Shown here: in pieces, positions 1-64,000 of the stretch | Numbering within the stretch: position 1 is the first letter of the stretch | Layout: every line of letters starts with the position of its first letter | Source: Staphylospora marina | GTDB lineage: Bacteria > Bacillota > Bacilli > Thermoactinomycetales > Thermoactinomycetaceae | Assembly: GCF_003856495.1 (NCBI RefSeq) | Contig: NZ_CP034118.1 | Coordinates: 724,001-788,000, forward strand | Direction: 5' to 3' | Length of the DNA stretch: 64,000 bases | Notes under the pieces: generated by a model | Told to the model about the DNA's origin: nothing | Database searches by the model: none | What the model saw: only the letters and a program-made list of their open reading frames with translations | Translations under genes and position numbers: made by a program

Positions 1-3
1 CAC

Positions 4-9
4 TATAAT
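4..9 (+). promoter_or_regulatory. Possible -10 element before the dikinase gene
   Basis: A TATAAT hexamer lies about 120 bases before the dikinase start codon. Any matching -35 lies left of the window edge, so only half of a promoter is visible. Confidence 0.3.
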
Positions 10-126
10 TTTCTTGCAACACATGGTATGATGAGGGCAAGGGAGGAAGATCCCGGCGAGTGCGGCGAGTTCGGAAATCATATCCATGGTCTTATCGGAC
101 GACAACGTCGGAAAGGAGTCCTCGGG

Positions 127-2742
127 ATGACAGCCAGCGTCCTTTTTTTGCATGAAGTGGATCAGTCGGATCTGTTGCGTGTCGGCGGAAAAGGGGCCAA
201 TCTCGGTGAGCTCATGAAGGCCGGTTTTCCCGTGCCGGGAGGATTTTGCGTGACGACCCGGGCCTATCAGGAGTTCATCGGAACTTGCCCCGAAATGGAA
301 GGGTTCTTCGAGGAACTGGATTCCCTCGATCCCGCTGATCTGGAAACGCTTCGGGAGCTTGGGGAACGGATCCGTTCCACGCTGTTGTCGCTGGAAATCC
401 CCGGACATCTGCGGGAGGAAATCATCCACGCTTGGGAACGGGTCGGCAAGGAACATGCCTATGCCGTCCGGTCCAGCGCCACGGCCGAGGATCTTCCCTC
501 CGCTTCTTTCGCGGGGCAGCAGGACACGTATCTGAACATTCGCGGACGGGATGAACTGTTGAAGCATGTCCGGAAATGTTGGGCTTCCCTGTTCACCGAC
601 CGGGCGATCGTGTATCGTGCCAAAAACGGCTTTGACCATCGCCAGGTTCATCTCTCCGTCGTGGTGCAGCGGATGGTGAACCCCGAAGTGTCCGGCATCA
701 TGTTCTCGGCGGATCCCGTCAGCGGGAATCGCCATGTCGTCACCATCGACGCCGGCTTAGGACTGGGTGAAGCCCTCGTGTCCGGAATCGTGACGGCGGA
801 TCTGTACAAAGTGAAAGACGGAGAGATCATCCACAAAACCGTGTCGGACAAGAAAGTGGCCATTTATTCCGTTCCGGAAGGGGGCACGGTGAAAAAAGAG
901 CTGTCCCCGGAGCAGCAGAAAAAACAGGTGTTGTCCGACAGCCGGATCCTCCGGTTGGCCGAGTGGGGGAAAAAGATCGAAGCCCACTTCGGGTCGCCCC
1001 AGGACATCGAGTTCTGCATCGAAAACGGGGACATTTTCATTGTGCAAAGCCGCCCGATCACGTCGCTCTATCCGTTGCCCGACATTCCCCGGGAGCCGCT
1101 GCGCGTGCTGATATCGTTCGGGCATGCGCAGATGATGACGGAAGCGATGAAGCCGCTTGGCCTTTCGGTGCTTCGAACCGTGTTTCCGAAAGTCGTGTTT
1201 TTGGAAGCGGGAAACCGGCTGTATCTCGACCCCAGCGTGCTGCTTCGTACCCGGATCGGCCGGACGGTTTTCCCGCGGGTGCTCCGTCAAGTGTTTGATG
1301 AATCGCTCAGCCTGGCCGTCCGGGAAGTGATCGAAAGGCCCGAGTTCAAACGGCATGCGCCGCCGCGGGGATTTCTGCGCAAGGCGCGCCGCGCGGTGGC
1401 ACCGGTGGCCAAAGAGATTTGGCTCAACCTCTGGAAACGGGATCCGAACCGGTTCAAACGCATCGTCGAGAGCCGCATGGAAACGATACTTGGGGAAGTT
1501 CGCACGGCACTGGACGGGGTCAGCGGCGTCCGGCGACTGGAAACGGTCCACCGGGTGCTGGATTCGCTGGCGCTCCGGGTTGTGCCTCAATTTGCACCGT
1601 TTATCGCCTGTTACCCGATCTCCACGTTGTTGCTTCGCACGTGGCTGAAGGAAGATGCAGACCTTCATGCGCTGAACAAATCCTTTTCCGGAAACGTCAC
1701 CAGCGAAATGGGGCTCGAGATCGGTGACCTCGCGGATCTCGTCCGGGATTGGCCCGAGGTGGAAAGATACCTGCAGGAAGCAAAGGATGAAACATTCTGG
1801 AGCGGTCTGTCCGAAGTGCCGGGTGGCGAGCAGTTCGCAGAGGCGTTCCGGACATTCCTGGACCGGTACGGCATGAGATGCCCGGGTGAAATCGACATGA
1901 CCCGACCCCGCTGGCGGGAGGCACCGACGTTGCTGATCCCGTCCATCCTGGGGCACATGCAGAGCGTCAAGCCGGGAGAACACCGGAAGAAATTCGCCGA
2001 GGGCGAAAAAGAGGCGCTGGAAGCGGCCGCACGCATCCGGAAGCGGGTGGGAACACGCGGCTTCAAAGCGAAACGGGTGAGCCGGCTTATTGAAGTCTTT
2101 CGGGCGTCGGGGGCTTTGCGGGAACATGTCAAATATCTGTTGGTCAACATACTCGATGAATGCAAGAAAGCCATCATGGCAGAAGCGGAAGAGCTGGTGA
2201 AAAGGGGACTGCTGCAACAAGCGGAAGATGCCCACTTTCTGAGGCTGGATGAGCTGATCCGGATGGCCGAAGGGAAGGCCACTGAACACATTCCCACCCT
2301 TGTTGCCCGGCGGAAGGAAGAATTCGCACGGCACCAATCGATGAAACCGCCCGGCGTGATGACCAGCGAAGGGGAGATCGTCACCGTCACCCGCAAAGTG
2401 AAGGATCTTCCCCCGAACGCGTTGGTCGGAACCGCCGCTTCCGCCGGCGTGGCGGAGGGGATCGCCCGGGTCATTCTCAAGCCCGAAGAATCCCGGCTTA
2501 AGGAAGGCGAGATCCTCGTCGCTCCTCACACCGATCCCGGCTGGACCCCGCTCTTCCAGTCCGCCAAAGCATTGGTCACGGAAGTGGGCGGCTTGATGAC
2601 GCACGGTTCCGTCGTGGCCCGGGAGTACGGCATCCCCGCCGTCGTGGGAGTCGAAGGCGCCATCGACAACATCCCGGACGGTGCCCGCATCCGCGTCGAC
2701 GGAAACCGGGGGTTCGTGGAAATCTTGGAGGATCAGGCTTGA
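127..2742 (+). CDS. PEP-synthase / rifampin phosphotransferase-like dikinase
   Basis: The ATG at 127 has AAAGGAG eight bases upstream; the frame stays open further left but without a ribosome site. The 871-residue product has an N-terminal ATP-binding pyruvate-phosphate-dikinase domain (VGGKGANLGE near the start, then AYAVRSSATAEDLPSASFAG), a divergent central region, and a C-terminal swivelling phosphohistidine domain with the motif GGLMTHGSVVAREYGIPAVV. Known relatives are the roughly 866-residue Bacillus Pps protein and rifampin phosphotransferases, which move the beta-phosphate of ATP through the His domain to pyruvate or to the antibiotic. The central domain decides the substrate and cannot be judged here. 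The gene appears monocistronic, with a terminator just after it. Confidence 0.85.
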   Translation: MTASVLFLHEVDQSDLLRVGGKGANLGELMKAGFPVPGGFCVTTRAYQEFIGTCPEMEGFFEELDSLDPADLETLRELGERIRSTLLSLEIPGHLREEIIHAWERVGKEHAYAVRSSATAEDLPSASFAGQQDTYLNIRGRDELLKHVRKCWASLFTDRAIVYRAKNGFDHRQVHLSVVVQRMVNPEVSGIMFSADPVSGNRHVVTIDAGLGLGEALVSGIVTADLYKVKDGEIIHKTVSDKKVAIYSVPEGGTVKKELSPEQQKKQVLSDSRILRLAEWGKKIEAHFGSPQDIEFCIENGDIFIVQSRPITSLYPLPDIPREPLRVLISFGHAQMMTEAMKPLGLSVLRTVFPKVVFLEAGNRLYLDPSVLLRTRIGRTVFPRVLRQVFDESLSLAVREVIERPEFKRHAPPRGFLRKARRAVAPVAKEIWLNLWKRDPNRFKRIVESRMETILGEVRTALDGVSGVRRLETVHRVLDSLALRVVPQFAPFIACYPISTLLLRTWLKEDADLHALNKSFSGNVTSEMGLEIGDLADLVRDWPEVERYLQEAKDETFWSGLSEVPGGEQFAEAFRTFLDRYGMRCPGEIDMTRPRWREAPTLLIPSILGHMQSVKPGEHRKKFAEGEKEALEAAARIRKRVGTRGFKAKRVSRLIEVFRASGALREHVKYLLVNILDECKKAIMAEAEELVKRGLLQQAEDAHFLRLDELIRMAEGKATEHIPTLVARRKEEFARHQSMKPPGVMTSEGEIVTVTRKVKDLPPNALVGTAASAGVAEGIARVILKPEESRLKEGEILVAPHTDPGWTPLFQSAKALVTEVGGLMTHGSVVAREYGIPAVVGVEGAIDNIPDGARIRVDGNRGFVEILEDQA

Positions 2743-2765
2743 ATCACGTCATTTTCGTAAGGATG

Positions 2766-2800
2766 GCGGCATCTCAGATCATGGGATGCCGCTGATTTTT
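2766..2800 (+). terminator. Terminator after the dikinase gene
   Basis: GCGGCATC pairs with GATGCCGC, extended by three more pairs to a 5-base loop, followed by TGATTTTT. The hairpin sequence is nearly repeated at 3590. Confidence 0.75.
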
Positions 2801-3160
2801 GTGAAACCAAAAGCACTTGGGGAAGAGATGACAGGAACCGGTGGTGAAGAAACCATTTTGTGTACGATGATTGGAGGATAAAATGGGTAAAAACAGGCGA
2901 TTATGAATCCGGTTGAACGGGCTGATGCTTTCGAAATGTTTTCCATAAAAGAATTATCGAACTTCGCTATGAAAATTCGTATGTAAAATTATGAATAATT
3001 AGTCTTGAATTTATCGTTCGGGCTGTGCTGAAATAAAAATCGCACCAAACGTTCGGAATCTTTGATCGGTTGGTGCAAAATCATGGGGATTCGCCAGGAG
3101 ACGATTGATTTCTCAAGCAAAAGATGATGCCTCTCAAGAAAGACAATGGAGGGATGATCG
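2801..3160. other. AT-rich intergenic stretch with no supported gene
   Basis: The stretch is clearly more AT-rich than its surroundings, particularly 2920-3010. Short frames here lack ribosome sites. The promoter of the secreted protein gene must lie here, but no -35/-10 pair stands out. Confidence 0.5.
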
Positions 3161-3574
3161 ATGCTTAAGAAACTGGTCGTGTCACTTGGAACCATGTTGT
3201 TGGCCTTTGGGATGTTCTTTGGATCAGAGGCGTTTGCTGCAACTTATGTTGGTACAGGCTTTTGGGCAACAGAAGACGGGAAATGGGATTATACCTTTTC
3301 CACCACGTCATCCGAACGAAATGTGGAACTTAGCATTTACAATGTTTACCGTGTCAACTACAACAATGGGGTAAAAAAATATCAAGATGATCTCACTGCC
3401 GCGTCCGTTCGCTTGTGCAATGCATCAACCGGAAATTGCACGGCTTATAAAAAATTCAGCCCTGGTGGAGTTGCAACTTTCACCAACATGATTCCTGGAC
3501 AATATCGCGTGGACATCATTGACGGATATCCAAGTTATTACTTTGAAGGTTATGTGGATGTATTCAGGTATTGA
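3161..3574 (+). CDS. Small secreted protein of unknown function
   Basis: I do not recognise the family. The 137-residue product starts at an ATG preceded by GGAGGG. It has a clear Sec signal peptide: MLKK, a hydrophobic core at about residues 5-24, and a likely AFA-A cleavage near residue 26. The mature part of about 110 residues is rich in Tyr, Thr and Asn, has two cysteines close together (about residues 86 and 92) and looks like an all-beta extracellular domain. The gene is more AT-rich than its neighbours and sits alone between two almost identical palindromic hairpins, which may mean it is an acquired cassette. Confidence 0.75.
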   Translation: MLKKLVVSLGTMLLAFGMFFGSEAFAATYVGTGFWATEDGKWDYTFSTTSSERNVELSIYNVYRVNYNNGVKKYQDDLTAASVRLCNASTGNCTAYKKFSPGGVATFTNMIPGQYRVDIIDGYPSYYFEGYVDVFRY

Positions 3575-3584
3575 GTGAATATGG

Positions 3585-3622
3585 AATGGCGGCGTCTCGG
3601 ATCATGAGATGCCGCCATTTTG
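3585..3622 (+). terminator. Terminator after the secreted protein gene
   Basis: AATGGCGGC pairs with GCCGCCATT and the stem continues to about 14 pairs with a 7-base loop, followed by TTGTCC. The core differs from the hairpin at 2765-2792 at only three of 28 positions. Confidence 0.6.
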
Positions 3623-3683
3623 TCCATTCAAGACAGATCACTCATGCAGCCGGTCTATTTGCGTCTCTTCCAACAGAGATTGC

Positions 3684-3932
3684 TTATTCCGCATCCTCCT
3701 CTTCGTTGTCTTTGGGAATCACAAAATGACTGCAATGAGGGATCCATTCAATCAAGAGAGTGTTTGCCTCCTGGTCATCAATCAGACCACCCCCTGACCC
3801 TATCACCCAGCCTCTTTTTTGAACCAGATCGATCAGTTCATCCATGAATTCGGAAAGATCTTCTTGATCAAGATCCTTCTCTTTGCTGAAAACGGTGGAG
3901 ATCAGGAAGAGTCCGATTTGTTTGTTGTCCAT
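3684..3932 (-). CDS. Small acidic hypothetical protein
   Basis: The 82-residue product starts at an ATG with GGAGGA seven bases upstream. It has no signal peptide or membrane segment. An acidic, probably helical segment (residues 17-38, rich in D and E) is followed by GWVIGSGGGLI and an acidic tail ending EEEDAE. I do not recognise the family. It lies downstream of the minus-strand lipase/membrane protein pair, but a hairpin at 3966-3990 separates them, so it may have its own promoter. Confidence 0.6.
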   Translation of the reverse strand: MDNKQIGLFLISTVFSKEKDLDQEDLSEFMDELIDLVQKRGWVIGSGGGLIDDQEANTLLIEWIPHCSHFVIPKDNEEEDAE

Positions 3933-3965
3933 GGGTAATCCTCCGATTGGTTGAGTTCAAAGAAG

Positions 3966-3990
3966 AAGGAGAGGCGAAGAACCTCTCCTT
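3966..3990 (-). terminator. Terminator of the lipase/membrane protein pair
   Basis: AAGGAGAGG and CCTCTCCTT pair perfectly around a 7-base loop. On the minus strand the stem runs into CTTCTTTG, a modest T-rich tail. Confidence 0.55.
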
Positions 3991-4046
3991 TTATAACGTG
4001 AATTGGCTTCACATGCAATTCTGTATTGACAGGAATTGAATTTTTG

Positions 4047-5066
4047 TTACCGATATGTTTTCAAATACTTCTGAAGATCTTCGGCGGTCCGGAGAGATTT
4101 TACATCGTTTTCTCCGAGAAAAAAGGCGTAGGAAAGATGTTTCACAGAGTTAATATCAATTTTATCCAATGTTTTAACGCTTTCTTTATAGTACTCAAAG
4201 GAAACGGAGAGTCGCGTCACTCCCATTTCCTCTAATTCTTTGAATAAATTCCATATCCTCGACAATTGTTCTTCGGGAGGAGTGGTTGCGTAAAGGTTCA
4301 GATTCAAATGAAGAATGAAAAAGTTAGGATCCTCGTTCAGAATTTCTTTATAATACGGGATTTCCGGACCGGTAAGAAGATCTGATTTTTGGGGATTTGC
4401 GGAAAAGCTTATTTCTTTCCTCCATGTATCCGGAAAGTGTTTGTTCAGAACAGGCATAAATTCCTTTTGGAACTGACGGTCCCAAATTTCTTCCCGATAC
4501 GTATCATCAAAACCTTCTTCTGTTCCGCGATCAATCACCCCTACTTTGAGTTCGGGATCATCAACGGGATGGACCCGGATGGCATATGATTCAACAAACG
4601 GCATGTAGGATACATGCTCCGCCACGAACTTTTTCCCGTATTTTTTTTCGAGATATTGTTCAACTTCCCGTTTGAGCATTTCGGTATCTTTTTTGGGGGT
4701 GAATTCTTCTTTGAGCGCTTCCCGGAACAAGGAGCTGAAATACCAGATCGGGGACATGAAAACCAGCACTCCCGACATCACGGCCGCCCCACTGCGAATC
4801 CAAAACATTTTTCCCGGTTGGAAAAAAGAAGCATCTTTCCGAAATTTCATCCAGGTGTAGATCCCGGCATCCAGCATGGCAACGATTCTCAAGGCCCACA
4901 GCCATTTGATCACCACGTAGGGATTGAAGAGATGGGTGAGATACAAGCCGAAATAAACCACCATGTAAGGAATCGCGGTCCAAATTCTGCCGGCATACAC
5001 TTGACCGGCCCCCGGTGCGAACAGGGAAAGAAGGGATGCCACCAGTGAATGGACGGATTGTTTCAT
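4047..5066 (-). CDS. Membrane protein with N-terminal hydrophobic segments, unknown function
   Basis: The 339-residue product begins with several hydrophobic segments (about residues 8-25, 30-52, 58-72 and 92-110) including FAPGAGQVYAG, reminiscent of TM2/DUF5683-type small membrane domains. From about residue 125 it is a soluble alpha/beta region with no motif I know. Its ATG overlaps the stop codon of the upstream lipase-like gene (ATGA), so the two are translationally coupled and probably act together at the membrane. Base composition is more AT-rich than the core genes. Confidence 0.7.
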   Translation of the reverse strand: MKQSVHSLVASLLSLFAPGAGQVYAGRIWTAIPYMVVYFGLYLTHLFNPYVVIKWLWALRIVAMLDAGIYTWMKFRKDASFFQPGKMFWIRSGAAVMSGVLVFMSPIWYFSSLFREALKEEFTPKKDTEMLKREVEQYLEKKYGKKFVAEHVSYMPFVESYAIRVHPVDDPELKVGVIDRGTEEGFDDTYREEIWDRQFQKEFMPVLNKHFPDTWRKEISFSANPQKSDLLTGPEIPYYKEILNEDPNFFILHLNLNLYATTPPEEQLSRIWNLFKELEEMGVTRLSVSFEYYKESVKTLDKIDINSVKHLSYAFFLGENDVKSLRTAEDLQKYLKTYR

Positions 5067-6259
5067 GGAGCTCGAATCTCCTTTATTGAATTTCTCGGCA
5101 CGATATACCCGTTTTGATCATAATACTTGCGGTAATGGGCGAACTTTTTCGAAAGTTTTCCGCCGTGAATTCCACTGAAATGAGCGATCGAGTGGTTTTT
5201 CAGACTGTTTTCCCGCAGGTTCTTCCACAGGCCCGGAGCCTCTTCATAATCGTTGCGGGAAGCGACGTTTTTTTGTTCATTGGGGGTGTTGAGAAGATAG
5301 GTTTTGCCGATATGTATGTTGACATTTCCGGGGATGTCGTCACGGATGACATAATTGTGAATGAGATCATCCAGCAGTCCGTTGCGGTTGGCGAATTCGA
5401 GGTCCGGACGCGAGCGGTGATTCTTTCCTGGAGCGTTGAACGTGACGGTCGGAACATTGTACTTGGCGGCCACGCTTTGAGCCAGATACCCTCCGAGGGA
5501 ATGGCCGGTTTGGATGACTTTGAAGTCCCCGTATTTGGCGGTGACTTCTTTATAATATTTCTCCGCGGATTCTTCCTGTTCAATATGGTCCCTGAACACC
5601 AAGTGAAGATCATCACCGGCATCACGCAAAAATTCGTCGGTTCCCCGATAACTGATCAAAACCGTATTCTCGTTTTTGTTGACAAAGGTTTTGGCCGCGA
5701 AGCCGTTTTTGTCTTCAACTCTGAATTGTGGATCTTCCATCCAGCTGTCTGTTCCCAAATATTGTTCCAAATGTTTTTGTTGTACCCAATCCATATCACC
5801 GTAAGCAAACGTGGCGAACATGGCCATCTGCAAATCGGTGACGTTGTGGTCGTCCAAAGATCCGTGCGGGCGGTGGGTGTAACGGCTGATCACTTCCGTG
5901 CAATCTTCGGCCCCGCAATCCGTGTACTGCATCGGGTGTTTCTGGTCAAGATGGGGGGTGGCGACCGGTTTGAATGAAGCGGTTTTCACCTGAGCCGGTT
6001 TCGGCACGGAACCCGAAGGCAGTTTCGGAATCTGAGGTTTGTTGTCCGGTTTTTCTGGCGGTGGTTTCTGTTCTTTGCCCAAAATGATTTCCATCACTTT
6101 GTCCGCCAGGATCTGACGGATTTCCTCTCCGTTGATGATGGAGTGGAGAATCGTGGCGAACAGCAGACCGACGGCCATCAGGATGACGTATTCAATGGTG
6201 GAAGAGCCGCGTCTGGAACTGAATCTGCTGCGATGTGGAAGGGAGCAGAACTTGTCCAT
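5063..6259 (-). CDS. Lipase-like serine hydrolase with prepilin-type N-terminus
   Basis: The ATG at 6259 follows GAAAGGAAG; longer in-frame starts have no ribosome site. In this 398-residue frame a short basic leader ends at Gly18, followed by SSTIE and a hydrophobic stretch to about residue 43. Gly at -1 and Glu at +5 is the type IV prepilin/Tad-pseudopilin rule. A Pro/Lys-rich linker (about 60-105) leads to an alpha/beta-hydrolase domain with SYRGTDE and the nucleophile elbow GHSLGG (Ser near 254), as in class 3 and Mbeg1-like lipases. The 4-base overlap with the next gene indicates an operon. Substrate unknown; prepilin processing is inferred. Confidence 0.75.
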   Translation of the reverse strand: MDKFCSLPHRSRFSSRRGSSTIEYVILMAVGLLFATILHSIINGEEIRQILADKVMEIILGKEQKPPPEKPDNKPQIPKLPSGSVPKPAQVKTASFKPVATPHLDQKHPMQYTDCGAEDCTEVISRYTHRPHGSLDDHNVTDLQMAMFATFAYGDMDWVQQKHLEQYLGTDSWMEDPQFRVEDKNGFAAKTFVNKNENTVLISYRGTDEFLRDAGDDLHLVFRDHIEQEESAEKYYKEVTAKYGDFKVIQTGHSLGGYLAQSVAAKYNVPTVTFNAPGKNHRSRPDLEFANRNGLLDDLIHNYVIRDDIPGNVNIHIGKTYLLNTPNEQKNVASRNDYEEAPGLWKNLRENSLKNHSIAHFSGIHGGKLSKKFAHYRKYYDQNGYIVPRNSIKEIRAP

Positions 6260-6383
6260 CCGGCACTTCGTCTTCCTTTCGACAATGATTCGGGAAATTT
6301 CCTGTTTTTTCTCCGACAAGTTACATTTTACTGAAAATTCATGATTCATCCAGTATTTTTTTGAGAATGTTTTCTGTGGCAAG

Positions 6384-6422
6384 GAATAAAGAAAGACGCA
6401 CTCCCGAAATTCGGAGTGCGTC
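6384..6422 (-). terminator. Terminator of the SDR gene
   Basis: GACGCACTCC and GGAGTGCGTC form a perfect 10-base-pair stem. On the minus strand it is followed by TTTCTTTATT; on the plus strand CTTTTTC follows, so it could work both ways. Confidence 0.8.
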
Positions 6423-6432
6423 CTTTTTCGGT

Positions 6433-7215
6433 TTATTGAACTCTGCGCTCCTGCACCTGACGGATGATGGCGGTGAGGGTTTTGCGGGGGAGAAAACGGC
6501 CGACGGTGACCAGCAGGCGGTTGCGGAAGCCGGGGATGATGACGGTCTTGCCGGCGAGGAATCCCTTGTAACCGATGCGGGCCACTTCTTCGGCGGTCAT
6601 GGCGCCGCTTTGGAACAGTTTGGACTGCTCGAGACCGGCGCGTTCCGTGAAGCGGGTGGCGGTCGGTCCGGGACAGAAGGCGGTGACGGTGACGCCGGTT
6701 CCCTTCAGTTCGTTGGCCAGTGCCTCACTGAAGGAAAGCACGTATGCCTTGGTGGCATAGTAGACGGCCATCAAGGGGCCGGGTTGAAAGGCAGCCACGG
6801 AAGCGACGTTCATGATCCGGCCGTGCCCCCGCTGAAGCATGCCGGGCAGGAGGCGATGCGTGAGGTCGGTGAGAGAGCGGATGTTCAGATCGATCATGTT
6901 CAGCTGATGGTCCGGATCCAGCTTGGCAAATTCGCCGTACAGGCCGAATCCGGCGTTGTTGATCAGCATGTCGACGGTGATCCCCGATTCTTCCAGGGTA
7001 TGTACGAGGGCGGCCGGGGCGAGGGGCTTGCTGAGATCGTAATCATGCACGTGAATGCGGACACCATGAGCGTCGGACAGTTCATCGGCGAGCCGGTTCA
7101 GCTTCTCGCGGTTTCTGGCGACAAGGACCAGATGATGGCCGCTTTCGGCGAACAGCTTGGCCAACTCTTTGCCGATGCCTTCGGAGGCACCGGTGATGAG
7201 AACCGTTTGATTCAA
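6433..7215 (-). CDS. Short-chain dehydrogenase/reductase
   Basis: The start is a TTG at 7215 with GGGAGGAG eight bases upstream. The 260-residue product is a classical SDR: the NAD(P)-binding motif TGASEGIG at residues 7-14, NNAG near 87, and the YxxxK catalytic pair in VYYATKAYVLSFSEAL around 155-159 with an upstream Ser in NVASVAAF. The C-terminus (FLPRKTLTAIIRQVQ) resembles the DltE/YqjQ-like subgroup, which often has unassigned substrates. It is monocistronic with its own terminator. Reductase chemistry is secure from the motifs; the substrate is not. Confidence 0.85.
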   Translation of the reverse strand: MNQTVLITGASEGIGKELAKLFAESGHHLVLVARNREKLNRLADELSDAHGVRIHVHDYDLSKPLAPAALVHTLEESGITVDMLINNAGFGLYGEFAKLDPDHQLNMIDLNIRSLTDLTHRLLPGMLQRGHGRIMNVASVAAFQPGPLMAVYYATKAYVLSFSEALANELKGTGVTVTAFCPGPTATRFTERAGLEQSKLFQSGAMTAEEVARIGYKGFLAGKTVIIPGFRNRLLVTVGRFLPRKTLTAIIRQVQERRVQ

Positions 7216-7379
7216 TGAAAGCTCTCCTCCCTTGTCTGGTTTCAGTTCATCCTATGTTTGTGGGGAAAGGAACAGACGGACAAGGTTGAGTCAGGAATCG
7301 GAAGAGCCGGAGACGCCAAAATTTCTATTCCTGCGACTCCGGCTGCTTTCGGATGGTGAACAACGGTTCGAAGACCGAT

Positions 7380-7574
7380 TCATGACTGAAACGCATTCCA
7401 CACCAAGGCCAGTCCCACCAGCAGGGAAGCGAGGTAAATCAGGCCCAGGAGGACGATCCGTTTCACCCGGTCGCGGACATACCGTTGGTTCCACTTGGGA
7501 TTTTGCGCCCGACCCACCCACAGGGAGTATCCGAGTGAGGCGAGGAAGATGACGAGAAAAACGATGAGCCACAT
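7380..7574 (-). CDS. Small two-segment membrane protein
   Basis: The 64-residue product starts at an ATG behind CAGGAG. Two hydrophobic segments, about residues 1-19 and 41-60, are joined by a basic loop (RAQNPKWNQRYVRDRVKR). Family not recognised. A GCCGGAG inverted repeat at 7305-7344, downstream of its stop, may help end its transcript. Confidence 0.6.
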   Translation of the reverse strand: MWLIVFLVIFLASLGYSLWVGRAQNPKWNQRYVRDRVKRIVLLGLIYLASLLVGLALVWNAFQS

Positions 7575-7744
7575 GTTGCATTCTCCTGATTCAGTGATGT
7601 TGGTGTCTCGTCATCATTGTAGCCCGAATTTGAATGTCGTACCATTGGTTCCGGATGCTTTTCGCTTTGAACTTGGTTGCATGTCCCGGAGCAAAACAAG
7701 TAAGATGAACAATGACAGCTTGAAGCGGAAGGGGACAGGACATC

Positions 7745-8032
7745 ATGTTTGTGGCGATTCTCAGGTACAAGTTGCCGTTTGAAGAAGTGCAAAAGCATGT
7801 GAAGGCGCACCGGGATTATCTGGACGGACAATACCGCGAAAAACGGTTGATCGTATCGGGTCCGATGACTTCGAAAACCGGCGGGGTCATGGTGTTCCGG
7901 GTTCAGACGAGGGAGGAAGTGGACCGGATCATCGAGGGAGATCCGTATTATCTGAACGGAGTGGCGGAGTACGAAGTGATCGAGTTTGACCCGGTGAAAC
8001 ACGATCCGGTGTTCCGGGAACACTTTCTGTGA
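7745..8032 (+). CDS. YciI-family protein
   Basis: The 95-residue product has the ferredoxin-like YciI fold signature: MFVAILRYK, then VKAHRDYLDGQ with the conserved His near residue 22, SGPMTSKTGGVMVF, and VDRIIEGDPYYLNG near the end. YciI-type proteins are small dimers, some acting on chlorinated or catabolic intermediates; most have no assigned reaction. The ATG is preceded by GAAGGGGACAGG. No clear operon partner is visible. The family call is fairly secure, the function is not. Confidence 0.8.
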   Translation: MFVAILRYKLPFEEVQKHVKAHRDYLDGQYREKRLIVSGPMTSKTGGVMVFRVQTREEVDRIIEGDPYYLNGVAEYEVIEFDPVKHDPVFREHFL

Positions 8033-8199
8033 GAAGGAACCGGACCGGGTTTGTCTGGATGACGTGAAGATGCACGGGAGTCGGCGCTGATCCTGCAGGG
8101 GATGTGGGCATGGATCGGACGCCGGCGGTGTGTGGACGAGTCTCATCGGCCCGGTTCGGGCCCTTTTTGTTTGGCGGAAGTTCGGAAGGAGGAGGCGGA

Positions 8200-8349
8200 A
8201 TGAGCAGAAGGTCAACGGCTTGGATCATCGGCTTGGTCATTTTGGCGGTGCTTCTTGCCAAATTGTTGCGCATCGGGATTCAGGTGCTGCTGGTGTTGAT
8301 CGGTCTGTTGGTGTTGTTGATTCTGATCCGCAGAATGAATGCCCGCTGA
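8200..8349 (+). CDS. Small single-span membrane protein
   Basis: The 49-residue product starts at an ATG preceded by the strong site AAGGAGGAGG. The frame extends left to 8104 without a ribosome site there. After a short MSRRS start the protein is almost entirely hydrophobic (residues 6-42, Leu/Ile/Val-rich, with one KLLR break) and ends RRMNAR. Function unknown. Confidence 0.55.
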   Translation: MSRRSTAWIIGLVILAVLLAKLLRIGIQVLLVLIGLLVLLILIRRMNAR

Positions 8350-8540
8350 CGGTTGGGTTCAAGGTCATTGCACTCGGGATCCGCTTGTCGGGAACGATTC
8401 AAGCGGAAACCGTCCGTTTGTGTCCGATTTATGCCTGAATATGGGCGGTTTTTGCAACTTCTTTTCCAAGTGGATGAAATTCGTTCGATTTTGTCGAATG
8501 ATTGGAGTGAATGAACCTTGAGGCGAAAGGATCGATTGTC

Positions 8541-9098
8541 GTGGAGATGAAACAAGGCACACAAGCAACCGTCGAGGCCGGCCATCCTTTTCCCTCCGAC
8601 CCGGGCAAACACTCCCGGTGGATCGGTTTCGCCGTTGTGTTTTTCGTATTCGTGATGTCGGTCGGGCTGGCCGCGGTTTATCATATTTCCAGGATGGATG
8701 CCACGTTGCTGAATAAATGGACGGAATCTTCCGGGATCCGGATGGAAAACGAACTGGACCGGGAAGCCGTTGCTTTTTTGGAGCGTCGCAAGCTGCTGGA
8801 ACCGGGAGAACGGCTGATCACCTATTACGACCGGTGGTCGAACCGGAGTCGTGTCAGCATCTTGACGGACCGGCGTCTGATCTGGTGGGTGGAAGACCGG
8901 ATGCTCGAACTTCCCCTTTCGTCGGTCACGGAGGTCAAGCGGTACAAACGGGAGAACCGGGACGGAGAGATTGACGTGTTCGTGCTGGTGGCGCGTGACG
9001 GGCGGCGCATGAAGGTGGAGATGGAGGAAGGGCACGGGGCGGATGTGTTTGAGCGGGAACTGAATGATGCGATCCATGCAAAAGAAAGCGGCCACTGA
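8541..9098 (+). CDS. Membrane-anchored protein with PH-like domain, unknown function
   Basis: The chosen start is the GTG at 8541 with GAAAGGA nine bases upstream; an ATG at 8511 would add 10 residues but has no ribosome site. The 185-residue product has one membrane segment (about residues 28-48), a short helical linker, and a C-terminal domain of alternating beta-strands (ERLITYYDRWSNRS, VSILTDRRLIWW, EDRMLELPLSSVTEVKRY) that looks like a bacterial PH/GRAM-type domain. The stop codon lies inside the terminator hairpin. Specific role unknown. Confidence 0.65.
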   Translation: MEMKQGTQATVEAGHPFPSDPGKHSRWIGFAVVFFVFVMSVGLAAVYHISRMDATLLNKWTESSGIRMENELDREAVAFLERRKLLEPGERLITYYDRWSNRSRVSILTDRRLIWWVEDRMLELPLSSVTEVKRYKRENRDGEIDVFVLVARDGRRMKVEMEEGHGADVFERELNDAIHAKESGH

Positions 9099-9124
9099 CC
9101 AAGGCAGTCAGTGGCCGCTTTTTG
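9085..9124. terminator. Bidirectional terminator between convergent genes
   Basis: AAAGCGGCCACTGAC and GTCAGTGGCCGCTTT form a perfect 15-base-pair stem with a 7-base loop, with T-rich tails on both strands. It serves the PH-like gene and, from the other side, livF. Confidence 0.9.
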
Positions 9125-9829
9125 TCACGCGAGATATGCTTCTTTGACGGCTTCGTTGCCCAGGAGGGCGTCTGCGTTGTCTTCCATCACGATGTTTCCG
9201 GTTTGGATGATGTAGCCGCGATGGGCGATTTGCAGAGCCTGGAACGCGTTTTGCTCGACCAAAAGAATGGTCATGCCTTCTTTGTTCAGCTCCTGGATGA
9301 TTTCAAAAATCTGCTCGACAATGACCGGAGCCAGACCCATCGAAGGTTCGTCCAGCAGCAGGATTTTGGGCTGCATCATCAGTCCCCGTCCGATGGCCAG
9401 CATTTGCTGTTCACCACCGCTCATCGTTCCGCCTTTCTGGTGGAGGCGTTCCTTGACGCGGGGGAAGTAGCTGAACACCCGTTCCATCCGGCGCTCGATC
9501 TCTTTCTTGTCTTTCACCATGAATGCACCCATCTCCAGGTTTTCTTTCACGGTGAGACGCGGAAAGATCCGCCGGCCTTCCGGGACGTGCGCAACGCCGA
9601 GCGTGGCGATTTCGTGGGGAGGCAGCTTGGAAATGTCCTTGCCGTCAAACAGGATGTTCCCCGTCGTTTTCACCTGGCCGCAGATCGATTTGAGCGTGGT
9701 AGACTTGCCGGCACCGTTGGAGCCGATGAGCGTGACGATTTCCCCTTGTTCCACCCGGACGGAGATGTCGGCGAGAGCCCGGATCTGGCCGTAGTATGCG
9801 CTAACTTGTTTCAGTTCCAAGAGACTCAT
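9125..9829 (-). CDS. livF: Branched-chain amino acid ABC transporter ATPase LivF
   Basis: This is one of the two cytoplasmic ATPases of the high-affinity Leu/Ile/Val importer. The ATG at 9829 is chosen because AAAGGAG lies just upstream; a GTG at 9850 sits on the ribosome site itself. The 234-residue product has Walker A GSNGAGKST, the signature MSGGEQQMLAIGRGL, Walker B ILLLDEPSMGLAP, and the H-loop region replaced by LLVEQNA as in LivF proteins. It is the last gene of livJ-H-M-G-F, 28 bases after livG. Confidence 0.95.
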   Translation of the reverse strand: MSLLELKQVSAYYGQIRALADISVRVEQGEIVTLIGSNGAGKSTTLKSICGQVKTTGNILFDGKDISKLPPHEIATLGVAHVPEGRRIFPRLTVKENLEMGAFMVKDKKEIERRMERVFSYFPRVKERLHQKGGTMSGGEQQMLAIGRGLMMQPKILLLDEPSMGLAPVIVEQIFEIIQELNKEGMTILLVEQNAFQALQIAHRGYIIQTGNIVMEDNADALLGNEAVKEAYLA

Positions 9830-9857
9830 CGAGTCTGCAACTCCTTTCACTGGCTCG

Positions 9858-10628
9858 TCAGGATACGGCGTCCTTTCCGAGATATGCTTCGATCACGCGC
9901 GGGTTGTTCCGGATGTCTTCCGGACCGCCGGAAGCGATCTTTTGACCGTAGTCCAGAACCATGATGTCCTCGGAGATTTCCATGACCAATTTCATGTCGT
10001 GTTCGATCAGGATGATGGTCATGCCGTAATCGTCACGGATGCGGGAGATCAGTTCGGTCAGTTCCTTCGTTTCCCGCGGGTTCATCCCGGCCGCCGGCTC
10101 GTCCAGCAACAGGATTTGCGGCCGGGTGGCCAGGGCGCGGGCGATTTCCAGACGACGCTGGGCCCCGTACGGCAGGTTTTTGGCTTTCTGGTTGAGGTGT
10201 TCTTCCAGTCCGACGTACTTCAGCAGGCGATACGCTTCTTTGGAAGCGTGATTTTCTTCCTTTCTGACCCAGGGAAGATTGGCCAGGATGCTGAAGAAGT
10301 CAGCCTTCAGCTTGATGTGCATGCCGACCATCACGTTTTCCATAACGGTCATTTCTTTGAACAGACGGATGTTCTGGAACGTGCGGGCAATCCCGAGGGC
10401 GGTCACCTCATTGGGCTTTTTTCCCACGATCGAACTGTCGTTCAGGAGAATGTCACCGCCATCCGGTTCGTAAATGCCCGTGATCATGTTGAAGAATGTG
10501 GTTTTTCCTGCACCGTTCGGGCCGATCACCGAGGTGATGGAGTGTTTTTTCACTTCAAAATCCACTTTGTTCACGGCGGTCAGACCGCCGAACGTCTTGG
10601 TGAGACCGACTGTCTTGAGAATAGCCAC
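9858..10628 (-). CDS. livG: Branched-chain amino acid ABC transporter ATPase LivG
   Basis: The start is a GTG at 10628 with AAAGGAGG nine bases upstream. The 256-residue product carries Walker A GPNGAGKTTFFN, the LivG-type signature PYGAQRRLEIARAL, Walker B ILLLDEPAAGMNP and the H-loop ILIEHDMKLVMEI, typical of LivG rather than LivF. It pairs with LivF on the cytoplasmic face of LivH/LivM. The gap to livM is 26 bases, consistent with one transcript. Confidence 0.95.
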   Translation of the reverse strand: MAILKTVGLTKTFGGLTAVNKVDFEVKKHSITSVIGPNGAGKTTFFNMITGIYEPDGGDILLNDSSIVGKKPNEVTALGIARTFQNIRLFKEMTVMENVMVGMHIKLKADFFSILANLPWVRKEENHASKEAYRLLKYVGLEEHLNQKAKNLPYGAQRRLEIARALATRPQILLLDEPAAGMNPRETKELTELISRIRDDYGMTIILIEHDMKLVMEISEDIMVLDYGQKIASGGPEDIRNNPRVIEAYLGKDAVS

Positions 10629-10654
10629 AGGGAATTCCTCCTTTTGCCGAAATC

Positions 10655-11905
10655 TCAGGCAGAAGTCGGCCGCCCGGCTTGTGCGGCGTCTTCCGGTTCT
10701 TTGAGTTTGGCGGGATCAACGGAACGGTTTTTGGCCGGGATCAGTCCCTGCGGACGATATACCGCGATCAGCACCAGAACGATGCCGAAGAGCATTTTCT
10801 GCATTTTGGCCGGAGAGAGTGCGTCCGGAACGGCGAACATCGTGTTCAGCCAGCCGGTGAGCTCCGTCAGAATCTGCAGGTTCAGAATCGTGATGATCGA
10901 AGCTCCCAGGATGACGCCCGGCACGCTTCCCATGCCGCCCAAAATCACCATGACCAAGATGGTGATCGACTCCAGCAGCGTGAAGCTGGTCGGGTCGACG
11001 AATTGTTGCTTGGCGGCGAAGACGACGCCCATCAGTCCGGAGAAGGAAGCACCGATCGCGAACGCCCACAGTTTGGTGCGAACCAACGGAATTCCCATCG
11101 CCTGTGCGGCGATCTCATCTTCGCGCACCGCTTTCCAGGAACGGCCCAGCCGGGAGTGTTCCACGCGGCGGACGCCGAAAATCACCAGTCCCAGGATGGC
11201 CAGCACGATGAAATAGATTTGGTGCGAATAGGTGAATTGGTAGCCGAACAGTTCGGCCGGCTGGATGGAGGACAGCCCCATCGCGCCGTTGGTGATGTTG
11301 ACCGGCTTGTCCAGGTTGTTGAAGACAATCCGGATGATTTCCCCGAAGCCGAGGGTCACGATGGCCAGATAGTCTCCTTTCACGCGCAGAACGGGAATGC
11401 CGAGCAGCACTCCGAACACGGCGGCGAAGAATCCGCCGATCAGGATGAACAGCCAGAACCATTCACCGGACAGCGGGAAGGTGTCGGAAGAGAACAGATT
11501 CTGGGCATGCGGTGAAGCAAAGATGGCGTACGTGTAAGCACCGATAGCGAAAAACGCCACGAACCCGAGGTCGAGCAACCCCGCGAAACCGACGACGATG
11601 TTCAGTCCGAGAGCCATGGCGATGTAAATGCCGGTTTGGACGGCCACTTCCATGTAAGCCTGTTGCGACGGACTTCCCGATGTGGCCAGAGGAATGACGA
11701 CCACCAGGAGACCGAGAGCGATCAGCCATTTCACCCGATCGGAGAACGATGTGTAGTACAGGAGCAGGAGCGAAGCCAATAGCAGCAGGAACGATGTGAC
11801 CGATTTTTCCATGAAGTACACACCGGCTCCCGAGGTGATGACGAGCAAGGCCAAAATCCCGATCTGGAACATTTTGTTGGACGAGTATGACTTGAGCTTA
11901 TCCAT
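10655..11905 (-). CDS. livM: Branched-chain amino acid ABC transporter permease LivM
   Basis: The 416-residue polytopic membrane protein has about ten hydrophobic segments. The LivM core motif NIVVGFAGLLDLGFVAFFAI and the cytoplasmic EAA-like loop (WKAVREDEIAAQAMGI) are present. An N-terminal extension of about 90 residues with three membrane segments precedes the core, as in many Firmicute LivM proteins. The ribosome site (GTAGGTGAT) is weak and overlaps the end of livH ten bases upstream, so translational coupling is likely. Confidence 0.93.
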   Translation of the reverse strand: MDKLKSYSSNKMFQIGILALLVITSGAGVYFMEKSVTSFLLLLASLLLLYYTSFSDRVKWLIALGLLVVVIPLATSGSPSQQAYMEVAVQTGIYIAMALGLNIVVGFAGLLDLGFVAFFAIGAYTYAIFASPHAQNLFSSDTFPLSGEWFWLFILIGGFFAAVFGVLLGIPVLRVKGDYLAIVTLGFGEIIRIVFNNLDKPVNITNGAMGLSSIQPAELFGYQFTYSHQIYFIVLAILGLVIFGVRRVEHSRLGRSWKAVREDEIAAQAMGIPLVRTKLWAFAIGASFSGLMGVVFAAKQQFVDPTSFTLLESITILVMVILGGMGSVPGVILGASIITILNLQILTELTGWLNTMFAVPDALSPAKMQKMLFGIVLVLIAVYRPQGLIPAKNRSVDPAKLKEPEDAAQAGRPTSA

Positions 11906-11915
11906 TCCGTATCAC

Positions 11916-12899
11916 CTACACTTTCTCCTTGACCGCTTGTCCGAACAGGCCTTCGGGTTTGAACAGGAGCACCAGAATGAGGATCATGAATGCAAAAACG
12001 TCCTTGTATTCCGCGCCGAGTGCCCCGCCGGTCAGCACTTTCAGGTTGGAAGCCGCAAACACTTCCAGCATGCCGATGACCAGGCCCCCGAACATCGCGC
12101 CGCGGATGTTTCCGATTCCTCCGAGCACGGCGGCGGTGAAGGCCTTCAGTCCGAGAATGAATCCGATGAACGGATCGATCGTGGAGTATTGTTGGGCATA
12201 CAGCACACCGGTGGCTCCGCCGATCGAGGATCCGATGAAGAACGTGAGCGCGATCACTTTGTTCACGTTGATTGACATCAGTTGGGCGGTTTCGCGATCC
12301 TGTGCCACGGCGCGCATGGCAATGCCCCATTTGGTCTTGTTGACGAACAGATCGAGTCCGATCATGATCAGAATGGCCACGCCGATCACGATCAGGGAGT
12401 TGGCTTTGAAGCCGACATCATGAAACCCTCCCCAGAGGGACGAGAACGGAATCGTGATTTTTTCCACGTACAGGCTGGGACCGGTCACGATGTAGTTTCC
12501 GGTTTTGAGCTCGGCGATGAAGCGCACGATGTCCTGCAGCAGGAACGAGATCCCGATGGCGGAGATGAGCGGGATCAGTTTCGGGGCCGTCCGCAGAGGC
12601 CGGTAAGCCAGTCTTTCGATTCCGACTCCGAGGAGTCCGGTCAAAAGAGAAGAGATCAGAATGACGATCAACAACGAGAGCCACAGCGGCATCGCTCCCA
12701 GCAGTCCGGCGGTTTGGAAAGAAAGCAGTGCCGCCGTCCCGATGAACGCGCCGACCATGAAAATTTCCCCGTGTGCGAAGTTGATCAATTCAAGAATTCC
12801 GTAAACCATGGTATATCCCAATGCCACGACCGCATAGACCGCACCCAGGATCAGGCCGTCGATCAGGACTTGTGGCAGGGTGGACAAGACTTCCTGCAT
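11916..12899 (-). CDS. livH: Branched-chain amino acid ABC transporter permease LivH
   Basis: The ATG at 12899 has GGGAGGG seven bases upstream; the frame extends to 12932 without support. The 327-residue product is a LivH-type permease: GLILGAVYAVVALGYTMVYG at the start, NFAHGEIFMVGAF, RAVAQDRETAQLMSI in the cytoplasmic loop and about eight membrane segments. It forms the translocation pore with LivM. A hairpin in the 129-base gap before it may reduce expression relative to the binding protein. Confidence 0.94.
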   Translation of the reverse strand: MQEVLSTLPQVLIDGLILGAVYAVVALGYTMVYGILELINFAHGEIFMVGAFIGTAALLSFQTAGLLGAMPLWLSLLIVILISSLLTGLLGVGIERLAYRPLRTAPKLIPLISAIGISFLLQDIVRFIAELKTGNYIVTGPSLYVEKITIPFSSLWGGFHDVGFKANSLIVIGVAILIMIGLDLFVNKTKWGIAMRAVAQDRETAQLMSINVNKVIALTFFIGSSIGGATGVLYAQQYSTIDPFIGFILGLKAFTAAVLGGIGNIRGAMFGGLVIGMLEVFAASNLKVLTGGALGAEYKDVFAFMILILVLLFKPEGLFGQAVKEKV

Positions 12900-12976
12900 G
12901 TCGTTTCCCTCCCGGTTGGATGAAAAATGCAATGGCGATGTGTATCATGAGTTGGTGCATGGATTCAAGAAGAAGG

Positions 12977-13011
12977 AAAGAGGTGGCAGAGTGTGAGTCC
13001 GTCACCTCTTT
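12977..13011 (-). terminator. Possible partial terminator between livJ and livH
   Basis: AAAGAGGTG and CACCTCTTT pair around a 17-base loop. On the minus strand CCTTCTTCTTG follows, a weak tail suiting attenuation that leaves more binding protein than transporter. Confidence 0.5.
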
Positions 13012-13028
13012 TCCCCGTCAAGATCGGA

Positions 13029-14204
13029 TCAGTTTTTGCTCTTTTCGCCCACCAACGTACCGGGATAGGCTTGATTGTCGAATTTGAAGATGAACACTTT
13101 GGCGTATTTGTTGTCGCCTTTTTCGTCAAAGGCCACTTTGGTTGCGACGCCTTCATAGTCCTGGATGGCGCGAACGGCGTTCATCACTTGCTCGCGGGTC
13201 GGCTTTTTGTTGCCGTTTTGTTTGATGGCATCTTCCAGACCTTTCAGCAGGACGCCCATGGCATCATAACCGTAGAAGGAGAAAGATTCCGGTTTTTTGC
13301 CGAATTTCTTCTCGTAAGCGTCGGCCCATTCTTTCCCTTTCGGGGATTTGGACACGTCAGCCGCGACGGAGGTGTAGAAGGTGTTTTTGATCGAGTCGCC
13401 GGCGATCTGAACGATGGTGGAGGAGTCAAGACCGTCGCCACCCATGATCGGAATGTTCAGACCTTTTTCGCGGGCTTGCTTGACCAGGATCCCACCTTCC
13501 GCGTACAGACCACCGAAGTAGACCAGGTCGGGTTTCTTGGCGGCCACTTGGTTCAGCACTCCGTTGAAGTCCTTCTCACCGATGGTGATGCCTTCATATC
13601 CGACGATGTTGGCACCCATCTTTTCGGCGGCCGACTTGAAGTTATCGGCAAGACCTTGGCCGTATGCGGTTTTGTCCTGGATGACGAAGATGTTTTTCGC
13701 TTTCAGGTCGTTGAGGGCATATGCCGCGGCTGCCGGCCCCTGGAAGTCGTCGCGTGCGCAGATCCGGTTGACCGACTTCATGCCGCGCTCCGTGATCTCA
13801 ATCGCGGTATTGGCCGGAGAGACCATGGCCAGTTTGAACTTCTCGTAGACGACCGAGGACGGAATGGCCACGCCGGAGTTCAGGTGACCGACAACGCCCA
13901 GGACGGATTGGTCAGCGCCGATTTGTTGGGCGTTGGCCACGCCTTTTTTCGGGTCGCCTTGGTCATCCATCGGCAACAGTTCGATGTTGAAGCCCATTTG
14001 TTTGAATTTTTCCTTATTTTCTTCCAAAGCCATTTGTGCTCCGAGTTTGATCGCCTCACCGAGTGTCGCGCTGTTGCCGGACAACGGGGATTGCGTGGCG
14101 ATCTTGATCGTTTCCTCTTTTGCGGTTTGACCGCCGCCTCCGCATCCGATGGCTGTTGCTGAAAGGAGAGCGATGACGGAGAACATGGACAAGACTTTCT
14201 TCAT
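13029..14204 (-). CDS. livJ: Branched-chain amino acid-binding lipoprotein
   Basis: The 391-residue product has a lipoprotein signal peptide with lipobox TAIGC (Cys21) and a Gly-rich start of the mature protein. It continues as a type I periplasmic-binding fold (ETIKIATQSPLSGNSATLG, VVGHLNSGVAIPSS, YGQGLADNFK) typical of LivJ/LivK. It would capture amino acids outside the cell and deliver them to LivHM. ATG 14204 follows AAGGGGGT. It is first in the operon, with a promoter about 80 bases upstream. Ligand specificity (Leu, Ile, Val or others) is not determined. Confidence 0.92.
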   Translation of the reverse strand: MKKVLSMFSVIALLSATAIGCGGGGQTAKEETIKIATQSPLSGNSATLGEAIKLGAQMALEENKEKFKQMGFNIELLPMDDQGDPKKGVANAQQIGADQSVLGVVGHLNSGVAIPSSVVYEKFKLAMVSPANTAIEITERGMKSVNRICARDDFQGPAAAAYALNDLKAKNIFVIQDKTAYGQGLADNFKSAAEKMGANIVGYEGITIGEKDFNGVLNQVAAKKPDLVYFGGLYAEGGILVKQAREKGLNIPIMGGDGLDSSTIVQIAGDSIKNTFYTSVAADVSKSPKGKEWADAYEKKFGKKPESFSFYGYDAMGVLLKGLEDAIKQNGNKKPTREQVMNAVRAIQDYEGVATKVAFDEKGDNKYAKVFIFKFDNQAYPGTLVGEKSKN

Positions 14205-14286
14205 GTGTGTACCCCCTTGAGACGCAATCGTTGGAAACTTGCAAATATATTTTACACTTTGCCTAGAAAAAATCCTCTATTATTTT

Positions 14287-14315
14287 AGTATAGAGTAAAA
14301 ATAACATTATTACAA
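14287..14315 (-). promoter_or_regulatory. SigA-type promoter of livJ
   Basis: On the minus strand TTGTAA and TATACT are separated by 17 bases, about 80 bases before the livJ start. Confidence 0.6.
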
Positions 14316-14377
14316 CAATTCAAAATAAATATATCCATCGCCTCCTTTCAATTGCTTTTTCAGCAAAAAGTTTAGCT

Positions 14378-14480
14378 CGGCGAAATAAGCCGGGTCCTCC
14401 GACCTGCGAAATTTGCGGTTCCTGTTTTTTCATTCTTGCAAAAAAGTGGATGCAAGAAGCTGAGGAACAACGCCGGTCGG
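14378..14480. promoter_or_regulatory. Nested stem structure, possible structured RNA
   Basis: Three inverted repeats are nested: CCGACC (14399) with GGTCGG (14475), GTTCCT (14418) with AGGAAC (14463), and TTCTTGCA (14433) with TGCAAGAA (14451). A further CGGC/GCCG hairpin lies at 14378-14392. The symmetric internal loops suggest a folded RNA or regulator site. Strand and class unknown. Confidence 0.4.
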
Positions 14481-14674
14481 CATCAAATTCGGGAAAAGAA
14501 ATATTATTTTTCATATTGTTACAGTTAATATAACAGGAGTTGAAAGAAGATTCTAATAGAAAATTTTCCCTTTATACGAATTCTTCTTTCTTATCATGTC
14601 TTTTTTCGTGTTAAACTGGTATTGAATTCGTAACTTTGCTTGTTACGCAACAGTATCAAACGGGAGGGAGCCAC

Positions 14675-15520
14675 ATGAATTCTTCACATACGCGCGGCGA
14701 ATTGCCTGAGAAAGGGATTTACACCGATTTTTTGAACCGGATGACTTACGGAGAATATCTGGGGCTTGACTCTCTGTTGTCCAGCCAACATCCATTGTCC
14801 GGCCATCATGACGAAATGTTGTTCATTATCATACATCAGACTTCCGAGCTGTGGATGAAATTGATCATTCACGAGTTGAAGGCGGCGATGGATTGCATCC
14901 ACCGTGGCGAATTGTCGATGTCGTTCAAAATGCTGGCCAGGGTGTCCCGGATCCAGGAACAGATCATCCGATCCTGGGACGTGTTGTCCACGTTGACACC
15001 GGCGGAATACATGGAGTTCCGCGACAAGTTGGGACAAGCTTCCGGATTCCAATCGTGGCAGTACCGGATGATCGAGTTTTATCTCGGCAACAAGAGTCAT
15101 CACATCATGGAGATTTACAAGAAGGATCCGGAACTGCTCGAAAAAATCAGGGAAGCGTTGGAGTCCCCCAGCCTGTATGACATCTCCATCCAGCAGCTGG
15201 CGAAAGCGGGTCTTCCGGTCGATCCGGGCGTGTTGGACCGTGATTGGACCCAGCCCTATCAGCCGCATCCGTCCGTGGAGGAAGCCTGGATGACCGTTTA
15301 CAAAAACGTGGACAAGTATTGGGACTTGTACCAGTTGGCCGAAAAATTGATCGATCTGGAGGACTGGCTCCAGCAATGGCGGTTCCGTCATCTCAAAACC
15401 GTCGAGCGGGTCATCGGATTCAAACGGGGAACGGGCGGATCTTCCGGGGTTCCGTATTTGAAGGGCGTGCTGGATCAACGGTTTTTCCCGGAGCTTTGGG
15501 ATCTGCGCACCCGGCTTTGA
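14675..15520 (+). CDS. kynA: Tryptophan 2,3-dioxygenase
   Basis: This heme enzyme opens the indole ring of L-tryptophan with O2 to give N-formylkynurenine. ATG 14675 is preceded by GGGAGGGAG. The 281-residue product matches the bacterial family length. The distal His54 lies in [18 protein letters not shown] and the proximal heme ligand His239 in [17 protein letters not shown], followed by the conserved [11 protein letters not shown] loop. It is the first gene of a kynA-kynU-kynB cluster, all plus strand. No 3-hydroxylase gene is nearby, so the route probably ends at anthranilate. Confidence 0.96.
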
Positions 15521-15592
15521 GAAGAGTGGAAGAATCTTCGGGCCCCGCGGCTTGAAAGCGATTTCAAGGCAAGAGGGAACATTTGCTCCGAA

Positions 15593-15622
15593 GCGCGTCG
15601 GTGCGAATATGCGCCGGCGCGC
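15593..15622 (+). promoter_or_regulatory. Strong GC hairpin between kynA and kynU
   Basis: GCGCGTCGGTGC pairs with GCGCCGGCGCGC (12 pairs, two G-U) around a 6-base loop. No T-run follows, so it may stabilise or process the transcript rather than end it. Confidence 0.4.
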
Positions 15623-15712
15623 GATGAGACAGGATCATCGTGTTTTCCATGAGTGTATCCCGAAGCAACCCCGAAGTATGCGTCCGGGATGGAGAGGAAT
15701 GGAGGGAACAAA

Positions 15713-16981
15713 ATGAGATCAGAGGAAAAGGCGCGTTTGCTGGACGAACGGGATCCGCTCGCTTCATTCAAAAGCGAATTTTATCTCAAAGAAGGGGTCA
15801 TCTATCTGGACGGCAATTCCCTGGGACTTCTTTCCCGCAGAGCGGAACGGTCCGTGCTGAAGTTGCTGGAGTCATGGAAAGAACTCGGCATCGACGGTTG
15901 GACCGAGGGAGAGCATCCCTGGTTTTGGTTGTCGGAACGCCTGGGCGCGAAAATGGCTCCCTTGGTCGGAGCCCTTGAGCATGAAGTGGTGGTGACCGGT
16001 TCCACCACCGTGAACTTGCACCAGCTGGTATCCACGTTTTACAAGCCGGAGGGCAGGAAAACCAAAATCCTTGCTGACGAGTTGAATTTTCCGTCCGACA
16101 TCTACGCTCTCAAAAGCCAGTTGGAACTTCGGGGGCTTGATCCCGAAGAACATTTGATCCGGGTGAAGAGCCGGGACGGTCGCTGTTTGGATGAAGGGGA
16201 CATCATCGCGCACATGACCGACGAGGTGGCGCTGATGCTTCTTCCGACGGTGTTGTACCGGAGCGGGCAGATCCTGGACGTGGAAAGACTCACCCGGGAG
16301 GCCCGGGCCCGCGGCATTGTGGCCGGCTGGGATGCCTGCCATTCGGCCGGAGCCGTCCCGCATCGGTTCCATGATTGGGACGTGGATTTCGCCTTCTGGT
16401 GCACGTACAAATACCTGAACAGCGGTCCGGGAGGGGTGGCGGCGCTGTTTGTTCACGAACGCCACCACGGAAAATCGCCGGGACTGGCCGGGTGGTTCGG
16501 ATCGGACAAGCAGAAACAATTCGACATGAGCCATGATTTCACGCCGGCCAAGGAAGCGGGAGCCTGGCAGATCGGCACCCCGCATGTTCTGTCGACGGCT
16601 TCGCTCATCGGCTCCCTGGAAATCTTTCATGAAGCGGGCATCGACCGGATCCGGGAGAAATCCCTTCAGTTGACGGACTGGATGATGGAACTCGTGGAAA
16701 CCGAGCTTGCGGGATACGGGTTTGACATCGGCACCCCGACGGAGGAAAATCGCAGGGGCGGACACGTGGCGCTGGAACATCCGGAAGCCGCCCGCATCTG
16801 CAAAGCACTGAAGGCGGACGGGGTGATTCCCGATTTCCGGGCCCCCAACGTGATCCGATTGGCTCCCGTCGCCCTTTACACCTCGTTCGGCGACGTTCTG
16901 GAAGCGATTCGCCGTCTGAAGGCCATCATGGATGAGAAGAAATATGAGCAATATGAAAACGAGAGGGGGGTGGTGGCCTGA
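15713..16981 (+). CDS. kynU: Kynureninase
   Basis: This PLP enzyme cleaves kynurenine to anthranilate and alanine. ATG 15713 has GGAGGG six bases upstream; the longer frame from 15653 lacks a site. The 422-residue product is the usual length. It shows [16 protein letters not shown] near the N-terminus, [18 protein letters not shown], and the PLP lysine (about Lys233) in [16 protein letters not shown]-terminal small domain reads [19 protein letters not shown]. The stop codon overlaps the start of kynB by one base (TGATG), so the two are coupled. Confidence 0.96.
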
Positions 16982-17601
16982 TGGCATGGATCGACATTAC
17001 CCGGCCGTTGCATGCCGGCATGCCCGTCTGGCCGGGGGATACCCCGTTTTCGTTCGAGCTTTCCTGGACCAAAGAGCAAAGCGGGTCGGTCAACGTCGGG
17101 CGGTGGGTGATGAGCTCGCATACCGGCACGCATGTGGATGCGCCGTTTCACTTTGACGAGGCCGGAAAGAAAATGCACGAGGTGGATCTGTCCCTGTATG
17201 CCGGTCCGGCGCTGGTTGTCCGTCTGCCGGAGCGCGGCAGCATCGGAGCTTCGGATCTGGAGGGGAAAGTGCCGGACGGAACCGAACGGCTTCTGATCCG
17301 CACCGATTCCTGGAAGGATCCTTCCGTCTTTCCGGAAACGTTCACCTTCATTCGGCCGGATGCCGCTCCGTTTCTGGCGAAAAAAGGGGTTCGTCTTTTG
17401 GGGTTGGATGTGCCGTCCGTCGATCCGGTGGACAGCAAAAGCCTGGATGCCCATCACAGCCTGCACCGGTTTGGCATCCATTTGCTGGAGTCGACGGATC
17501 TGTCCCGGGTGGAGGAAGGAGAATATGAATTGTTCGCTTTCCCGCTCCGTGTGGAAGGCGGGGACGGCAGCCCGGTCCGGGCGGTGCTCAGAAAGAAATG
17601 A
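16981..17601 (+). CDS. kynB: Arylformamidase (kynurenine formamidase)
   Basis: The enzyme hydrolyses N-formylkynurenine to kynurenine and formate. The 206-residue product belongs to the metal-dependent cyclase/KynB family. Ligands His47, His51 and Asp53 are in SSHTGTHVDAPFHF, the conserved WPGDTPF is near residue 17, and a late His pair lies in LDAHHSLHRFGIHLLE. It is translated by overlap with kynU. The three genes convert tryptophan to anthranilate plus alanine and formate. Confidence 0.95.
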   Translation: MAWIDITRPLHAGMPVWPGDTPFSFELSWTKEQSGSVNVGRWVMSSHTGTHVDAPFHFDEAGKKMHEVDLSLYAGPALVVRLPERGSIGASDLEGKVPDGTERLLIRTDSWKDPSVFPETFTFIRPDAAPFLAKKGVRLLGLDVPSVDPVDSKSLDAHHSLHRFGIHLLESTDLSRVEEGEYELFAFPLRVEGGDGSPVRAVLRKK

Positions 17602-17613
17602 AGACAAAGCCTT

Positions 17614-17647
17614 GATCCCGGTCTCATGTGAGACCGGGATCTTTCGT
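17614..17647 (+). terminator. Terminator of the kyn cluster
   Basis: GATCCCGGTCTCA and TGAGACCGGGATC form a 13-base-pair stem with a very short loop, followed by TTTCGTTTG. It lies between convergent genes and may act both ways. Confidence 0.8.
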
Positions 17648-17665
17648 TTGAGAAGAAGCGGAATG

Positions 17666-18676
17666 TCAGAATGAATCGTTCATCAGGGTGATCTTTCCGA
17701 TCATTTGTCCCGATTCCAGTCTCCGATGGGCATCCGCCACCTGTGACACCTTGAAGTCCGTCGGGTCCAGGAGAGGCTTCAATTTTTGTTCCTCGACCAG
17801 TTTGGCCGCTTCGCGCAAAATGGCGCCGTGCCGTTCCAGACCTTCTCCCGTGAGAACGGGGAGGATCATGAACACCACGTGAAGAGTGAGTCCTTTGCTG
17901 TGCATCGGGGTGAGGTCATGCGTGGATCGGGTGGCGATGCCGACGACGGTTCCGCCGATTTTGACCGCCTCAAAGGACCGGTCGATGTTGGCTCCGCCGA
18001 CGGTGTCAAACACCACGTCAAACCCTTTCCCGCCGGTGCATTCCTTGACATACTCGGTCACTTGTTTCTCGCGGTACGGGATGATTTCGTCCGCGCCGAG
18101 CTTCTTGGCCCATTCCGCTTTCTCCGGAGTGGAAACGGTGGTGAACACCCGGGCGCCCGCCGCTTTGGCCAGCTGTACGGCCACGTGACCGACGCCTCCG
18201 GTTCCTCCGTGCACCAATACGCTTTGTCCGGGCCGGATGCGCGCCCGTTCATACAGTGCTTCCCAGGCGGTGATCGTGACGAGCGGCAGTGCGGCCGCTT
18301 CCCGCCAGGAAAGGTTTTTCGGCTTCAAGGCCACGAGAGAGGCCGGGGCCAACAGATAATCGGCCAGCGCTCCGCCGCGGGTGTTTTTGAAGCCGCCGGC
18401 ACACGCAAAAACATGGTCGCCTTCTTTGAACTCTTTCACTCCTTCTCCGACCGCTTCAATCACGCCGGCCACATCCCCGTGAAGAACGGCCGGGAGATCG
18501 GGGGCCAGGGCGGGGACCATTCCGCTGCGGATTTTCTGGTCGATCGGGTTTACGCTGGTGGCCGCCACGCGGATCAACACATGGCCGGGCAGGACTTCCG
18601 GTTTCGGCAGTTCGGCGGGCTCGAACACGTCCGGACCGCCGAACCGCCGGATCACTTGCGCGCGCATCAAGGTCAT
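17666..18676 (-). CDS. Zinc-independent quinone oxidoreductase-like (MDR) protein
   Basis: ATG 18676 has GGGAGGG seven bases upstream; the open frame extends to 18901 without support. The 336-residue product is a medium-chain dehydrogenase/reductase of the quinone oxidoreductase group: RRFGGPDVFEPAELPKPEV start, NPIDQKIRSG, and the Rossmann motif VHGGTGGVGHVAVQLAKAAG near residue 146. The cysteine-rich structural zinc lobe of alcohol dehydrogenases is absent. Such enzymes reduce quinones or enones with NADPH. It is monocistronic; the physiological substrate is unknown. Confidence 0.87.
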   Translation of the reverse strand: MTLMRAQVIRRFGGPDVFEPAELPKPEVLPGHVLIRVAATSVNPIDQKIRSGMVPALAPDLPAVLHGDVAGVIEAVGEGVKEFKEGDHVFACAGGFKNTRGGALADYLLAPASLVALKPKNLSWREAAALPLVTITAWEALYERARIRPGQSVLVHGGTGGVGHVAVQLAKAAGARVFTTVSTPEKAEWAKKLGADEIIPYREKQVTEYVKECTGGKGFDVVFDTVGGANIDRSFEAVKIGGTVVGIATRSTHDLTPMHSKGLTLHVVFMILPVLTGEGLERHGAILREAAKLVEEQKLKPLLDPTDFKVSQVADAHRRLESGQMIGKITLMNDSF

Positions 18677-18794
18677 GCAATGTCCCTCCCTGTATGACAA
18701 GATTCCTTCATTCATTATCGTACCTGTTTCAAGCCGTTTCCGGAAAGACGGAAAGCGGGACAAACCGCGAGGAGGGGGCCTTCCGGCCTTCTGA

Positions 18795-18825
18795 CAAAAA
18801 AGCCTCGCCGAAGATTCGGGGAGGC
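18795..18825 (-). terminator. Terminator of carboxypeptidase T gene
   Basis: GCCTC/GAGGC and CCGAA/TTCGG pair with one mismatch. On the minus strand the hairpin runs into TTTTTTGTC. Confidence 0.85.
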
Positions 18826-18855
18826 ACATGAAAGACAAGGAACCGGTTTTTTGTG

Positions 18856-20136
18856 TCACTGACAATATTGGGCCTGTTTGCCGATGACCCGGTACGGGCA
18901 ATCCGCCTGTTCGGCGAGATAGAGGACCGCTTCCCGGTTGCGGGAGGTTTCACGGGCGATCACTTCATCCGGCGGGTAGAATCCGGGATTGGAGCTGCGC
19001 GGATACATTTCGAACGTGTATGCGAAGATTTTGTGCGTGCCGTATGCCCAGTCGGCCATGTCCCCGTCGGTGATGTAGAGATCGCTGGCCTGCATCGGAG
19101 TGTAACCGTTGGTTTGGGCCATGGCTTGTCCCATCGTTCTGAACACGTTGTAATCATCCGCGGTCATGTCGGACGGAACGTCGGTGTAGGTGTAACCGTA
19201 CGGCCAGAGAATCAGCTCGCTGTAAGTATGGAACGAGATGGCCGCTTTGATTTGCTGTTTGCCGCCGACGACGCGGCTGTTGATGAAGTCGCGCAGGCGG
19301 GCCGTTTCCGGTGCGGAGAACGGAGCGGATCCGCGATAGGTTTCGCTTGACGGGCTACCGCTGGAACCGCCGCAGCAGCCCCACTTGTAACCGTAGTTGC
19401 GGTTCAGGTCGGTTCCCACATAGCTGGAGCCGGAATTGGGCTGCCGGTTTTTGCGCCAGTACCGGTAGCTTCCCGTCGCGATGTCGTACTCGCCGCCGTC
19501 AGGGTTCAGGTTGAACACGATGAAGATTTCACGGTTGTTGACGATGTTGGTGATGCGGGAATCGGTTCCGTAATTGTTCACGAACAACTCGAGGAGATAC
19601 AGGGCCATCTCCACGGTCAGATGCTCACGGGCATGATGCAGGGAGACGTAGAGAACTTCGGGTTCATTCTCGTCAATGTTGACGTTGTCGGAGATTTTCA
19701 CTGCCCAGAGATCCCGGTTTTCGTAAGATTTCCCGATGCTGAACTTCGACACGATGTTCGGTTTGGAGGCAACGATCGTGTTGATTTTGTTGACCATTTC
19801 GTTGTAGTTGTGGTAACCGGAATCATACGACGGGAAATCTTGCGCACCCAGCACCGGTTCGGGATTGAATCCGCTTTTCCGGAGTTGGCGAACTTCCGAG
19901 AGCGTGGCCGTCACATAGACGGCATCGGGTTCGATTCCGTCGATCGCGGCTCCGGTCCGGGTGATGGCGGTCCGATGTTCCTTGGTGGTGACACCTCGGA
20001 TTTTGTAGAAGCCGACTTCACGCAATTCCGTCTTCGGCTTGGACGGAGCGTCTGCCGCTTTCCCGAACACAACCCCCGGAATGAGGGTGAACACCAGGAC
20101 CGCGACCAGCCCCAGGCTGAACAATCGTTTGAACAT
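18856..20136 (-). CDS. cpt: Carboxypeptidase T-type secreted zinc metallopeptidase (M14)
   Basis: This is an extracellular exopeptidase removing C-terminal residues. The 426-residue preproenzyme nearly equals the 424 residues of Thermoactinomyces vulgaris carboxypeptidase T. It has a signal peptide (residues 1-25), an inhibitory propeptide to about residue 98, then the M14 domain. Zinc ligands His168 and Glu171 are in SLHHAREH, the third His in [15 protein letters not shown], and the catalytic Glu in [18 protein letters not shown]. It has its own promoter and terminator. The close match is the best taxonomic pointer in the window. Confidence 0.95.
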
Positions 20137-20504
20137 GGAACCGTGGCTCTCCTTCCTTCTGAGATGGATGTGGGCCCCTTCGGTCAGGGGAGGCGCCGGC
20201 GATGATGTTTTTGAAGGAGATCGAAATAATCGGTTGTCGAAAGGCGCTCGGGAAACTATTTCGACAAATTCGTCAGAAATTCCTTTGGATTCAACATAAA
20301 TTTTATGAATTAAATTAATCTTAACAATATTTTCCGCATAAGGGATTTGGTTTCAACATGGTCCGGATCCATGATTCAAGGCAGGCATTCCCCGTTTTCC
20401 GTGTGACGGTCTTCCGGAAAACTTCAGGAAACGCCTGCCTTGGTCTTCTGCTCACTACTGTTGTCGGTACTCAAAACAGGTTCCACCTCTATTCGTTTGG
20501 ATTT
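20137..20504. other. Intergenic region with nested inverted repeat
   Basis: Between the ends of mgtE and the start of cpt this holds the cpt promoter and, at 20377-20442, a nested inverted repeat: CAAGGCAGGC with GCCTGCCTTG outside, GTTTTCCG with CGGAAAAC inside. No T-tract follows on the minus strand. No gene is seen. Confidence 0.6.
20300..20327 (-). promoter_or_regulatory. SigA-type promoter of cpt
   Basis: On the minus strand TTGTTA and TAAAAT are spaced by 16 bases in an AT-rich segment about 165 bases before the cpt start. Confidence 0.5.
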
Positions 20505-21854
20505 TCAGAGCTGCAAAATCACTTGGGCGAAGCTCAGGTAGATGATCAGCCCGGTTCCGTCCACCAAGGTGGTGATCATCGGTCCGGAGACGACTGCCGG
20601 GTCGATGTTCAGACGGTGCAGAACCAACGGCAATACCGCGGAGACCAGTGAGGCCCACAGGACGATGAACAGAGCCGACAGGGCCACGACGGTTCCGATC
20701 GACGCATCCACGCCCATCGTCGCCGCCCGAACATACCCGATCACGCCGAGCGAAACGCCCAAAAGCAAGCCGGTGACCGCTTCCTTGCGAATCACTTTCA
20801 GCAGGTCGGTGAATTTGACTTCACCCACGCCCAGTGCCCGCACCAATGTGGTGACGATCTGGGATCCCGTGTTCCCGCCGGTGCCGATCAGGAGCGGGAT
20901 GAAGAAGGACAGGGCCACCACCCGGTCGAGAACTCCCTGGTAGCTCTCGAGCACGTTGGCCGTGTAAGCGCCGCCCACGAACAGGACCATCAGCCAGACG
21001 ATCCGTTTTTTGAACAGCTCCCAGATCGAAGTTTTGAAATACGGTTCATCGAGCGGCTGGCTTCCACCGAGCTTGTGAATGTCTTCCGTGGCTTCGTCCT
21101 GGATGACTTCCACCACGTCGTCGTATGTGATGATCCCGACCAGTCGCTGACGATGATCCACCACCGGCAAGGCCACGAAGCTGTAACGTGAAAGAACTTT
21201 GGCCACTTCTTCCTGCTCCATTTCCGCCGGAACGGAAATGACATCGGTCGTGGCGATGTCCGAGAGACGGGTTTGCGGGTGGGCGAGGATCACTTCTTTC
21301 AACGACACCACGCCGACCAGTTCTCCGCGCGAGCCGGTGACGTAGATGTAGGAAATGATCTCGGCTTCATGCCCCACCTTGCGGATGTGACGGAGGGTCT
21401 GCTCACCCGACCAATGGGCTCTGGCGGAAATGTAGTCCACCGTCATCAGACTGCCGGCCGTATACTCCGGATATTCCATCAATTTGTTGATTTTTGCCCG
21501 GTAATCATCGGGCAGGAGCCGGAGCATCTGTTCCGCCTGCAGGGGATGAACGGCCAGGAGCATGTCGACCACCGTGTCGCTCGACATTTGCTTGAGGAGC
21601 GGAGAAGCCATCGAATCATCCAGATGGCGCAGGATGCGGTATTGGTGTTCCGGCTCGAGGTATTCGAGGGTTTCGGCCGCATCCGGGATCGGCAACCGCT
21701 GGATGAGTTCCAGTTGGTCGGACGTCTCCATTTCCAGCAGGATTTCCGACAGGTCGCGGGGTTGCAGCTGTTCCAGGAGTTCCAGCAACCGGGCTCCCTT
21801 CGCGGGTGACTGCAACACCGAAACGATCTCTTGGCGGGCAAGTGCTTGGTTCAT
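20505..21854 (-). CDS. mgtE: Magnesium transporter MgtE
   Basis: This is a Mg2+-gated magnesium channel/transporter of the cytoplasmic membrane. The 449-residue product has an N-terminal MgtE superhelical domain (residues about 20-130), a CBS pair with the DVISVPAEMEQEEVAKVLSR region near 205-260, a plug helix and five C-terminal membrane segments including the pore motif FFIPLLIGTGGNTGSQ. ATG 21854 follows AAAGGGGGG. Expression is controlled by the M-box riboswitch immediately upstream. Confidence 0.96.
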   Translation of the reverse strand: MNQALARQEIVSVLQSPAKGARLLELLEQLQPRDLSEILLEMETSDQLELIQRLPIPDAAETLEYLEPEHQYRILRHLDDSMASPLLKQMSSDTVVDMLLAVHPLQAEQMLRLLPDDYRAKINKLMEYPEYTAGSLMTVDYISARAHWSGEQTLRHIRKVGHEAEIISYIYVTGSRGELVGVVSLKEVILAHPQTRLSDIATTDVISVPAEMEQEEVAKVLSRYSFVALPVVDHRQRLVGIITYDDVVEVIQDEATEDIHKLGGSQPLDEPYFKTSIWELFKKRIVWLMVLFVGGAYTANVLESYQGVLDRVVALSFFIPLLIGTGGNTGSQIVTTLVRALGVGEVKFTDLLKVIRKEAVTGLLLGVSLGVIGYVRAATMGVDASIGTVVALSALFIVLWASLVSAVLPLVLHRLNIDPAVVSGPMITTLVDGTGLIIYLSFAQVILQL

Positions 21855-21879
21855 GCGTTTCCCCCCTTTTTCGTTTCAT

Positions 21880-21972
21880 AAAAAAAACCCGCACTCAAAA
21901 GAGGGGGCATGCACAAACGGGCTCCTGCCTGCAAACGGACATGAGCCTGCGTGCCTATCTCCCTCATTTGAG
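21880..21972 (-). terminator. Riboswitch-controlled terminator before mgtE
   Basis: On the minus strand CTCAAATGAGGG pairs with CCCTCTTTTGAG (one T-T mismatch), with further internal pairs such as GGCTC/GAGCC, then TGCGGG and a run of eight T. The left arm shares the GCTC that ends the M-box, so ligand-bound M-box and terminator formation are physically linked. Confidence 0.65.
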
Positions 21973-22120
21973 CTTTGGCACTGAACGGCATAGGTCCAAA
22001 GACCAGCTACATTAGAAAAGACCTTCCTTCCGATCTTTCCTGCTGACCCATTGGCGTCTCTCGACATTTTTGGGCAGTAGCGTGTCTCCGTTCAGGAACC
22101 TCACCTAACAGAGATAAGCG
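21970..22120 (-). promoter_or_regulatory. M-box (ykoK) magnesium riboswitch
   Basis: The minus strand shows the hallmark conserved blocks in order: GTTAGGTGAGG, GCTACTGCCC, AAAAATGTCGAGAGACGCC, AATGGGTCA, then AGCTGG and CCTATGCCGTTCAGTGCCA. High Mg2+ should favour the downstream terminator and switch off mgtE. Confidence 0.95.
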
Positions 22121-22149
22121 ACAAACGGATATTCGCTTGTGACGTAGCA

Positions 22150-22178
22150 AGTATATCGCTGAACATATCCGGTGTCAA
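22150..22178 (-). promoter_or_regulatory. SigA promoter of the mgtE riboswitch transcript
   Basis: On the minus strand TTGACA and TATACT are separated by 17 bases, placing the transcript start just before the M-box. Confidence 0.85.
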
Positions 22179-22586
22179 TCCAATTTTATGTCACGAAGCG
22201 GATGAAGGTGAACACGGAAACAAATACTGGAGATTTGCTGGAAACATCTTGAATTTTTATAGAAAATTCTGTACAATTAGACTAACACCTTTGGTTGGGT
22301 GAAGCCGGATCCCGCCCGGGGACACCGTTCGGGGACGCCGACGGAGAAAAGACGGACCGGATGGTCCGGGGAGGAATTCCGTGAAAAGGCGAACCATCCA
22401 CGAACGGAAAAACGGACGCGGGACCCGGGAAACCGGCTGTGCCGAAATACGGCCCGTCTGCATGAAATGGCAGAAAGACCCGGTTGCCTGATGCGGGCGC
22501 CGGTTCCGTGCACCCCCGGCATCCGCAAGGTGCCTGTGTCAGTCGGATTCCGGAAGACCACTACCGGAGAAAGTGGGGATGCCGTG
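22179..22586. other. Intergenic region upstream of spoVR
   Basis: The stretch holds the spoVR promoter at 22249-22277 and then about 300 bases of leader. The spoVR frame is open through most of it (from 22299), but codon content there is not protein-like and no ribosome site supports a longer protein. Confidence 0.55.
22249..22277 (+). promoter_or_regulatory. SigA-like promoter upstream of spoVR
   Basis: TTGAAT and TACAAT are spaced by exactly 17 bases. In Bacillus subtilis spoVR is SigE-dependent, so a sporulation promoter nearer the gene is not excluded. Confidence 0.6.
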
Positions 22587-24005
22587 ATGAATGCGGATGA
22601 ACGGAAGGAGCTCGAACGGGCGATCCATGAAATCACGGAGATCGCCAAAGGATTCGGACTCGATTTTTTCGAGATGCGATATGAAATTTGTCCGGCGGAT
22701 ATCATATACACGTTCGGTGCGTACGGAATGCCCACGCGTTTTTCTCACTGGAGCTTCGGCAAGGCATTTCACAAAATGAAGCTTCAGTATGATCTCAACC
22801 TGAGCAAGATTTACGAGCTGGTGATCAATTCGGATCCGTGTTACGCCTTTTTGCTGAAAGGGAACAGCCTCACGCAAAACAAACTGATCGTGGCCCACGT
22901 GTTGGCGCACTCCGATTTTTTCAAGAACAACGTCCGATTCTCCAACACGCCCCGAGACATGGTGGAAACCATGGCGGCGAGCGCGGAAAGGATCCGTGGA
23001 TACGAGCTCAAGTACGGCAAGGAGACCGTGGAAACCTTTCTGGATCATGTCCTGGCCATTCAGGAACACGTGAACCCCAGCCTGATCGACGCCGTCAACA
23101 GGCAGCGAAGAATCAAAGACCGGAAGCCTGCCGGGAAACCGGTGAAAACCTCTCCGTACGATGATCTGTGGAAACTGGATGGGGAAAGGTCGGCACCGCC
23201 CGCGCCTCGTCCCGTCAAGCGCCGGTTTCCCGAAACCCCCGAAAAAGATTTGCTTTTGTTCATCATGGAAAACAGCCGCGTTCTGGAAGAGTGGCAGCAA
23301 GACATCATCACCATCGTACGCAACGAGATGTTGTACTTCTGGCCGCAACTCGAAACAAAGATCATGAATGAAGGATGGGCCAGCTATTGGCACATCAGGA
23401 TCATGCGCGAGCTGGACTTGAACGAAGCGGAGACGATCGAGTACGCCAGGTTGAACGCGTCGGTGCTTCAACCGTCATCCACATCGATCAACCCGTATTA
23501 TCTGGGTTTGAAGATTTTTGAGGATATTGAACGACGCTATGATCATCCGACGGAACAGGAGCAGAAAGAATTGGGGAGGAAGCCGGGGCAGGGGCGGAAA
23601 AAGATTTTTGAGGTTCGCGAGCTGGAATCGGACATTTCATTCCTCAGGAATTATCTGACCAAGGAACTGGTCGAGGACCTGGATCTCTACGTGTTCCAGA
23701 AAAAAGGCAACGAATGGACGATCACGGACAAAGACTGGACCGTTGTCCGGGATCAGCTGGTGGCCGGCCGGATCAACGGCGGACACCCGGTGATTCTCGT
23801 GCAGGACGGGGATTACCTGCAAAACGGGGAATTGTACCTCATTCACCGTTATGAGGGGATCGAGCTGGACATCAAATACTTGGAGAAGACGCTTCCGCAC
23901 GTATACGCGCTGTGGGGAAGGTCGGTTCACCTGGAAACCGTGATCGAGGATCGTCCGGTCGTTTTCTGCTACAACGGGACGAAATGCACGCGGCGGTTTG
24001 TCTGA
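22587..24005 (+). CDS. spoVR: Stage V sporulation protein R
   Basis: The 472-residue product has the full-length SpoVR family layout: [20 protein letters not shown] near the N-terminus, [32 protein letters not shown] in the centre and CTRRFV at the C-terminus. In Bacillus SpoVR is made in the mother cell and is needed for normal spore cortex; its biochemical role is unresolved. The start was taken at ATG 22587 after AAGTGGGG; GTG 22584 is an alternative. It is followed by a strong terminator shared with the convergent repeat-protein gene. Confidence 0.93.
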
Positions 24006-24030
24006 AGATGAACCCCGAAAAAACAAATGG

Positions 24031-24064
24031 ACTCCGGGGACGGGAGCGTCTCCGGAGTTTTTTT
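24031..24064. terminator. Bidirectional terminator between spoVR and the repeat protein
   Basis: ACTCCGG/CCGGAGT and GACG/CGTC stack into a 12-pair stem with a GGAG loop. Seven T follow on the plus strand; the other side is A-rich, giving a T-rich tail on the minus strand. Confidence 0.88.
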
Positions 24065-24065
24065 G

Positions 24066-27000
24066 TCAGACTTCCCCTTCTTCGGAATGATTCGCCGGTG
24101 CGGAGTGAGCCTCCGCCTGATCGGAGGGATCCGCGGATGATGCGTCCTGAACTTCGGATCGTTCCGGGTCATCTTCCAAAGGTGCCGGGGTTTCGGGGGC
24201 AAGGTCTTCAGCGACGAACGGCTCCGTGGCCCCGTCCGTACCCGACGAAATGGTGGCGGTAAGGGCTTCTTTGGTCTCGTTCTCCGGGGCTGCCTGAACC
24301 GGTTGGAAGAGCCAGGGGAGAGTGAAATCGGGAGACAACGGAGATGCGATCCAGAACACGTGCCCGACAAGGGGGACGTTGGTTTGATCGGTGCGATGAA
24401 TGTGCAGGGTGAACTGCTCTTTCTCCAGGTGGAACAGGCTGGCGTGACAGAAAGGCTGATCCGTCATGGCCACCACGATGTAGGGGAACGGAACGGGTTC
24501 GCTGAGCGGGATTTTCAGCAGGGTTTCGGCATGTTCCTCGTCCAGACGGAATTCGCAGACGCCGGCACAGGTGGCAAAGCGTGCTCCGAATGCGGGAGGG
24601 GACTCCCCGACGAGTTGGTGCAGATCAAAGCTCAGTTTTTCCGGACCGATGGATCCGTCGGCGATATGTTCCGTCCGGACGGCGCCGGGGGCCAGTTTTT
24701 CCGCAGTGACGCATTCATCCGTCAAATGGAACTCCCGGATGACACCGTCTTGCAGATGGACTCCGCCGATTTGTCCCGGAGCGATGTGAGGCGACAAGAC
24801 GACCCGGTCCCCGATGTGCAGGGAATGGATGGTGCCCGGCCCGATTTTGTCTCGGGTGACGGCTCCGTTTTGCAAGTGGTGCTCCCCGATTTCTCCCTCG
24901 CGGATTTTGCTTCCCGTCACGGATTCATCGGCGAGATGGTCGTTTTTCACACATCCCTCGGAGAGATGAATCGATTGGACGGATTCCCTGGCCAGTTTTC
25001 CGGCGGTGACGGATTGGTCGGTGAGATGGTGCGTTTCAATCTGTCCGTGGGCGATCTTGTCGGATGTGATCGACGTTTCGGCCAGGTGTTCGGTGCGGAC
25101 GGACTCGGGAGCCAGTTTTTCCGCAGTGACACATCCGTCCGTCAAATGGAACTCCCGAATGACACCGTCTTGCAGATGGACTCCGCCGATTTGTCCCGGA
25201 GCGATGTGGGGGGACAGAACGACCCGGTCCCCGATGTGCCTGGATTCGATGGTGCCCGGTTCGATCTTGTCACCGGTGACGGCACCGTTTTGCAAATGGT
25301 GCCCGGCGATTTCATTCTCACGGATTTTGCTTCCCGTCACGGCTTCGTCGGCGAGATGATCGGTATGGATGCAATCGGCAGAAAGATGCAGCGATCGGAC
25401 GGATTCGGGAGCCAATTTTTCCGTGGTGACGCATTCATCCGTCAAATGAAAATCCCGGATGATCCCGTCCTCCAGATGAACGCCGCTGATTTGTCCCGGA
25501 GCGATATGCGTGGCAAGTACGGCCTGCTCTCCGATATGCCGGGATTCAATGGCGTCCGGTTCGATCTTGTCGCGGGTGACCGCTCCGTTTTGCAAATGAT
25601 GTTCTCCGATTTCGCCGCTGCGAATATGGCTTCCCTTCACGGATCCTTCGGCCAGATGGACGGATCTTACGCTCCCGGTCGAAAGATGTTCGGCGTGCAC
25701 GGATTCCGCGGCCAGTTTTTCGGCGGTGACCGATTGATCGACGAGATGATGGGTGCTGATCGCTTGTTCCGAGATATGACGCTTTTCAATGCATTCGCGT
25801 TGAATGTGACGGCCGCTGACGGATTCCGAGGCGAGTTTGTCACCGGTGACGGCCCCGTTTCGGAGATGTTGGGCTTCGACTTGCTCATAACCGATATGTT
25901 TGCCCGCGATGATCCGGTCGCCCAAGTGATTGGTTTGGATGCTTCCGGGTTCAATTTTGGAAGAGGTGACGGAACATTCGCCCAATTTCGCGGAAGTGAT
26001 GGCATAATCGATGATCTTGTCGGTCGAGATCGATTCCGGAGAAATTTTGGACGTGGTGATGGAGTGATCCAGCAGTTTTGAACCGGTGATCGAGTGGTTG
26101 GCGATGTGTTGCTCCGAGATGGCTCCGGGGCGGATATGCTCGCCGCCCACCAGATTTTCGGTCAAGTGTTCTTCAAGGATGATGCGCGATGTCAGATGTT
26201 TGGAATGAATGCTCCGTTCTTGGATCATGTCCGGACGGATGCTGTCGGGCATGAGATGCCGGTGGGACACGCACTGGTCTGCCAAATGCCCTTCCCTGAC
26301 GGCACCGGGAGCGAGATGTCGGGAATGGACGGCCTCGTGGTCGAGGTGTTCCGGGCCGATCGACCGTTCCGCAAGATTGTCGCGGGTGATGGAACCTTTT
26401 CCGAGGTGTTGGGAAGAAATGGACAGTTCTCCCAAGTGATGGGTTTTGATGGCGCCCGGGGCGATTTTGTCGGCCGTCACCGCTTCGTCGGCGAGTTTGT
26501 CATGGGTGACCGCATGCTGCTGGATTTTGGTTTCCGATACGGCATCATCGGCCAGTTTGGAGGTATTGACGGCATCATTCACCAAATGATGGGTTTGAAT
26601 GGTGGCGCTTTTCAGTTTTTGTCCGCTGATCACCTGGTCTGCCAAATGTTCGGCCTGGATTTGTCCCAAACCCAGGTGGTGTCCCAGAATGGACCTTTCT
26701 TTCAGTTTGGTGCCTTCGATGCTGTGGTCGACCAGCTTGCTTCCCGGGATTCCGTTGTCGCGGAAATGCCGGCCTTCGATGGTTTCGCGACGGATTTTCT
26801 CGCCGCTGATCGCGTCGTCGTCCAGATGGTGTTCCTTGATCGATTTGGGAGCGATTTTCGGCGGAGTGACGGATTCGGGGGCGAGAAGGATTTCGGTGAT
26901 GGAAGCGGGTTCGATGTGGTGGGTCCGGATCGTTCCGGTTTTGATTTTGGCTCCGTCCACGGCTTGATCCGCGATTTTTTCCGTGGTGACCGACAGATCG

Positions 27001-27254
27001 GTCAGATCATCCGTGTAAATGCGTTTCTTCCTTTCTTCGACCTTTTTGCGCGGAGGTTCCGCCGGCTTTTCAACCGGCCGATCTTCAGACGGCTGAACCT
27101 CAGGTGTCAAAGGGGAAGGCGGATGGAGAGAAATGTCCCTGCTTCGTTCCGATTGCTCCAGATCCTGCCGGATCAGTTCGTTCAGATAGACTTCGTCGTT
27201 GAAGGGTCGGCTTCGTGGCTTTCTTTTTGGAGGCTGAGGCTTTTTGTTACGCAT
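24066..27254 (-). CDS. Decapeptide-repeat structural protein with WIA-type C-terminal domain
   Basis: ATG 27254 follows AAGGAAAGGA. The 1062-residue product has a basic, Pro-rich N-terminus (1-87) with no signal peptide. Residues 88-877 are 79 consecutive ten-residue repeats without one insertion or deletion, consensus [A/S/T/C][V/I]xxx[K/H][L/I]xxx. A compact 110-residue domain follows (about 878-990) with FWIAS near 967, recalling the WIAG-tail domain of Paenibacillus/Bacillus repeat proteins. The tail (about 990-1062) is acidic and Pro/Ala-rich. The periodicity suggests a rigid beta-fibre, as in phage tail fibres. A spore-surface role is only inferred from its neighbours. Confidence 0.85.
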   Translation of the reverse strand: MRNKKPQPPKRKPRSRPFNDEVYLNELIRQDLEQSERSRDISLHPPSPLTPEVQPSEDRPVEKPAEPPRKKVEERKKRIYTDDLTDLSVTTEKIADQAVDGAKIKTGTIRTHHIEPASITEILLAPESVTPPKIAPKSIKEHHLDDDAISGEKIRRETIEGRHFRDNGIPGSKLVDHSIEGTKLKERSILGHHLGLGQIQAEHLADQVISGQKLKSATIQTHHLVNDAVNTSKLADDAVSETKIQQHAVTHDKLADEAVTADKIAPGAIKTHHLGELSISSQHLGKGSITRDNLAERSIGPEHLDHEAVHSRHLAPGAVREGHLADQCVSHRHLMPDSIRPDMIQERSIHSKHLTSRIILEEHLTENLVGGEHIRPGAISEQHIANHSITGSKLLDHSITTSKISPESISTDKIIDYAITSAKLGECSVTSSKIEPGSIQTNHLGDRIIAGKHIGYEQVEAQHLRNGAVTGDKLASESVSGRHIQRECIEKRHISEQAISTHHLVDQSVTAEKLAAESVHAEHLSTGSVRSVHLAEGSVKGSHIRSGEIGEHHLQNGAVTRDKIEPDAIESRHIGEQAVLATHIAPGQISGVHLEDGIIRDFHLTDECVTTEKLAPESVRSLHLSADCIHTDHLADEAVTGSKIRENEIAGHHLQNGAVTGDKIEPGTIESRHIGDRVVLSPHIAPGQIGGVHLQDGVIREFHLTDGCVTAEKLAPESVRTEHLAETSITSDKIAHGQIETHHLTDQSVTAGKLARESVQSIHLSEGCVKNDHLADESVTGSKIREGEIGEHHLQNGAVTRDKIGPGTIHSLHIGDRVVLSPHIAPGQIGGVHLQDGVIREFHLTDECVTAEKLAPGAVRTEHIADGSIGPEKLSFDLHQLVGESPPAFGARFATCAGVCEFRLDEEHAETLLKIPLSEPVPFPYIVVAMTDQPFCHASLFHLEKEQFTLHIHRTDQTNVPLVGHVFWIASPLSPDFTLPWLFQPVQAAPENETKEALTATISSGTDGATEPFVAEDLAPETPAPLEDDPERSEVQDASSADPSDQAEAHSAPANHSEEGEV
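24624..26993 (-). repeat. 79 tandem 30-base coding repeats
   Basis: The segment encoding residues 88-877 is 2370 bases, exactly 79 units of 30. Units near the C-terminal end are also alike at DNA level: the block starting EIxxHHLQNG recurs at units 47, 57 and 71, giving near-identical DNA about 420 bases apart (for example around 24720 and 25140). This indicates recent multi-unit duplication by recombination. Confidence 0.92.
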
Positions 27255-27370
27255 GTGGGGTCATCCTTTCCTTGAAGGATTGGCATCTGTACCCTTTATA
27301 TTCAATGTCAGCCCAAGGAGTGCAAAAGGCCGGGGCTTCGGTGGCGGAAGGTGGATCCCGTCTCCGGCGG

Positions 27371-27409
27371 AAAACCCCAAGCCCTTTCCGTTCAAGAAAG
27401 AGCTCGGGG
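27371..27409 (-). terminator. Terminator of the ATP-grasp operon
   Basis: On the minus strand CCCCGAGCTCTTTC pairs with GAAAGGGCTTGGGG (14 pairs, two G-U) around a 7-base loop, followed by TTTTCC. It separates the operon from the repeat-protein gene. Confidence 0.75.
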
Positions 27410-27417
27410 TCGGGCGC

Positions 27418-27879
27418 TCATCTCTTGATTTCATCCGGGTGGTAATTTCCCCAGCCGAGCCACAACGTCGGTTTGCCCGTCGGTCCCTTGAACAGGTTGA
27501 ATGCTTTGAGCCCGCAGGAAAAGCAGAGTTTCAGGCTGGGGATGTTGTCGCAGGCCACACGGGTGTAGATTTTGTCCAGATGGTTCATCGCTTCCCGGAG
27601 CAAGGCTTCTCCCACTCCTTGGTTTCGTTTGGAGGGGTGTACGGCGATGAATGATTCATCAATGCCGAAACGACCGAATGCGATCACGCCGACCAGCCGG
27701 TTTTTTTCCAGAGCGGCCGCAATCCAGGTTCCCTCCGGGACATTCTCCGGCGTGAGCCGGCTCAGCCATCGGAGAGCGCGATGGGTGATCCGGCCGTCTC
27801 CGTGGAGCTTCATGAACCGGACGATGACGTGACGCACTTTCGGCAACTCGCCGGGAGAGATCCGCCGGATGGTGATCAT
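27418..27879 (-). CDS. GNAT-family N-acetyltransferase
   Basis: The 153-residue product has the GNAT fold: the acetyl-CoA loop RNQGVGEALLREAM near residues 84-97, preceded by the beta-strand GIDESFIAVHPS and followed by ACDNIPSLKLCFSCGLKAF. Its ATG overlaps the stop of the last ATP-grasp gene (ATGA) and GGAGGG lies just before, so it is the fifth gene of the operon. It may acetylate a small molecule or a protein handled by the ATP-grasp enzymes; the substrate is unknown. Confidence 0.83.
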   Translation of the reverse strand: MITIRRISPGELPKVRHVIVRFMKLHGDGRITHRALRWLSRLTPENVPEGTWIAAALEKNRLVGVIAFGRFGIDESFIAVHPSKRNQGVGEALLREAMNHLDKIYTRVACDNIPSLKLCFSCGLKAFNLFKGPTGKPTLWLGWGNYHPDEIKR

Positions 27880-29189
27880 TCTGATCCCTCCCGTTGTCGT
27901 TCGGCTTTGCTCAGATACATCGAGTACTCGATCAGACGGCGGAGGGATTTTTCCCGGATCTCCGGCTCGTCAAATTTCATCGGTTTGGCGTTTGCTTCGA
28001 AAAACCACAGGGTTCCGTTATTTTCCACGCCCATGTCAATGGACATTTCTCCGAGAGGGGACGGTTGCTTTTCTTCGATGAACCGGGCAATCGAAAGTCC
28101 CAGATTCCGCGCGGAGTCCAAGGTCTCGTCAGCCCGGTCGCCGAATACCTCTTGAAACACGACGTGCGTGCTTTCGATCCGTCCTCCCATCGGCACGTGC
28201 GTGGAGATGGAGGTTTCACCCGCCACCCGAATGCCGACGCCGGTGACTCCCCACTCGCCGTTCAAGTCTTTTTGCAACAGCATCCGGACGTCGAAGGGAC
28301 GGTTCCGGAATCGGGCGAGAGGAATGCCCTGTTGGACGATGTAGGGGCGTTGTTGGGCAAGTTTTCGGATTTGCGGCCACAAGCCGGCCAGATCCGGTTT
28401 GATCATCCGGTTTTTTTCCCGGGCTCCTTGGTGGATCAGTTCCACTCCGTCTCTGCCGAGAGTGATTCTCATCATCCCGATGCCCGCTTTGCCTTCGACC
28501 GGTTTGAGATAGATCACCCGATGAGAGGAGGCCATCCGTTTCAGGGTATCGAAACCGTCCAATCGAAAAGTGTTCGGCAGATGAGCACTGAGCCGGGGGG
28601 AGGTTCGCAGCTGATTGTAGAGGGTCCACTTGTCGAAGAAGCCGGGATTGAACAGATGGACTCCCGGTTTTTCACGGATGATGCGGAAGGCTTCCTGCAC
28701 TTCCCGGGATCGTTCGGACCGGCGGTTGGGAACCCGGTTGTAAACCACGTCGGGAAACGGCATTTTGACGGGGATCCAACGGGGGTTCCGTCTCCGGTGA
28801 TCAAGTTGATAGCCAAAGACCGTGTCCGAATCCGGACGGATCCCTCCCGGCGTGAGAACAAACACGGTCACTCCCATTTTTCTCCCCGTGCGAATGATGT
28901 CGACGAAGTTTCGGTGATTTCCGTGAAAGGGAGCGCCGCCGTCCGCGGCGAGGATGGCGATCACGGGTCTGTTTGCGGTGTCTCCGGATGGTCTGCTCCC
29001 CGTCGTCCGGCTGCCGGCCCGTTCGGCTTTTGACATGCCGGGTTGAGCCGGGGTTGCGGATTTCAAACGATCCGCGGGGATGACCGGGAACATTCCGGGG
29101 AATCCAAAGGTTCGCCGGTGACGGTGGAGGGCGGACAACAACAGGATGTTTTGTTCATGGATCATCATGCCTTCATCGGGTTTGTTCAC
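27876..29189 (-). CDS. YheC/YheD-family ATP-grasp protein (copy 4)
   Basis: The start is a GTG at 29189 with GGAGGG six bases upstream. The 437-residue product has a low-complexity N-terminus (about 30-75) followed by the family core: FPDVVYNRVPNRRSERS, LFNPGFFDKWTLYNQL, VIYLKPVEGKAGIGMMRI, and the metal-binding strand LWFFEANAKPMKF. Other copies read E-x-N-x-K; here the middle residue is Ala. YheC and YheD of Bacillus are associated with the spore coat and no reaction is established. It is fourth in the operon and overlaps the GNAT gene by four bases. Confidence 0.85.
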   Translation of the reverse strand: MNKPDEGMMIHEQNILLLSALHRHRRTFGFPGMFPVIPADRLKSATPAQPGMSKAERAGSRTTGSRPSGDTANRPVIAILAADGGAPFHGNHRNFVDIIRTGRKMGVTVFVLTPGGIRPDSDTVFGYQLDHRRRNPRWIPVKMPFPDVVYNRVPNRRSERSREVQEAFRIIREKPGVHLFNPGFFDKWTLYNQLRTSPRLSAHLPNTFRLDGFDTLKRMASSHRVIYLKPVEGKAGIGMMRITLGRDGVELIHQGAREKNRMIKPDLAGLWPQIRKLAQQRPYIVQQGIPLARFRNRPFDVRMLLQKDLNGEWGVTGVGIRVAGETSISTHVPMGGRIESTHVVFQEVFGDRADETLDSARNLGLSIARFIEEKQPSPLGEMSIDMGVENNGTLWFFEANAKPMKFDEPEIREKSLRRLIEYSMYLSKAERQREGSE

Positions 29190-29202
29190 CGGAGTCCCTC
29201 CT

Positions 29203-30576
29203 TCATATGAATTCCGCCAGTTTCAGGCTGTAATCGGTGATGTATTTTGCGGATTTTCTTCCCGCATCTTTGTAACTCGGGTGCTGAAAGATATGGCGTC
29301 CGGGTTTTGAATTGACTTCAAACAGCCAGACTCTTCCGCTGTGGTCGACCCCCATGTCCATTCCGAGTTCTCCCAGCGGGCCGTTGACCTGTTCTTCCAG
29401 CGCGCGGGCGATGAGGATGGCCGCGTTTCTGATGGAGGCTTCCACGCTGCGGGCGTTTTCCCGGAATGTTTTGGCGAGCAGTTCATCGGTGGGAAGGATG
29501 GATCCTCCGGTGCGAACATGCGTGGTGACACATCCGGATCCGGCGGCTTTTGAGGCGATCGCCACCACCTTCCATTCTCCCGATCCGTCTTTGTGCATGT
29601 GCACGCGAAAGTCCACCGGTCGGTTCTCATGCCGGATGAGCCGGATGCCCTGTTGAACGAGATACTTTTTGAAGCGGCTCGACTGGGGGCTTCCGAAATA
29701 ATGACTGATCAGTTTTTCCAATGAACGAAAGCGGTGCAACACGTTTTTGGTTCCCTGGTGGAACCGGCAATAGTATCCTTCCTTGGGATGGTGCGTGATC
29801 CTGAAAATGCCCATGCCCAGACTTCCCGTGTTGGGTTTCAGATACACCATCGAATGGCGCTCCAGCATCTTGTGCAGGGTGCCGATCGACGGGGAAAGAA
29901 CCGTTTCCGGTATGAACTCGCGGGTGATTTCGTGATTGCTGAGGAGTTGGTGAATCGACCACTTGTTGAAAAATCCCTGGTTGAAAATCTTGCAATGATA
30001 GGACTCGCGCAGCCGGCTCAGGCATGACTGGACGTGGCTGAGAGACTCCGCCTTCCGGTTGGGGACGCGTTCGTAGACCACATCCGGAAACGGTGAGACG
30101 ATCGGTTGCCAGCCGTTTTTGTGGTGTAGATAGTACCAACCGGAAATCGTCCGGTTTTGCCAATCGACCATGTCCGGAGTGAACACGTAGGTAATCGGTT
30201 TTTCCTCTTCCCCGCCTTGGATGAATCCCTTGAACAGGAAGGTTCGGACTCCGAACGGGGTCACCGGGTTTCCCGTGAATCCCGTGGTCAAAATGCCGAT
30301 GATCGGCCCGAGTTTCAGGGTTTTTCCGCGGAATGCGACCCGGACCTGACCGGTATAGGGAATGAGCAGTTGCCGGGCCATGGAGGGGTGGAAGAAGATG
30401 CGATACCCTTTGATCTTCCCGCGGACCACGCGGGTGATCAGGGATTTGTTGCCCAATTCCACCCGGATGGACTGACCGTTGGCGCATCCCCACAAATCCG
30501 CGAGGGACCGGCTGATCACGATGGCTGTCGACGGTGTTTGCGGATGAATCTGAATATGGCTGATGATCGAATTCAT
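29203..30576 (-). CDS. YheC/YheD-family ATP-grasp protein (copy 3)
   Basis: The 457-residue product starts at an ATG behind AGGAGGAT. It has an N-terminal beta-rich domain (residues 1-110, with SRSLADLWGCANGQSI) like that of copy 1, then the ATP-grasp core: PFPDVVYERVPNRKAES, IFNQGFFNKWSIHQLL, VYLKPNTGSLGMGIFRI, and RVWLFEVNSKPGRHIF. The ATG overlaps the stop of the previous gene and the stop is 14 bases from the next start. Four diverged copies suggest separate tasks rather than simple redundancy. Confidence 0.86.
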   Translation of the reverse strand: MNSIISHIQIHPQTPSTAIVISRSLADLWGCANGQSIRVELGNKSLITRVVRGKIKGYRIFFHPSMARQLLIPYTGQVRVAFRGKTLKLGPIIGILTTGFTGNPVTPFGVRTFLFKGFIQGGEEEKPITYVFTPDMVDWQNRTISGWYYLHHKNGWQPIVSPFPDVVYERVPNRKAESLSHVQSCLSRLRESYHCKIFNQGFFNKWSIHQLLSNHEITREFIPETVLSPSIGTLHKMLERHSMVYLKPNTGSLGMGIFRITHHPKEGYYCRFHQGTKNVLHRFRSLEKLISHYFGSPQSSRFKKYLVQQGIRLIRHENRPVDFRVHMHKDGSGEWKVVAIASKAAGSGCVTTHVRTGGSILPTDELLAKTFRENARSVEASIRNAAILIARALEEQVNGPLGELGMDMGVDHSGRVWLFEVNSKPGRHIFQHPSYKDAGRKSAKYITDYSLKLAEFI

Positions 30577-31691
30577 AGGGATCCTCCTGACGATGCGAGT
30601 AAGGCACCGGCATAAAGAATGGGGAGCCTTACCGCCCTTTTCCGGATGTCCAGTTCACCGGTGCGAATAAAAACCGTCCGGCCCGGTTTGGAATTGACCT
30701 CCAGGATCCAGACGTTCCCTTTCTTGTCGATGCCCACGTCAAGGCCCAGTTCGAGAAGCGGGCCGTGGTTTTTCTCGATGTGTGAAGGGACGGTCCGGCT
30801 GAGAAACCGGATGTTTTTCCGGATGGTGTTTGCAAGAGATTCGTCATAGTTCCCGGCCAGAAACTCTTCAAATTTGACGGCCTGACCGCCGCCGTGGAGA
30901 TTGGAGGTGATGGTCCGGGGATTTCCGATCCGGACGGCCATGCCCGTGGTCTCCCATGCAAATTGCTCGTTCTTCTGAACGAGGATTCGAACGTCGAACG
31001 GTCTGCCGTCCGCCGTGGTCAGATCGAGAAAAGGTTGAATCACATATCGGGTGTTGCCGATGAAATCCCGGATCCATCGCAGGAAATCGTCCAATCTGAA
31101 AAACCACGTTTCAAATGAGTGATTGGCTTTTGATCTTCCCCGGACCCACCACTTGTCGCCCGTTCGGTTGATGGCCACCACGCCGCGTCCGTGACTTCCT
31201 CCGTTGGGCTTGATCAAGACGCTTCCGAATTTGTCCAACCGTTCCAAAACGTCTTTGGGGGTCTGGTACCGGGCGGTTGGCGGAAGAAAGGGCTTGATTT
31301 CGGGATGGGTTGACAGAATTTCATGTGTTTGCATCTTGCCGCCGAGCGCCCTGCCGAGCAAACGGATGCCCGGATCATCCGCCACTTTCTGCACAAACGG
31401 TTTGTACCTGAGATAATGAGCGGAATCCAGATAATAGATCCGGTCATACACCAGCTTGGGGAGCGGTTCGGTTCCCCGAATCCATCTCCGGTCCGGCAGG
31501 ACGCTCCAGCCGGGAACGGTTCGGCTTTTCCAGTCGATGAATTTCGGATCGAACACGATGACGCGAATGCCCAGCCTCCGGCCCTCTTCGGAGAGTTGCA
31601 TGAAGTACGGGGCTTCGGTGAATGGTGAATGTTTTCCCTTCAATTCCTCGCTGATCATGATTCCCAGGGTCTCGATCCCTGTGCGCCTCAT
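30573..31691 (-). CDS. YheC/YheD-family ATP-grasp protein (copy 2)
   Basis: ATG 31691 is chosen for AAAGGAGG eight bases upstream and because it overlaps the stop of copy 1 (ATGA). The 372-residue product lacks the N-terminal beta-domain of copies 1 and 3, like B. subtilis YheC-type short forms. Core motifs are LPKLVYDRIYYLDS, VLIKPNGGSHGRGVVAI, ADGRPFDVRILVQK and NVWILEVNSKPGRTV. Three of the four copies keep the E-x-N-S-K-P metal motif. Substrate unknown. Confidence 0.86.
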   Translation of the reverse strand: MRRTGIETLGIMISEELKGKHSPFTEAPYFMQLSEEGRRLGIRVIVFDPKFIDWKSRTVPGWSVLPDRRWIRGTEPLPKLVYDRIYYLDSAHYLRYKPFVQKVADDPGIRLLGRALGGKMQTHEILSTHPEIKPFLPPTARYQTPKDVLERLDKFGSVLIKPNGGSHGRGVVAINRTGDKWWVRGRSKANHSFETWFFRLDDFLRWIRDFIGNTRYVIQPFLDLTTADGRPFDVRILVQKNEQFAWETTGMAVRIGNPRTITSNLHGGGQAVKFEEFLAGNYDESLANTIRKNIRFLSRTVPSHIEKNHGPLLELGLDVGIDKKGNVWILEVNSKPGRTVFIRTGELDIRKRAVRLPILYAGALLASSGGSL

Positions 31692-33118
31692 GTCGGTCTC
31701 CTCCTTTGCGCTTTCGTCGGTCGTTTCGGAGACCGGGGAGGGGAATGATTTCGCGTCACCATTCCGCAAAGAAAAAGAACGTATTCCAGCAACCTCCGGA
31801 CGGACGGGCGGGTGGAGAGCGACGGATTCAGGACCGTGTCATCGGTTTTGGAGGGTTTGGAGTTGATCTCGATCAACCAGACGTTTCCGTGAATGTCCAC
31901 GGCGAGGTCGATGCCGAGTTCCGCGTAATGGCCGCCGGCGATTCGCTCGAAGGTGGTGGCGATGTCGACGGCGATCCGTCTGATTTCGTTCAGCGCAGGT
32001 TTGCGGGCCGCTCCCAACAGCGGCAGGACTTCGGAGGCTTTGCGAATGGTGGCTCCCCTTGCCAGATTGGACACGATGTCGCTGTCATTGGCAATCCGGG
32101 CGACGGCGGACGTGATCTTCCATTCTCCCTTGCCGTCCTTTTGCACCAGGACGCGGAAATCCACTTGCCGATTGTCGTATTTGGCCAGTTGGAGTCCTTG
32201 CTGAAGGAGATAATCCTGTTTCCCCACCCGCCGCCGGAGAATGTGGACCATCTCCGTGAGCGTTTTTGTTTCCCGAGTGATGATTCCGCTTTGCGAAGCC
32301 GATTGGCAGATCCACTTGCCGGATCCTCGGCTGACCCGGCAGATTCCGCTGCCGAGAGAACCGTTGTTCGGTTTCAGGTACAAAATCGGGTGTCTGAGGA
32401 GCATTTCTTTGACGGATTTCGGGTGAAACCGGCAGGTCTCCGGGAGCATCCGCCGAATCTGCTCATCCTTGACGAGAATGTCGTACACTTCGATTTTGTT
32501 GAGGAATTGTTCATTGAAAACGGGGATGTGATAAATCCTTTTCATTCGGCTGAGCATGGTTTGCACGGACTCCTGCTGCTCCACTTTCCGGGAGGTGAGA
32601 CGGTTGTAAACGACGTCGGGGAGCGGCAATCGGACGGAGATCCACCGATCCTTGTTCCGGATCCAACCTTGCACCGATTTCCGTTCGAGATCGAGGCTGT
32701 CCGGAGAGAACACAAAGACCTGCAAACCTGCACCATGTCCCGCGAAGATGCATTCCTCCATGAATTTGGTCATGGCGCCGAACGGGAGCTCCTCGGTGGC
32801 ATCCGGCTGGGGATTGATGAGGATGCCCAGCAAAGGACCGATTCGCAAGCGGAACGTCCGGGGATCAAAGCGGGCATGGATCTTCGGAACGGAATGCATG
32901 TTCAGCTTCGCGGCCAGCGTCGAACTCACGCGGATCAGATTGCCGCCCGATCGGGATGCGGCGATCCTGGCAACGGAGGAAGCCGCTCCGAACGTGATCA
33001 GGAAGGGGTTGGAGCGGATATTGAGAATGCTTGCCAAGGACCGGCTCATGATCAGCTGGGTACCTTCCGGGAAGACATGGTCAGGCAGGATTTGGATCTG
33101 AACTCTCGCTTGCCCCAT
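31688..33118 (-). CDS. YheC/YheD-family ATP-grasp protein (copy 1)
   Basis: This is the first gene of the operon. The 476-residue product starts at an ATG behind GGAAGGGGA. Residues 1-110 form a beta-rich domain with MSRSLASILNIRSNPFL. The ATP-grasp core follows: LPDVVYNRLTSRKVEQQ, VFNEQFLNKIEVYDIL, LYLKPNNGSLGSGICRV, and NVWLIEINSKPSK. The C-terminal tail is strongly basic (RSPKRPTKAQRRRPT). A sporulation-type promoter lies just upstream, in keeping with mother-cell expression of yheCD in Bacillus. Confidence 0.86.
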   Translation of the reverse strand: MGQARVQIQILPDHVFPEGTQLIMSRSLASILNIRSNPFLITFGAASSVARIAASRSGGNLIRVSSTLAAKLNMHSVPKIHARFDPRTFRLRIGPLLGILINPQPDATEELPFGAMTKFMEECIFAGHGAGLQVFVFSPDSLDLERKSVQGWIRNKDRWISVRLPLPDVVYNRLTSRKVEQQESVQTMLSRMKRIYHIPVFNEQFLNKIEVYDILVKDEQIRRMLPETCRFHPKSVKEMLLRHPILYLKPNNGSLGSGICRVSRGSGKWICQSASQSGIITRETKTLTEMVHILRRRVGKQDYLLQQGLQLAKYDNRQVDFRVLVQKDGKGEWKITSAVARIANDSDIVSNLARGATIRKASEVLPLLGAARKPALNEIRRIAVDIATTFERIAGGHYAELGIDLAVDIHGNVWLIEINSKPSKTDDTVLNPSLSTRPSVRRLLEYVLFLCGMVTRNHSPPRSPKRPTKAQRRRPT

Positions 33119-33143
33119 GGGAATCCCCTTCCGCTTGAAATGC

Positions 33144-33177
33144 TAATGTATGCTATGTAGGCAAGTATTCGGGGGTG
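33144..33177 (-). promoter_or_regulatory. Candidate SigK/SigE promoter of the ATP-grasp operon
   Basis: On the minus strand CAC, 17 bases and CATAGCATA fit the SigK pattern AC-N17-CATAnnnTA. Overlapping it, CATACATT fits the SigE -10 CATACAnT, though its -35 is poor. The start point would fall about 20 bases before the first gene. Confidence 0.6.
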
Positions 33178-33390
33178 AAAAAAACAGGCTTGGCAGGTTT
33201 CCGGAGGCAAGCGCTTTCGAAAGCATCCTGCGGGGATGAAAATGATGGTATGATAAGTGGCAGGGGGGACAGATGTGCCGGATGGGGAAACGGGTGAAAA
33301 GCCTGTCCGGGAGGTTTTGATGCGGCCGGCTTGCAGGCCGGCTCGGCATGACGCATCTTCCCCGGGAAAGAAGGAAAAGGAGGTCTCCGT

Positions 33391-34074
33391 ATGCGCATTA
33401 CATATCATGGCCATTCATGCTTCGAATGGGTTCACGGATCCCACCGGATCTTGATCGATCCCTTCCTTTCCGGCAATCCGTCGGCCAAAGTCAAGCCGGA
33501 AGAGATCGACGCGAACTGGATCCTGCTCACCCACGGACACGGTGACCATCTGGGAGACACGGTGTCCATTGCGCTCCGGACCGGGGCCACGGTGATCGCT
33601 CCGCACGAGCTGGCCGTGTGGCTGCAAGGCAAAGGAGTCAACGTTCATGGCATGGGAGTCGGCGGCGGGTTCCGGTTTGAGTTCGGTCATGTGAAAATGA
33701 CCCCCGCTCTCCACGGAGGGGCCATCGAGGCGGACGGACAGGTGTTGTATGGCGGCAGCCCGGCCGGATATCTCGTCACCGTGGACGGCAAAAGAATCTA
33801 TCACGCCGGTGACACCGCCCTGTTTTCCGACATGAAACTGATTTCCCGGGGAGAACCCGTTGACTTGGCCCTGCTTCCCATCGGTGACAATTACACGATG
33901 GGCCCGGAAGACGCATTGATCGCCGCCGAGTGGTTGAACGCCCGTCACGTCGTGCCGATGCACTACGGAACGTTCCCGGTGATCGAACAGGATCCCCATG
34001 CGTTCGTGAGCCGACTGGAGCAAAAGGGAATTGGCGGAACGGTGATGAAACCCGGGGATACGCTGGAGCTGTGA
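33391..34074 (+). CDS. ytkL: Metallo-beta-lactamase-fold hydrolase (UPF0173, YtkL-like)
   Basis: The 227-residue product is a metal-dependent hydrolase of the UPF0173 family, usual length. It begins MRITYHGHSCFEW, has the di-metal motif LTHGHGDHLGD (residues about 47-57), YHAGDTALFSDMKL and the late ligand HVVPMHYGTFP. ATG 33391 follows AAGGAGG. The position next to ytoI matches Bacillus gene order. Substrate is unknown. Confidence 0.9.
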   Translation: MRITYHGHSCFEWVHGSHRILIDPFLSGNPSAKVKPEEIDANWILLTHGHGDHLGDTVSIALRTGATVIAPHELAVWLQGKGVNVHGMGVGGGFRFEFGHVKMTPALHGGAIEADGQVLYGGSPAGYLVTVDGKRIYHAGDTALFSDMKLISRGEPVDLALLPIGDNYTMGPEDALIAAEWLNARHVVPMHYGTFPVIEQDPHAFVSRLEQKGIGGTVMKPGDTLEL

Positions 34075-34180
34075 TCCCAAAATCGGAAAAATTTGCACGG
34101 ATATGTAAATGTAAATTTGCTGTAACCGGTCTGTAATCTGTGTCCGTTAAGATAGAACCAGGATGAAAACCCCCTTTGGT

Positions 34181-34214
34181 AGAGACGGCCCCGGAAACCG
34201 TCTCTTTTTTTTTT
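34181..34214 (+). terminator. Terminator after ytkL
   Basis: AGAGACGG and CCGTCTCT pair around a 9-base loop and run into at least nine T. Confidence 0.88.
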
Positions 34215-34290
34215 GCTTTTTTTGTTTGCATGAACGGACAGGCATCCGCGTAAAAATGGATTGAAACCCGGAAATCGGGGGGGAATTCTG

Positions 34291-34566
34291 TTGAACCGAC
34301 ACAGATTTTGGGCAGCGAGCGGACTTGCCATGCTCACGTTCGGATTGGCCCACTTGCCGCTTGAGTGGGCATGGGATCCGGACAGCGTGTATGCCTTTTC
34401 CTGGCTGGGCACGGTCGGACTTGCCACCACGGCCCATGTGCGGGAGATGATCCGGTTTCGCCGGTTGGAACTCGTGAGGCAGGAACGGGAGCGAAGAGCC
34501 CGTTGGCTGGAAAACGAGCGCATGTTCCGGAGACGGAGGAGGTCGCGCGGAATCCGGGCGGTTTGA
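34291..34566 (+). CDS. Small membrane protein of unknown function
   Basis: The start is probably the TTG at 34291, with GGGGGGAA seven bases upstream; a TTG at 34261 lacks a site. The 91-residue product has two hydrophobic segments (about residues 6-22 and 32-48) and a very basic C-terminal helix (RLELVRQERERRARWLENE, then RRRRRSRG). I do not recognise it. It is monocistronic with a short terminator after it. Confidence 0.6.
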   Translation: MNRHRFWAASGLAMLTFGLAHLPLEWAWDPDSVYAFSWLGTVGLATTAHVREMIRFRRLELVRQERERRARWLENERMFRRRRRSRGIRAV

Positions 34567-34610
34567 CTGTGCAACGCGCATTTCAACAACTGTTCATCCC
34601 CGCAAGACAA

Positions 34611-34636
34611 GGAGCTGCTTGAATGCTCCCTTTTTT
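34611..34636 (+). terminator. Terminator after the small membrane protein
   Basis: GGAGC and GCTCC pair around a 9-base loop, followed by CTTTTTTG. The stem is short. Confidence 0.6.
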
Positions 34637-34660
34637 GTTTCTTCTGTTTCCCTGTCCGGG

Positions 34661-34666
34661 TATAAT
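34661..34666 (+). promoter_or_regulatory. -10 element of the ytoI promoter
   Basis: A perfect TATAAT lies about 40 bases before the ytoI start; the -35 (TTTCTT at 17 bases) is weak. Confidence 0.45.
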
Positions 34667-34702
34667 AATATGTAACAGATGTTCAGAAAGAAGGGAATGG
34701 GT

Positions 34703-36013
34703 TTGCCCACCAAGCACGAACAAATTCTTCAATATATCGAGTCTCTCGAAGTGGGACACAAGATCTCCGTGAGGCAGATTGCCAGGGAGCTGGGCGTCAG
34801 CGATGGAACCGCTTACAGGGCGATCAAGGAAGCCGAAGCGCAGGGACTTGTGAACACCATTGAACGGGTGGGTACGGTCCGGATTGAAAAAAAGGAACGC
34901 TCCGACATTGAGCGTCTCACCTTTGCCGAAGTGGTCAACATCGTGGACGGGACGGTGCTGGGAGGAAAAGCGGGCCTGCACAAAACGCTGAGCCGGTTTG
35001 TGATCGGTGCGATGAAGCTGGAGGCCATGATGCGATACGTGGAACCGGGAAACCTGTTGATCGTGGGGAACCGGGACAATGTCCACCGCATTTCCCTCGA
35101 GCGGGGAGCGGCCGTGTTGATCACCGGCGGTTTTGACACGACCGATGCCGTGAAAAGCTTGGCGGACAAGCTGGAGCTTCCGGTGATTTCCAGCAGTTAT
35201 GACACGTTTACGGTCGCTTCTTTGATCAATCGTGCGATCTACGATCGACTGATCAAAAAAGAAATCCTCTTGGTGGAAGACGTGCTGTCCAAGGATCATC
35301 GCCCCGTGTATCTCAGGGTGGAAGAGACCATCGCCCGCTTCCATGAGTTGGTTCGTCTGACCGGTCACAGCCGCTATCCGGTGGTGGAAGGGGACAACCG
35401 CGTGGTGGGAATGGTGACGGCCAAGGATGTCATGGGGTATGGTCCCGATGACCGGATCGAAAAGGCGATGACCCGCAACCCCATCGTGGTCACCCCGAAG
35501 ACGGCAGTGGCTTCCGTTGCCCACGAAATGGTTTGGGAAGGGATCGAACTCTTGCCGGTGGTGGGAGAAGGAAGAAAATTGCTGGGGGTCATCAGCCGTC
35601 AGGACGTGATCAAGTCCTTGCAATACATGCAGAAGCAGCCCCAAATCGGTGAAACGATTCAGGAATTGTCTTTCCGGGGGTTTGAGGAATTGGAGCGCGA
35701 CGGGCTGCCGGTGTTCAGGGGAAGAATCACCCCGCAGATGACCGATTATCTGGGAGCGCTCAGCCCCGGCGTCTGTACTTCGCTCATGACCGAAACCGCC
35801 GTTCGATTGCTCAGACGACAACGGCGGGGAGATCTGGTGGTTCAGAATCTGACGCTCTATTCCCTGAAGCCCGTTCAGATTGAGAGTGTGGTCGAAATCA
35901 GTCCACGCCTTCTGGATCTTGGCCGGAAACAAGCCAAGATCGACGTGGAGATGTCCGTCGACGGTCAGATGGTGGCGAAAGCATTGCTCACCGCCCATAC
36001 CATCGAACGGTGA
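34703..36013 (+). CDS. ytoI: YtoI-like protein: HTH, DRTGG, CBS pair, hotdog domain
   Basis: The start is taken as the TTG at 34703, six bases after AAGGGA, giving M-P-T-K-H-E-Q as in Bacillus homologues; ATGs at 34679 and 34697 lie on or before the site. The 436-residue product has an N-terminal winged HTH (VRQIARELGVSDGTAYRAI), a DRTGG-like domain (about 80-180), a CBS pair (YPVVEGDNRVVGMVTAKDV, then LLGVISRQDV) and a C-terminal hotdog domain (about 310-436). This suggests a nucleotide- or thioester-sensing regulator. No function is established. Confidence 0.88.
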   Translation: MPTKHEQILQYIESLEVGHKISVRQIARELGVSDGTAYRAIKEAEAQGLVNTIERVGTVRIEKKERSDIERLTFAEVVNIVDGTVLGGKAGLHKTLSRFVIGAMKLEAMMRYVEPGNLLIVGNRDNVHRISLERGAAVLITGGFDTTDAVKSLADKLELPVISSSYDTFTVASLINRAIYDRLIKKEILLVEDVLSKDHRPVYLRVEETIARFHELVRLTGHSRYPVVEGDNRVVGMVTAKDVMGYGPDDRIEKAMTRNPIVVTPKTAVASVAHEMVWEGIELLPVVGEGRKLLGVISRQDVIKSLQYMQKQPQIGETIQELSFRGFEELERDGLPVFRGRITPQMTDYLGALSPGVCTSLMTETAVRLLRRQRRGDLVVQNLTLYSLKPVQIESVVEISPRLLDLGRKQAKIDVEMSVDGQMVAKALLTAHTIER

Positions 36014-36026
36014 CCGAAATGAGAAT

Positions 36027-36052
36027 GCCGGTGCGTGTGCACCGGCTTTTTT
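36027..36052 (+). terminator. Terminator between ytoI and ytpI
   Basis: GCCGGTGC and GCACCGGC form a perfect stem with a GTGT loop, followed by six T. It lies between convergent genes. Confidence 0.88.
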
Positions 36053-36062
36053 CATCCGTTCG

Positions 36063-36374
36063 TCAGTCCGCGTTTTCTTCCGGTCGGGAAGGCCGTGGGC
36101 GGTAAAGACGCAGCCGTTTCCATCCGTAATACAGGTTGATCGCGCCCAGCGCGAGAATGAGCAGGATCAGCGTGATGCGGAGCGGGGAAGTGCCCGGAAG
36201 GAAGAATTGCAGGAACCCGATGGACAGAAACATCAGACCCATGTACAGGTTCATGCGGGCCCGGTGCAATCCGCGGGGAGCTCCTTCGCTTCTGCGGGAA
36301 AGGATGCTGTGGTAAAACGTGCCGAAGATCGCCACGCAGATCAAGCTGACGAGAATGATTCCGATCATTTCCAT
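36063..36374 (-). CDS. ytpI: YtpI-family membrane protein
   Basis: ATG 36374 has GGAGGG seven bases upstream. The 103-residue product has three hydrophobic segments (about 4-20, 42-58, 66-82), with RMNLYMGLMFLSIGFLQFF and LILALGAINLYYGWKR, as in the YtpI family. In Bacillus ytpI follows ytoI on the same strand; here it points the opposite way, toward ytoI, and the nanoRNase gene nrnA usually beside it is absent from the window. Confidence 0.8.
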   Translation of the reverse strand: MEMIGIILVSLICVAIFGTFYHSILSRRSEGAPRGLHRARMNLYMGLMFLSIGFLQFFLPGTSPLRITLILLILALGAINLYYGWKRLRLYRPRPSRPEENAD

Positions 36375-36499
36375 GTCTGTTCCCTCCAACTTGTCCTCCT
36401 TCACTCATGATGGCCGATTCGCTCTCTCGTTGCAAGGCGAAACCGTCACGATTTTCCCCGGCATCCATTCACGGGCATCCATTCACGCGTTCCCGTTTG

Positions 36500-37021
36500 T
36501 TATCCCGTTTCCTTGTCGCTGACTTCTTCCACGTCCACCCACAGTTTCATCGTTCCGCGATGAAATGACAGCCATCGGAGATGAACCGCCAGTTTGACCG
36601 GTCGTTCATGGCCCAGCTCGATCCGGCTTTTTTCCAGAGTCATCTCCACCAGTTCCGGGTTGTTGCTGATCCACTCCATCGATTTGTCCAAAAACGGGCT
36701 GAGCCGTTGTTCCAGTTCCGCTTTGGCCGCATCCGAAATGGCGGGTTGATCGCTTCTCACTTCCACGTCGATGTTGCGGATCCGTTCGTCGTCGTCTTCG
36801 TTTCCGCGTTGCCCGAGCTTGGCGATTTGCTCCTGAAGCTTCAGGATTTCCTTTTGTTTTTGGTTGTTGGAATAGTACATCACGTTCCGTTCGCTCAAAT
36901 AGGAATCCACCCTGTGCGCGTACAGAAGCAGAAAGCATCCTCCGCCCAGCATGAATCCGACCAGAAACATGACCCATGATCTCGCGTTGCGTCGGAAGCC
37001 TTCCAGAAAGTCACGCTTCAA
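36500..37021 (-). CDS. ytrI: Sporulation membrane protein YtrI
   Basis: The start is a TTG at 37021 directly after the ytrH stop, with GGGGCAGGGA upstream. The 173-residue product has one N-terminal membrane segment (about 17-36), a predicted coiled coil (MYYSNNQKQKEILKLQEQI, 48-70) and an extracytoplasmic alpha/beta domain. In Bacillus subtilis ytrH and ytrI form a SigE operon needed for efficient sporulation. The three-base gap to ytrH keeps that arrangement. Confidence 0.82.
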   Translation of the reverse strand: MKRDFLEGFRRNARSWVMFLVGFMLGGGCFLLLYAHRVDSYLSERNVMYYSNNQKQKEILKLQEQIAKLGQRGNEDDDERIRNIDVEVRSDQPAISDAAKAELEQRLSPFLDKSMEWISNNPELVEMTLEKSRIELGHERPVKLAVHLRWLSFHRGTMKLWVDVEEVSDKETG

Positions 37022-37024
37022 CGG

Positions 37025-37354
37025 TCATCCCTGCCCCTGCACGAGCCAGCGAATGAGCAGGGTTCCGGTGTGGGCGCCGAGAAAGGCGCTCAGAATGAAC
37101 AGCACCTGCTGGAACGCCTGCATGATCTGCCCGCCCAGGATATTGACTTCAAAGCTTTTGATGGCGTCGAACGTTCCGCCGATGGCCGCCACCATGGCCC
37201 AGATTTTCAGTTGTTGGGCCAGTTGCACCATCTTGAACATGGGATAATCCCCAGAGACAAACGCACCGATTCCTCCGAGAATCGATCCGCCCGTCACCAC
37301 CCCGAGCGCGATCAGAAAATCGAGCAGAAGCGTGGGCCAAAAAGAATCCTGCAT
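37025..37354 (-). CDS. ytrH: Sporulation membrane protein YtrH
   Basis: The 109-residue product starts at an ATG behind AGAGGAGG. It has three membrane segments and the conserved LGGIGAFVSGDYPMFKMVQL and GGTFDAIKSFEVNILGG regions of the YtrH family. It lies divergent from dnaE, as in Bacillus, with a good SigE-type promoter about 40 bases upstream. It probably acts in the mother-cell or forespore membrane with YtrI. Confidence 0.87.
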   Translation of the reverse strand: MQDSFWPTLLLDFLIALGVVTGGSILGGIGAFVSGDYPMFKMVQLAQQLKIWAMVAAIGGTFDAIKSFEVNILGGQIMQAFQQVLFILSAFLGAHTGTLLIRWLVQGQG

Positions 37355-37387
37355 GGTGGCGCCTCCTCTTTCTCGTATCTCATGGCA

Positions 37388-37416
37388 TGTCTATGAGCGA
37401 CGGACGGCGAATATAC
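37388..37416 (-). promoter_or_regulatory. SigE-type promoter of ytrHI
   Basis: On the minus strand GTATATT, 14 bases and CATAGACA fit the SigE pattern (ATATT, 14, CATACAnT) with mismatches only in the second half of the -10. B. subtilis ytrHI is SigE-dependent. Confidence 0.65.
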
Positions 37417-37446
37417 GGGAACACGGAATGACCGGACCACTTCCGG

Positions 37447-37452
37447 TATAAT
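37447..37452 (+). promoter_or_regulatory. -10 element upstream of dnaE
   Basis: A TATAAT lies about 50 bases before the dnaE start without a recognisable -35. Confidence 0.4.
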
Positions 37453-37498
37453 GGGAATCAGAAATCCTGCCCGATGAAGCAGAAAGGACGTCGAAAAG

Positions 37499-40400
37499 AT
37501 GATGCACCCGGCAGACTTTGTTCATCTGCACGTGCATACGGAATACAGTTTGCTGGACGGAGCGGCGCGGATCGGGGACCTGGTCGCCCGGGCCGCACGA
37601 ATGGGCATGAGGGCGCTGGCCGTCACCGATCACGGCGCCATGCACGGAGTGGTTCCGTTTTACAAGGAATGCCTTCGCCACGGGATTCGTCCCGTCATCG
37701 GCTGCGAAGTGTATCTGGCGGAAGGAGACCGAAGGGAAAAACCGCCGCTGAGGGAAAGCCGGATCTATCACCTGTTGTTGCTGGCCGCCACCGACGAAGG
37801 GTACCGCAATCTGATGAAACTGACTTCGGAAGCCCACTTGACGGGATTTCATTACAAGCCGCGCATCGACAAAGAGCTGCTCAGGCGTTATTCGCGCGGG
37901 CTGGTGGCCACCAGTTCGTGTCTGGCGGGGGAAATTCCGCAGGCGATCCTGGCCGGCCGGATGGATGATGCGCGCCGGTTGGTCGGTGAATATGTGGAGA
38001 TTTTCGGGAAAGACTCGTTCTTTTTTGAGTTGCAGGATCACGGATTGCCCGAGCAAATGCGGGTCAATCGCCAATTGATCGAATGGTCCCGGGAATTCGA
38101 CATCCCGTTGATCGCCACCAACGACGTGCACTATGTGGACCGGGAAGATCACGGAATCCACGACTGCCTGCTGTGCATCGGAACGGGAAGAAAACTGGAC
38201 GACCCGGATCGCATGCGTTTTCACGGCGACGGATATTATCTGAAAAGCACCGGGGAAATGGAGCGAGTGTTTGCCCATGTGCCGGATGCGCTTCGGAACA
38301 CGGTGGAGTTGGCCGAGCGTTGCCGGGTGGAAATCCCGCTCGGCGGCCGGCTTCTCCCCCGGTTTCCTCTTCCGGAAGGGACGAACGCCCGCGACTTTCT
38401 GCGGGAGTTGTGTCGACGCGGGGCGGAAAAGAGGTACGGGAAACCGGTTCCGGAAGAAATCTTCAAACGTCTTGAGTATGAACTGTCCGTGATTGACCGG
38501 ATGGACTTCAACGACTATTTTCTGGTGGTTTGGGATTTTGTCCGGTTCGCCCGGAAGCAGGGGATTGCCGTCGGACCGGGACGGGGATCGGCGGCGGGCA
38601 GTCTCGTCTCCTATGTTCTCGGAATCACGGACGTGGATCCGATCCGCTACGGCCTCCTGTTCGAACGCTTTCTCAATCCGGAACGGGTGAGCATGCCCGA
38701 CATCGACATCGACTTCAACTACGAGCGGCGGGATGAAGTGATCCGGTACGTTTCGGAGAAATACGGTCCCGATCGCGTCGCGCAAATCGTCACGTTCGGG
38801 ACGATGGCTCCCCGGGCCGCGGTGCGCGATGTGGGAAGAGTGATGGGCATTCCGTACGGCGAAGTGGACCGGGTGGCCAAGCTGATTCCCGGCTCGCCCG
38901 GCATGACGCTTGAAAAGGCGTTCCGTGCCGAGCCCCGCCTCCGGGAGCTTTCGGACAAGCCCGGACTGGACAAATTGTTCGAGGCGGTCGAAAAAGTGGA
39001 AGGCATGCCCAGGCATGCATCGACGCATGCGGCGGGAGTGGTCATTTCCGGCGTGCCGCTGACCGATCATGTGCCGTTGATGGAAGGAAGCGGCGGCATT
39101 CCGCTCACCCAATATCCGATGGAAGTGCTGGAGGAAATCGGACTTCTGAAGGCCGACTTTCTCGGTTTGCGCAATCTGACGGTGATTGAACGGGCCGTCC
39201 GCCTGATCCGGGAGCACCGCGGGATTCACATTGACATTTCCAAGATCGACCACGATGATCCCGAAACGTTCGCCTTGTTGTCGGCGGGAGACACCACCGG
39301 CGTGTTCCAGATGGAATCCGCGGGAATGAGACGGGTGCTCCGCGAATTGAAGCCCTCTTGTTTCGAAGACGTGATCGCGGTGTTGGCCCTGTACCGTCCG
39401 GGACCCATGGAGCAGATTCCCCGCTTCGTTAGGGCCAAGCACGGCCAGGAGCGCGTGACGTATCCCCATCCGGATCTGGAGGACATTTTGAAAAACACCT
39501 ACGGCATCATCGTCTATCAGGAGCAGATCATGAGAATCGCCTCCAAGATGGCCGGCTTTTCCCTGGGGGAAGCGGATCTTCTCAGGAGGGCCGTTTCCAA
39601 GAAGGACAAGCAGCTTCTCGACCGTCAGAGAACCGCCTTTGTGGAGGGATGCCTCAGGTCCGGATATGACGAGGAAACGGGAAACCGGATTTACGACCTG
39701 ATCGTCCGGTTCGCCGATTACGGATTCAACCGAAGCCATTCGGCCGCTTACGCCGTTCTGGCCTGGCAGACGGCGTGGCTCAAGGCACATTGGCCGCTGG
39801 AATTCATGGCCGCTCTCTTGTCCACGGTGGTGGGCAACCAGGGGAAAATGGCCGAATATGCGGAAGAAGCGAGGCGCATGGGGATTCGCGTGTTGCCTCC
39901 GGACATCAACCGGAGCGGATTCTCTTTCACCGTGGAAGAAGGTGCCATTCGTTTCGGACTGAACGCCGTCAAAAACGTCGGAACCCAGGCGGTGCGGGCC
40001 ATTCTCAAGGCGAGAGAGGAAGACGGTCCGTTCACCCATCTGATGGATGTGTGCCGACGGGTGGATCACCGGATTTGCAATCGCCGCGTCTTGGAAGCGC
40101 TCATCTTGTGCGGAGCGATGGATCCGCTGCCCGGGGAGAGAAACCGTTTGCTCTCGATTCTGGATGAAGTGTTGGAACTCACGGCCGGAGGAGGGGGACG
40201 AAAGGCTCAGGAACAAATCAGCCTGTTTGCCGGTGAAGACGATGATGAGCTGTTCTTCGGGCTGCTGGAAGAGTCCACTGTCACTCCGCTCGGCGAGACG
40301 GAGCGGATGGAAGCCGAACGGGATCATCTGGGGATGTATCTGACCGGCCATCCGTTGGACCGGTATGACTCGAAAATCAGCCGGTGGGCCACCCACCGGA

Positions 40401-40936
40401 TCATCGATCTTCACGGGGCCTCCGACAGGGAGCGGACGGTGGTGGCCGGTCTGATCGTTTCCGTCAAGCGCATCCGCACCCGGCAAAGCGAACCCATGGC
40501 GTTTCTCACGCTCGAAGACCGGACGGGACAGGCGGAGGTGGTGGTTTTTCCGAAGACGCTTTCCTCTGCCGTTCATCTTGTGGACACGGGAAAACCGGTC
40601 CTGGTTCGGGGGACCGTCCAAACCGGTGACGAAGGAGCGAAAATCATTGCCGACCGGTTGGAGGATCTCGCCCGACTCCCGGAACATTCTCCGGATGCCG
40701 CAAAGGAAAAGGCGGTGATCCGAATTTCCGCTGACAGGGAAGAACCCGGGCGACTCGCAAAACTCAAGAACCTCCTGTCCGACAGCGGCGGAGAGCTCCC
40801 CGTCTGGCTGTACTATGAGCGGACCGGCAAGGTTCTGGCACTTCCACCGGAACGATACGGAGCGCGAGAGGACGATGCTTTTCGGATGAAGGTGGAGCGG
40901 CTCATGGGAACAGGCAGCTTCCGCCTGAAAAGATAG
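37499..40936 (+). CDS. dnaE: DNA polymerase III alpha subunit DnaE
   Basis: This replicative polymerase extends RNA primers in Gram-positives alongside PolC. The 1145-residue product has an N-terminal PHP domain (VHLHVHTEYSLLDGAARI, residues about 8-25). The palm holds two catalytic Asp in MPDIDIDFNYERRDE (about 398-406) and a third in LKADFLGLRNLT (about 553). A finger region, helix-hairpin-helix (about 820-870) and C-terminal OB-fold (MAFLTLEDRTGQAEVVVFP) follow. ATG 37499 follows AAAGGACG; the next codon is also ATG. Placement beside ytrHI and malic enzyme matches Bacillus. Confidence 0.97.
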   Translation: MMHPADFVHLHVHTEYSLLDGAARIGDLVARAARMGMRALAVTDHGAMHGVVPFYKECLRHGIRPVIGCEVYLAEGDRREKPPLRESRIYHLLLLAATDEGYRNLMKLTSEAHLTGFHYKPRIDKELLRRYSRGLVATSSCLAGEIPQAILAGRMDDARRLVGEYVEIFGKDSFFFELQDHGLPEQMRVNRQLIEWSREFDIPLIATNDVHYVDREDHGIHDCLLCIGTGRKLDDPDRMRFHGDGYYLKSTGEMERVFAHVPDALRNTVELAERCRVEIPLGGRLLPRFPLPEGTNARDFLRELCRRGAEKRYGKPVPEEIFKRLEYELSVIDRMDFNDYFLVVWDFVRFARKQGIAVGPGRGSAAGSLVSYVLGITDVDPIRYGLLFERFLNPERVSMPDIDIDFNYERRDEVIRYVSEKYGPDRVAQIVTFGTMAPRAAVRDVGRVMGIPYGEVDRVAKLIPGSPGMTLEKAFRAEPRLRELSDKPGLDKLFEAVEKVEGMPRHASTHAAGVVISGVPLTDHVPLMEGSGGIPLTQYPMEVLEEIGLLKADFLGLRNLTVIERAVRLIREHRGIHIDISKIDHDDPETFALLSAGDTTGVFQMESAGMRRVLRELKPSCFEDVIAVLALYRPGPMEQIPRFVRAKHGQERVTYPHPDLEDILKNTYGIIVYQEQIMRIASKMAGFSLGEADLLRRAVSKKDKQLLDRQRTAFVEGCLRSGYDEETGNRIYDLIVRFADYGFNRSHSAAYAVLAWQTAWLKAHWPLEFMAALLSTVVGNQGKMAEYAEEARRMGIRVLPPDINRSGFSFTVEEGAIRFGLNAVKNVGTQAVRAILKAREEDGPFTHLMDVCRRVDHRICNRRVLEALILCGAMDPLPGERNRLLSILDEVLELTAGGGGRKAQEQISLFAGEDDDELFFGLLEESTVTPLGETERMEAERDHLGMYLTGHPLDRYDSKISRWATHRIIDLHGASDRERTVVAGLIVSVKRIRTRQSEPMAFLTLEDRTGQAEVVVFPKTLSSAVHLVDTGKPVLVRGTVQTGDEGAKIIADRLEDLARLPEHSPDAAKEKAVIRISADREEPGRLAKLKNLLSDSGGELPVWLYYERTGKVLALPPERYGAREDDAFRMKVERLMGTGSFRLKR

Positions 40937-41000
40937 CCCCGTCATCGACCGGGGCGGCGCCCGACGTCCGGGCGGACCCGGGCGAAAGGGACACAAGGCT

Positions 41001-41062
41001 GCGCTTGACAACCTCCTTTGCGGCGGTCATCAAGGCCATCGCAAAGGAGGTTTTTCAAGCGC
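41001..41062 (+). terminator. Long terminator hairpin after dnaE
   Basis: GCGCTTGA/TCAAGCGC outside and AACCTCCTTTGCG/CGCAAAGGAGGTT inside give about 21 pairs with an 17-base loop; the inner stem is followed by TTTTC. The arm CCTCCTTT is also an anti-ribosome-site sequence. Confidence 0.75.
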
Positions 41063-41213
41063 AAGGGGTTGTCGGTGACGGGTTGATGGCGGAATGGAGC
41101 GAGGAAACGTCAACGCACGGGGCGGCATGAGGATGTTCGACATGTTTCGGTGTTCATCGGCATATACTGATTTCATACCCGGGCGTCTCCAACGCTTTAC
41201 AGAAGGTGAGATC

Positions 41214-41732
41214 ATGTACTACCAACACTCTCTCAATCTGCTTCGTGAAAGAGGTGTCGAACCGGAAGAGATCGCCCGCATCGTTTATGAGCTTCAGATC
41301 CCCTACAATCCGGATTTGAGCTTGGAAGAATGCTTGGAGAACGTACATGCCGTCCTCAAGAAACGGGAAGTCCAACATGCCGTCATCACCGGGATTTCCA
41401 TCGACATGCTGGCGGAGCGGAAACTGCTCCCGCAGCCGTTTCAGACGATCATGGAAGTGGATGAGCCGCTGTACGGGGTGGATGAGGTGCTGGCTCTCAG
41501 CATCACCAATGTGTACGGCTCGATCGGGTTGACCAGTTTCGGTTATCTGGACAAAAGCAAATTGGGGATCATGCGGAAACTGAACAATCACGACAAGGCC
41601 ATCCACGTGTTTCTGGACGATATCGTGGCCGGCATCGCCGCCGCGGCATCCGCCCGGATTGCCCATCAGCATCCGGATGTCGAGCGATTTTCCGGTGACA
41701 GAAAAACCGCCGTTCGCGACGAAGGGCCGTAA
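41214..41732 (+). CDS. yutG: PgpA-like protein (YutG family)
   Basis: ATG 41214 follows GAAGGTGAG; upstream in-frame ATGs lack sites. The 172-residue product matches the YutG/phosphatidylglycerophosphatase A-related family: ITNVYGSIGLTSFGYLDK, IMRKLNNHD, and the closing motif HVFLDDIVAGIAAAASARIA. PgpA dephosphorylates phosphatidylglycerol phosphate, but the YutG branch is soluble-looking and of uncertain activity. No operon partner is visible. Confidence 0.82.
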   Translation: MYYQHSLNLLRERGVEPEEIARIVYELQIPYNPDLSLEECLENVHAVLKKREVQHAVITGISIDMLAERKLLPQPFQTIMEVDEPLYGVDEVLALSITNVYGSIGLTSFGYLDKSKLGIMRKLNNHDKAIHVFLDDIVAGIAAAASARIAHQHPDVERFSGDRKTAVRDEGP

Positions 41733-41837
41733 GCGGAAGAAACGATCGGACAAAGCCATTTCGTGCAGGCCATCCGTGAACGGTACGGGACTTTCAAAAG
41801 CGGAACATGACCGGCCTCTTGCCGGATCGGGATTTGC

Positions 41838-41869
41838 AAGCTTTCTGCCGAAATCGGCAGGCTTTTTTT
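41838..41869 (+). terminator. Terminator after the yutG-like gene
   Basis: CTGCCG and CGGCAG pair around AAAT with flanking AAGC/GCTT, followed by seven T. The rest of 41733-42020 shows no gene. Confidence 0.78.
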
Positions 41870-42020
41870 GTGTTTCCGGCAAAATGATGAAAGAAATACA
41901 GATAAAGGGGGAAGATGGCGGGTGCGGCCGTAACCGGGATTTCCGTTTGTTCGTCGGACACAGGTTTGACTTTCGCGTCATCTGAGACAAAAGACGAGGA
42001 AGAACAGGGGAGGAGAAAAG

Positions 42021-42416
42021 ATGACCCGGATTCTGAAAACATGCATGGCTTCCACGGTGGTGGTGTTCATGGGGACACTGACGGCCTGTATCGGCGGGGA
42101 CGCCGGCACGTATGCCGGTACGGGGGTGATGTGGGATGCCGAGTATCGTTATCAAATCCAGGGTGAGCGAGGCCAGGAAACGGTGATCCTCCATTTCAAG
42201 GGGGAACACCGGGACGCGGTGGGACCCGTGAAATTCCGGTTGAAACAGGACAACGAAGTGGTGGGAGAGGAGCAAATCCACCTGAATGAAAACGGAAAAG
42301 GCGAATACACGTTTTATTCGGACATTCCGGAGGAACCGCAAGGGGCTCTCAAACTGGAAGTGGAATGGAACAAAAAGAAGGAAACGGTTCCTCTGAAACC
42401 CGCGGGACATTCCTGA
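42021..42416 (+). CDS. Small lipoprotein of unknown function
   Basis: ATG 42021 follows GGGGAGGAG. The 131-residue product has a lipoprotein signal peptide with lipobox LTAC (Cys23). The mature part starts IGGDAGTYAGTGVMWDAEY and looks like a single immunoglobulin-like beta-domain (VILHFKGEHRDAVGPVKFRL). Family not recognised. It appears monocistronic; the region to the next promoter (42417-42547) shows no further gene. Confidence 0.75.
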   Translation: MTRILKTCMASTVVVFMGTLTACIGGDAGTYAGTGVMWDAEYRYQIQGERGQETVILHFKGEHRDAVGPVKFRLKQDNEVVGEEQIHLNENGKGEYTFYSDIPEEPQGALKLEVEWNKKKETVPLKPAGHS

Positions 42417-42547
42417 GTGATGCTTCCATGTGAAGATCGAGTGCCCGGGCTTTTTCTGAAAATCCGACTGCTTGGTTGCCGTTCTCCCGTTTCCTTCCGC
42501 CCCCCGGACTTCGGGGGATGCGGGGAAACGGAGACCGGCGGGCAAGT

Positions 42548-42575
42548 TTGCCGAATGGTCATCATCTGATATAAT
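42548..42575 (+). promoter_or_regulatory. SigA-type promoter of the malic enzyme gene
   Basis: TTGCCG and TATAAT are spaced by 16 bases. The likely start point (about 42582) falls at the edge of the palindrome at 42585-42599. Confidence 0.65.
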
Positions 42576-42584
42576 ATTACCATT

Positions 42585-42599
42585 GGTGGTCTGACCACC
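42585..42599 (+). promoter_or_regulatory. Likely FadR/GntR-type operator
   Basis: GGTGGTC-T-GACCACC is a perfect 7-1-7 palindrome. Its core TGGTCTGACCA has the TGGTnnnACCA form used by FadR/PdhR/LldR-type regulators. It lies just after the expected start point, a repressor position, and a FadR-family gene follows the malic enzyme gene. Confidence 0.6.
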
Positions 42600-42621
42600 G
42601 ATGACAAAGGGGCGAATCCAT

Positions 42622-43869
42622 TTGTCTCAATGGAGAGAGGAAGCACTGAAGCTTCACCGTTCGAAACGGGGAAAACTGACGGTGGAACCGAAAGTACCGG
42701 TCAAAGGCGAACGGGACCTGAGTCTGGCCTATTCTCCCGGGGTGGCAGATCCATGCCGGGAAATTCACATGCACCCGGAATCGATTTACGAATACACCAT
42801 CAAGGGAAATCTGGTCGCAGTCGTGACCGACGGTTCGGCCGTGCTTGGACTCGGCAACATCGGTCCGGGGGCGGCCTTGCCGGTGATGGAAGGGAAAGCC
42901 GTCCTGTTCAAGGCGTTTGCGGGAGTGGATGCATTCCCGATTTGCCTGGACACCAGAGATGTGGACAAGATCGTGGAGACCGTGAAGCTTCTTTCTCCGA
43001 CATTCGGCGGCGTCAACTTGGAGGATATCGCCGCTCCCTCGTGTTTTGAGATTGAAGAACGATTGAAAAAGGAGCTGGACATTCCCGTTTTTCATGACGA
43101 TCAGCACGGCACGGCCATCGTGACGTTGGCGGGGTTGATCAATGCGCTGAAAGTGGTCGGAAAACGGCTCCACGAAGTTCGCGTGGTGATCAACGGTGCC
43201 GGCGCGGCCGGGATCGCCGTGATCAGGCTGCTTCATCGCATGGGAGTTCGTGACATCGTCATGTGTGACACGGGAGGTGCCATTTATGAGGGCCGCCCGT
43301 CCGGCATGAATTCCGTCAAGGAACAGATCGCGTCGATCACCAATCGGGACCGCCTGAAAGGCGGCTTGGAAGACGTGATCCGCGGCGCGGATGTGTTCAT
43401 CGGTGTTTCGGCCGCCGGTGCGCTCACGCCGGAAATGGTCCGGTCGATGAACAGGGATCCGGTGATTTTCGCGATGGCGAATCCGGTCCCCGAAATCATG
43501 CCCGACGTTGCCCGGGCTGCGGGAGCGGCCGTCGTGGGAACGGGGCGTTCCGATTTTCCCAATCAGGTGAACAATGTATTGGCGTTTCCGGGAATCTTTC
43601 GAGGGGCGCTTGACGTGAGAGCCCGCTCGATCAATGAGGAGATGAAAATCGCCGCTGCCCATGCCATCGCCGGGTTGGTCGGTGAGGATGAATTGCGCCG
43701 GGATTACGTGATTCCCAAGCCTTTTGATCCGCGCGTGGCTCCGGCGGTGTCCGCCGCGGTGGCCAAGGCTGCGATGGAGACGAAAGCGGCGAGGATTCAG
43801 GTGGATCCGCGGGATGTGTACGAGAAGACGATGCGTCTTGCGGTGACTTGCGGCATGGCGGCGACATGA
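42622..43869 (+). CDS. ytsJ: NAD(P)-dependent malic enzyme (YtsJ-like)
   Basis: The enzyme oxidatively decarboxylates malate to pyruvate. The start is taken as the TTG at 42622 with AAAGGGG nine bases upstream, giving M-S-Q-W-R-E-E-A as in Bacillus YtsJ; ATG 42601 lies before the site. The 415-residue product shows LSLAYSPGVADPCREI, the catalytic region TIKGNLVAVVTDGSAVLGLG, FHDDQHGTAIVTLAGL, the Rossmann motif INGAGAAGIAVIRLL and VPEIMPDVARAAGA. It is probably co-transcribed with the FadR-type gene and accDA. Cofactor preference cannot be judged. Confidence 0.95.
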   Translation: MSQWREEALKLHRSKRGKLTVEPKVPVKGERDLSLAYSPGVADPCREIHMHPESIYEYTIKGNLVAVVTDGSAVLGLGNIGPGAALPVMEGKAVLFKAFAGVDAFPICLDTRDVDKIVETVKLLSPTFGGVNLEDIAAPSCFEIEERLKKELDIPVFHDDQHGTAIVTLAGLINALKVVGKRLHEVRVVINGAGAAGIAVIRLLHRMGVRDIVMCDTGGAIYEGRPSGMNSVKEQIASITNRDRLKGGLEDVIRGADVFIGVSAAGALTPEMVRSMNRDPVIFAMANPVPEIMPDVARAAGAAVVGTGRSDFPNQVNNVLAFPGIFRGALDVRARSINEEMKIAAAHAIAGLVGEDELRRDYVIPKPFDPRVAPAVSAAVAKAAMETKAARIQVDPRDVYEKTMRLAVTCGMAAT

Positions 43870-43885
43870 GGGTGAAGGGGCAGGA

Positions 43886-44623
43886 ATGAAGGCAGAGACC
43901 GGGAAATTTCACGAGATCTTTGTCGGTATTCAAAAACTCATCGAAACGGACGGGCTTCGACCGGGGGACAGGCTTCCGTCCGAGCGGGAACTTTCCGAAC
44001 GGCTCCGGGCGGGGAGATCCACCGTCCGCGAAGTGCTTCGTTCGCTGGAATTGCTGGGATTGATCAGCACACGCAGGGGAGAAGGCACTTATCTTGAATC
44101 TTATCACGCACATCATTTGGTCCATCTTCTGGCCGGATTCATCCTGCGCGATGCCGGATCTAGGAAAGACCTGTCGGAGATGAGAATCCTGCTGGAGTCG
44201 GGAGCGGTCAGGATGGCTCTCCGCAAGTCCGGCCCCCGGATCGCCCGTGAGCTGCGCGCGAAGCTTCAAACCCTGAAAAAGACCGTGCAAAGCGGAGAAT
44301 TCCCGGCCTCGGCCGTCCGCGATTTTCACATGAGTCTCATCCGACTCGCGGACAATTACCTGCTCACCCGAACCTGGGTTCCGCTCACGCACTTTGAAGA
44401 AGCAGCCATGCCGAGAATCTGGGATGCTCAGGAGATTGCACGCAGGCTGGATCTCTACGGGCGGTTGGTGGAGGCGATGGAAGCCTCCGAGGAAGAGAAG
44501 GCCGTGCGGATCTTGGAAGAAGTGCTGGCGGCGGAGGGACAAGACGCCGGGAACGGAGTGGCCCGGACCGTTTCCGCCGTTTTGGGAACCCCGTCGCCTT
44601 CCGGAAAAAACAACGACGGATGA
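43886..44623 (+). CDS. FadR-family GntR transcriptional regulator
   Basis: The 245-residue product has an N-terminal winged HTH (GLRPGDRLPSERELSERLRA, then GRSTVREVLRSLELLGLI, about 24-62) and an all-helical FCD effector domain (about 85-225) with the likely metal-binding RDFHMSLIRLADN. ATG 43886 follows GGGGCAGGA, 16 bases after the malic enzyme stop. It probably controls the malic enzyme/acc cluster through the palindrome at 42585-42599; the effector may be an organic acid or acyl-CoA, not shown by the sequence. Confidence 0.9.
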   Translation: MKAETGKFHEIFVGIQKLIETDGLRPGDRLPSERELSERLRAGRSTVREVLRSLELLGLISTRRGEGTYLESYHAHHLVHLLAGFILRDAGSRKDLSEMRILLESGAVRMALRKSGPRIARELRAKLQTLKKTVQSGEFPASAVRDFHMSLIRLADNYLLTRTWVPLTHFEEAAMPRIWDAQEIARRLDLYGRLVEAMEASEEEKAVRILEEVLAAEGQDAGNGVARTVSAVLGTPSPSGKNNDG

Positions 44624-44635
44624 CGAGGTGTTACC

Positions 44636-45478
44636 GTGCTGAAGGATCTGTTTCGCAAGCAGAAAAAGTATGCGGTCATTCCTTCGGAAAGCAGCAAAAA
44701 AGACATTCCGGAAGGGATCATGCAGAAGTGTCCCAAATGCGGGACCATTCTTTTGACCAAAGAGCTGGAAAAAAACCTGAAGGTTTGCAAGTCCTGCGGC
44801 CATCATTTCCCCCTGTCCGCTCCCGAACGGATCGATTCGCTGGCGGACCCGGGCAGTTTCGTCGAGCTGGACCGCGACTTGATGTCCGTGGACCCGCTCT
44901 CTTTCCCGGATTACTCCAAGAAGCTCAAGTCGGACATCGCCCGTACGGGACTGAATGAGGCCGTGGTGACGGGAGAGATCACGCTCGAAGGACATCCGAC
45001 GGTCATCGGGGTCATGGATTCACGGTTCCGCATGGGCAGCATGGGATCCGTGGTCGGGGAAAAAATCGCCCGTGCCGCATTGCACGCCGCGAAGAAGAAG
45101 ATTCCCTTCATCCTGTTTTCCGCTTCCGGAGGAGCCCGCATGCAGGAAGGCGTACTTTCGCTGATGCAAATGGCCAAAACAAGCGCGGCTCTTGAAAAAA
45201 TGCACCGGGAGAAGGTGTTGTTCGTCTCGGTTCTGACCAACCCGACCACGGGAGGCGTGTCGGCCAGCTTCGCTTCGCTCGGAGACATCAACATTGCCGA
45301 ACCGGGCGCCTTGATCGGTTTCGCCGGACGGAGGGTGATCGAACAAACGGTTCGCCAAAAACTCCCCGACGATTTCCAGACGGCTGAATTCCTGCTCAAA
45401 CATGGTCAGCTGGATCTGGTCGTCCCCCGGTCGGAACTGAAAAGCGTTCTGGCGAAAATCCTGGAGTTTCACGCCTGA
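44636..45478 (+). CDS. accD: Acetyl-CoA carboxylase carboxyltransferase beta subunit
   Basis: With AccA it transfers CO2 from carboxybiotin to acetyl-CoA, making malonyl-CoA for fatty acid synthesis. The start is a GTG at 44636 after GACGAGGTG. The 280-residue product has the N-terminal zinc ribbon (CPKCG at about 26 and CKSCG at about 45), then the crotonase-like core with [20 protein letters not shown] and [14 protein letters not shown]. It lies 12 bases after the regulator gene and 15 before accA. Confidence 0.97.
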
Positions 45479-45493
45479 CAGGAGGGAACAGAC

Positions 45494-46462
45494 ATGAAGT
45501 CAGCCTATTTGCCGTTTGAAAAACCGCTGGCGGAACTCAGGGAGAAGATCGGCGAACTGAGAGCGTTCTCCCGCGAAAAGAACATCGACATGTCCGAGGA
45601 GATCGCCAACCTTGAATCCAAGGCTGCCCGGCTGGAAGACGAGATTTACGGAAATCTGACGACCTGGCAGAAGGTGCAGATCGCACGTCATGCCGGAAGG
45701 CCCACCACCTTGCATTACATTCGCACGGTGTTTTCGGATTTTCTGGAACTGCACGGGGATCGGCTTTACGGGGATGATCCGGCCATTGTCGGCGGGATTG
45801 CCAAACTGGGAGACACTCCCGTCACCGTGATCGGACACGAACGCGGATCCGACACGAAGGACAAAATCGCCCGCAACTTTGGACTTCCCCATCCGGAGGG
45901 ATATCGGAAAGCATTGCGCCTGATGCAGCAGGCGGACAAATTCGGACGTCCGATCATTTGCTTCATCGACACGCAGGGGGCGCATCCGGGGATCGAAGCG
46001 GAGGAACGGGGTCAATCGGAGGCCATCGCCCGGAACCTCAGGGAAATGGCCGGTTTTCGCGTGCCCGTGATCTGCGTCGTCACCGGGGAGGGCGGCAGCG
46101 GCGGCGCCCTCGGCATCGGCGTGGGCAACCGGGTGTTGATGCTGGAGCACGCCTATTATTCGGTCATTTCTCCGGAGGGTGCCGCGGCCATCCTGTGGAG
46201 GGATGCGGCCAAAGCCCAGGAAGCGGCCGAAGCTCTCAAAATCACTTCGGCCGATCTGCATGCATTGGGCGTGGTGGATGAAATCATTCCGGAGCCGAAA
46301 GGCGGAGCGCACCGGGATCCCATGCTGCAGTCCCGGCACATCAAAGATGCGCTGATGCGTCATCTTTCGGAGTTGCTCCCGCTGTCGGGCGATGAACTGG
46401 TGGAAGATCGCCATCGGAAATTTGCGCAAATCGGTCAGTATACAACAATGGTTGCCAGATAA
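45494..46462 (+). CDS. accA: Acetyl-CoA carboxylase carboxyltransferase alpha subunit
   Basis: This is the partner of AccD in the carboxyltransferase. The 322-residue product shows the AccA features: [16 protein letters not shown] near the start, [47 protein letters not shown] and [22 protein letters not shown] 45494 is preceded by AGGAGGGA. It is the last gene of the malic enzyme-fadR-accDA group before a structured 200-base leader for pfkA. Confidence 0.97.
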
Positions 46463-46491
46463 TTTCATCAGGCAAACAGATCATTCCGTGA

Positions 46492-47625
<1,134 letters not shown>

Positions 47626-47650
47626 CCTGACCGGCAAATGAAGATGAGCC

Positions 47651-47695
47651 CCCTGCGCTTCGGAACGGAAACGGATCCGGGCGCAGGGATTTTCC
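47651..47695 (+). terminator. Hairpin between pfkA and pyk
   Basis: CCCTGCGC and GCGCAGGG pair around a 22-base loop, followed by ATTTTCC. It is a weak or partial terminator. Confidence 0.45.
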
Positions 47696-47822
47696 TACAT
47701 GCGCCCGCGTCGGTGTCTTCTGAAGGCGCTTGCAAGGGGCATGACGAAAGCGGAGAGAAGACTTGTCGCTCCGTTGATGTGATTCATGGACTGAAATCAA
47801 TGCAAGGAGACGATGTCAGGAC

Positions 47823-49577
47823 ATGCTCAGAAAAACCAAGATTGTCTGTACGATCGGTCCGGCCAGCGAAAGTGTGGAAATGCTCCGACAACTCATCCGG
47901 AGCGGAATGAACGTGGCCCGGTTGAATTTTTCGCACGGCTCTCATGAAGAACATGCCGCACGAATCCGGAACATTCGGGAAGCGGCCCGTTTGGAAGGAA
48001 AAACGGTGGCCATCCTGCTCGACACGAAGGGACCGGAGATTCGAACGGGAGACCTTAAGGAGCCGTCCGTGGAATTGAAAGCCGGAGACACGTTCACACT
48101 CACGACGCGGCAGGTGCCGGGAGACGCATCAATGGTGTCCGTGTCCTATCCGGGCATCACCCGTGACGTGAAGCAGGGAGATCTCATCCTGGTCGATGAC
48201 GGATTGATCGGCCTCCGGGTGGAACGGGTGGATGAGACCGAGATTCACTGCCTCGTGCTCAACGGGGGAACTCTCAAAAGCCGCAAAGGGGTCAACATTC
48301 CGGGAGTCAGCGTCAATTTGCCCGGAATCACCGAGAAAGACGCGGACGACATCCGATTCGGCATCGAGGCCGGGATCGATTTCATCGCCGCTTCCTTCGT
48401 CCGCAAGGCGCAAGACGTGCTGGACATTCGCAGAATTCTCGAAGAAAACGGCGCCGACATCCCCATCATTTCGAAAATCGAAAACCGGGAGGGCATCGAG
48501 AATATCGACTCCATTCTCGAAGTGTCTGACGGATTGATGGTCGCCCGCGGAGATCTGGGGGTGGAAATCCCGGTTGAAGAAGTTCCCCTTGTGCAAAAGG
48601 AATTGATCCGCAAATGCAACCAACTCGGAAAACCGGTGATCACGGCCACGCAGATGCTCGACTCGATGCAGCGCAATCCCCGACCGACCCGAGCCGAAGC
48701 CAGTGACGTGGCCAACGCCATCCTGGACGGGACGGACGCGATCATGCTGTCGGGTGAAACCGCCGCGGGGAAATATCCGGTTGAAGCGGTGCAAACCATG
48801 GCACGCATCGCCGAAGCGACCGAAAGCTCCCTCCGCCATCACGAATTGTACCGGCAGAAAATGAGGGAACTGGACAGCACCATCACCGAGAGCATCAGCC
48901 AGGCCGTCGTACATACCGCCCACACATTGGATTGTTCGGCGATCATCACCGCCACCGAGTCGGGCTATACGGCCCGGATGGTTTCGAAATACCGGCCGAG
49001 AGCACCCATCGTTGCCGTGACGCCTCATGAAGACGTTCTTCGCAAACTCACGCTGGTGTGGGGAGTCTATCCCGTGCTGGGCAAAAAGGCGAGCACCACG
49101 GACGAGATGTTTCAAACCGCGATCAACAGTTCGCTCGAGCACCACTTCGTGGAACAGGGGGATTTGGTCGTGATTACTGCCGGCGTACCCGTGGGAAAAT
49201 CGGGAAGCACCAACCTGATGAAAGTGCATGTGATCGGCGGGGCCATCGCCCGCGGTCAGGGAATCGGGAAACAGGTGGTCACCGGTCCCGTCGTCCTGGG
49301 GAACACGGCGGAAGAAATTCGCGAAAAGATGGTGGACGGAGGGATCCTGGTCACCCGTACGACGGACAAAGACATGATGGATTCATTCGTCCGGGCCGCC
49401 GCCGTCATCACGGAAGAAGGAGGGCTCACCTCCCACGCGGCCGTTGTCGGGGTCAGCCTCGGCATTCCCGTGGTCGTGGGGGTTCGCGACGCAATGAAAA
49501 TTCTGGCATCCGAAACCATTGTGACCGTGGACTCCGACCGGGGGCACATTTACTCGGGAAAAGCCAATGTGCTGTGA
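47823..49577 (+). CDS. pyk: Pyruvate kinase with C-terminal PEP-utilising domain
   Basis: The enzyme converts PEP and ADP to pyruvate and ATP. The 584-residue product is the long Bacillus/Geobacillus type: [16 protein letters not shown], the barrel motif [50 protein letters not shown], then an extra C-terminal domain (about 475-584) with [19 protein letters not shown], a phosphohistidine-like fold. The ribosome site AAGGAG is 13 bases from the ATG, rather far. A strong terminator follows. Confidence 0.97.
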
Positions 49578-49691
49578 TCTTCCGGGTCGGACAAAGAATG
49601 TCCGGGCCAATGGGAGAGGTTCGTTTTTTCAAGCGTTGTCCCGCGTCCGCTAGCAGCGCAGTCCGGACAACATGTCTTCATCGGCCGCATC

Positions 49692-49721
49692 GCACCGGAA
49701 CCTTTTCCGGTGCCATTTTTT
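49692..49721 (+). terminator. Terminator after pyk
   Basis: GCACCGGAA and TTCCGGTGC pair around CCTT, followed by CATTTTTTG. Confidence 0.88.
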
Positions 49722-49736
49722 GTTCATAATGTTTGT

Positions 49737-49762
49737 TGAAAGAAATCGGACGGCTCTTCGTC
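49737..49762 (+). promoter_or_regulatory. ECF-type promoter of the sigma factor operon
   Basis: TGAAAG, 16 bases and CGTC closely match the SigW/ECF pattern TGAAAC-N16-CGTA/C. It suggests autoregulation and puts the start point near 49769. Confidence 0.65.
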
Positions 49763-49805
49763 GAAAGAAATGAAACCGGCAATAAGGAGGGTGGGACGGA
49801 AACGG

Positions 49806-50375
49806 GTGGAGGATTGGTTGCAGCAAGCGAGGGAAGGGGACCTGAATGCGTTTTCCCGTCTGGTTCGGGAATATGAACATCGCATTTACGGTCTTTGCCT
49901 GCGCCTATTGAAACACCCCGAAGACGCAAAAGACGCGGCGCAGGAGACGTTTTTGAAAGTGTTCAGGCGAATCGGCGACTTTCGGGGAGAATCCGGTTTC
50001 TCCACCTGGCTGTACCGGATCACCGTGAACACTTGCACGGATTTCGCCCGCAAACGGAAACGGGAAACGGGACGAAAAGCCGTTTTGAACGACGAACACG
50101 AAACATGGACCGAACGGCTGCCCGACCGGGAACCCCTTCCGGAAGCGGTGGTGGTTCGGGAGGACATGAAACGCGCCCTGCTCAGGGCCATCGACAGTCT
50201 TCCCGACAAGTACAGGATTCCGCTTGTGTTGCACGTACAACAGGGTCTCAGCTACCAGGAGACGGCGGAGGTTCTCGGCTTGTCGGTTCAGACCACCGCG
50301 ACCCGGATTCACCGTGCCAAAGAGAAGTTGAGAAAACATCCGGTCTTTGCCATGGAAGGGGGAAGCGTGATTTGA
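49806..50375 (+). CDS. ECF RNA polymerase sigma factor (SigW-like)
   Basis: The product has sigma-2 (AREGDLNAFSRLVREYEHRI, DAKDAAQETFLKVFRRIGDF) and sigma-4 (LPDKYRIPLVLHVQQGLSYQ, AEVLGLSVQTTATRIHRAKE) regions and no sigma-3, so it is an ECF sigma. The frame is open from ATG 49770, but the ECF-type promoter would start transcription right there. TAAGGAGG at 49783 makes GTG 49806 (189 residues) more likely, though its 15-base spacing is long. The next gene is its anti-sigma factor, overlapping by four bases (TTGA). Confidence 0.85.
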   Translation: MEDWLQQAREGDLNAFSRLVREYEHRIYGLCLRLLKHPEDAKDAAQETFLKVFRRIGDFRGESGFSTWLYRITVNTCTDFARKRKRETGRKAVLNDEHETWTERLPDREPLPEAVVVREDMKRALLRAIDSLPDKYRIPLVLHVQQGLSYQETAEVLGLSVQTTATRIHRAKEKLRKHPVFAMEGGSVI

Positions 50376-50986
50376 CACGGAGCGAAACCTGCAAACGGAT
50401 CTTGCGCCACTTGGATGCGTATGTGGTGAGCGAGCTTGATCCCGGGCGCTCCAGGGAGATCGAGGAACACCTGAATGAGTGTGTGACCTGCCGCGAGGAG
50501 CGAAATCGGCGAATGCTGTTTCAATCTCTGCTGGAAGAAGCGCTGGCTCCCCAACCGGCACCTTCGGGATTTGCGGATCAAGTGATGTTCTCCGTTCGCC
50601 GGGAAGCCGAGTCCATGCAAACCCGCGATTGGGGATTTCCGGGCTTGGTTCTCGGTTTGGCGGCTTTGGGGATGTTGCTTTCGATCTCGGGTTTGATCGT
50701 CTGGTTGGTCGGCTCGGGAATTCCGCCTGAGGTGTGGTGGGAAGTCACCGTCCGGCAAATGTCTGATGCCTCACGGGATGTGTCTTCATGGTGGGATCTG
50801 GGAATGATGCGAGCCAAATGGGAATGGATCCGATTGGTGGGGCTTCCGGCGGGAATGTGGAGTGAAATGAACGGACTCAAGGATTGGTGGTCCCATCCGG
50901 CCGTCCCGGCCGCCGTTCTGCTCTCGTTCACCGGCATGATCGCCTGGAGCCTGAGTTTGAAACGAACGGGGGAAACGGCTTCTTGA
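50372..50986 (+). CDS. Zinc-finger anti-sigma factor, membrane-anchored
   Basis: The start is a TTG at 50372 overlapping the sigma stop, with GGAAGGGGGAAG eight bases upstream. The 204-residue product has the ZAS motif H-x3-C-x2-C in EEHLNECVTCREER (about 31-44), which binds and holds the ECF sigma at the membrane. Two membrane segments follow (about 90-112 and 172-190) with a Trp-rich stretch (VWWEVTVRQM, WWDLGMMRAKWEW) between. Release of sigma probably needs proteolysis, as for RsiW; the trigger is unknown. Confidence 0.85.
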   Translation: MTRSETCKRILRHLDAYVVSELDPGRSREIEEHLNECVTCREERNRRMLFQSLLEEALAPQPAPSGFADQVMFSVRREAESMQTRDWGFPGLVLGLAALGMLLSISGLIVWLVGSGIPPEVWWEVTVRQMSDASRDVSSWWDLGMMRAKWEWIRLVGLPAGMWSEMNGLKDWWSHPAVPAAVLLSFTGMIAWSLSLKRTGETAS

Positions 50987-51004
50987 TGGAAGGGGATGGA
51001 AACC

Positions 51005-52330
51005 ATGCGGAAATTTTTCTCCTGGTTGTGGAAAAGTCTGCTGATCTTGGCGATACTGGCAGGACTATTGCTGGGCTTCAGCTTTCTCACAGGAGGTCGG
51101 CTTGCTGAATTCGTGGTCAAGGAATGGGGGCTTCCGTGGAAACGTCCGGTCCCTGTTCAGGAACATCCACGTGAACCGGATCCTTGGGTGTACATCACAG
51201 AAACGGAAGCGGCCAAGGGGGTGGACCGGCCTCAGGATTTGGTCAGGGTTCAACAGGACGTTCATGGCGACATCAGGGCCAAATCCGTTCGCATCGAGCA
51301 TGATGCAAACGTGTACGGATCGATCGAGGCCGCTGAAACTCTCAAGTTTGACGGTCGGTTCGTGCAAGGAGATCTGAAGGGGAAACACGTGATCATCCGG
51401 GAGGATTCAGATCCTTGGCGGCATGACATACCGTGGCACGGAGAAGCGGAAGAACGCCCGATCCGCATTGAAGGCAACGTGCAGGGCGAGCGGATCCTGA
51501 TCGGGCCTGAAGCGGTTGTCACCGGTTCGGTCGGAGGAGAGAAAAGCCGGGTGGAATTGTCCGGGCATGTGATCGGTTCCGTCCAAGGAGAAACGGTGGT
51601 GCTCACCCGTTTCGCGGTGGTTGACGGAGACGTGATTCTCAGCGGGAACATGCTGAACCTCGAACAGGGTGCACAGATTCGCGGCCGGATTCTCACGCCG
51701 AAGGGCGATGCCATTCGCATCAACAACGGTGAAGGCAAACCTGAAACCGACCCGGAGATGCACCACGTCACTCCTCCGACGCATGTCGGTGAACAACACA
51801 AAGAGTTTGTCCGGGTTCGCGATGGTGCCTGGAACTTCGGCATATTTCACTGGATTCCCGTCCTGTTGGGGATGCTGGCGGTGGTGACGCTTTCCTGGCT
51901 CCTGCGAAAAGAGGAACTGGAACAGGTGCGCCTCCGGGTCACGGGCACATTCCGGAGAAGTTTGTGGATCGGGCTTTTGACGGTGATCATCTCGATCCCG
52001 GTGCTGTTCCTGCTTGTCATTTCCATCATCGGAATACCTTTCGCGATCATTTTGGCTGCACTTCTGTTCCTGGCTTATCTGGCCGGCTTTGCCGCGCTTA
52101 GCATTCATGTCGGGAAACTGCTCGGAGAGAAAATCGGTCTGTCCGAGGAAAAGGAAATTCTGGGAGTGCTGCTGGGGGCCTTGATTCTGTCTTCGCTTCT
52201 GTGGGTTCCCGTGTTGGGGTGGTTCCTGCATTTGCTCGCCGGATTGGCCGGATTGGGAGCAGCGGTCGGGCTGTGGGGACCGCGCATGTGGGCAGTCTTC
52301 AGTGAATGGCGCAACAAACGGAAACAATGA
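51005..52330 (+). CDS. Membrane protein with bactofilin-like polymer-forming domain
   Basis: ATG 51005 has AAGGGG nine bases upstream; ATG 50996 sits on the site. The 441-residue product has an N-terminal membrane segment (about 7-25), a repetitive beta-helical region (about 75-245) with units such as DIRAKSVRIEHDANVYGSIE and GDVILSGNMLNLEQGAQIRG, like polymer-forming cytoskeletal (bactofilin) proteins, and a C-terminal block of four to five membrane segments (about 285-430). Third gene of the sigma/anti-sigma operon, it may be the envelope-stress effector. A terminator follows. Confidence 0.82.
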   Translation: MRKFFSWLWKSLLILAILAGLLLGFSFLTGGRLAEFVVKEWGLPWKRPVPVQEHPREPDPWVYITETEAAKGVDRPQDLVRVQQDVHGDIRAKSVRIEHDANVYGSIEAAETLKFDGRFVQGDLKGKHVIIREDSDPWRHDIPWHGEAEERPIRIEGNVQGERILIGPEAVVTGSVGGEKSRVELSGHVIGSVQGETVVLTRFAVVDGDVILSGNMLNLEQGAQIRGRILTPKGDAIRINNGEGKPETDPEMHHVTPPTHVGEQHKEFVRVRDGAWNFGIFHWIPVLLGMLAVVTLSWLLRKEELEQVRLRVTGTFRRSLWIGLLTVIISIPVLFLLVISIIGIPFAIILAALLFLAYLAGFAALSIHVGKLLGEKIGLSEEKEILGVLLGALILSSLLWVPVLGWFLHLLAGLAGLGAAVGLWGPRMWAVFSEWRNKRKQ

Positions 52331-52364
52331 ACGGATGCAGCGGGAAGCAAGGTAAACGCGGAAA

Positions 52365-52420
52365 AACGGTCCGGTTCCCTTTTGACCTGTTCGGTCAGAA
52401 GAGACCGGACCGTTGTTTGA
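52365..52420 (+). terminator. Terminator of the ECF sigma operon
   Basis: AACGGTCCGGT pairs with ACCGGACCGTT, with a small GACC/GGTC hairpin in the loop, followed by GTTTG. Confidence 0.75.
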
Positions 52421-52788
52421 TGGGGAAACGTTTCACCATATCACCGGCTTTTCTTTGCGATTGTTGTGTGATGCCATGGTTCATCAGATCAGTCCAAGAC
52501 GGGGATAAATCCACCAGCGCAATCTTCTGCGGCGCTGTCTTCTCTTTCTCAGCTTCATGGTTTTCTACGCTCCTTTCGCGAACAGTGAATCCGTAACCGT
52601 CAAGGGTCCTCCTTTATTTTACCTTCTCCCCGAGGGTTTGGCTATTCACATTATGTGAGACGCCCGGATGAAATATGAGCAAATTTCGTCGCTGGAAAGG
52701 TTCTCTAACATGTATTATAAAAATATGGGCAACGATGCCTGCAATCGGAAAAAAGTCACGTTCCCGCAAAAGTGGAGGGTGAGAAATC
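52421..52788. other. Intergenic region with two tiny minus-strand frames
   Basis: Apart from the 12- and 24-codon frames noted below, the stretch shows no gene. The promoter of the thioesterase gene probably lies near TATTAT at about 52713, without a clear -35. Confidence 0.5.
52484..52558 (-). CDS. Candidate 24-residue arginine-rich peptide
   Basis: An ATG with AAAGGAG 11 bases upstream opens a 24-codon frame: MKLRKRRQRRRRLRWW then IYPRLGLI. Eleven of the first 14 residues after Met are Lys, Arg or Gln. It would bind nucleic acid or membranes if made. It is preceded by a 12-codon frame (52565-52603, TTG start) with a perfect AAAGGAGG, which could couple its translation. There is no family match I know and no clear promoter. 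Confidence 0.35.
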   Translation of the reverse strand: MKLRKRRQRRRRLRWWIYPRLGLI

Positions 52789-53232
52789 ATGCAGACGATT
52801 CAACCGACTTGGTCGGAGAGCCATCTTCGCGTCCGGTATCAGGAAACGGACCAAATGGGCGTGGTGTATCATTCGAATTACCTGATCTGGTTTGAAGTGG
52901 GGAGAACCGATTGGATCCGGCAGTTCGGCCATTCATACCGGGAATTTGAAGAGAAAGGTTTGCTGCTTCCCGTTGTCGAGGTTTATTGCAAGTACATCCG
53001 GCCGGCCCGCTATGACGATGAAGTCATCGTTCGTACCAGGCTCGGGGAATTTGGCGGAAGCAAACTTGAATTCAGGTACGAAGTGAACCGAAAACAGGAC
53101 GGTCAGCTTCTCGTCACCGGACGATCCGTTCATTTGTGGGTGGACAAAAACATGAAGCGGACAAGCATCAAACAGGTGTTTCCCGAATTGTATGCGAAAT
53201 TGAAGCAAATGGCTTCCGAAAGCGGGGAATGA
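52789..53232 (+). CDS. Acyl-CoA thioesterase, 4HBT/YbgC family
   Basis: The 147-residue hotdog-fold protein has the YbgC-type active-site region RVRYQETDQMGVVYHSNYL (Asp near 22, His near 30) and WFEVGRTDWIRQFG. Such enzymes hydrolyse short- or aromatic acyl-CoA thioesters; the substrate cannot be told. ATG 52789 follows GGAGGGTGAG. One base separates its stop from the fxsA start, so they form an operon. Confidence 0.88.
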   Translation: MQTIQPTWSESHLRVRYQETDQMGVVYHSNYLIWFEVGRTDWIRQFGHSYREFEEKGLLLPVVEVYCKYIRPARYDDEVIVRTRLGEFGGSKLEFRYEVNRKQDGQLLVTGRSVHLWVDKNMKRTSIKQVFPELYAKLKQMASESGE

Positions 53233-53233
53233 C

Positions 53234-53632
53234 ATGTTTCGCTTGGTGATCCTGGTACTCTTGTTGGTTCCGGCGATTGAATTGGCAGGGATCATCACGG
53301 TGGGAACATGGATCGGCGCCCTTCCCACGTTCGTCCTGATCCTGCTTACGGGGGCCGTGGGTGTATGGTTGGCGAGACGGGAAGGTCTTCGCACTTGGAA
53401 ATTGGCGAGAATTCAACTGAATCAAGGGGAATTGCCGGGCGATACCTTGCTCGACGGAGTTCTCATCCTGGTGGGCGGGATCCTGCTGCTCACGCCCGGA
53501 TTTTTCTCGGATGTCTTCGGGGTGCTGTTTGTATTGCCTTATACCCGAAGCATCGTGAGACACCTCTTGAAAGGCTGGATTTCCCGGAAACTGGCCACCG
53601 GCGAATGGGTGTGGACGGAGCGGAGAAGATAG
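53234..53632 (+). CDS. fxsA: FxsA family membrane protein
   Basis: The 132-residue product has the FxsA layout: two N-terminal membrane segments (about 3-20 and 25-46), TGAVGVWLARREGLRTW, and GGILLLTPGFFSDVFGVLFV with PYTRSIVR after it. FxsA relieves exclusion of phage T7 by F in E. coli; its normal role is unknown. Position downstream of pyk and next to ytvI matches Bacillus gene order. Confidence 0.92.
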   Translation: MFRLVILVLLLVPAIELAGIITVGTWIGALPTFVLILLTGAVGVWLARREGLRTWKLARIQLNQGELPGDTLLDGVLILVGGILLLTPGFFSDVFGVLFVLPYTRSIVRHLLKGWISRKLATGEWVWTERRR

Positions 53633-53643
53633 ACACAAAAGCG

Positions 53644-53669
53644 GCCGGAGCCGCGTTGGCGGCTCCGGC
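53644..53669. terminator. Terminator between fxsA and ytvI
   Basis: GCCGGAGCCGC and GCGGCTCCGGC form a perfect 11-pair stem with a 4-base loop. On the minus strand CGCTTTTGTG follows, so it best serves ytvI. Confidence 0.7.
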
Positions 53670-53708
53670 GTCACGATCGGAAACGGAGGAGGAACGTCGA
53701 CGGAGCCG

Positions 53709-54839
53709 TCATATTTCATGGCTCCGGATGCCCCATATGTAATTCCAGACGTCACGGAACACATGGCTCCGATGCAACGCAAGCAGGATCACGGCCGTGA
53801 CGGGTCCCAGGATCAGACCGACAAATCCGAACAACTTCAAACCGACAAACAGGGCGAACAACGTGAACAGCGGATCAAGCCCCACGTTGCTGGCCACGAG
53901 CTTCGGCTCCAGGAATTGTCTCACCACAAGAATGACACCATAAATGATGGTCAGACCGGTGGCCAGATGGATGGAGCCCGTCAAAAACGAATAAATGATC
54001 CATGGAACCAGAACCGCTCCCACGCCGAGATACGGCAGCAGATCCACCAGTCCGATGAAAAGGGCCACGGTGAAGGCGTATTGCACGTTCAGAATCATCA
54101 GACCGGCGAACATGATGACGGCGCTGATCGATACGAGGGTCAACTGGGCACGGAGAAAACCGAACAACGCTCTTTTGAGATCCAGTGCCACATGACCTGC
54201 CGTGTCCCGGATCCTCGCGGGAACCCATTCTCCCGCATTCCGTTTCAGTCTCGGCAGATCCACACCGATGAAGAATGCGGCCAACATGATGAAGACCAGT
54301 ACGGTCAGCAAATAGGGGAGATCACTGATAAACCGTCCGATGGCCGCAAGAATTCCGGTGATTCCCTCCGTTCCCTTGTTGGCGATCAGATCGATGTTGC
54401 TCTGGATGCTTGCGGAGATTCGTTGTTGGTGTTGCGGGTTTTTTTCCAGATACGTCTGCACGGTGTCGATGATGGTCCGGAGGTCGGTGTTTTCCGTGAA
54501 CGCATCGATCATGATTTGTCCGACCTTGTTCAGCAGAAGGGGCAGCGATTCTGCCAAATGGGCCAGTTCCACCACAATTTCTGCCACCAGGAAAATCAGC
54601 AGCGTGAGGATCAGACCCACGACGAGAAACAAAATGACGGTCACTCCAAGCCAACGGGGAGCCCGAAGCCGTTTCTCCATCCATACGACGGCCGGCTCGA
54701 TCACGGCTGCAATCAATCCGCCGATCAGAAAAGGGTAGATCAGCGGCAAACTGATCCAAATCAACAAGACACCGAGGACGATTGCCGAGGCGACCAGCGA
54801 CGCACGGATGGCGGGACCTGTCCATGAACGGTTGAGCAT
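53709..54839 (-). CDS. ytvI: YtvI-like AI-2E/PerM family membrane protein
   Basis: ATG 54839 has GAGGAG upstream. The 376-residue product has about eight membrane segments and PerM/AI-2E exporter-family landmarks: an N-terminal pair of segments, a central soluble helical region (about 70-155), VFIMLAAFFIGVDLPRL, and GLVDLLPYLGVGAVLVPW near residue 260. Family members include transporters of autoinducer and sodium, but YtvI itself has no established substrate. It is divergent from citZ. Confidence 0.88.
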   Translation of the reverse strand: MLNRSWTGPAIRASLVASAIVLGVLLIWISLPLIYPFLIGGLIAAVIEPAVVWMEKRLRAPRWLGVTVILFLVVGLILTLLIFLVAEIVVELAHLAESLPLLLNKVGQIMIDAFTENTDLRTIIDTVQTYLEKNPQHQQRISASIQSNIDLIANKGTEGITGILAAIGRFISDLPYLLTVLVFIMLAAFFIGVDLPRLKRNAGEWVPARIRDTAGHVALDLKRALFGFLRAQLTLVSISAVIMFAGLMILNVQYAFTVALFIGLVDLLPYLGVGAVLVPWIIYSFLTGSIHLATGLTIIYGVILVVRQFLEPKLVASNVGLDPLFTLFALFVGLKLFGFVGLILGPVTAVILLALHRSHVFRDVWNYIWGIRSHEI

Positions 54840-55327
54840 CGGAATCTCCTCGCTTTCCTTCAACGGGATTCCCTGATTTTGTATCGATTATACCATTTCT
54901 TTCGGTACAGAAGCTTGAAATTCCGGGAAGTTCTGCAAGTCGCGAATAAACATGTTGTATGGACGGTATTTTATACGTGAAGATATGGAACCAAGCCGCC
55001 TCTTCGCCGAGTTCAAGACATATACTTACGGCTTTTACTTGTGATAAAATAAAAAACGATATGAAGAATGAGGATTCATTCTCTGGCTCGGCTGAATGAA
55101 TCACAAGAGCCATGCTTTTTGTGTAAACAGAAAAATCGGGCATGTCCGTTCCAAGATTTCGAAATTTGTGTAAATAAGAACAAAGGATGTCTTGTGTTCA
55201 AAGATCTTTTATAATGGAAAAAGAATGATGATTCATTCAGTCAGAGTCATTGCCACTCTTAATGATGTTTTCAAAGGGAACCATGATTCCTCATTCTATA
55301 GAATCTCTGATCAGAAAGGGCGATCTT
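54840..55327. other. Divergent intergenic region between ytvI and citZ
   Basis: The region is AT-rich and non-coding. It holds an extended -10 (TGGTATAAT, minus strand, 54887-54895) for ytvI, a perfect 9-12-9 inverted repeat GATTCATTC/GAATGAATC at 55073-55102 and a TATAAT at 55209 in the citZ direction, without a good -35. Confidence 0.55.
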
Positions 55328-56440
55328 ATGGCAGTGGCAAAAGGCTTGGAAGGAGTTGTAGCATGTACTTCGGCCATCAGCTCCATCGTGGATGGAGTCC
55401 TCACGTATCGGGGCTACAACATTGATGATCTGGCCGAAAACGCTTCCTTCGAAGAAACGGCTTTCCTCTTGTGGAACGGTCGTCTCCCGCGGCGTGAAGA
55501 GTTGGAGCAGCTCCGGAAAGAGCTGGACGACAACGCAGCCGTTCCCGGCGAAGTCATCGATCTGCTGAAGAAGGTGCCGGCACACGTTCATCCGATGAGT
55601 GCGCTCAGGACTGCCGTGTCCGCTCTGGCTCTTTATGACAAAGAAGCGGATGACAACAGCATGGAGGCCAACCGTCGCAAGGCTGTCAGACTGACCGCCC
55701 AACTTCCGACGATTGTGTCGGCGTTTGCACGCCTTCGCCAAGGTCTCGAACCGGTTGCTCCGAAAGCAGGGCTGGGTTTCGCAGCCAACTTTGTGTATAT
55801 GCTCACAGGCGAAGAGCCCACCGAAGTGGCGGCCAAAGCACTGGACAAGGCGCTCGTTCTTCATGCGGATCATGAGTTGAACGCGTCCACGTTTGCCGCC
55901 CGCGTCACCACGGGTACCTTGTCGGACATTCATTCCGCGGTCACGACCGCCATCGGCACCTTGAAGGGACCCCTGCACGGTGGTGCCAACGAGCAAGTGA
56001 TGGCCATGCTCGAGGAGATCGGGTCCATGGACAACATCGTCTCCTACATCGAGGGCAAGCTGTCCCGCAAAGAGAAAATCATGGGCTTCGGCCACCGTGT
56101 GTACAAGGACGGAGACCCGAGGGCCAAACATCTCCGCGAGATGTCCCGCCAACTGGGCGAACAGAAGGGGGACACCAAGTGGTACGAGATGTCGGTCAAG
56201 ATCGAAGAGTTGGTGTATGAAAAGAAAGGGCTCAAGCCCAACGTGGACTTCTACTCCGCATCGGTGTACACCTATCTCGGCATCCCGCGCGACCTGTTCA
56301 CTCCGATTTTCGCCATCAGCCGCGTGACCGGTTGGACGGCACACATCCTGGAGCAATACTCCGACAACCGTCTGATTCGGCCGCGTGCGGAATACGTGGG
56401 AGAAACCAACCAAAAATATGTCCCCGTCGACCAACGCTGA
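55328..56440 (+). CDS. citZ: Citrate synthase
   Basis: The enzyme condenses acetyl-CoA and oxaloacetate to citrate. ATG 55328 follows AAAGGGCGA; upstream in-frame starts lack sites. The 370-residue product has the catalytic triad region: GPLHGGANEQVMAML (first His), MGFGHRVYKDGDPRA (second His) and the Asp in NVDFYSASVYTYLGIP. Length and the LEGVVACTSAISSIVDG start fit the Gram-positive dimeric type. It is followed by icd and mdh in one direction, a conserved TCA gene cluster. Confidence 0.97.
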   Translation: MAVAKGLEGVVACTSAISSIVDGVLTYRGYNIDDLAENASFEETAFLLWNGRLPRREELEQLRKELDDNAAVPGEVIDLLKKVPAHVHPMSALRTAVSALALYDKEADDNSMEANRRKAVRLTAQLPTIVSAFARLRQGLEPVAPKAGLGFAANFVYMLTGEEPTEVAAKALDKALVLHADHELNASTFAARVTTGTLSDIHSAVTTAIGTLKGPLHGGANEQVMAMLEEIGSMDNIVSYIEGKLSRKEKIMGFGHRVYKDGDPRAKHLREMSRQLGEQKGDTKWYEMSVKIEELVYEKKGLKPNVDFYSASVYTYLGIPRDLFTPIFAISRVTGWTAHILEQYSDNRLIRPRAEYVGETNQKYVPVDQR

Positions 56441-56537
56441 ACGGATCGGGTAGAATAGGGGGGACGGGACCGGATCCCGTCCTCCCGCTTCATGGCGGAC
56501 AAAGGGCTTGAAAACAAAAAGATCGAGGGGGATGAGC

Positions 56538-57833
56538 ATGGGACGTTTCGAGAAACTGGAGGCGCCGGCTCGCGGCGAGAAAATCACCATCCAAAACGGG
56601 GTCCTCAACGTTCCCGATGAACCGATCATTCCGTTCATCGAAGGAGACGGTACGGGCCCGGACATTTGGGCGGCCGCCCGCCGGGTACTGGATGCCGCGG
56701 TGGAAAAAGCATACGGCGGCAAAAAGCGGATCGAATGGTTCGAAGTATATGCCGGTGAAAAGGCTTACAATCGCTTCGGTGAATGGTTGCCGAACGACAC
56801 GTTGGAAGCGATCCGTGAATACCTGGTCGCCATCAAAGGCCCCCTCACCACACCCGTCGGGGGAGGCATTCGTTCACTGAACGTGGCGCTTCGCCAGGAG
56901 CTGGACCTTTATGTGTGCCTGCGACCCGTCCGTTATTTCGAAGGGGTACCGTCCCCCGTCAAACGTCCGCAGGACGTCGACATGGTCATTTTCCGGGAAA
57001 ACTCCGAGGACATTTACGCGGGGATTGAGTGGGAAGCCGGATCGGAAGAAGTGAAGAAGGTCATCTCCTTCCTGCAAAATGAGATGGGAGTGAAGAAAAT
57101 CCGTTTCCCGGAAACCTCGGGGATCGGGATCAAGCCGGTTTCTTCCGAAGGCACCGAACGCCTTGTGAAAGCCGCCATCGAATACGCCATTCGTCACGGA
57201 AGAAAGAGCGTCACCCTGGTACATAAAGGGAACATCATGAAGTTCACGGAAGGTGCGTTCAAAAACTGGGGTTATGCCGTGGCCGAACGGGAGTACGGGG
57301 ACAAAGTGTTCACCTGGGCGCAATACGACCGGATCAAGGCGGAACAGGGAACCGAAGCGGCCAACGCCGCGCAGGCCAAGGCGGAAGCCGAAGGCAAGAT
57401 CATCGTGAAAGATTCCATCGCGGATGCATTCCTGCAACAGATCCTGACCCGTCCGGCGGAATACGACGTGATCGCCACGCTCAACCTGAACGGCGACTAC
57501 ATTTCCGACGCGCTCGCGGCGCAAGTCGGCGGAATCGGAATCGCGCCGGGAGCCAACATCAACTACGTGACCGGTCATGCCGTGTTTGAAGCCACCCACG
57601 GAACGGCTCCGAAATATGCCGGTCTGGACAAGGTGAACCCGGGTTCCGTCATTCTTTCGGGAGTGCTCATGCTGGAATACCTGGGTTGGCAGGAAGCGGC
57701 TGATCTCATCTATGCGTCCATGAGCAAAACGATCAGCCAAAAAACGGTCACTTACGATTTCGCCCGTCTGATGGATGGCGCAACCGAAGTGAAGTGCTCC
57801 GAATTTGCCGACCATCTGATCCAAAACCTGTGA
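56538..57833 (+). CDS. icd: NADP-dependent isocitrate dehydrogenase
   Basis: The enzyme converts isocitrate to 2-oxoglutarate. The start is set at ATG 56538, six bases after GAGGGGG; ATG 56532 abuts the site. The 431-residue product shows the phosphate/isocitrate loop [34 protein letters not shown], and [20 protein letters not shown], where the Lys-Tyr pair after AP is the NADP-type signature. Catalytic Lys and Tyr lie in the expected regions. Confidence 0.96.
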
Positions 57834-58805
<972 letters not shown>

Positions 58806-58822
58806 ACATCGTTCTCCTCATC

Positions 58823-58850
58823 CGGGGCGTCGGAGGACGCCCCGCTTTTT
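58823..58850 (+). terminator. Terminator after mdh
   Basis: CGGGGCGTC and GACGCCCCG pair around GGAG, followed by CTTTTTC. Confidence 0.9.
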
Positions 58851-58914
58851 CACACCGTCGGTTCATTTTCCGGAAAATACGGGAAAATGAAAGCGTATTC
58901 AGGGAGGGGTCCAC

Positions 58915-59388
58915 GTGGATTTCGGACAAACACTCACATCGGGAAAAGACTGGAATCAACTGGTCATCGGAGAAACCGTGGAAGTCAGCCGAACCGCCGA
59001 GCTCAGGGACATTTTCTCCTACCTCGGCGCCACCGGGGATCTCAATCCGCTGTATTTGAAAGAAAGTTACGTGGCATTGACCGAACATCGTCAGGTGATC
59101 GTCCCGTCAGGACTCCTCGCCGGTTGGTTGTCCGCATTGGTTTCCACGCAATTGCCCGGCCCTGGAAGCCGGATCAAGGATTCCAGACTTTCGTTTCCCC
59201 ATGCGTTGAAACAGGGAGAGACCGTGAACATCCGGCTGGAATTGACGAAAAAGGAGGAGCGGGAAAAAACGGTCACCCTTCGGGTACACGTCGAACATGA
59301 CGGCAAAACGGTGGTTGACGGGGAATTGGAAGTGATTCCTCCCAAGCAGCTGAAACCCATCCTCACGGACCTGTACGAAAACTTTTGA
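58915..59388 (+). CDS. MaoC-like hotdog dehydratase family protein
   Basis: The start is a GTG at 58915 with GGGAGGGG five bases upstream. The 157-residue product has a MaoC-like hotdog fold with the hydratase-type ATGDLNPLYL motif (Asp near 42, Asn at 44; the usual catalytic His is replaced, as HxN is not seen), VPSGLLAGWLSALVS, and a strand-rich C-terminus. The loss of the catalytic His means activity as an enoyl-CoA hydratase is doubtful. It is monocistronic between mdh and phoP. Confidence 0.75.
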   Translation: MDFGQTLTSGKDWNQLVIGETVEVSRTAELRDIFSYLGATGDLNPLYLKESYVALTEHRQVIVPSGLLAGWLSALVSTQLPGPGSRIKDSRLSFPHALKQGETVNIRLELTKKEEREKTVTLRVHVEHDGKTVVDGELEVIPPKQLKPILTDLYENF

Positions 59389-59397
59389 ATCGAAACA

Positions 59398-59431
59398 GGC
59401 ACCCTCACATGAATGAGGGTGCCGTTTTTTT
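59398..59431 (+). terminator. Terminator before phoP
   Basis: GGCACCCTCA and TGAGGGTGCC pair around a 6-base loop, followed by GTTTTTTT. Confidence 0.9.
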
Positions 59432-59450
59432 ACAGAAACTTAAAGATGTT
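59429..59450 (+). promoter_or_regulatory. Possible Pho-box repeats before phoP
   Basis: TTTACA at 59429 and TTAAAG at 59440 are 11 bases apart, the PhoP direct-repeat spacing; a third unit is degenerate. It may allow autoregulation. Confidence 0.35.
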
Positions 59451-59510
59451 ATGTTAAGATTGAATGTGTATCGTTTCGGCTTCAGTCCACATCGAAGCGG
59501 AGGCTAGACG

Positions 59511-60218
59511 ATGGCGAGAAAAATCCTGGTCGTTGATGACGAAGTGTCCATTTTGAAGCTGGTGAGGTTCAATCTCGAAAAGGAAGGATTTGAAGTGGAA
59601 AGCGCCCAGGACGGACAAACCGCGTTGGATCGGGCGGTTCGGTGGAAGCCGGATTTGGTGGTGCTTGACTGGATGCTGCCCGGGCTGGACGGGCTTGAAG
59701 TGTGCAGGCGGCTTCGCCAGGAAAAAAGGCATGTGCCCATTCTCATGCTCACGGCCAAGACGGAGGAATTTGACAAGGTTCTCGGACTTGAACTGGGAGC
59801 CGATGATTATATGACCAAGCCGTTCAGTCCGCGGGAGTTGGTGGCCCGGGTGAAAGCCATTCTGCGCCGGGTGGAAGCGCTGAAAGGCGAGGACAAGGAC
59901 CGGGATCGGGTGATTCATGTGGGGGAGTTGTCCATTGATCCGGACGGATACGTGGTGACGAAAAACCGGAAGGAAGTCGATCTGACACCGAAAGAGTTTG
60001 AGTTGCTCCATTACATGGTCAGTCATCGCGGAAAAGTGTTGTCCAGAGATCAATTGTTGAGCGCGGTCTGGAACTATGATTTTCTCGGTGATTCACGCAT
60101 CGTGGACGTGCATGTGAGCCATTTGCGGGAAAAAATCGAGGACGACTCCCGAACGCCGGTCTATATCAAGACGGTGCGGGGAGTGGGTTACAAGTTCGAG
60201 GGGCCGAAAAACGCATGA
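59511..60218 (+). CDS. phoP: Phosphate response regulator PhoP
   Basis: The 235-residue product is an OmpR-class response regulator. The receiver domain has KILVVDDEVSILKLV, the phosphoacceptor Asp53 in VVLDWMLPGLDG, and the LTAKTEEFDKVLGLELGADD/KPF region. A C-terminal winged HTH follows (LTPKEFELLHYMVSHRG, VHVSHLREKIEDDSRTP). ATG 59511 follows GGAGGC. It overlaps phoR by four bases (ATGA). PhoP calls in this position rest on gene order, PhoR pairing and the pst genes downstream. Confidence 0.95.
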   Translation: MARKILVVDDEVSILKLVRFNLEKEGFEVESAQDGQTALDRAVRWKPDLVVLDWMLPGLDGLEVCRRLRQEKRHVPILMLTAKTEEFDKVLGLELGADDYMTKPFSPRELVARVKAILRRVEALKGEDKDRDRVIHVGELSIDPDGYVVTKNRKEVDLTPKEFELLHYMVSHRGKVLSRDQLLSAVWNYDFLGDSRIVDVHVSHLREKIEDDSRTPVYIKTVRGVGYKFEGPKNA

Positions 60219-61948
60219 GATCGCTCAGGACCCGGATCACCGGTTCCATTTTGTTTCTGATCGGCGGTGCCGTGCTCGGAACGGGAATCTTCGTTGCTCT
60301 TTTGCTGAAGACATCATACATCGATTCATTGACCGAACGTTTGGAAAAAGAGGGGAAATTGCTGGCGGAGACTGTGGATTGGTCAGCATCCGCGAAGCCG
60401 GGGGAACTCACGGGGAAGGCAGAGGTCTATGGACGGGCACTGGGATTGCGAGTCGCCCTGTTTGACTCCGCCGGAAACAATCTCGGGGATTCGACGGGAG
60501 TCGCGCATCCGGGTGCCAACCCGGAGGTGCGAAAGGCGTTGGACACGGGGAAGCCGGTTCCGTCTGTCTATCGGAACGAAGCGCTGCACACGGCCGTTCC
60601 GGTGATCCGTGACGGTCGGGTGGTCGGGGCCGTCTGGCTGACCAAAAGTTTGACGGAAGTGAACCGCTCGCTCGGTCAGGTTTGGTTCTCGCTGATTCTC
60701 GGGTTGATCATCGCCTATGGGATCGCCGGATTTGCCGGATCGAGGATCGCCGGAAGGGTCACGAGATCACTGGAAGAAATCACCCAAGTGGCGGTCGACA
60801 TGGCACAAAAACGGCTCTACCGCCGGGTGGCGGTGAACGGAGACGATGAGGTGGCAAGTCTCGGAAGGGCCATCAACCGGATGGCGTACAGCCTTCAGCA
60901 GCAAGTGGAAGAGTTGCGGAGAAGCGAACGGCGGCTGGGAAGTGTCATCGAGACGATGGAAAGCGGTCTGTTGATGGTGGATGCGACCGGACGGATCCGG
61001 CTCGCCAACCGGGCGTTTGAAAAAATGTTCGGCATTCCGGCTTCCGATTTGCGGGGCAAATCCTTCGAGCGGCTCACCCATCCGTATGATCTGGCCGTCT
61101 TGATCAAAGAGTGCGCGGAGTCGGGATTGCAAATGCGAAGGGAAATTCATCTGTATTACCCGGAGGAGCGAATGCTGCAGGCCCATCTCTCACCCATGTG
61201 GGCGGAAAAAAGCGGGATCGGCGTGGTGGTCGTTTTTCACGATTTGACGGCCATCCGCCGGCTGGAGCAGTTGCGCCGGGATTTTGTGGCCAATGTCTCC
61301 CATGAGCTGAAAACACCGGTCACGTCCATCCGCGGTTTTGCTGAAACTCTGCTGGACGGCGCCATGGAAGACACACGGACGCTGCGTGAATTTTTGACCA
61401 TCATTTTGGAAGAGAGCTTGCGCCTGGAGCGGCTTGTCGGGGATTTGCTCGATCTGTCCAGGATCGAGTCGAAACAGTTCCGGCTTGAGCTGGAGACGGT
61501 TCAGGTGGATGAACTCGTGCGAGGCGCGGTGAAAACGATGGAAGACCGGATCCGTGCCAAAGGGCAGACACTGACCGTGGAGATCCCGGAAACGTTTCAG
61601 GCGGAAGTGGACGTGGACCGGGTCCGTCAAATCCTGTTGAATCTGCTTTCCAACGCCATGGTTTACACGCCGGAAGGCGGTGCGATCCGTGTCCGCGCCG
61701 AACGGGGAGACGGAGACTGGATCCTGTCGGTGGAGGATACCGGTGTCGGCATTCCTCCCGAAGATCTTCCCCGCATTTTCGAACGGTTCTATCGGGTCGA
61801 CAAAGCCCGTGCGCGCCATTCGGGAGGAACGGGGCTGGGCCTGGCGATTGTGAAACACCTGGTGGAAGCTCATCGGGGAAAGCTGGAAGTGAAAAGCCGG
61901 TTGGGGGAAGGAACCATGTTCATCATGCGCTTTCCGCTGAACCAATGA
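60215..61948 (+). CDS. phoR: Phosphate sensor histidine kinase PhoR
   Basis: The 577-residue membrane kinase has a first membrane segment (about 9-31), an extracytoplasmic PDC-like domain (about 35-150), a second membrane segment (about 153-175), HAMP (about 175-230), PAS (about 245-345) and HisKA with the phosphorylated His near 363 in FVANVSHELKTPVTSIRGFA. It ends with an HATPase domain (NLLSNAMVYTPEGG, DTGVGIPPEDLPRIFERFYR, GTGLGLAIVKHLVEAH). This layout equals Bacillus PhoR. It is translated by overlap with phoP. Confidence 0.95.
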   Translation: MRSLRTRITGSILFLIGGAVLGTGIFVALLLKTSYIDSLTERLEKEGKLLAETVDWSASAKPGELTGKAEVYGRALGLRVALFDSAGNNLGDSTGVAHPGANPEVRKALDTGKPVPSVYRNEALHTAVPVIRDGRVVGAVWLTKSLTEVNRSLGQVWFSLILGLIIAYGIAGFAGSRIAGRVTRSLEEITQVAVDMAQKRLYRRVAVNGDDEVASLGRAINRMAYSLQQQVEELRRSERRLGSVIETMESGLLMVDATGRIRLANRAFEKMFGIPASDLRGKSFERLTHPYDLAVLIKECAESGLQMRREIHLYYPEERMLQAHLSPMWAEKSGIGVVVVFHDLTAIRRLEQLRRDFVANVSHELKTPVTSIRGFAETLLDGAMEDTRTLREFLTIILEESLRLERLVGDLLDLSRIESKQFRLELETVQVDELVRGAVKTMEDRIRAKGQTLTVEIPETFQAEVDVDRVRQILLNLLSNAMVYTPEGGAIRVRAERGDGDWILSVEDTGVGIPPEDLPRIFERFYRVDKARARHSGGTGLGLAIVKHLVEAHRGKLEVKSRLGEGTMFIMRFPLNQ

Positions 61949-62031
61949 ACGTTGTGTCTGCATCCGCGACCGGTTGATCCGTGCGAATGCCTGCAGACGC
62001 ATCATTTCGCCGTCGTACACAGAAGCCGTTC

Positions 62032-62074
62032 GGCCTCCGGGGACGGATCCCGTCTTTGGAGGCCGTGTTTTTTT
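62032..62074 (+). terminator. Terminator after phoR
   Basis: GGCCTCC and GGAGGCC pair, with an inner GACGG/CCGTC stem, followed by GTGTTTTTTT. Confidence 0.85.
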
Positions 62075-62189
62075 CGGAGCTGCCCGAAACTTTTGATTTG
62101 AAACGTGCATGGAGCAAAACCACCGTCACCGTTCGTGTCATTTGTTTTTTTCCCGAACCCGTCAGGGTTTTTCTTTTTTTATCCGTCTC

Positions 62190-62243
62190 TTTACCATGCG
62201 TTTACGATCGTTTGATTGAACGACAACAGACAAATCGTATCAT
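62190..62243 (+). promoter_or_regulatory. Pho-box array and promoter of pstS
   Basis: TTTACC, TTTACG, TTGATT and ACAACA start at 62190, 62201, 62212 and 62223, exactly 11 bases apart, the arrangement bound by Bacillus PhoP. A TATCAT -10 lies at 62238. Activation by phosphorylated PhoP under phosphate limitation is expected. Confidence 0.7.
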
Positions 62244-62287
62244 TCAAAGTGTTGAACGGAAATCTTCCCGAATCAGGGGGACTGCAC

Positions 62288-63220
62288 ATGTTCAGGAAAG
62301 GACTCGTGATGGGCGTCATTTTTGCGCTGGCAATCGGAGTGGCGGGTTGCGGAGACGGCCGGACCGACTCCGGAAACGGTGGAGAGGAATGGATCGGTAC
62401 CGTCAAGATTGACGGATCCAGTACCGTTTACCCCGTATCACAGGCCGTTGCCGAAGAATTCATGAAAAAACATCCGGGGGTCAAGGTGACCGTGGGTGAA
62501 TCGGGGACCGGTGGCGGTTTCAAGAAAATGGCCGCGGGTGAGATTGACATCGCGGATGCTTCCCGTCCGATCAAGGACGAAGAAAGGCAGGAGGCGGCCG
62601 CCAAAGGCATCGAGCCGGTGGAAATCCCGGTGGCCTATGACGGAATCGCCGTCGTCGTCAACAAGGAAAACACCTTTATCGACAGTCTGACGGTTGAAGA
62701 GCTGAAAAGAATCTGGGAACCCGGCAGCAAGGTGAAAACATGGAAAGATGTCCGCACGGAGTGGCCGGCCGAACCGATCAAACTGTACGGTCCCGGGACC
62801 GCATCCGGAACGTTCGATTATTTCACGGGGGAAATCGTGGGTGAAGAAGGCAAGTGTCGGACGGACTACACGGCTTCCGAGGATGACAACGTGATCGTGA
62901 GAGGCGTTCAGGGAGACAAGGGAGCGCTCGGCTACTTCGGTTATGCCTACTATCTCGAAAACAAAGACAAGCTGAATATCGTGAAAATCGACGCCGGCAA
63001 GGGGCCGGTGGAACCGACCGAAACAACGATCAATGACGGCACGTATTTTCCGCTGTCCCGCAAAGTTTTCATCTATCCGGACAGAAAAGCCTTGGAACGT
63101 CCGGAAATCCGGGAATTCGTCAGATTTTATCTGGAAGTCGCGAAAGACATGGTCCGGGAAACGGGATACGTTCCGCTTCCGGACGCTGACTATCAAAAAA
63201 GTCTCGAGCTGGTGAAATAA
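62288..63220 (+). CDS. pstS: Phosphate-binding lipoprotein PstS
   Basis: This is the extracellular phosphate receptor of the Pst ABC importer. ATG 62288 follows GGGGGACTG; the longer frame from 62216 runs through the Pho boxes. The 310-residue product has lipobox GVAGC (Cys20). It shows the PstS phosphate-binding loops: [37 protein letters not shown], and [20 protein letters not shown]. pstC follows about 80 bases later, after a small hairpin. Confidence 0.96.
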
Positions 63221-63231
63221 ACCGGCTTCAT

Positions 63232-63253
63232 GGGCCCTTCAAGGCCCCCTTTT
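63232..63253 (+). terminator. Weak hairpin between pstS and pstC
   Basis: GGGCC and GGCCC pair around CTTCAA, followed by CCTTTT. It is likely a partial terminator giving more PstS than transporter. Confidence 0.45.
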
Positions 63254-63304
63254 CATGAAGAACGGATGTTGATTTTTTGTGTTCAGGAAGAGGAGGGACG
63301 GTGC

Positions 63305-64000
63305 ATGCATCCGGAAACCCGGGCAGATGCGGGCATCCACCCGTTCAAAAAGAAAAAGGCCAGAAGTGCGTACGAGGCCGCGATCCCGTTCATGTTGCTC
63401 ATTTGTGCGCTCATTTCCGTCTTCACGACGATAGCCATCATCGTCACCCTGGTGGTTGAAACCGCATCGTTTCTTGAAACGGTTTCATGGGTCGAGTTTT
63501 TGACCGATTCCAGATGGACCGTCCTGTTCAGTGAGGACCGGCAACATTTCGGCATTCTTCCGCTGGTTGCCGGCACGATGTTGATCAGTGGCATTGCCGC
63601 CATGGTGGCCGTTCCCGTGGGACTCGCCACTGCCGTTTATCTGAGTGAGTATGCCCCGGACCGTGTGAGACGTGCGTTAAAGCCCGTCCTGGAAATTTTG
63701 GCGGGCATACCGACCGTCGTGTACGGCTATTTTTGCATCACGTTTGTCACGCCGCTTCTTCGCGAATTCATCCCCGGTTTGAATTTCTTCAACGCGCTCA
63801 GCGCGGGACTTGTCGTCGGAATCATGATCATTCCCATGATCGCCTCCATGAGTGAAGACGCCATGAGTGCCGTGCCGAAAAGCATCCGGGAAGCTGCGTA
63901 CGGACTCGGGGCCACACGGCTGGAAGTTTCGGTGAAAACGGTTCTCCCCGCCGCTTTGTCCGGGGTCATCGCGTCGTTTGTATTGGCCTTGTCGCGGGCC
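63305..64000 (+). CDS. pstC: Phosphate ABC transporter permease PstC (partial)
   Basis: The gene is cut by the window end after 232 codons. ATG 63305 follows GAGGAGGGA. The product has a basic cytoplasmic start ([12 protein letters not shown]), membrane segments at about 26-50, 85-108, 135-152 and 165-185, and PstC motifs: [55 protein letters not shown], and the EAA-like [20 protein letters not shown]. With PstA it would form the phosphate channel energised by PstB, presumably beyond the window. Confidence 0.95.

Follow-up and report, generated by a model that had tools for sequence, protein, structure and literature searches.

A conserved operon of four ATP-grasp ligase genes and an acetyltransferase gene behind a late-sporulation type promoter in Staphylospora marina

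Five packed genes and their products

The window, a 64,000-nucleotide stretch of the Staphylospora marina genome, carries four PF14398 ATP-grasp genes and a GNAT gene on its minus strand. Together they make up a conserved operon with a promoter of the late-sporulation type, and are not a local expansion. Gene A (31688-33118; 262.9 bits with PF14398) encodes a YheC/D-type ATP-grasp ligase with an N-terminal beta-domain, gene B (30573-31691; 257.1 bits) a ligase without it, gene C (29203-30576; 279.7 bits) again one with it, and gene D (27876-29189; 242.7 bits) one whose N-terminus has no confident structure. Their scores of 242.7-279.7 bits compare with a family cut-off of 26.8. The operon ends with the GNAT-type acetyltransferase gene (27418-27879), whose product scores 32.4 bits with PF00583 (cut-off 20.7) and also exceeds the cut-offs of PF13508 and PF13673.

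All five genes lie where the sequence-only reading had placed them. The 4-base ATGA overlaps that it described are found at A/B, B/C and D/GNAT, and the gap that it gave as 14 bases, between C and D, is 13 bases. Gene B starts with ATG behind the ribosome-binding site AAAGGAGGAGA, the TTG at 31769 merely giving the longest open reading frame, and gene D starts with GTG behind AAGGAGGG. An NlpC/P60 gene was rejected as an operon partner, being on the opposite strand and absent from the window.

The four genes fall into four clean clades that run across several families (support 0.987 for A, 0.981 for B, 0.996 for C and 0.97 for D). The columns that we take to be catalytic, namely two Lys, Gln, Asp-x-Arg, Lys, Glu, Asp, Glu and Asn, are conserved at 92-100% in each group in an alignment of 55-63 sequences per group, and a pseudoenzyme among the four is rejected on that ground. 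The active-site loops are group-specific and differ from each other: VSNLARGA in S. marina A (VSNLARGG in the group) followed by EINSKPSK, TSNLHGGG and EVNSKPGR in B, TTHVRTGG and EVNSKPGR in C, and STHVPMGG and FEANAKPMKFDEP in D. From these alignments, the four appear to be diverged, non-redundant ligases that are all apparently active.

The division into two copies with and two without the N-terminal beta-domain is borne out by the structure model of C and by pairwise alignments. The C model (whole-chain pLDDT 93.5) has a well-predicted beta-rich domain of seven strands and two helices at about residues 1-89. The alignment of A with C starts at residue 7, and the domain is common to both, while that of B begins only at C residue 118 and that of D at C residue 91. 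A hidden beta-domain in D is unsupported by that alignment and by the D model (pLDDT 83.4), in which the first 64 residues of the shorter ATG-start version stay below pLDDT 50. The comparison of the C model with the PDB barely covered the beta-domain. The hits in a viral structure library were weak, to RNA-polymerase subunits at E 0.008-0.08 and to a UFD1 N-domain at E 0.095, the aligned part of the model not being given, and our guess at the fold is a double-psi barrel.

The best PDB match of the C model is RimK (Z 22.4 over 275 residues, rmsd 3.3), followed by glutathione synthetase (20.6), ArgX (20.0), TTLL6 (18.2), PsnB (18.2) and TTL (17.8, 8asn), with 11-19% identity in the aligned rows. 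The model thus predicts an ATP-grasp fold that is shared with RimK, LysX/ArgX, glutathione synthetase and TTL/TTLL along almost all of the catalytic part (Z 17.8-22.4). The four proteins nevertheless stay under the curated cut-offs of two of these families: B scores 18.7 against 143.4 with the RimK family profile TIGR00768, in which A, C and D are unlisted, and B and A score 19.8 and 19.2 against 20.1 with the tubulin-tyrosine ligase family PF03133. With PF14397, sugar-transfer associated ATP-grasp (cut-off 31.4), B scores 32.4, A 29.2 and C 27.2 and D has no match; the same residues score above 240 bits with PF14398. Iyer et al., in 2009 work on amidoligases, are said to have predicted a spore or capsule role for the PF14398 family.

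Conservation of the cluster and its promoter

Of the 41 genomes of the order Thermoactinomycetales that bear the cluster, 40 have the genes arranged as A-B-C-D, and in the remaining one a contig end cuts the cluster. The same arrangement is kept at 64 of 68 named loci outside Thermoactinomycetales, a tally that excludes one locus fetched for a single B-like gene. The full set is kept in Thermoactinomycetales, Paenibacillus, Brevibacillus and their relatives. The GNAT gene is in the cluster at all 40 fetched Thermoactinomycetales loci but is recognised in only 19 of the 68 outside. No further gene is common to the clusters among those mapped, which were genes resembling the window's, with reading frames under 60-100 aa and BLAST matches under the set scores excluded. 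Within Thermoactinomycetales, MBL genes are also linked to the cluster in 39/40 loci and SpoVR genes in 28/40.

The enzyme family PF14398 is already known. The YheC and YheD proteins of B. subtilis belong to this family, whose cut-off A-D exceed, with two genes there as against four and a GNAT gene in S. marina. Two pair-only genomes retain just B and C, in the order B-C. Their genes fall within clades B and C of a tree drawn without the B. subtilis sequences themselves, with B and C as candidate orthologues of yheC and yheD, respectively. It looks as if the Bacillus-type pair arose by reduction of the four-gene set. For the earlier remark that B. subtilis has only a yheCD pair, clades and gene order favour a loss of A, D and GNAT from pair-only genomes over a gain in S. 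marina. A yheCD-like gene in Paenibacillus, orf14, is named a YheC/D family protein (PMC5627462); it is a single gene intervening between gyrA and gyrB in the replication-origin region and not the four-gene cluster.

Upstream of gene A, a 48-base promoter block (33139-33186, minus strand) is conserved above the 99% level of shuffles in 39/40 Thermoactinomycetales loci and is detected in 55/76 loci outside, and its 14-base core occurs once in the S. marina genome. The block holds a sigma-K-like site, AC-N17-CATAnnnTA (33149-33176, minus strand), with the AC at 33175-33176, 17 intervening bases and CATAGCATA at 33149-33157. With AC-N16/17-CATAnnnTA as the presumed sigma-K consensus, strict sites are found upstream of gene A in 26/40 regions within and 24/76 outside Thermoactinomycetales, as against 0.25 and 0.38 in shuffles, and the spacing is 17 bases in 54/54 strict matches although 15-17 was allowed. 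These sets require 300 bases before gene A, hold genomes that have gene A rather than pair-only ones, and leave out locus L002, three duplicate upstream regions and 11 named duplicates of order loci. The S. marina genome has sigK above its family cut-off and also spoIVA. A sigma-K type promoter, as the sequence-only reading had proposed, is therefore supported by a sequence footprint across the class.

Its second proposal, a SigE-like -10 element, holds for the letters of the hexamer but not for a promoter, no conserved -35 lying at the right distance. Sigma-E type sites, a -35 and a CATACAnT-type -10 at the right spacing in a pattern applied without a positive control, occur in 1/40 regions within and 0/76 outside Thermoactinomycetales, and a sigma-E promoter is rejected for the operon. 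A GerE-like core, with TRGGY as consensus and read on the block's reverse strand, was not retained, since GTCCTC or GCCCTC stands at that place in many Paenibacillus sites. In B. subtilis, yheC and yheD are members of the sigma-E set whose expression SpoIIID raises (PMC517825), in contrast to the sigma-K-type promoter of the S. marina operon; the timing therefore differs in the best-studied relative.

The decapeptide-repeat neighbour

Next to the operon lies an apparently separate transcription unit (24066-27254, minus strand) for a decapeptide-repeat protein of 1062 aa with about 94 ten-residue units by pattern count. Its residues 898-970 form a WIAG-tail domain (NF012201, 38 bits against a cut-off of 33), for which a literature search matched only a report on an algal virus. 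In 24 of the 41 Thermoactinomycetales genomes, S. marina included, no more than 2 kb separates the repeat gene from the cluster, and in eight that retain the cluster the repeat gene was not found. By itself this linkage is weak evidence, since the MBL and SpoVR genes share it. In 27/58 loci outside the order, the repeat gene has a different PF14398 gene nearby, with differing paralogues and arrangements, and none is in the 25 stretches fetched around it in the family that includes Brevibacillus panacihumi (f27).

Strict sigma-K sites upstream of the repeat gene number 0/28 in Thermoactinomycetales and 2/53 outside, where some starts may be off since the regions were taken from the longest reading frame, and a sigma-K promoter is unsupported for this gene. 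The PF14398 genes beside it outside Thermoactinomycetales have such a site in only 1/28. In relatives, the repeat gene has its own conserved upstream element. As a wider regulon signal this element was rejected, a tightened pattern giving no match in two of four genomes and, in the other two, none but the site ahead of the repeat gene.

Each of the 79 WIAG-positive genomes of the class sample has five or more PF14398 matches, a count read by eye and confounded by sporulation, and one genome outside the sample (G041) has a WIAG match with only three. The association between PF14398 and the decapeptide-repeat protein is real but partial, and comes in more than one arrangement. Of the link that had been drawn from adjacency, the association and the co-occurrence in related genomes are seen, the latter incompletely; a shared promoter type is not found, and a need of the four-gene set for the repeat protein is unsupported, since none was found in the eight genomes.

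Possible functions of the operon

Our best reading, only just short of an even chance, is a late mother-cell operon of RimK/LysX-like ligases modifying coat polypeptides. Sigma-K would switch the operon on late in the mother cell. Its four non-redundant enzymes would be carboxylate-amine ligases with the RimK/LysX/glutathione-synthetase fold, acting on coat polypeptides at a presumed coat location in S. marina, and the GNAT might cap or acetylate what they make. Where a lineage has WIAG-tail decapeptide-repeat proteins, these would be the foremost candidates for a substrate or partner. The reading draws on the near-invariant catalytic columns with their group-specific loops, the RimK-like modelled fold, the sigma-K footprint, sigK and spoIVA in the genome, the spore shell reported for YheD (PMC7911427), the ligation-and-capping proposal for linked ATP-grasp and GNAT genes (PMC4431377), and the closeness of the repeat gene to PF14398 genes in 24/41 and 27/58 loci. 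The ligase chemistry is a prediction, as the modelled fold does not give chemistry. Against this reading are the GNAT gene recognised in a minority of loci outside Thermoactinomycetales, the repeat protein not found in eight genomes, the lack or near lack of strict sigma-K sites before the repeat gene and the PF14398 genes beside it, the 0/25 f27 loci, the weakness of the linkage in the order and the sigma-E timing of yheC/yheD.

The ligases may act elsewhere, the repeat protein being an unrelated neighbour in a syntenic region, which is quite possible if somewhat short of even and is compatible with the other readings. The eight genomes in which it was not found, its different upstream element, the other flanking genes equally well linked in Thermoactinomycetales and the 25/25 f27 loci speak for such independence, but the 27/58 outside loci and the 79/79 genomes speak for a tie, the former through different paralogues and arrangements and the latter subject to sporulation and to G041. 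Mainly structural coat components with a retained ATP-grasp fold and minor or vestigial catalysis are very improbable. YheD is a spore-coat protein whose function a 2021 paper still gave as unknown (PMC7911427), and which is deposited in a SpoIVA-dependent manner, interacts strongly with itself and forms a shell that encases the spore. This would suit a structural role; the near-invariant catalytic columns in all four groups argue otherwise, as a purely structural use leaves them unexplained.

An unlikely alternative is an assembly line for a small oligopeptide, in which A-D add different building blocks in turn, in the manner of glutathione synthetase, and the GNAT caps a spore-associated metabolite rather than a modified protein. 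In the R2K clade (PMC4431377), operons link distinct ATP-grasp ligases to one another or to GNAT genes, and successive ligation with acyl capping is proposed. Tandem non-redundant ligases with a GNAT fit that scheme, as do glutathione synthetase among the best fold matches of C and the unlike active-site loops, although R2K is another ATP-grasp clade and the word 'spore' is absent from that paper. Contrary to an assembly line, B and C are all that pair-only genomes keep, YheD is described as forming a shell of protein around the spore (PMC7911427), and the clusters share no gene besides GNAT, weakly so as only window-like genes were mapped.

Returning to the modification of coat polypeptides, its fullest form would be a spore-surface tagging system widespread in Bacilli, in which four sigma-K-driven ligases build a defined amino-acid side chain, GNAT-capped, on coat or decapeptide-repeat fibre proteins; we regard this as distinctly unlikely. 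If coat polypeptides are what the ligases act on, endospores carry a post-translational peptide modification, of which we found no description in the open-licence literature. If the Bacillus-type pair is a remnant of a sigma-K-timed four-enzyme operon, the reaction would be better sought in organisms with the full set, with the WIAG-tail repeat protein as a candidate partner. Should the tagging system be true, endospores would bear a ribosome-independent peptide decoration, which would have escaped notice because B. subtilis has partly lost it.

Four ATP-grasp genes and an acetyltransferase

Four PF14398 (YheC/D-type) ATP-grasp genes, A to D, and a GNAT acetyltransferase gene occupy 33118–27418 of the minus strand and are tightly packed: neighbours overlap by 4 bases at three junctions and are 13 bases apart at the fourth. 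A and C have an N-terminal β-domain in common that is absent in B and D. Upstream of A lies a divergent MBL-fold hydrolase gene (33391–34074). Downstream of the GNAT gene and on the same strand is the repeat gene (24066–27254), encoding 1062 residues with about 94 ten-residue units by our own pattern and a WIAG-tail domain (NF012201). A SpoVR-like ORF (22299–24005) is convergent with it; SpoVR, MgtE and CBS serve here as gene labels. The 2.75-Mb genome holds seven PF14398 genes, four of them in the window, a single WIAG-tail gene, which is the repeat gene, a sigK above its family cut-off and spoIVA. At 14636–17601 of the window lie adjacent genes whose translations, judged by eye, look like tryptophan 2,3-dioxygenase, kynureninase and kynurenine formamidase.

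All 42 of 42 Thermoactinomycetales genomes carry PF14398. Cluster regions were fetched from 40 genomes of this order, with the window extra, and 39 have the full A-B-C-D-GNAT set, counting L050, whose stretch includes an additional B-like gene at another place, and L057 with B as two overlapping ORFs. The fortieth, truncated by a contig end, retains B-C-D-GNAT. In the order genome G041, no cluster was found and the three PF14398 matches are weaker.

The 80 named loci were the best 80 of 358 with gene D as the query, thus leaving genomes lacking D unsampled, and by name 68 of them fall outside the order. Of the 68, 64 have the entire A-B-C-D set; GNAT was detected in 19, a count that a diverged GNAT could escape. 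Among 19 further Bacilli loci, hand-picked from the top of the class match list, 14 have A-B-C-D, one A-C-D, one B-C-D on a short contig, one C and D only, and two B-C only. Outside the order, a further B-like ATP-grasp gene, the fifth, often comes after D or GNAT (L092, L095–L097, L100, L101 and many of L122–L189), and many such loci are without a recognised GNAT.

A FastTree of 241 sequences resolves A, B, C and D apart with split supports of 0.97–0.996. Five sequences stray from these clades, namely extra paralogues and two genes of the divergent locus L104. This places the duplications before the sampled families diverged, and genomes keeping only B-C most simply reflect loss of A and D.

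The operon promoter

A 48-base block, TTTT...CACC...GCCtACATAnnAT...TAG, lies about 45 bases upstream of gene A. Scored by a matrix that excludes similar sites, it exceeds the threshold, set at the 99% level of shuffles, in 39 of 40 order loci (the exception is L017) and in 55 of 76 regions outside the order. The matrix was seeded by the core pattern, so the core's perfect conservation is by construction; the conservation of TTTT and CAC is independent of the seeding. The core GCCYACATANNATA occurs only once genome-wide, in this promoter.

The strict σK site (AC-N15-17-CATAnnnTA) is present in 26 of 40 order regions versus 0.25 in shuffles, and in 24 of 76 outside the order versus 0.38. Its spacing is 17 bases in 54 of 54 matches, with 15–17 allowed. 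Sites of the σE type were found in 1 of the 40 order regions and 0 of the 76 others. The B. subtilis yheC and yheD, according to PMC517825, are σE genes upregulated by SpoIIID, whereas the footprint here is of the σK type, so the expression timing seems to be different.

The repeat protein and its PF14398 neighbours

In the window and in 23 of the 40 fetched order loci, the repeat gene follows GNAT on the same strand at a distance of at most 2 kb. It lies 7.0 and 8.5 kb off in two further loci, and elsewhere in the genome in five (G001, G002, G018, G025 and G026). Eight order genomes gave no match to it, also by protein search (0/8); a control rerun recovered 5/5 known positives and again 0/3 of the negatives. 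Two fragmented genomes were uninformative. In 25 order loci an opposite-strand gene (e.g. L016, 8188–8940) separates GNAT from the repeat gene or SpoVR; it is an NlpC/P60 peptidase in 3/3 members scanned. The window has no such gene, and the distance from GNAT to the repeat gene there is 163 bases.

No strict σK site was found upstream of the repeat gene in 28 order regions. Its own upstream element, GTTTCC-N15-G(A/C)ATATA, occurs in 16 of the 28 (e.g. L016, L015, L028) with a shuffle mean of 0 and is not known to match a sigma consensus. The window copy (about 27290–27310) retains GAATATA alone. Searched in four genomes, the tight form of the element matched only the repeat gene's site in two and nothing in two.

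In a class sample of 299 genomes, 79 have WIAG-tail matches and 202 PF14398 matches. Each of the 79 has five or more PF14398 matches, read by eye, with at most eight candidates scored in most genomes, and sporulation is a confounder of this co-occurrence. G041, which is not in the class sample, departs from the pattern.

WIAG stretches of 9.8–19.9 kb with unequal flanks were taken from 58 genomes, and BLAST re-found the repeat gene in 55. A PF14398-like gene, called by our own profile at E up to 1e-5, is present in 27 of 58, where gene density would lead us to expect about 5% by a rough estimate. Twenty-two are divergent and less than 500 bases off, all within two genera of family f9; four are 1.4–2.6 kb off in three further genera, and one 7.3 kb. 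Family f27 has none in 25 stretches. Over the first 20 WIAG loci, the PF14398-like neighbours share 22–32% identity with A–D, so they are other paralogues. In another family, four more PF14398-type ORFs, 22–32% identical to A–D, stand in a row (L200, 2771–7294) near a 2384-residue WIAG repeat protein.

Because the sampling is clade-heavy, it holds few independent events, possibly three or four. The several unlike arrangements of the repeat protein with PF14398 genes are the best evidence that the two may be functionally tied.

Predicted folds and a possible function

The columns that we take to be catalytic in PF14398 are 92–100% conserved within each of groups A–D. The active-site loop is VSNLARGG in A, TSNLHGGG in B, TTHVRTGG in C and STHVPMGG in D, and the motif after the metal-binding Asn is NSKPSK in A, NSKPGR in B and C, and NAKPMK continuing as FDEP in D. 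Such group-specific motifs would fit, as expected, enzymes differing in acceptor or amino acid.

The model of C (pLDDT 93.5) matches RimK best, followed by glutathione synthetase, ArgX/LysX, TTLL6, PsnB and TTL. Foldseek matches for the D model are D-Ala-D-Ala ligases, RimK, PsnB, TTL and glutathione synthetase; by sequence profile, solved relatives are limited to two glutathione synthetase sequences of the E. coli type (E 4e-4, about 60 positions).

The PF14398 family and the coat location of YheD are already known, and we found no description of the four-gene set, its σK footprint or its WIAG link in the open-licence literature. PMC4431377 proposes that linked ATP-grasp ligases work one after another, with possible capping of the product by a linked GNAT. 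Taken with the predicted folds and the timing evidence, this proposal favours peptide ligation at the spore coat, for which the acceptor may be either a coat protein or a small free peptide.
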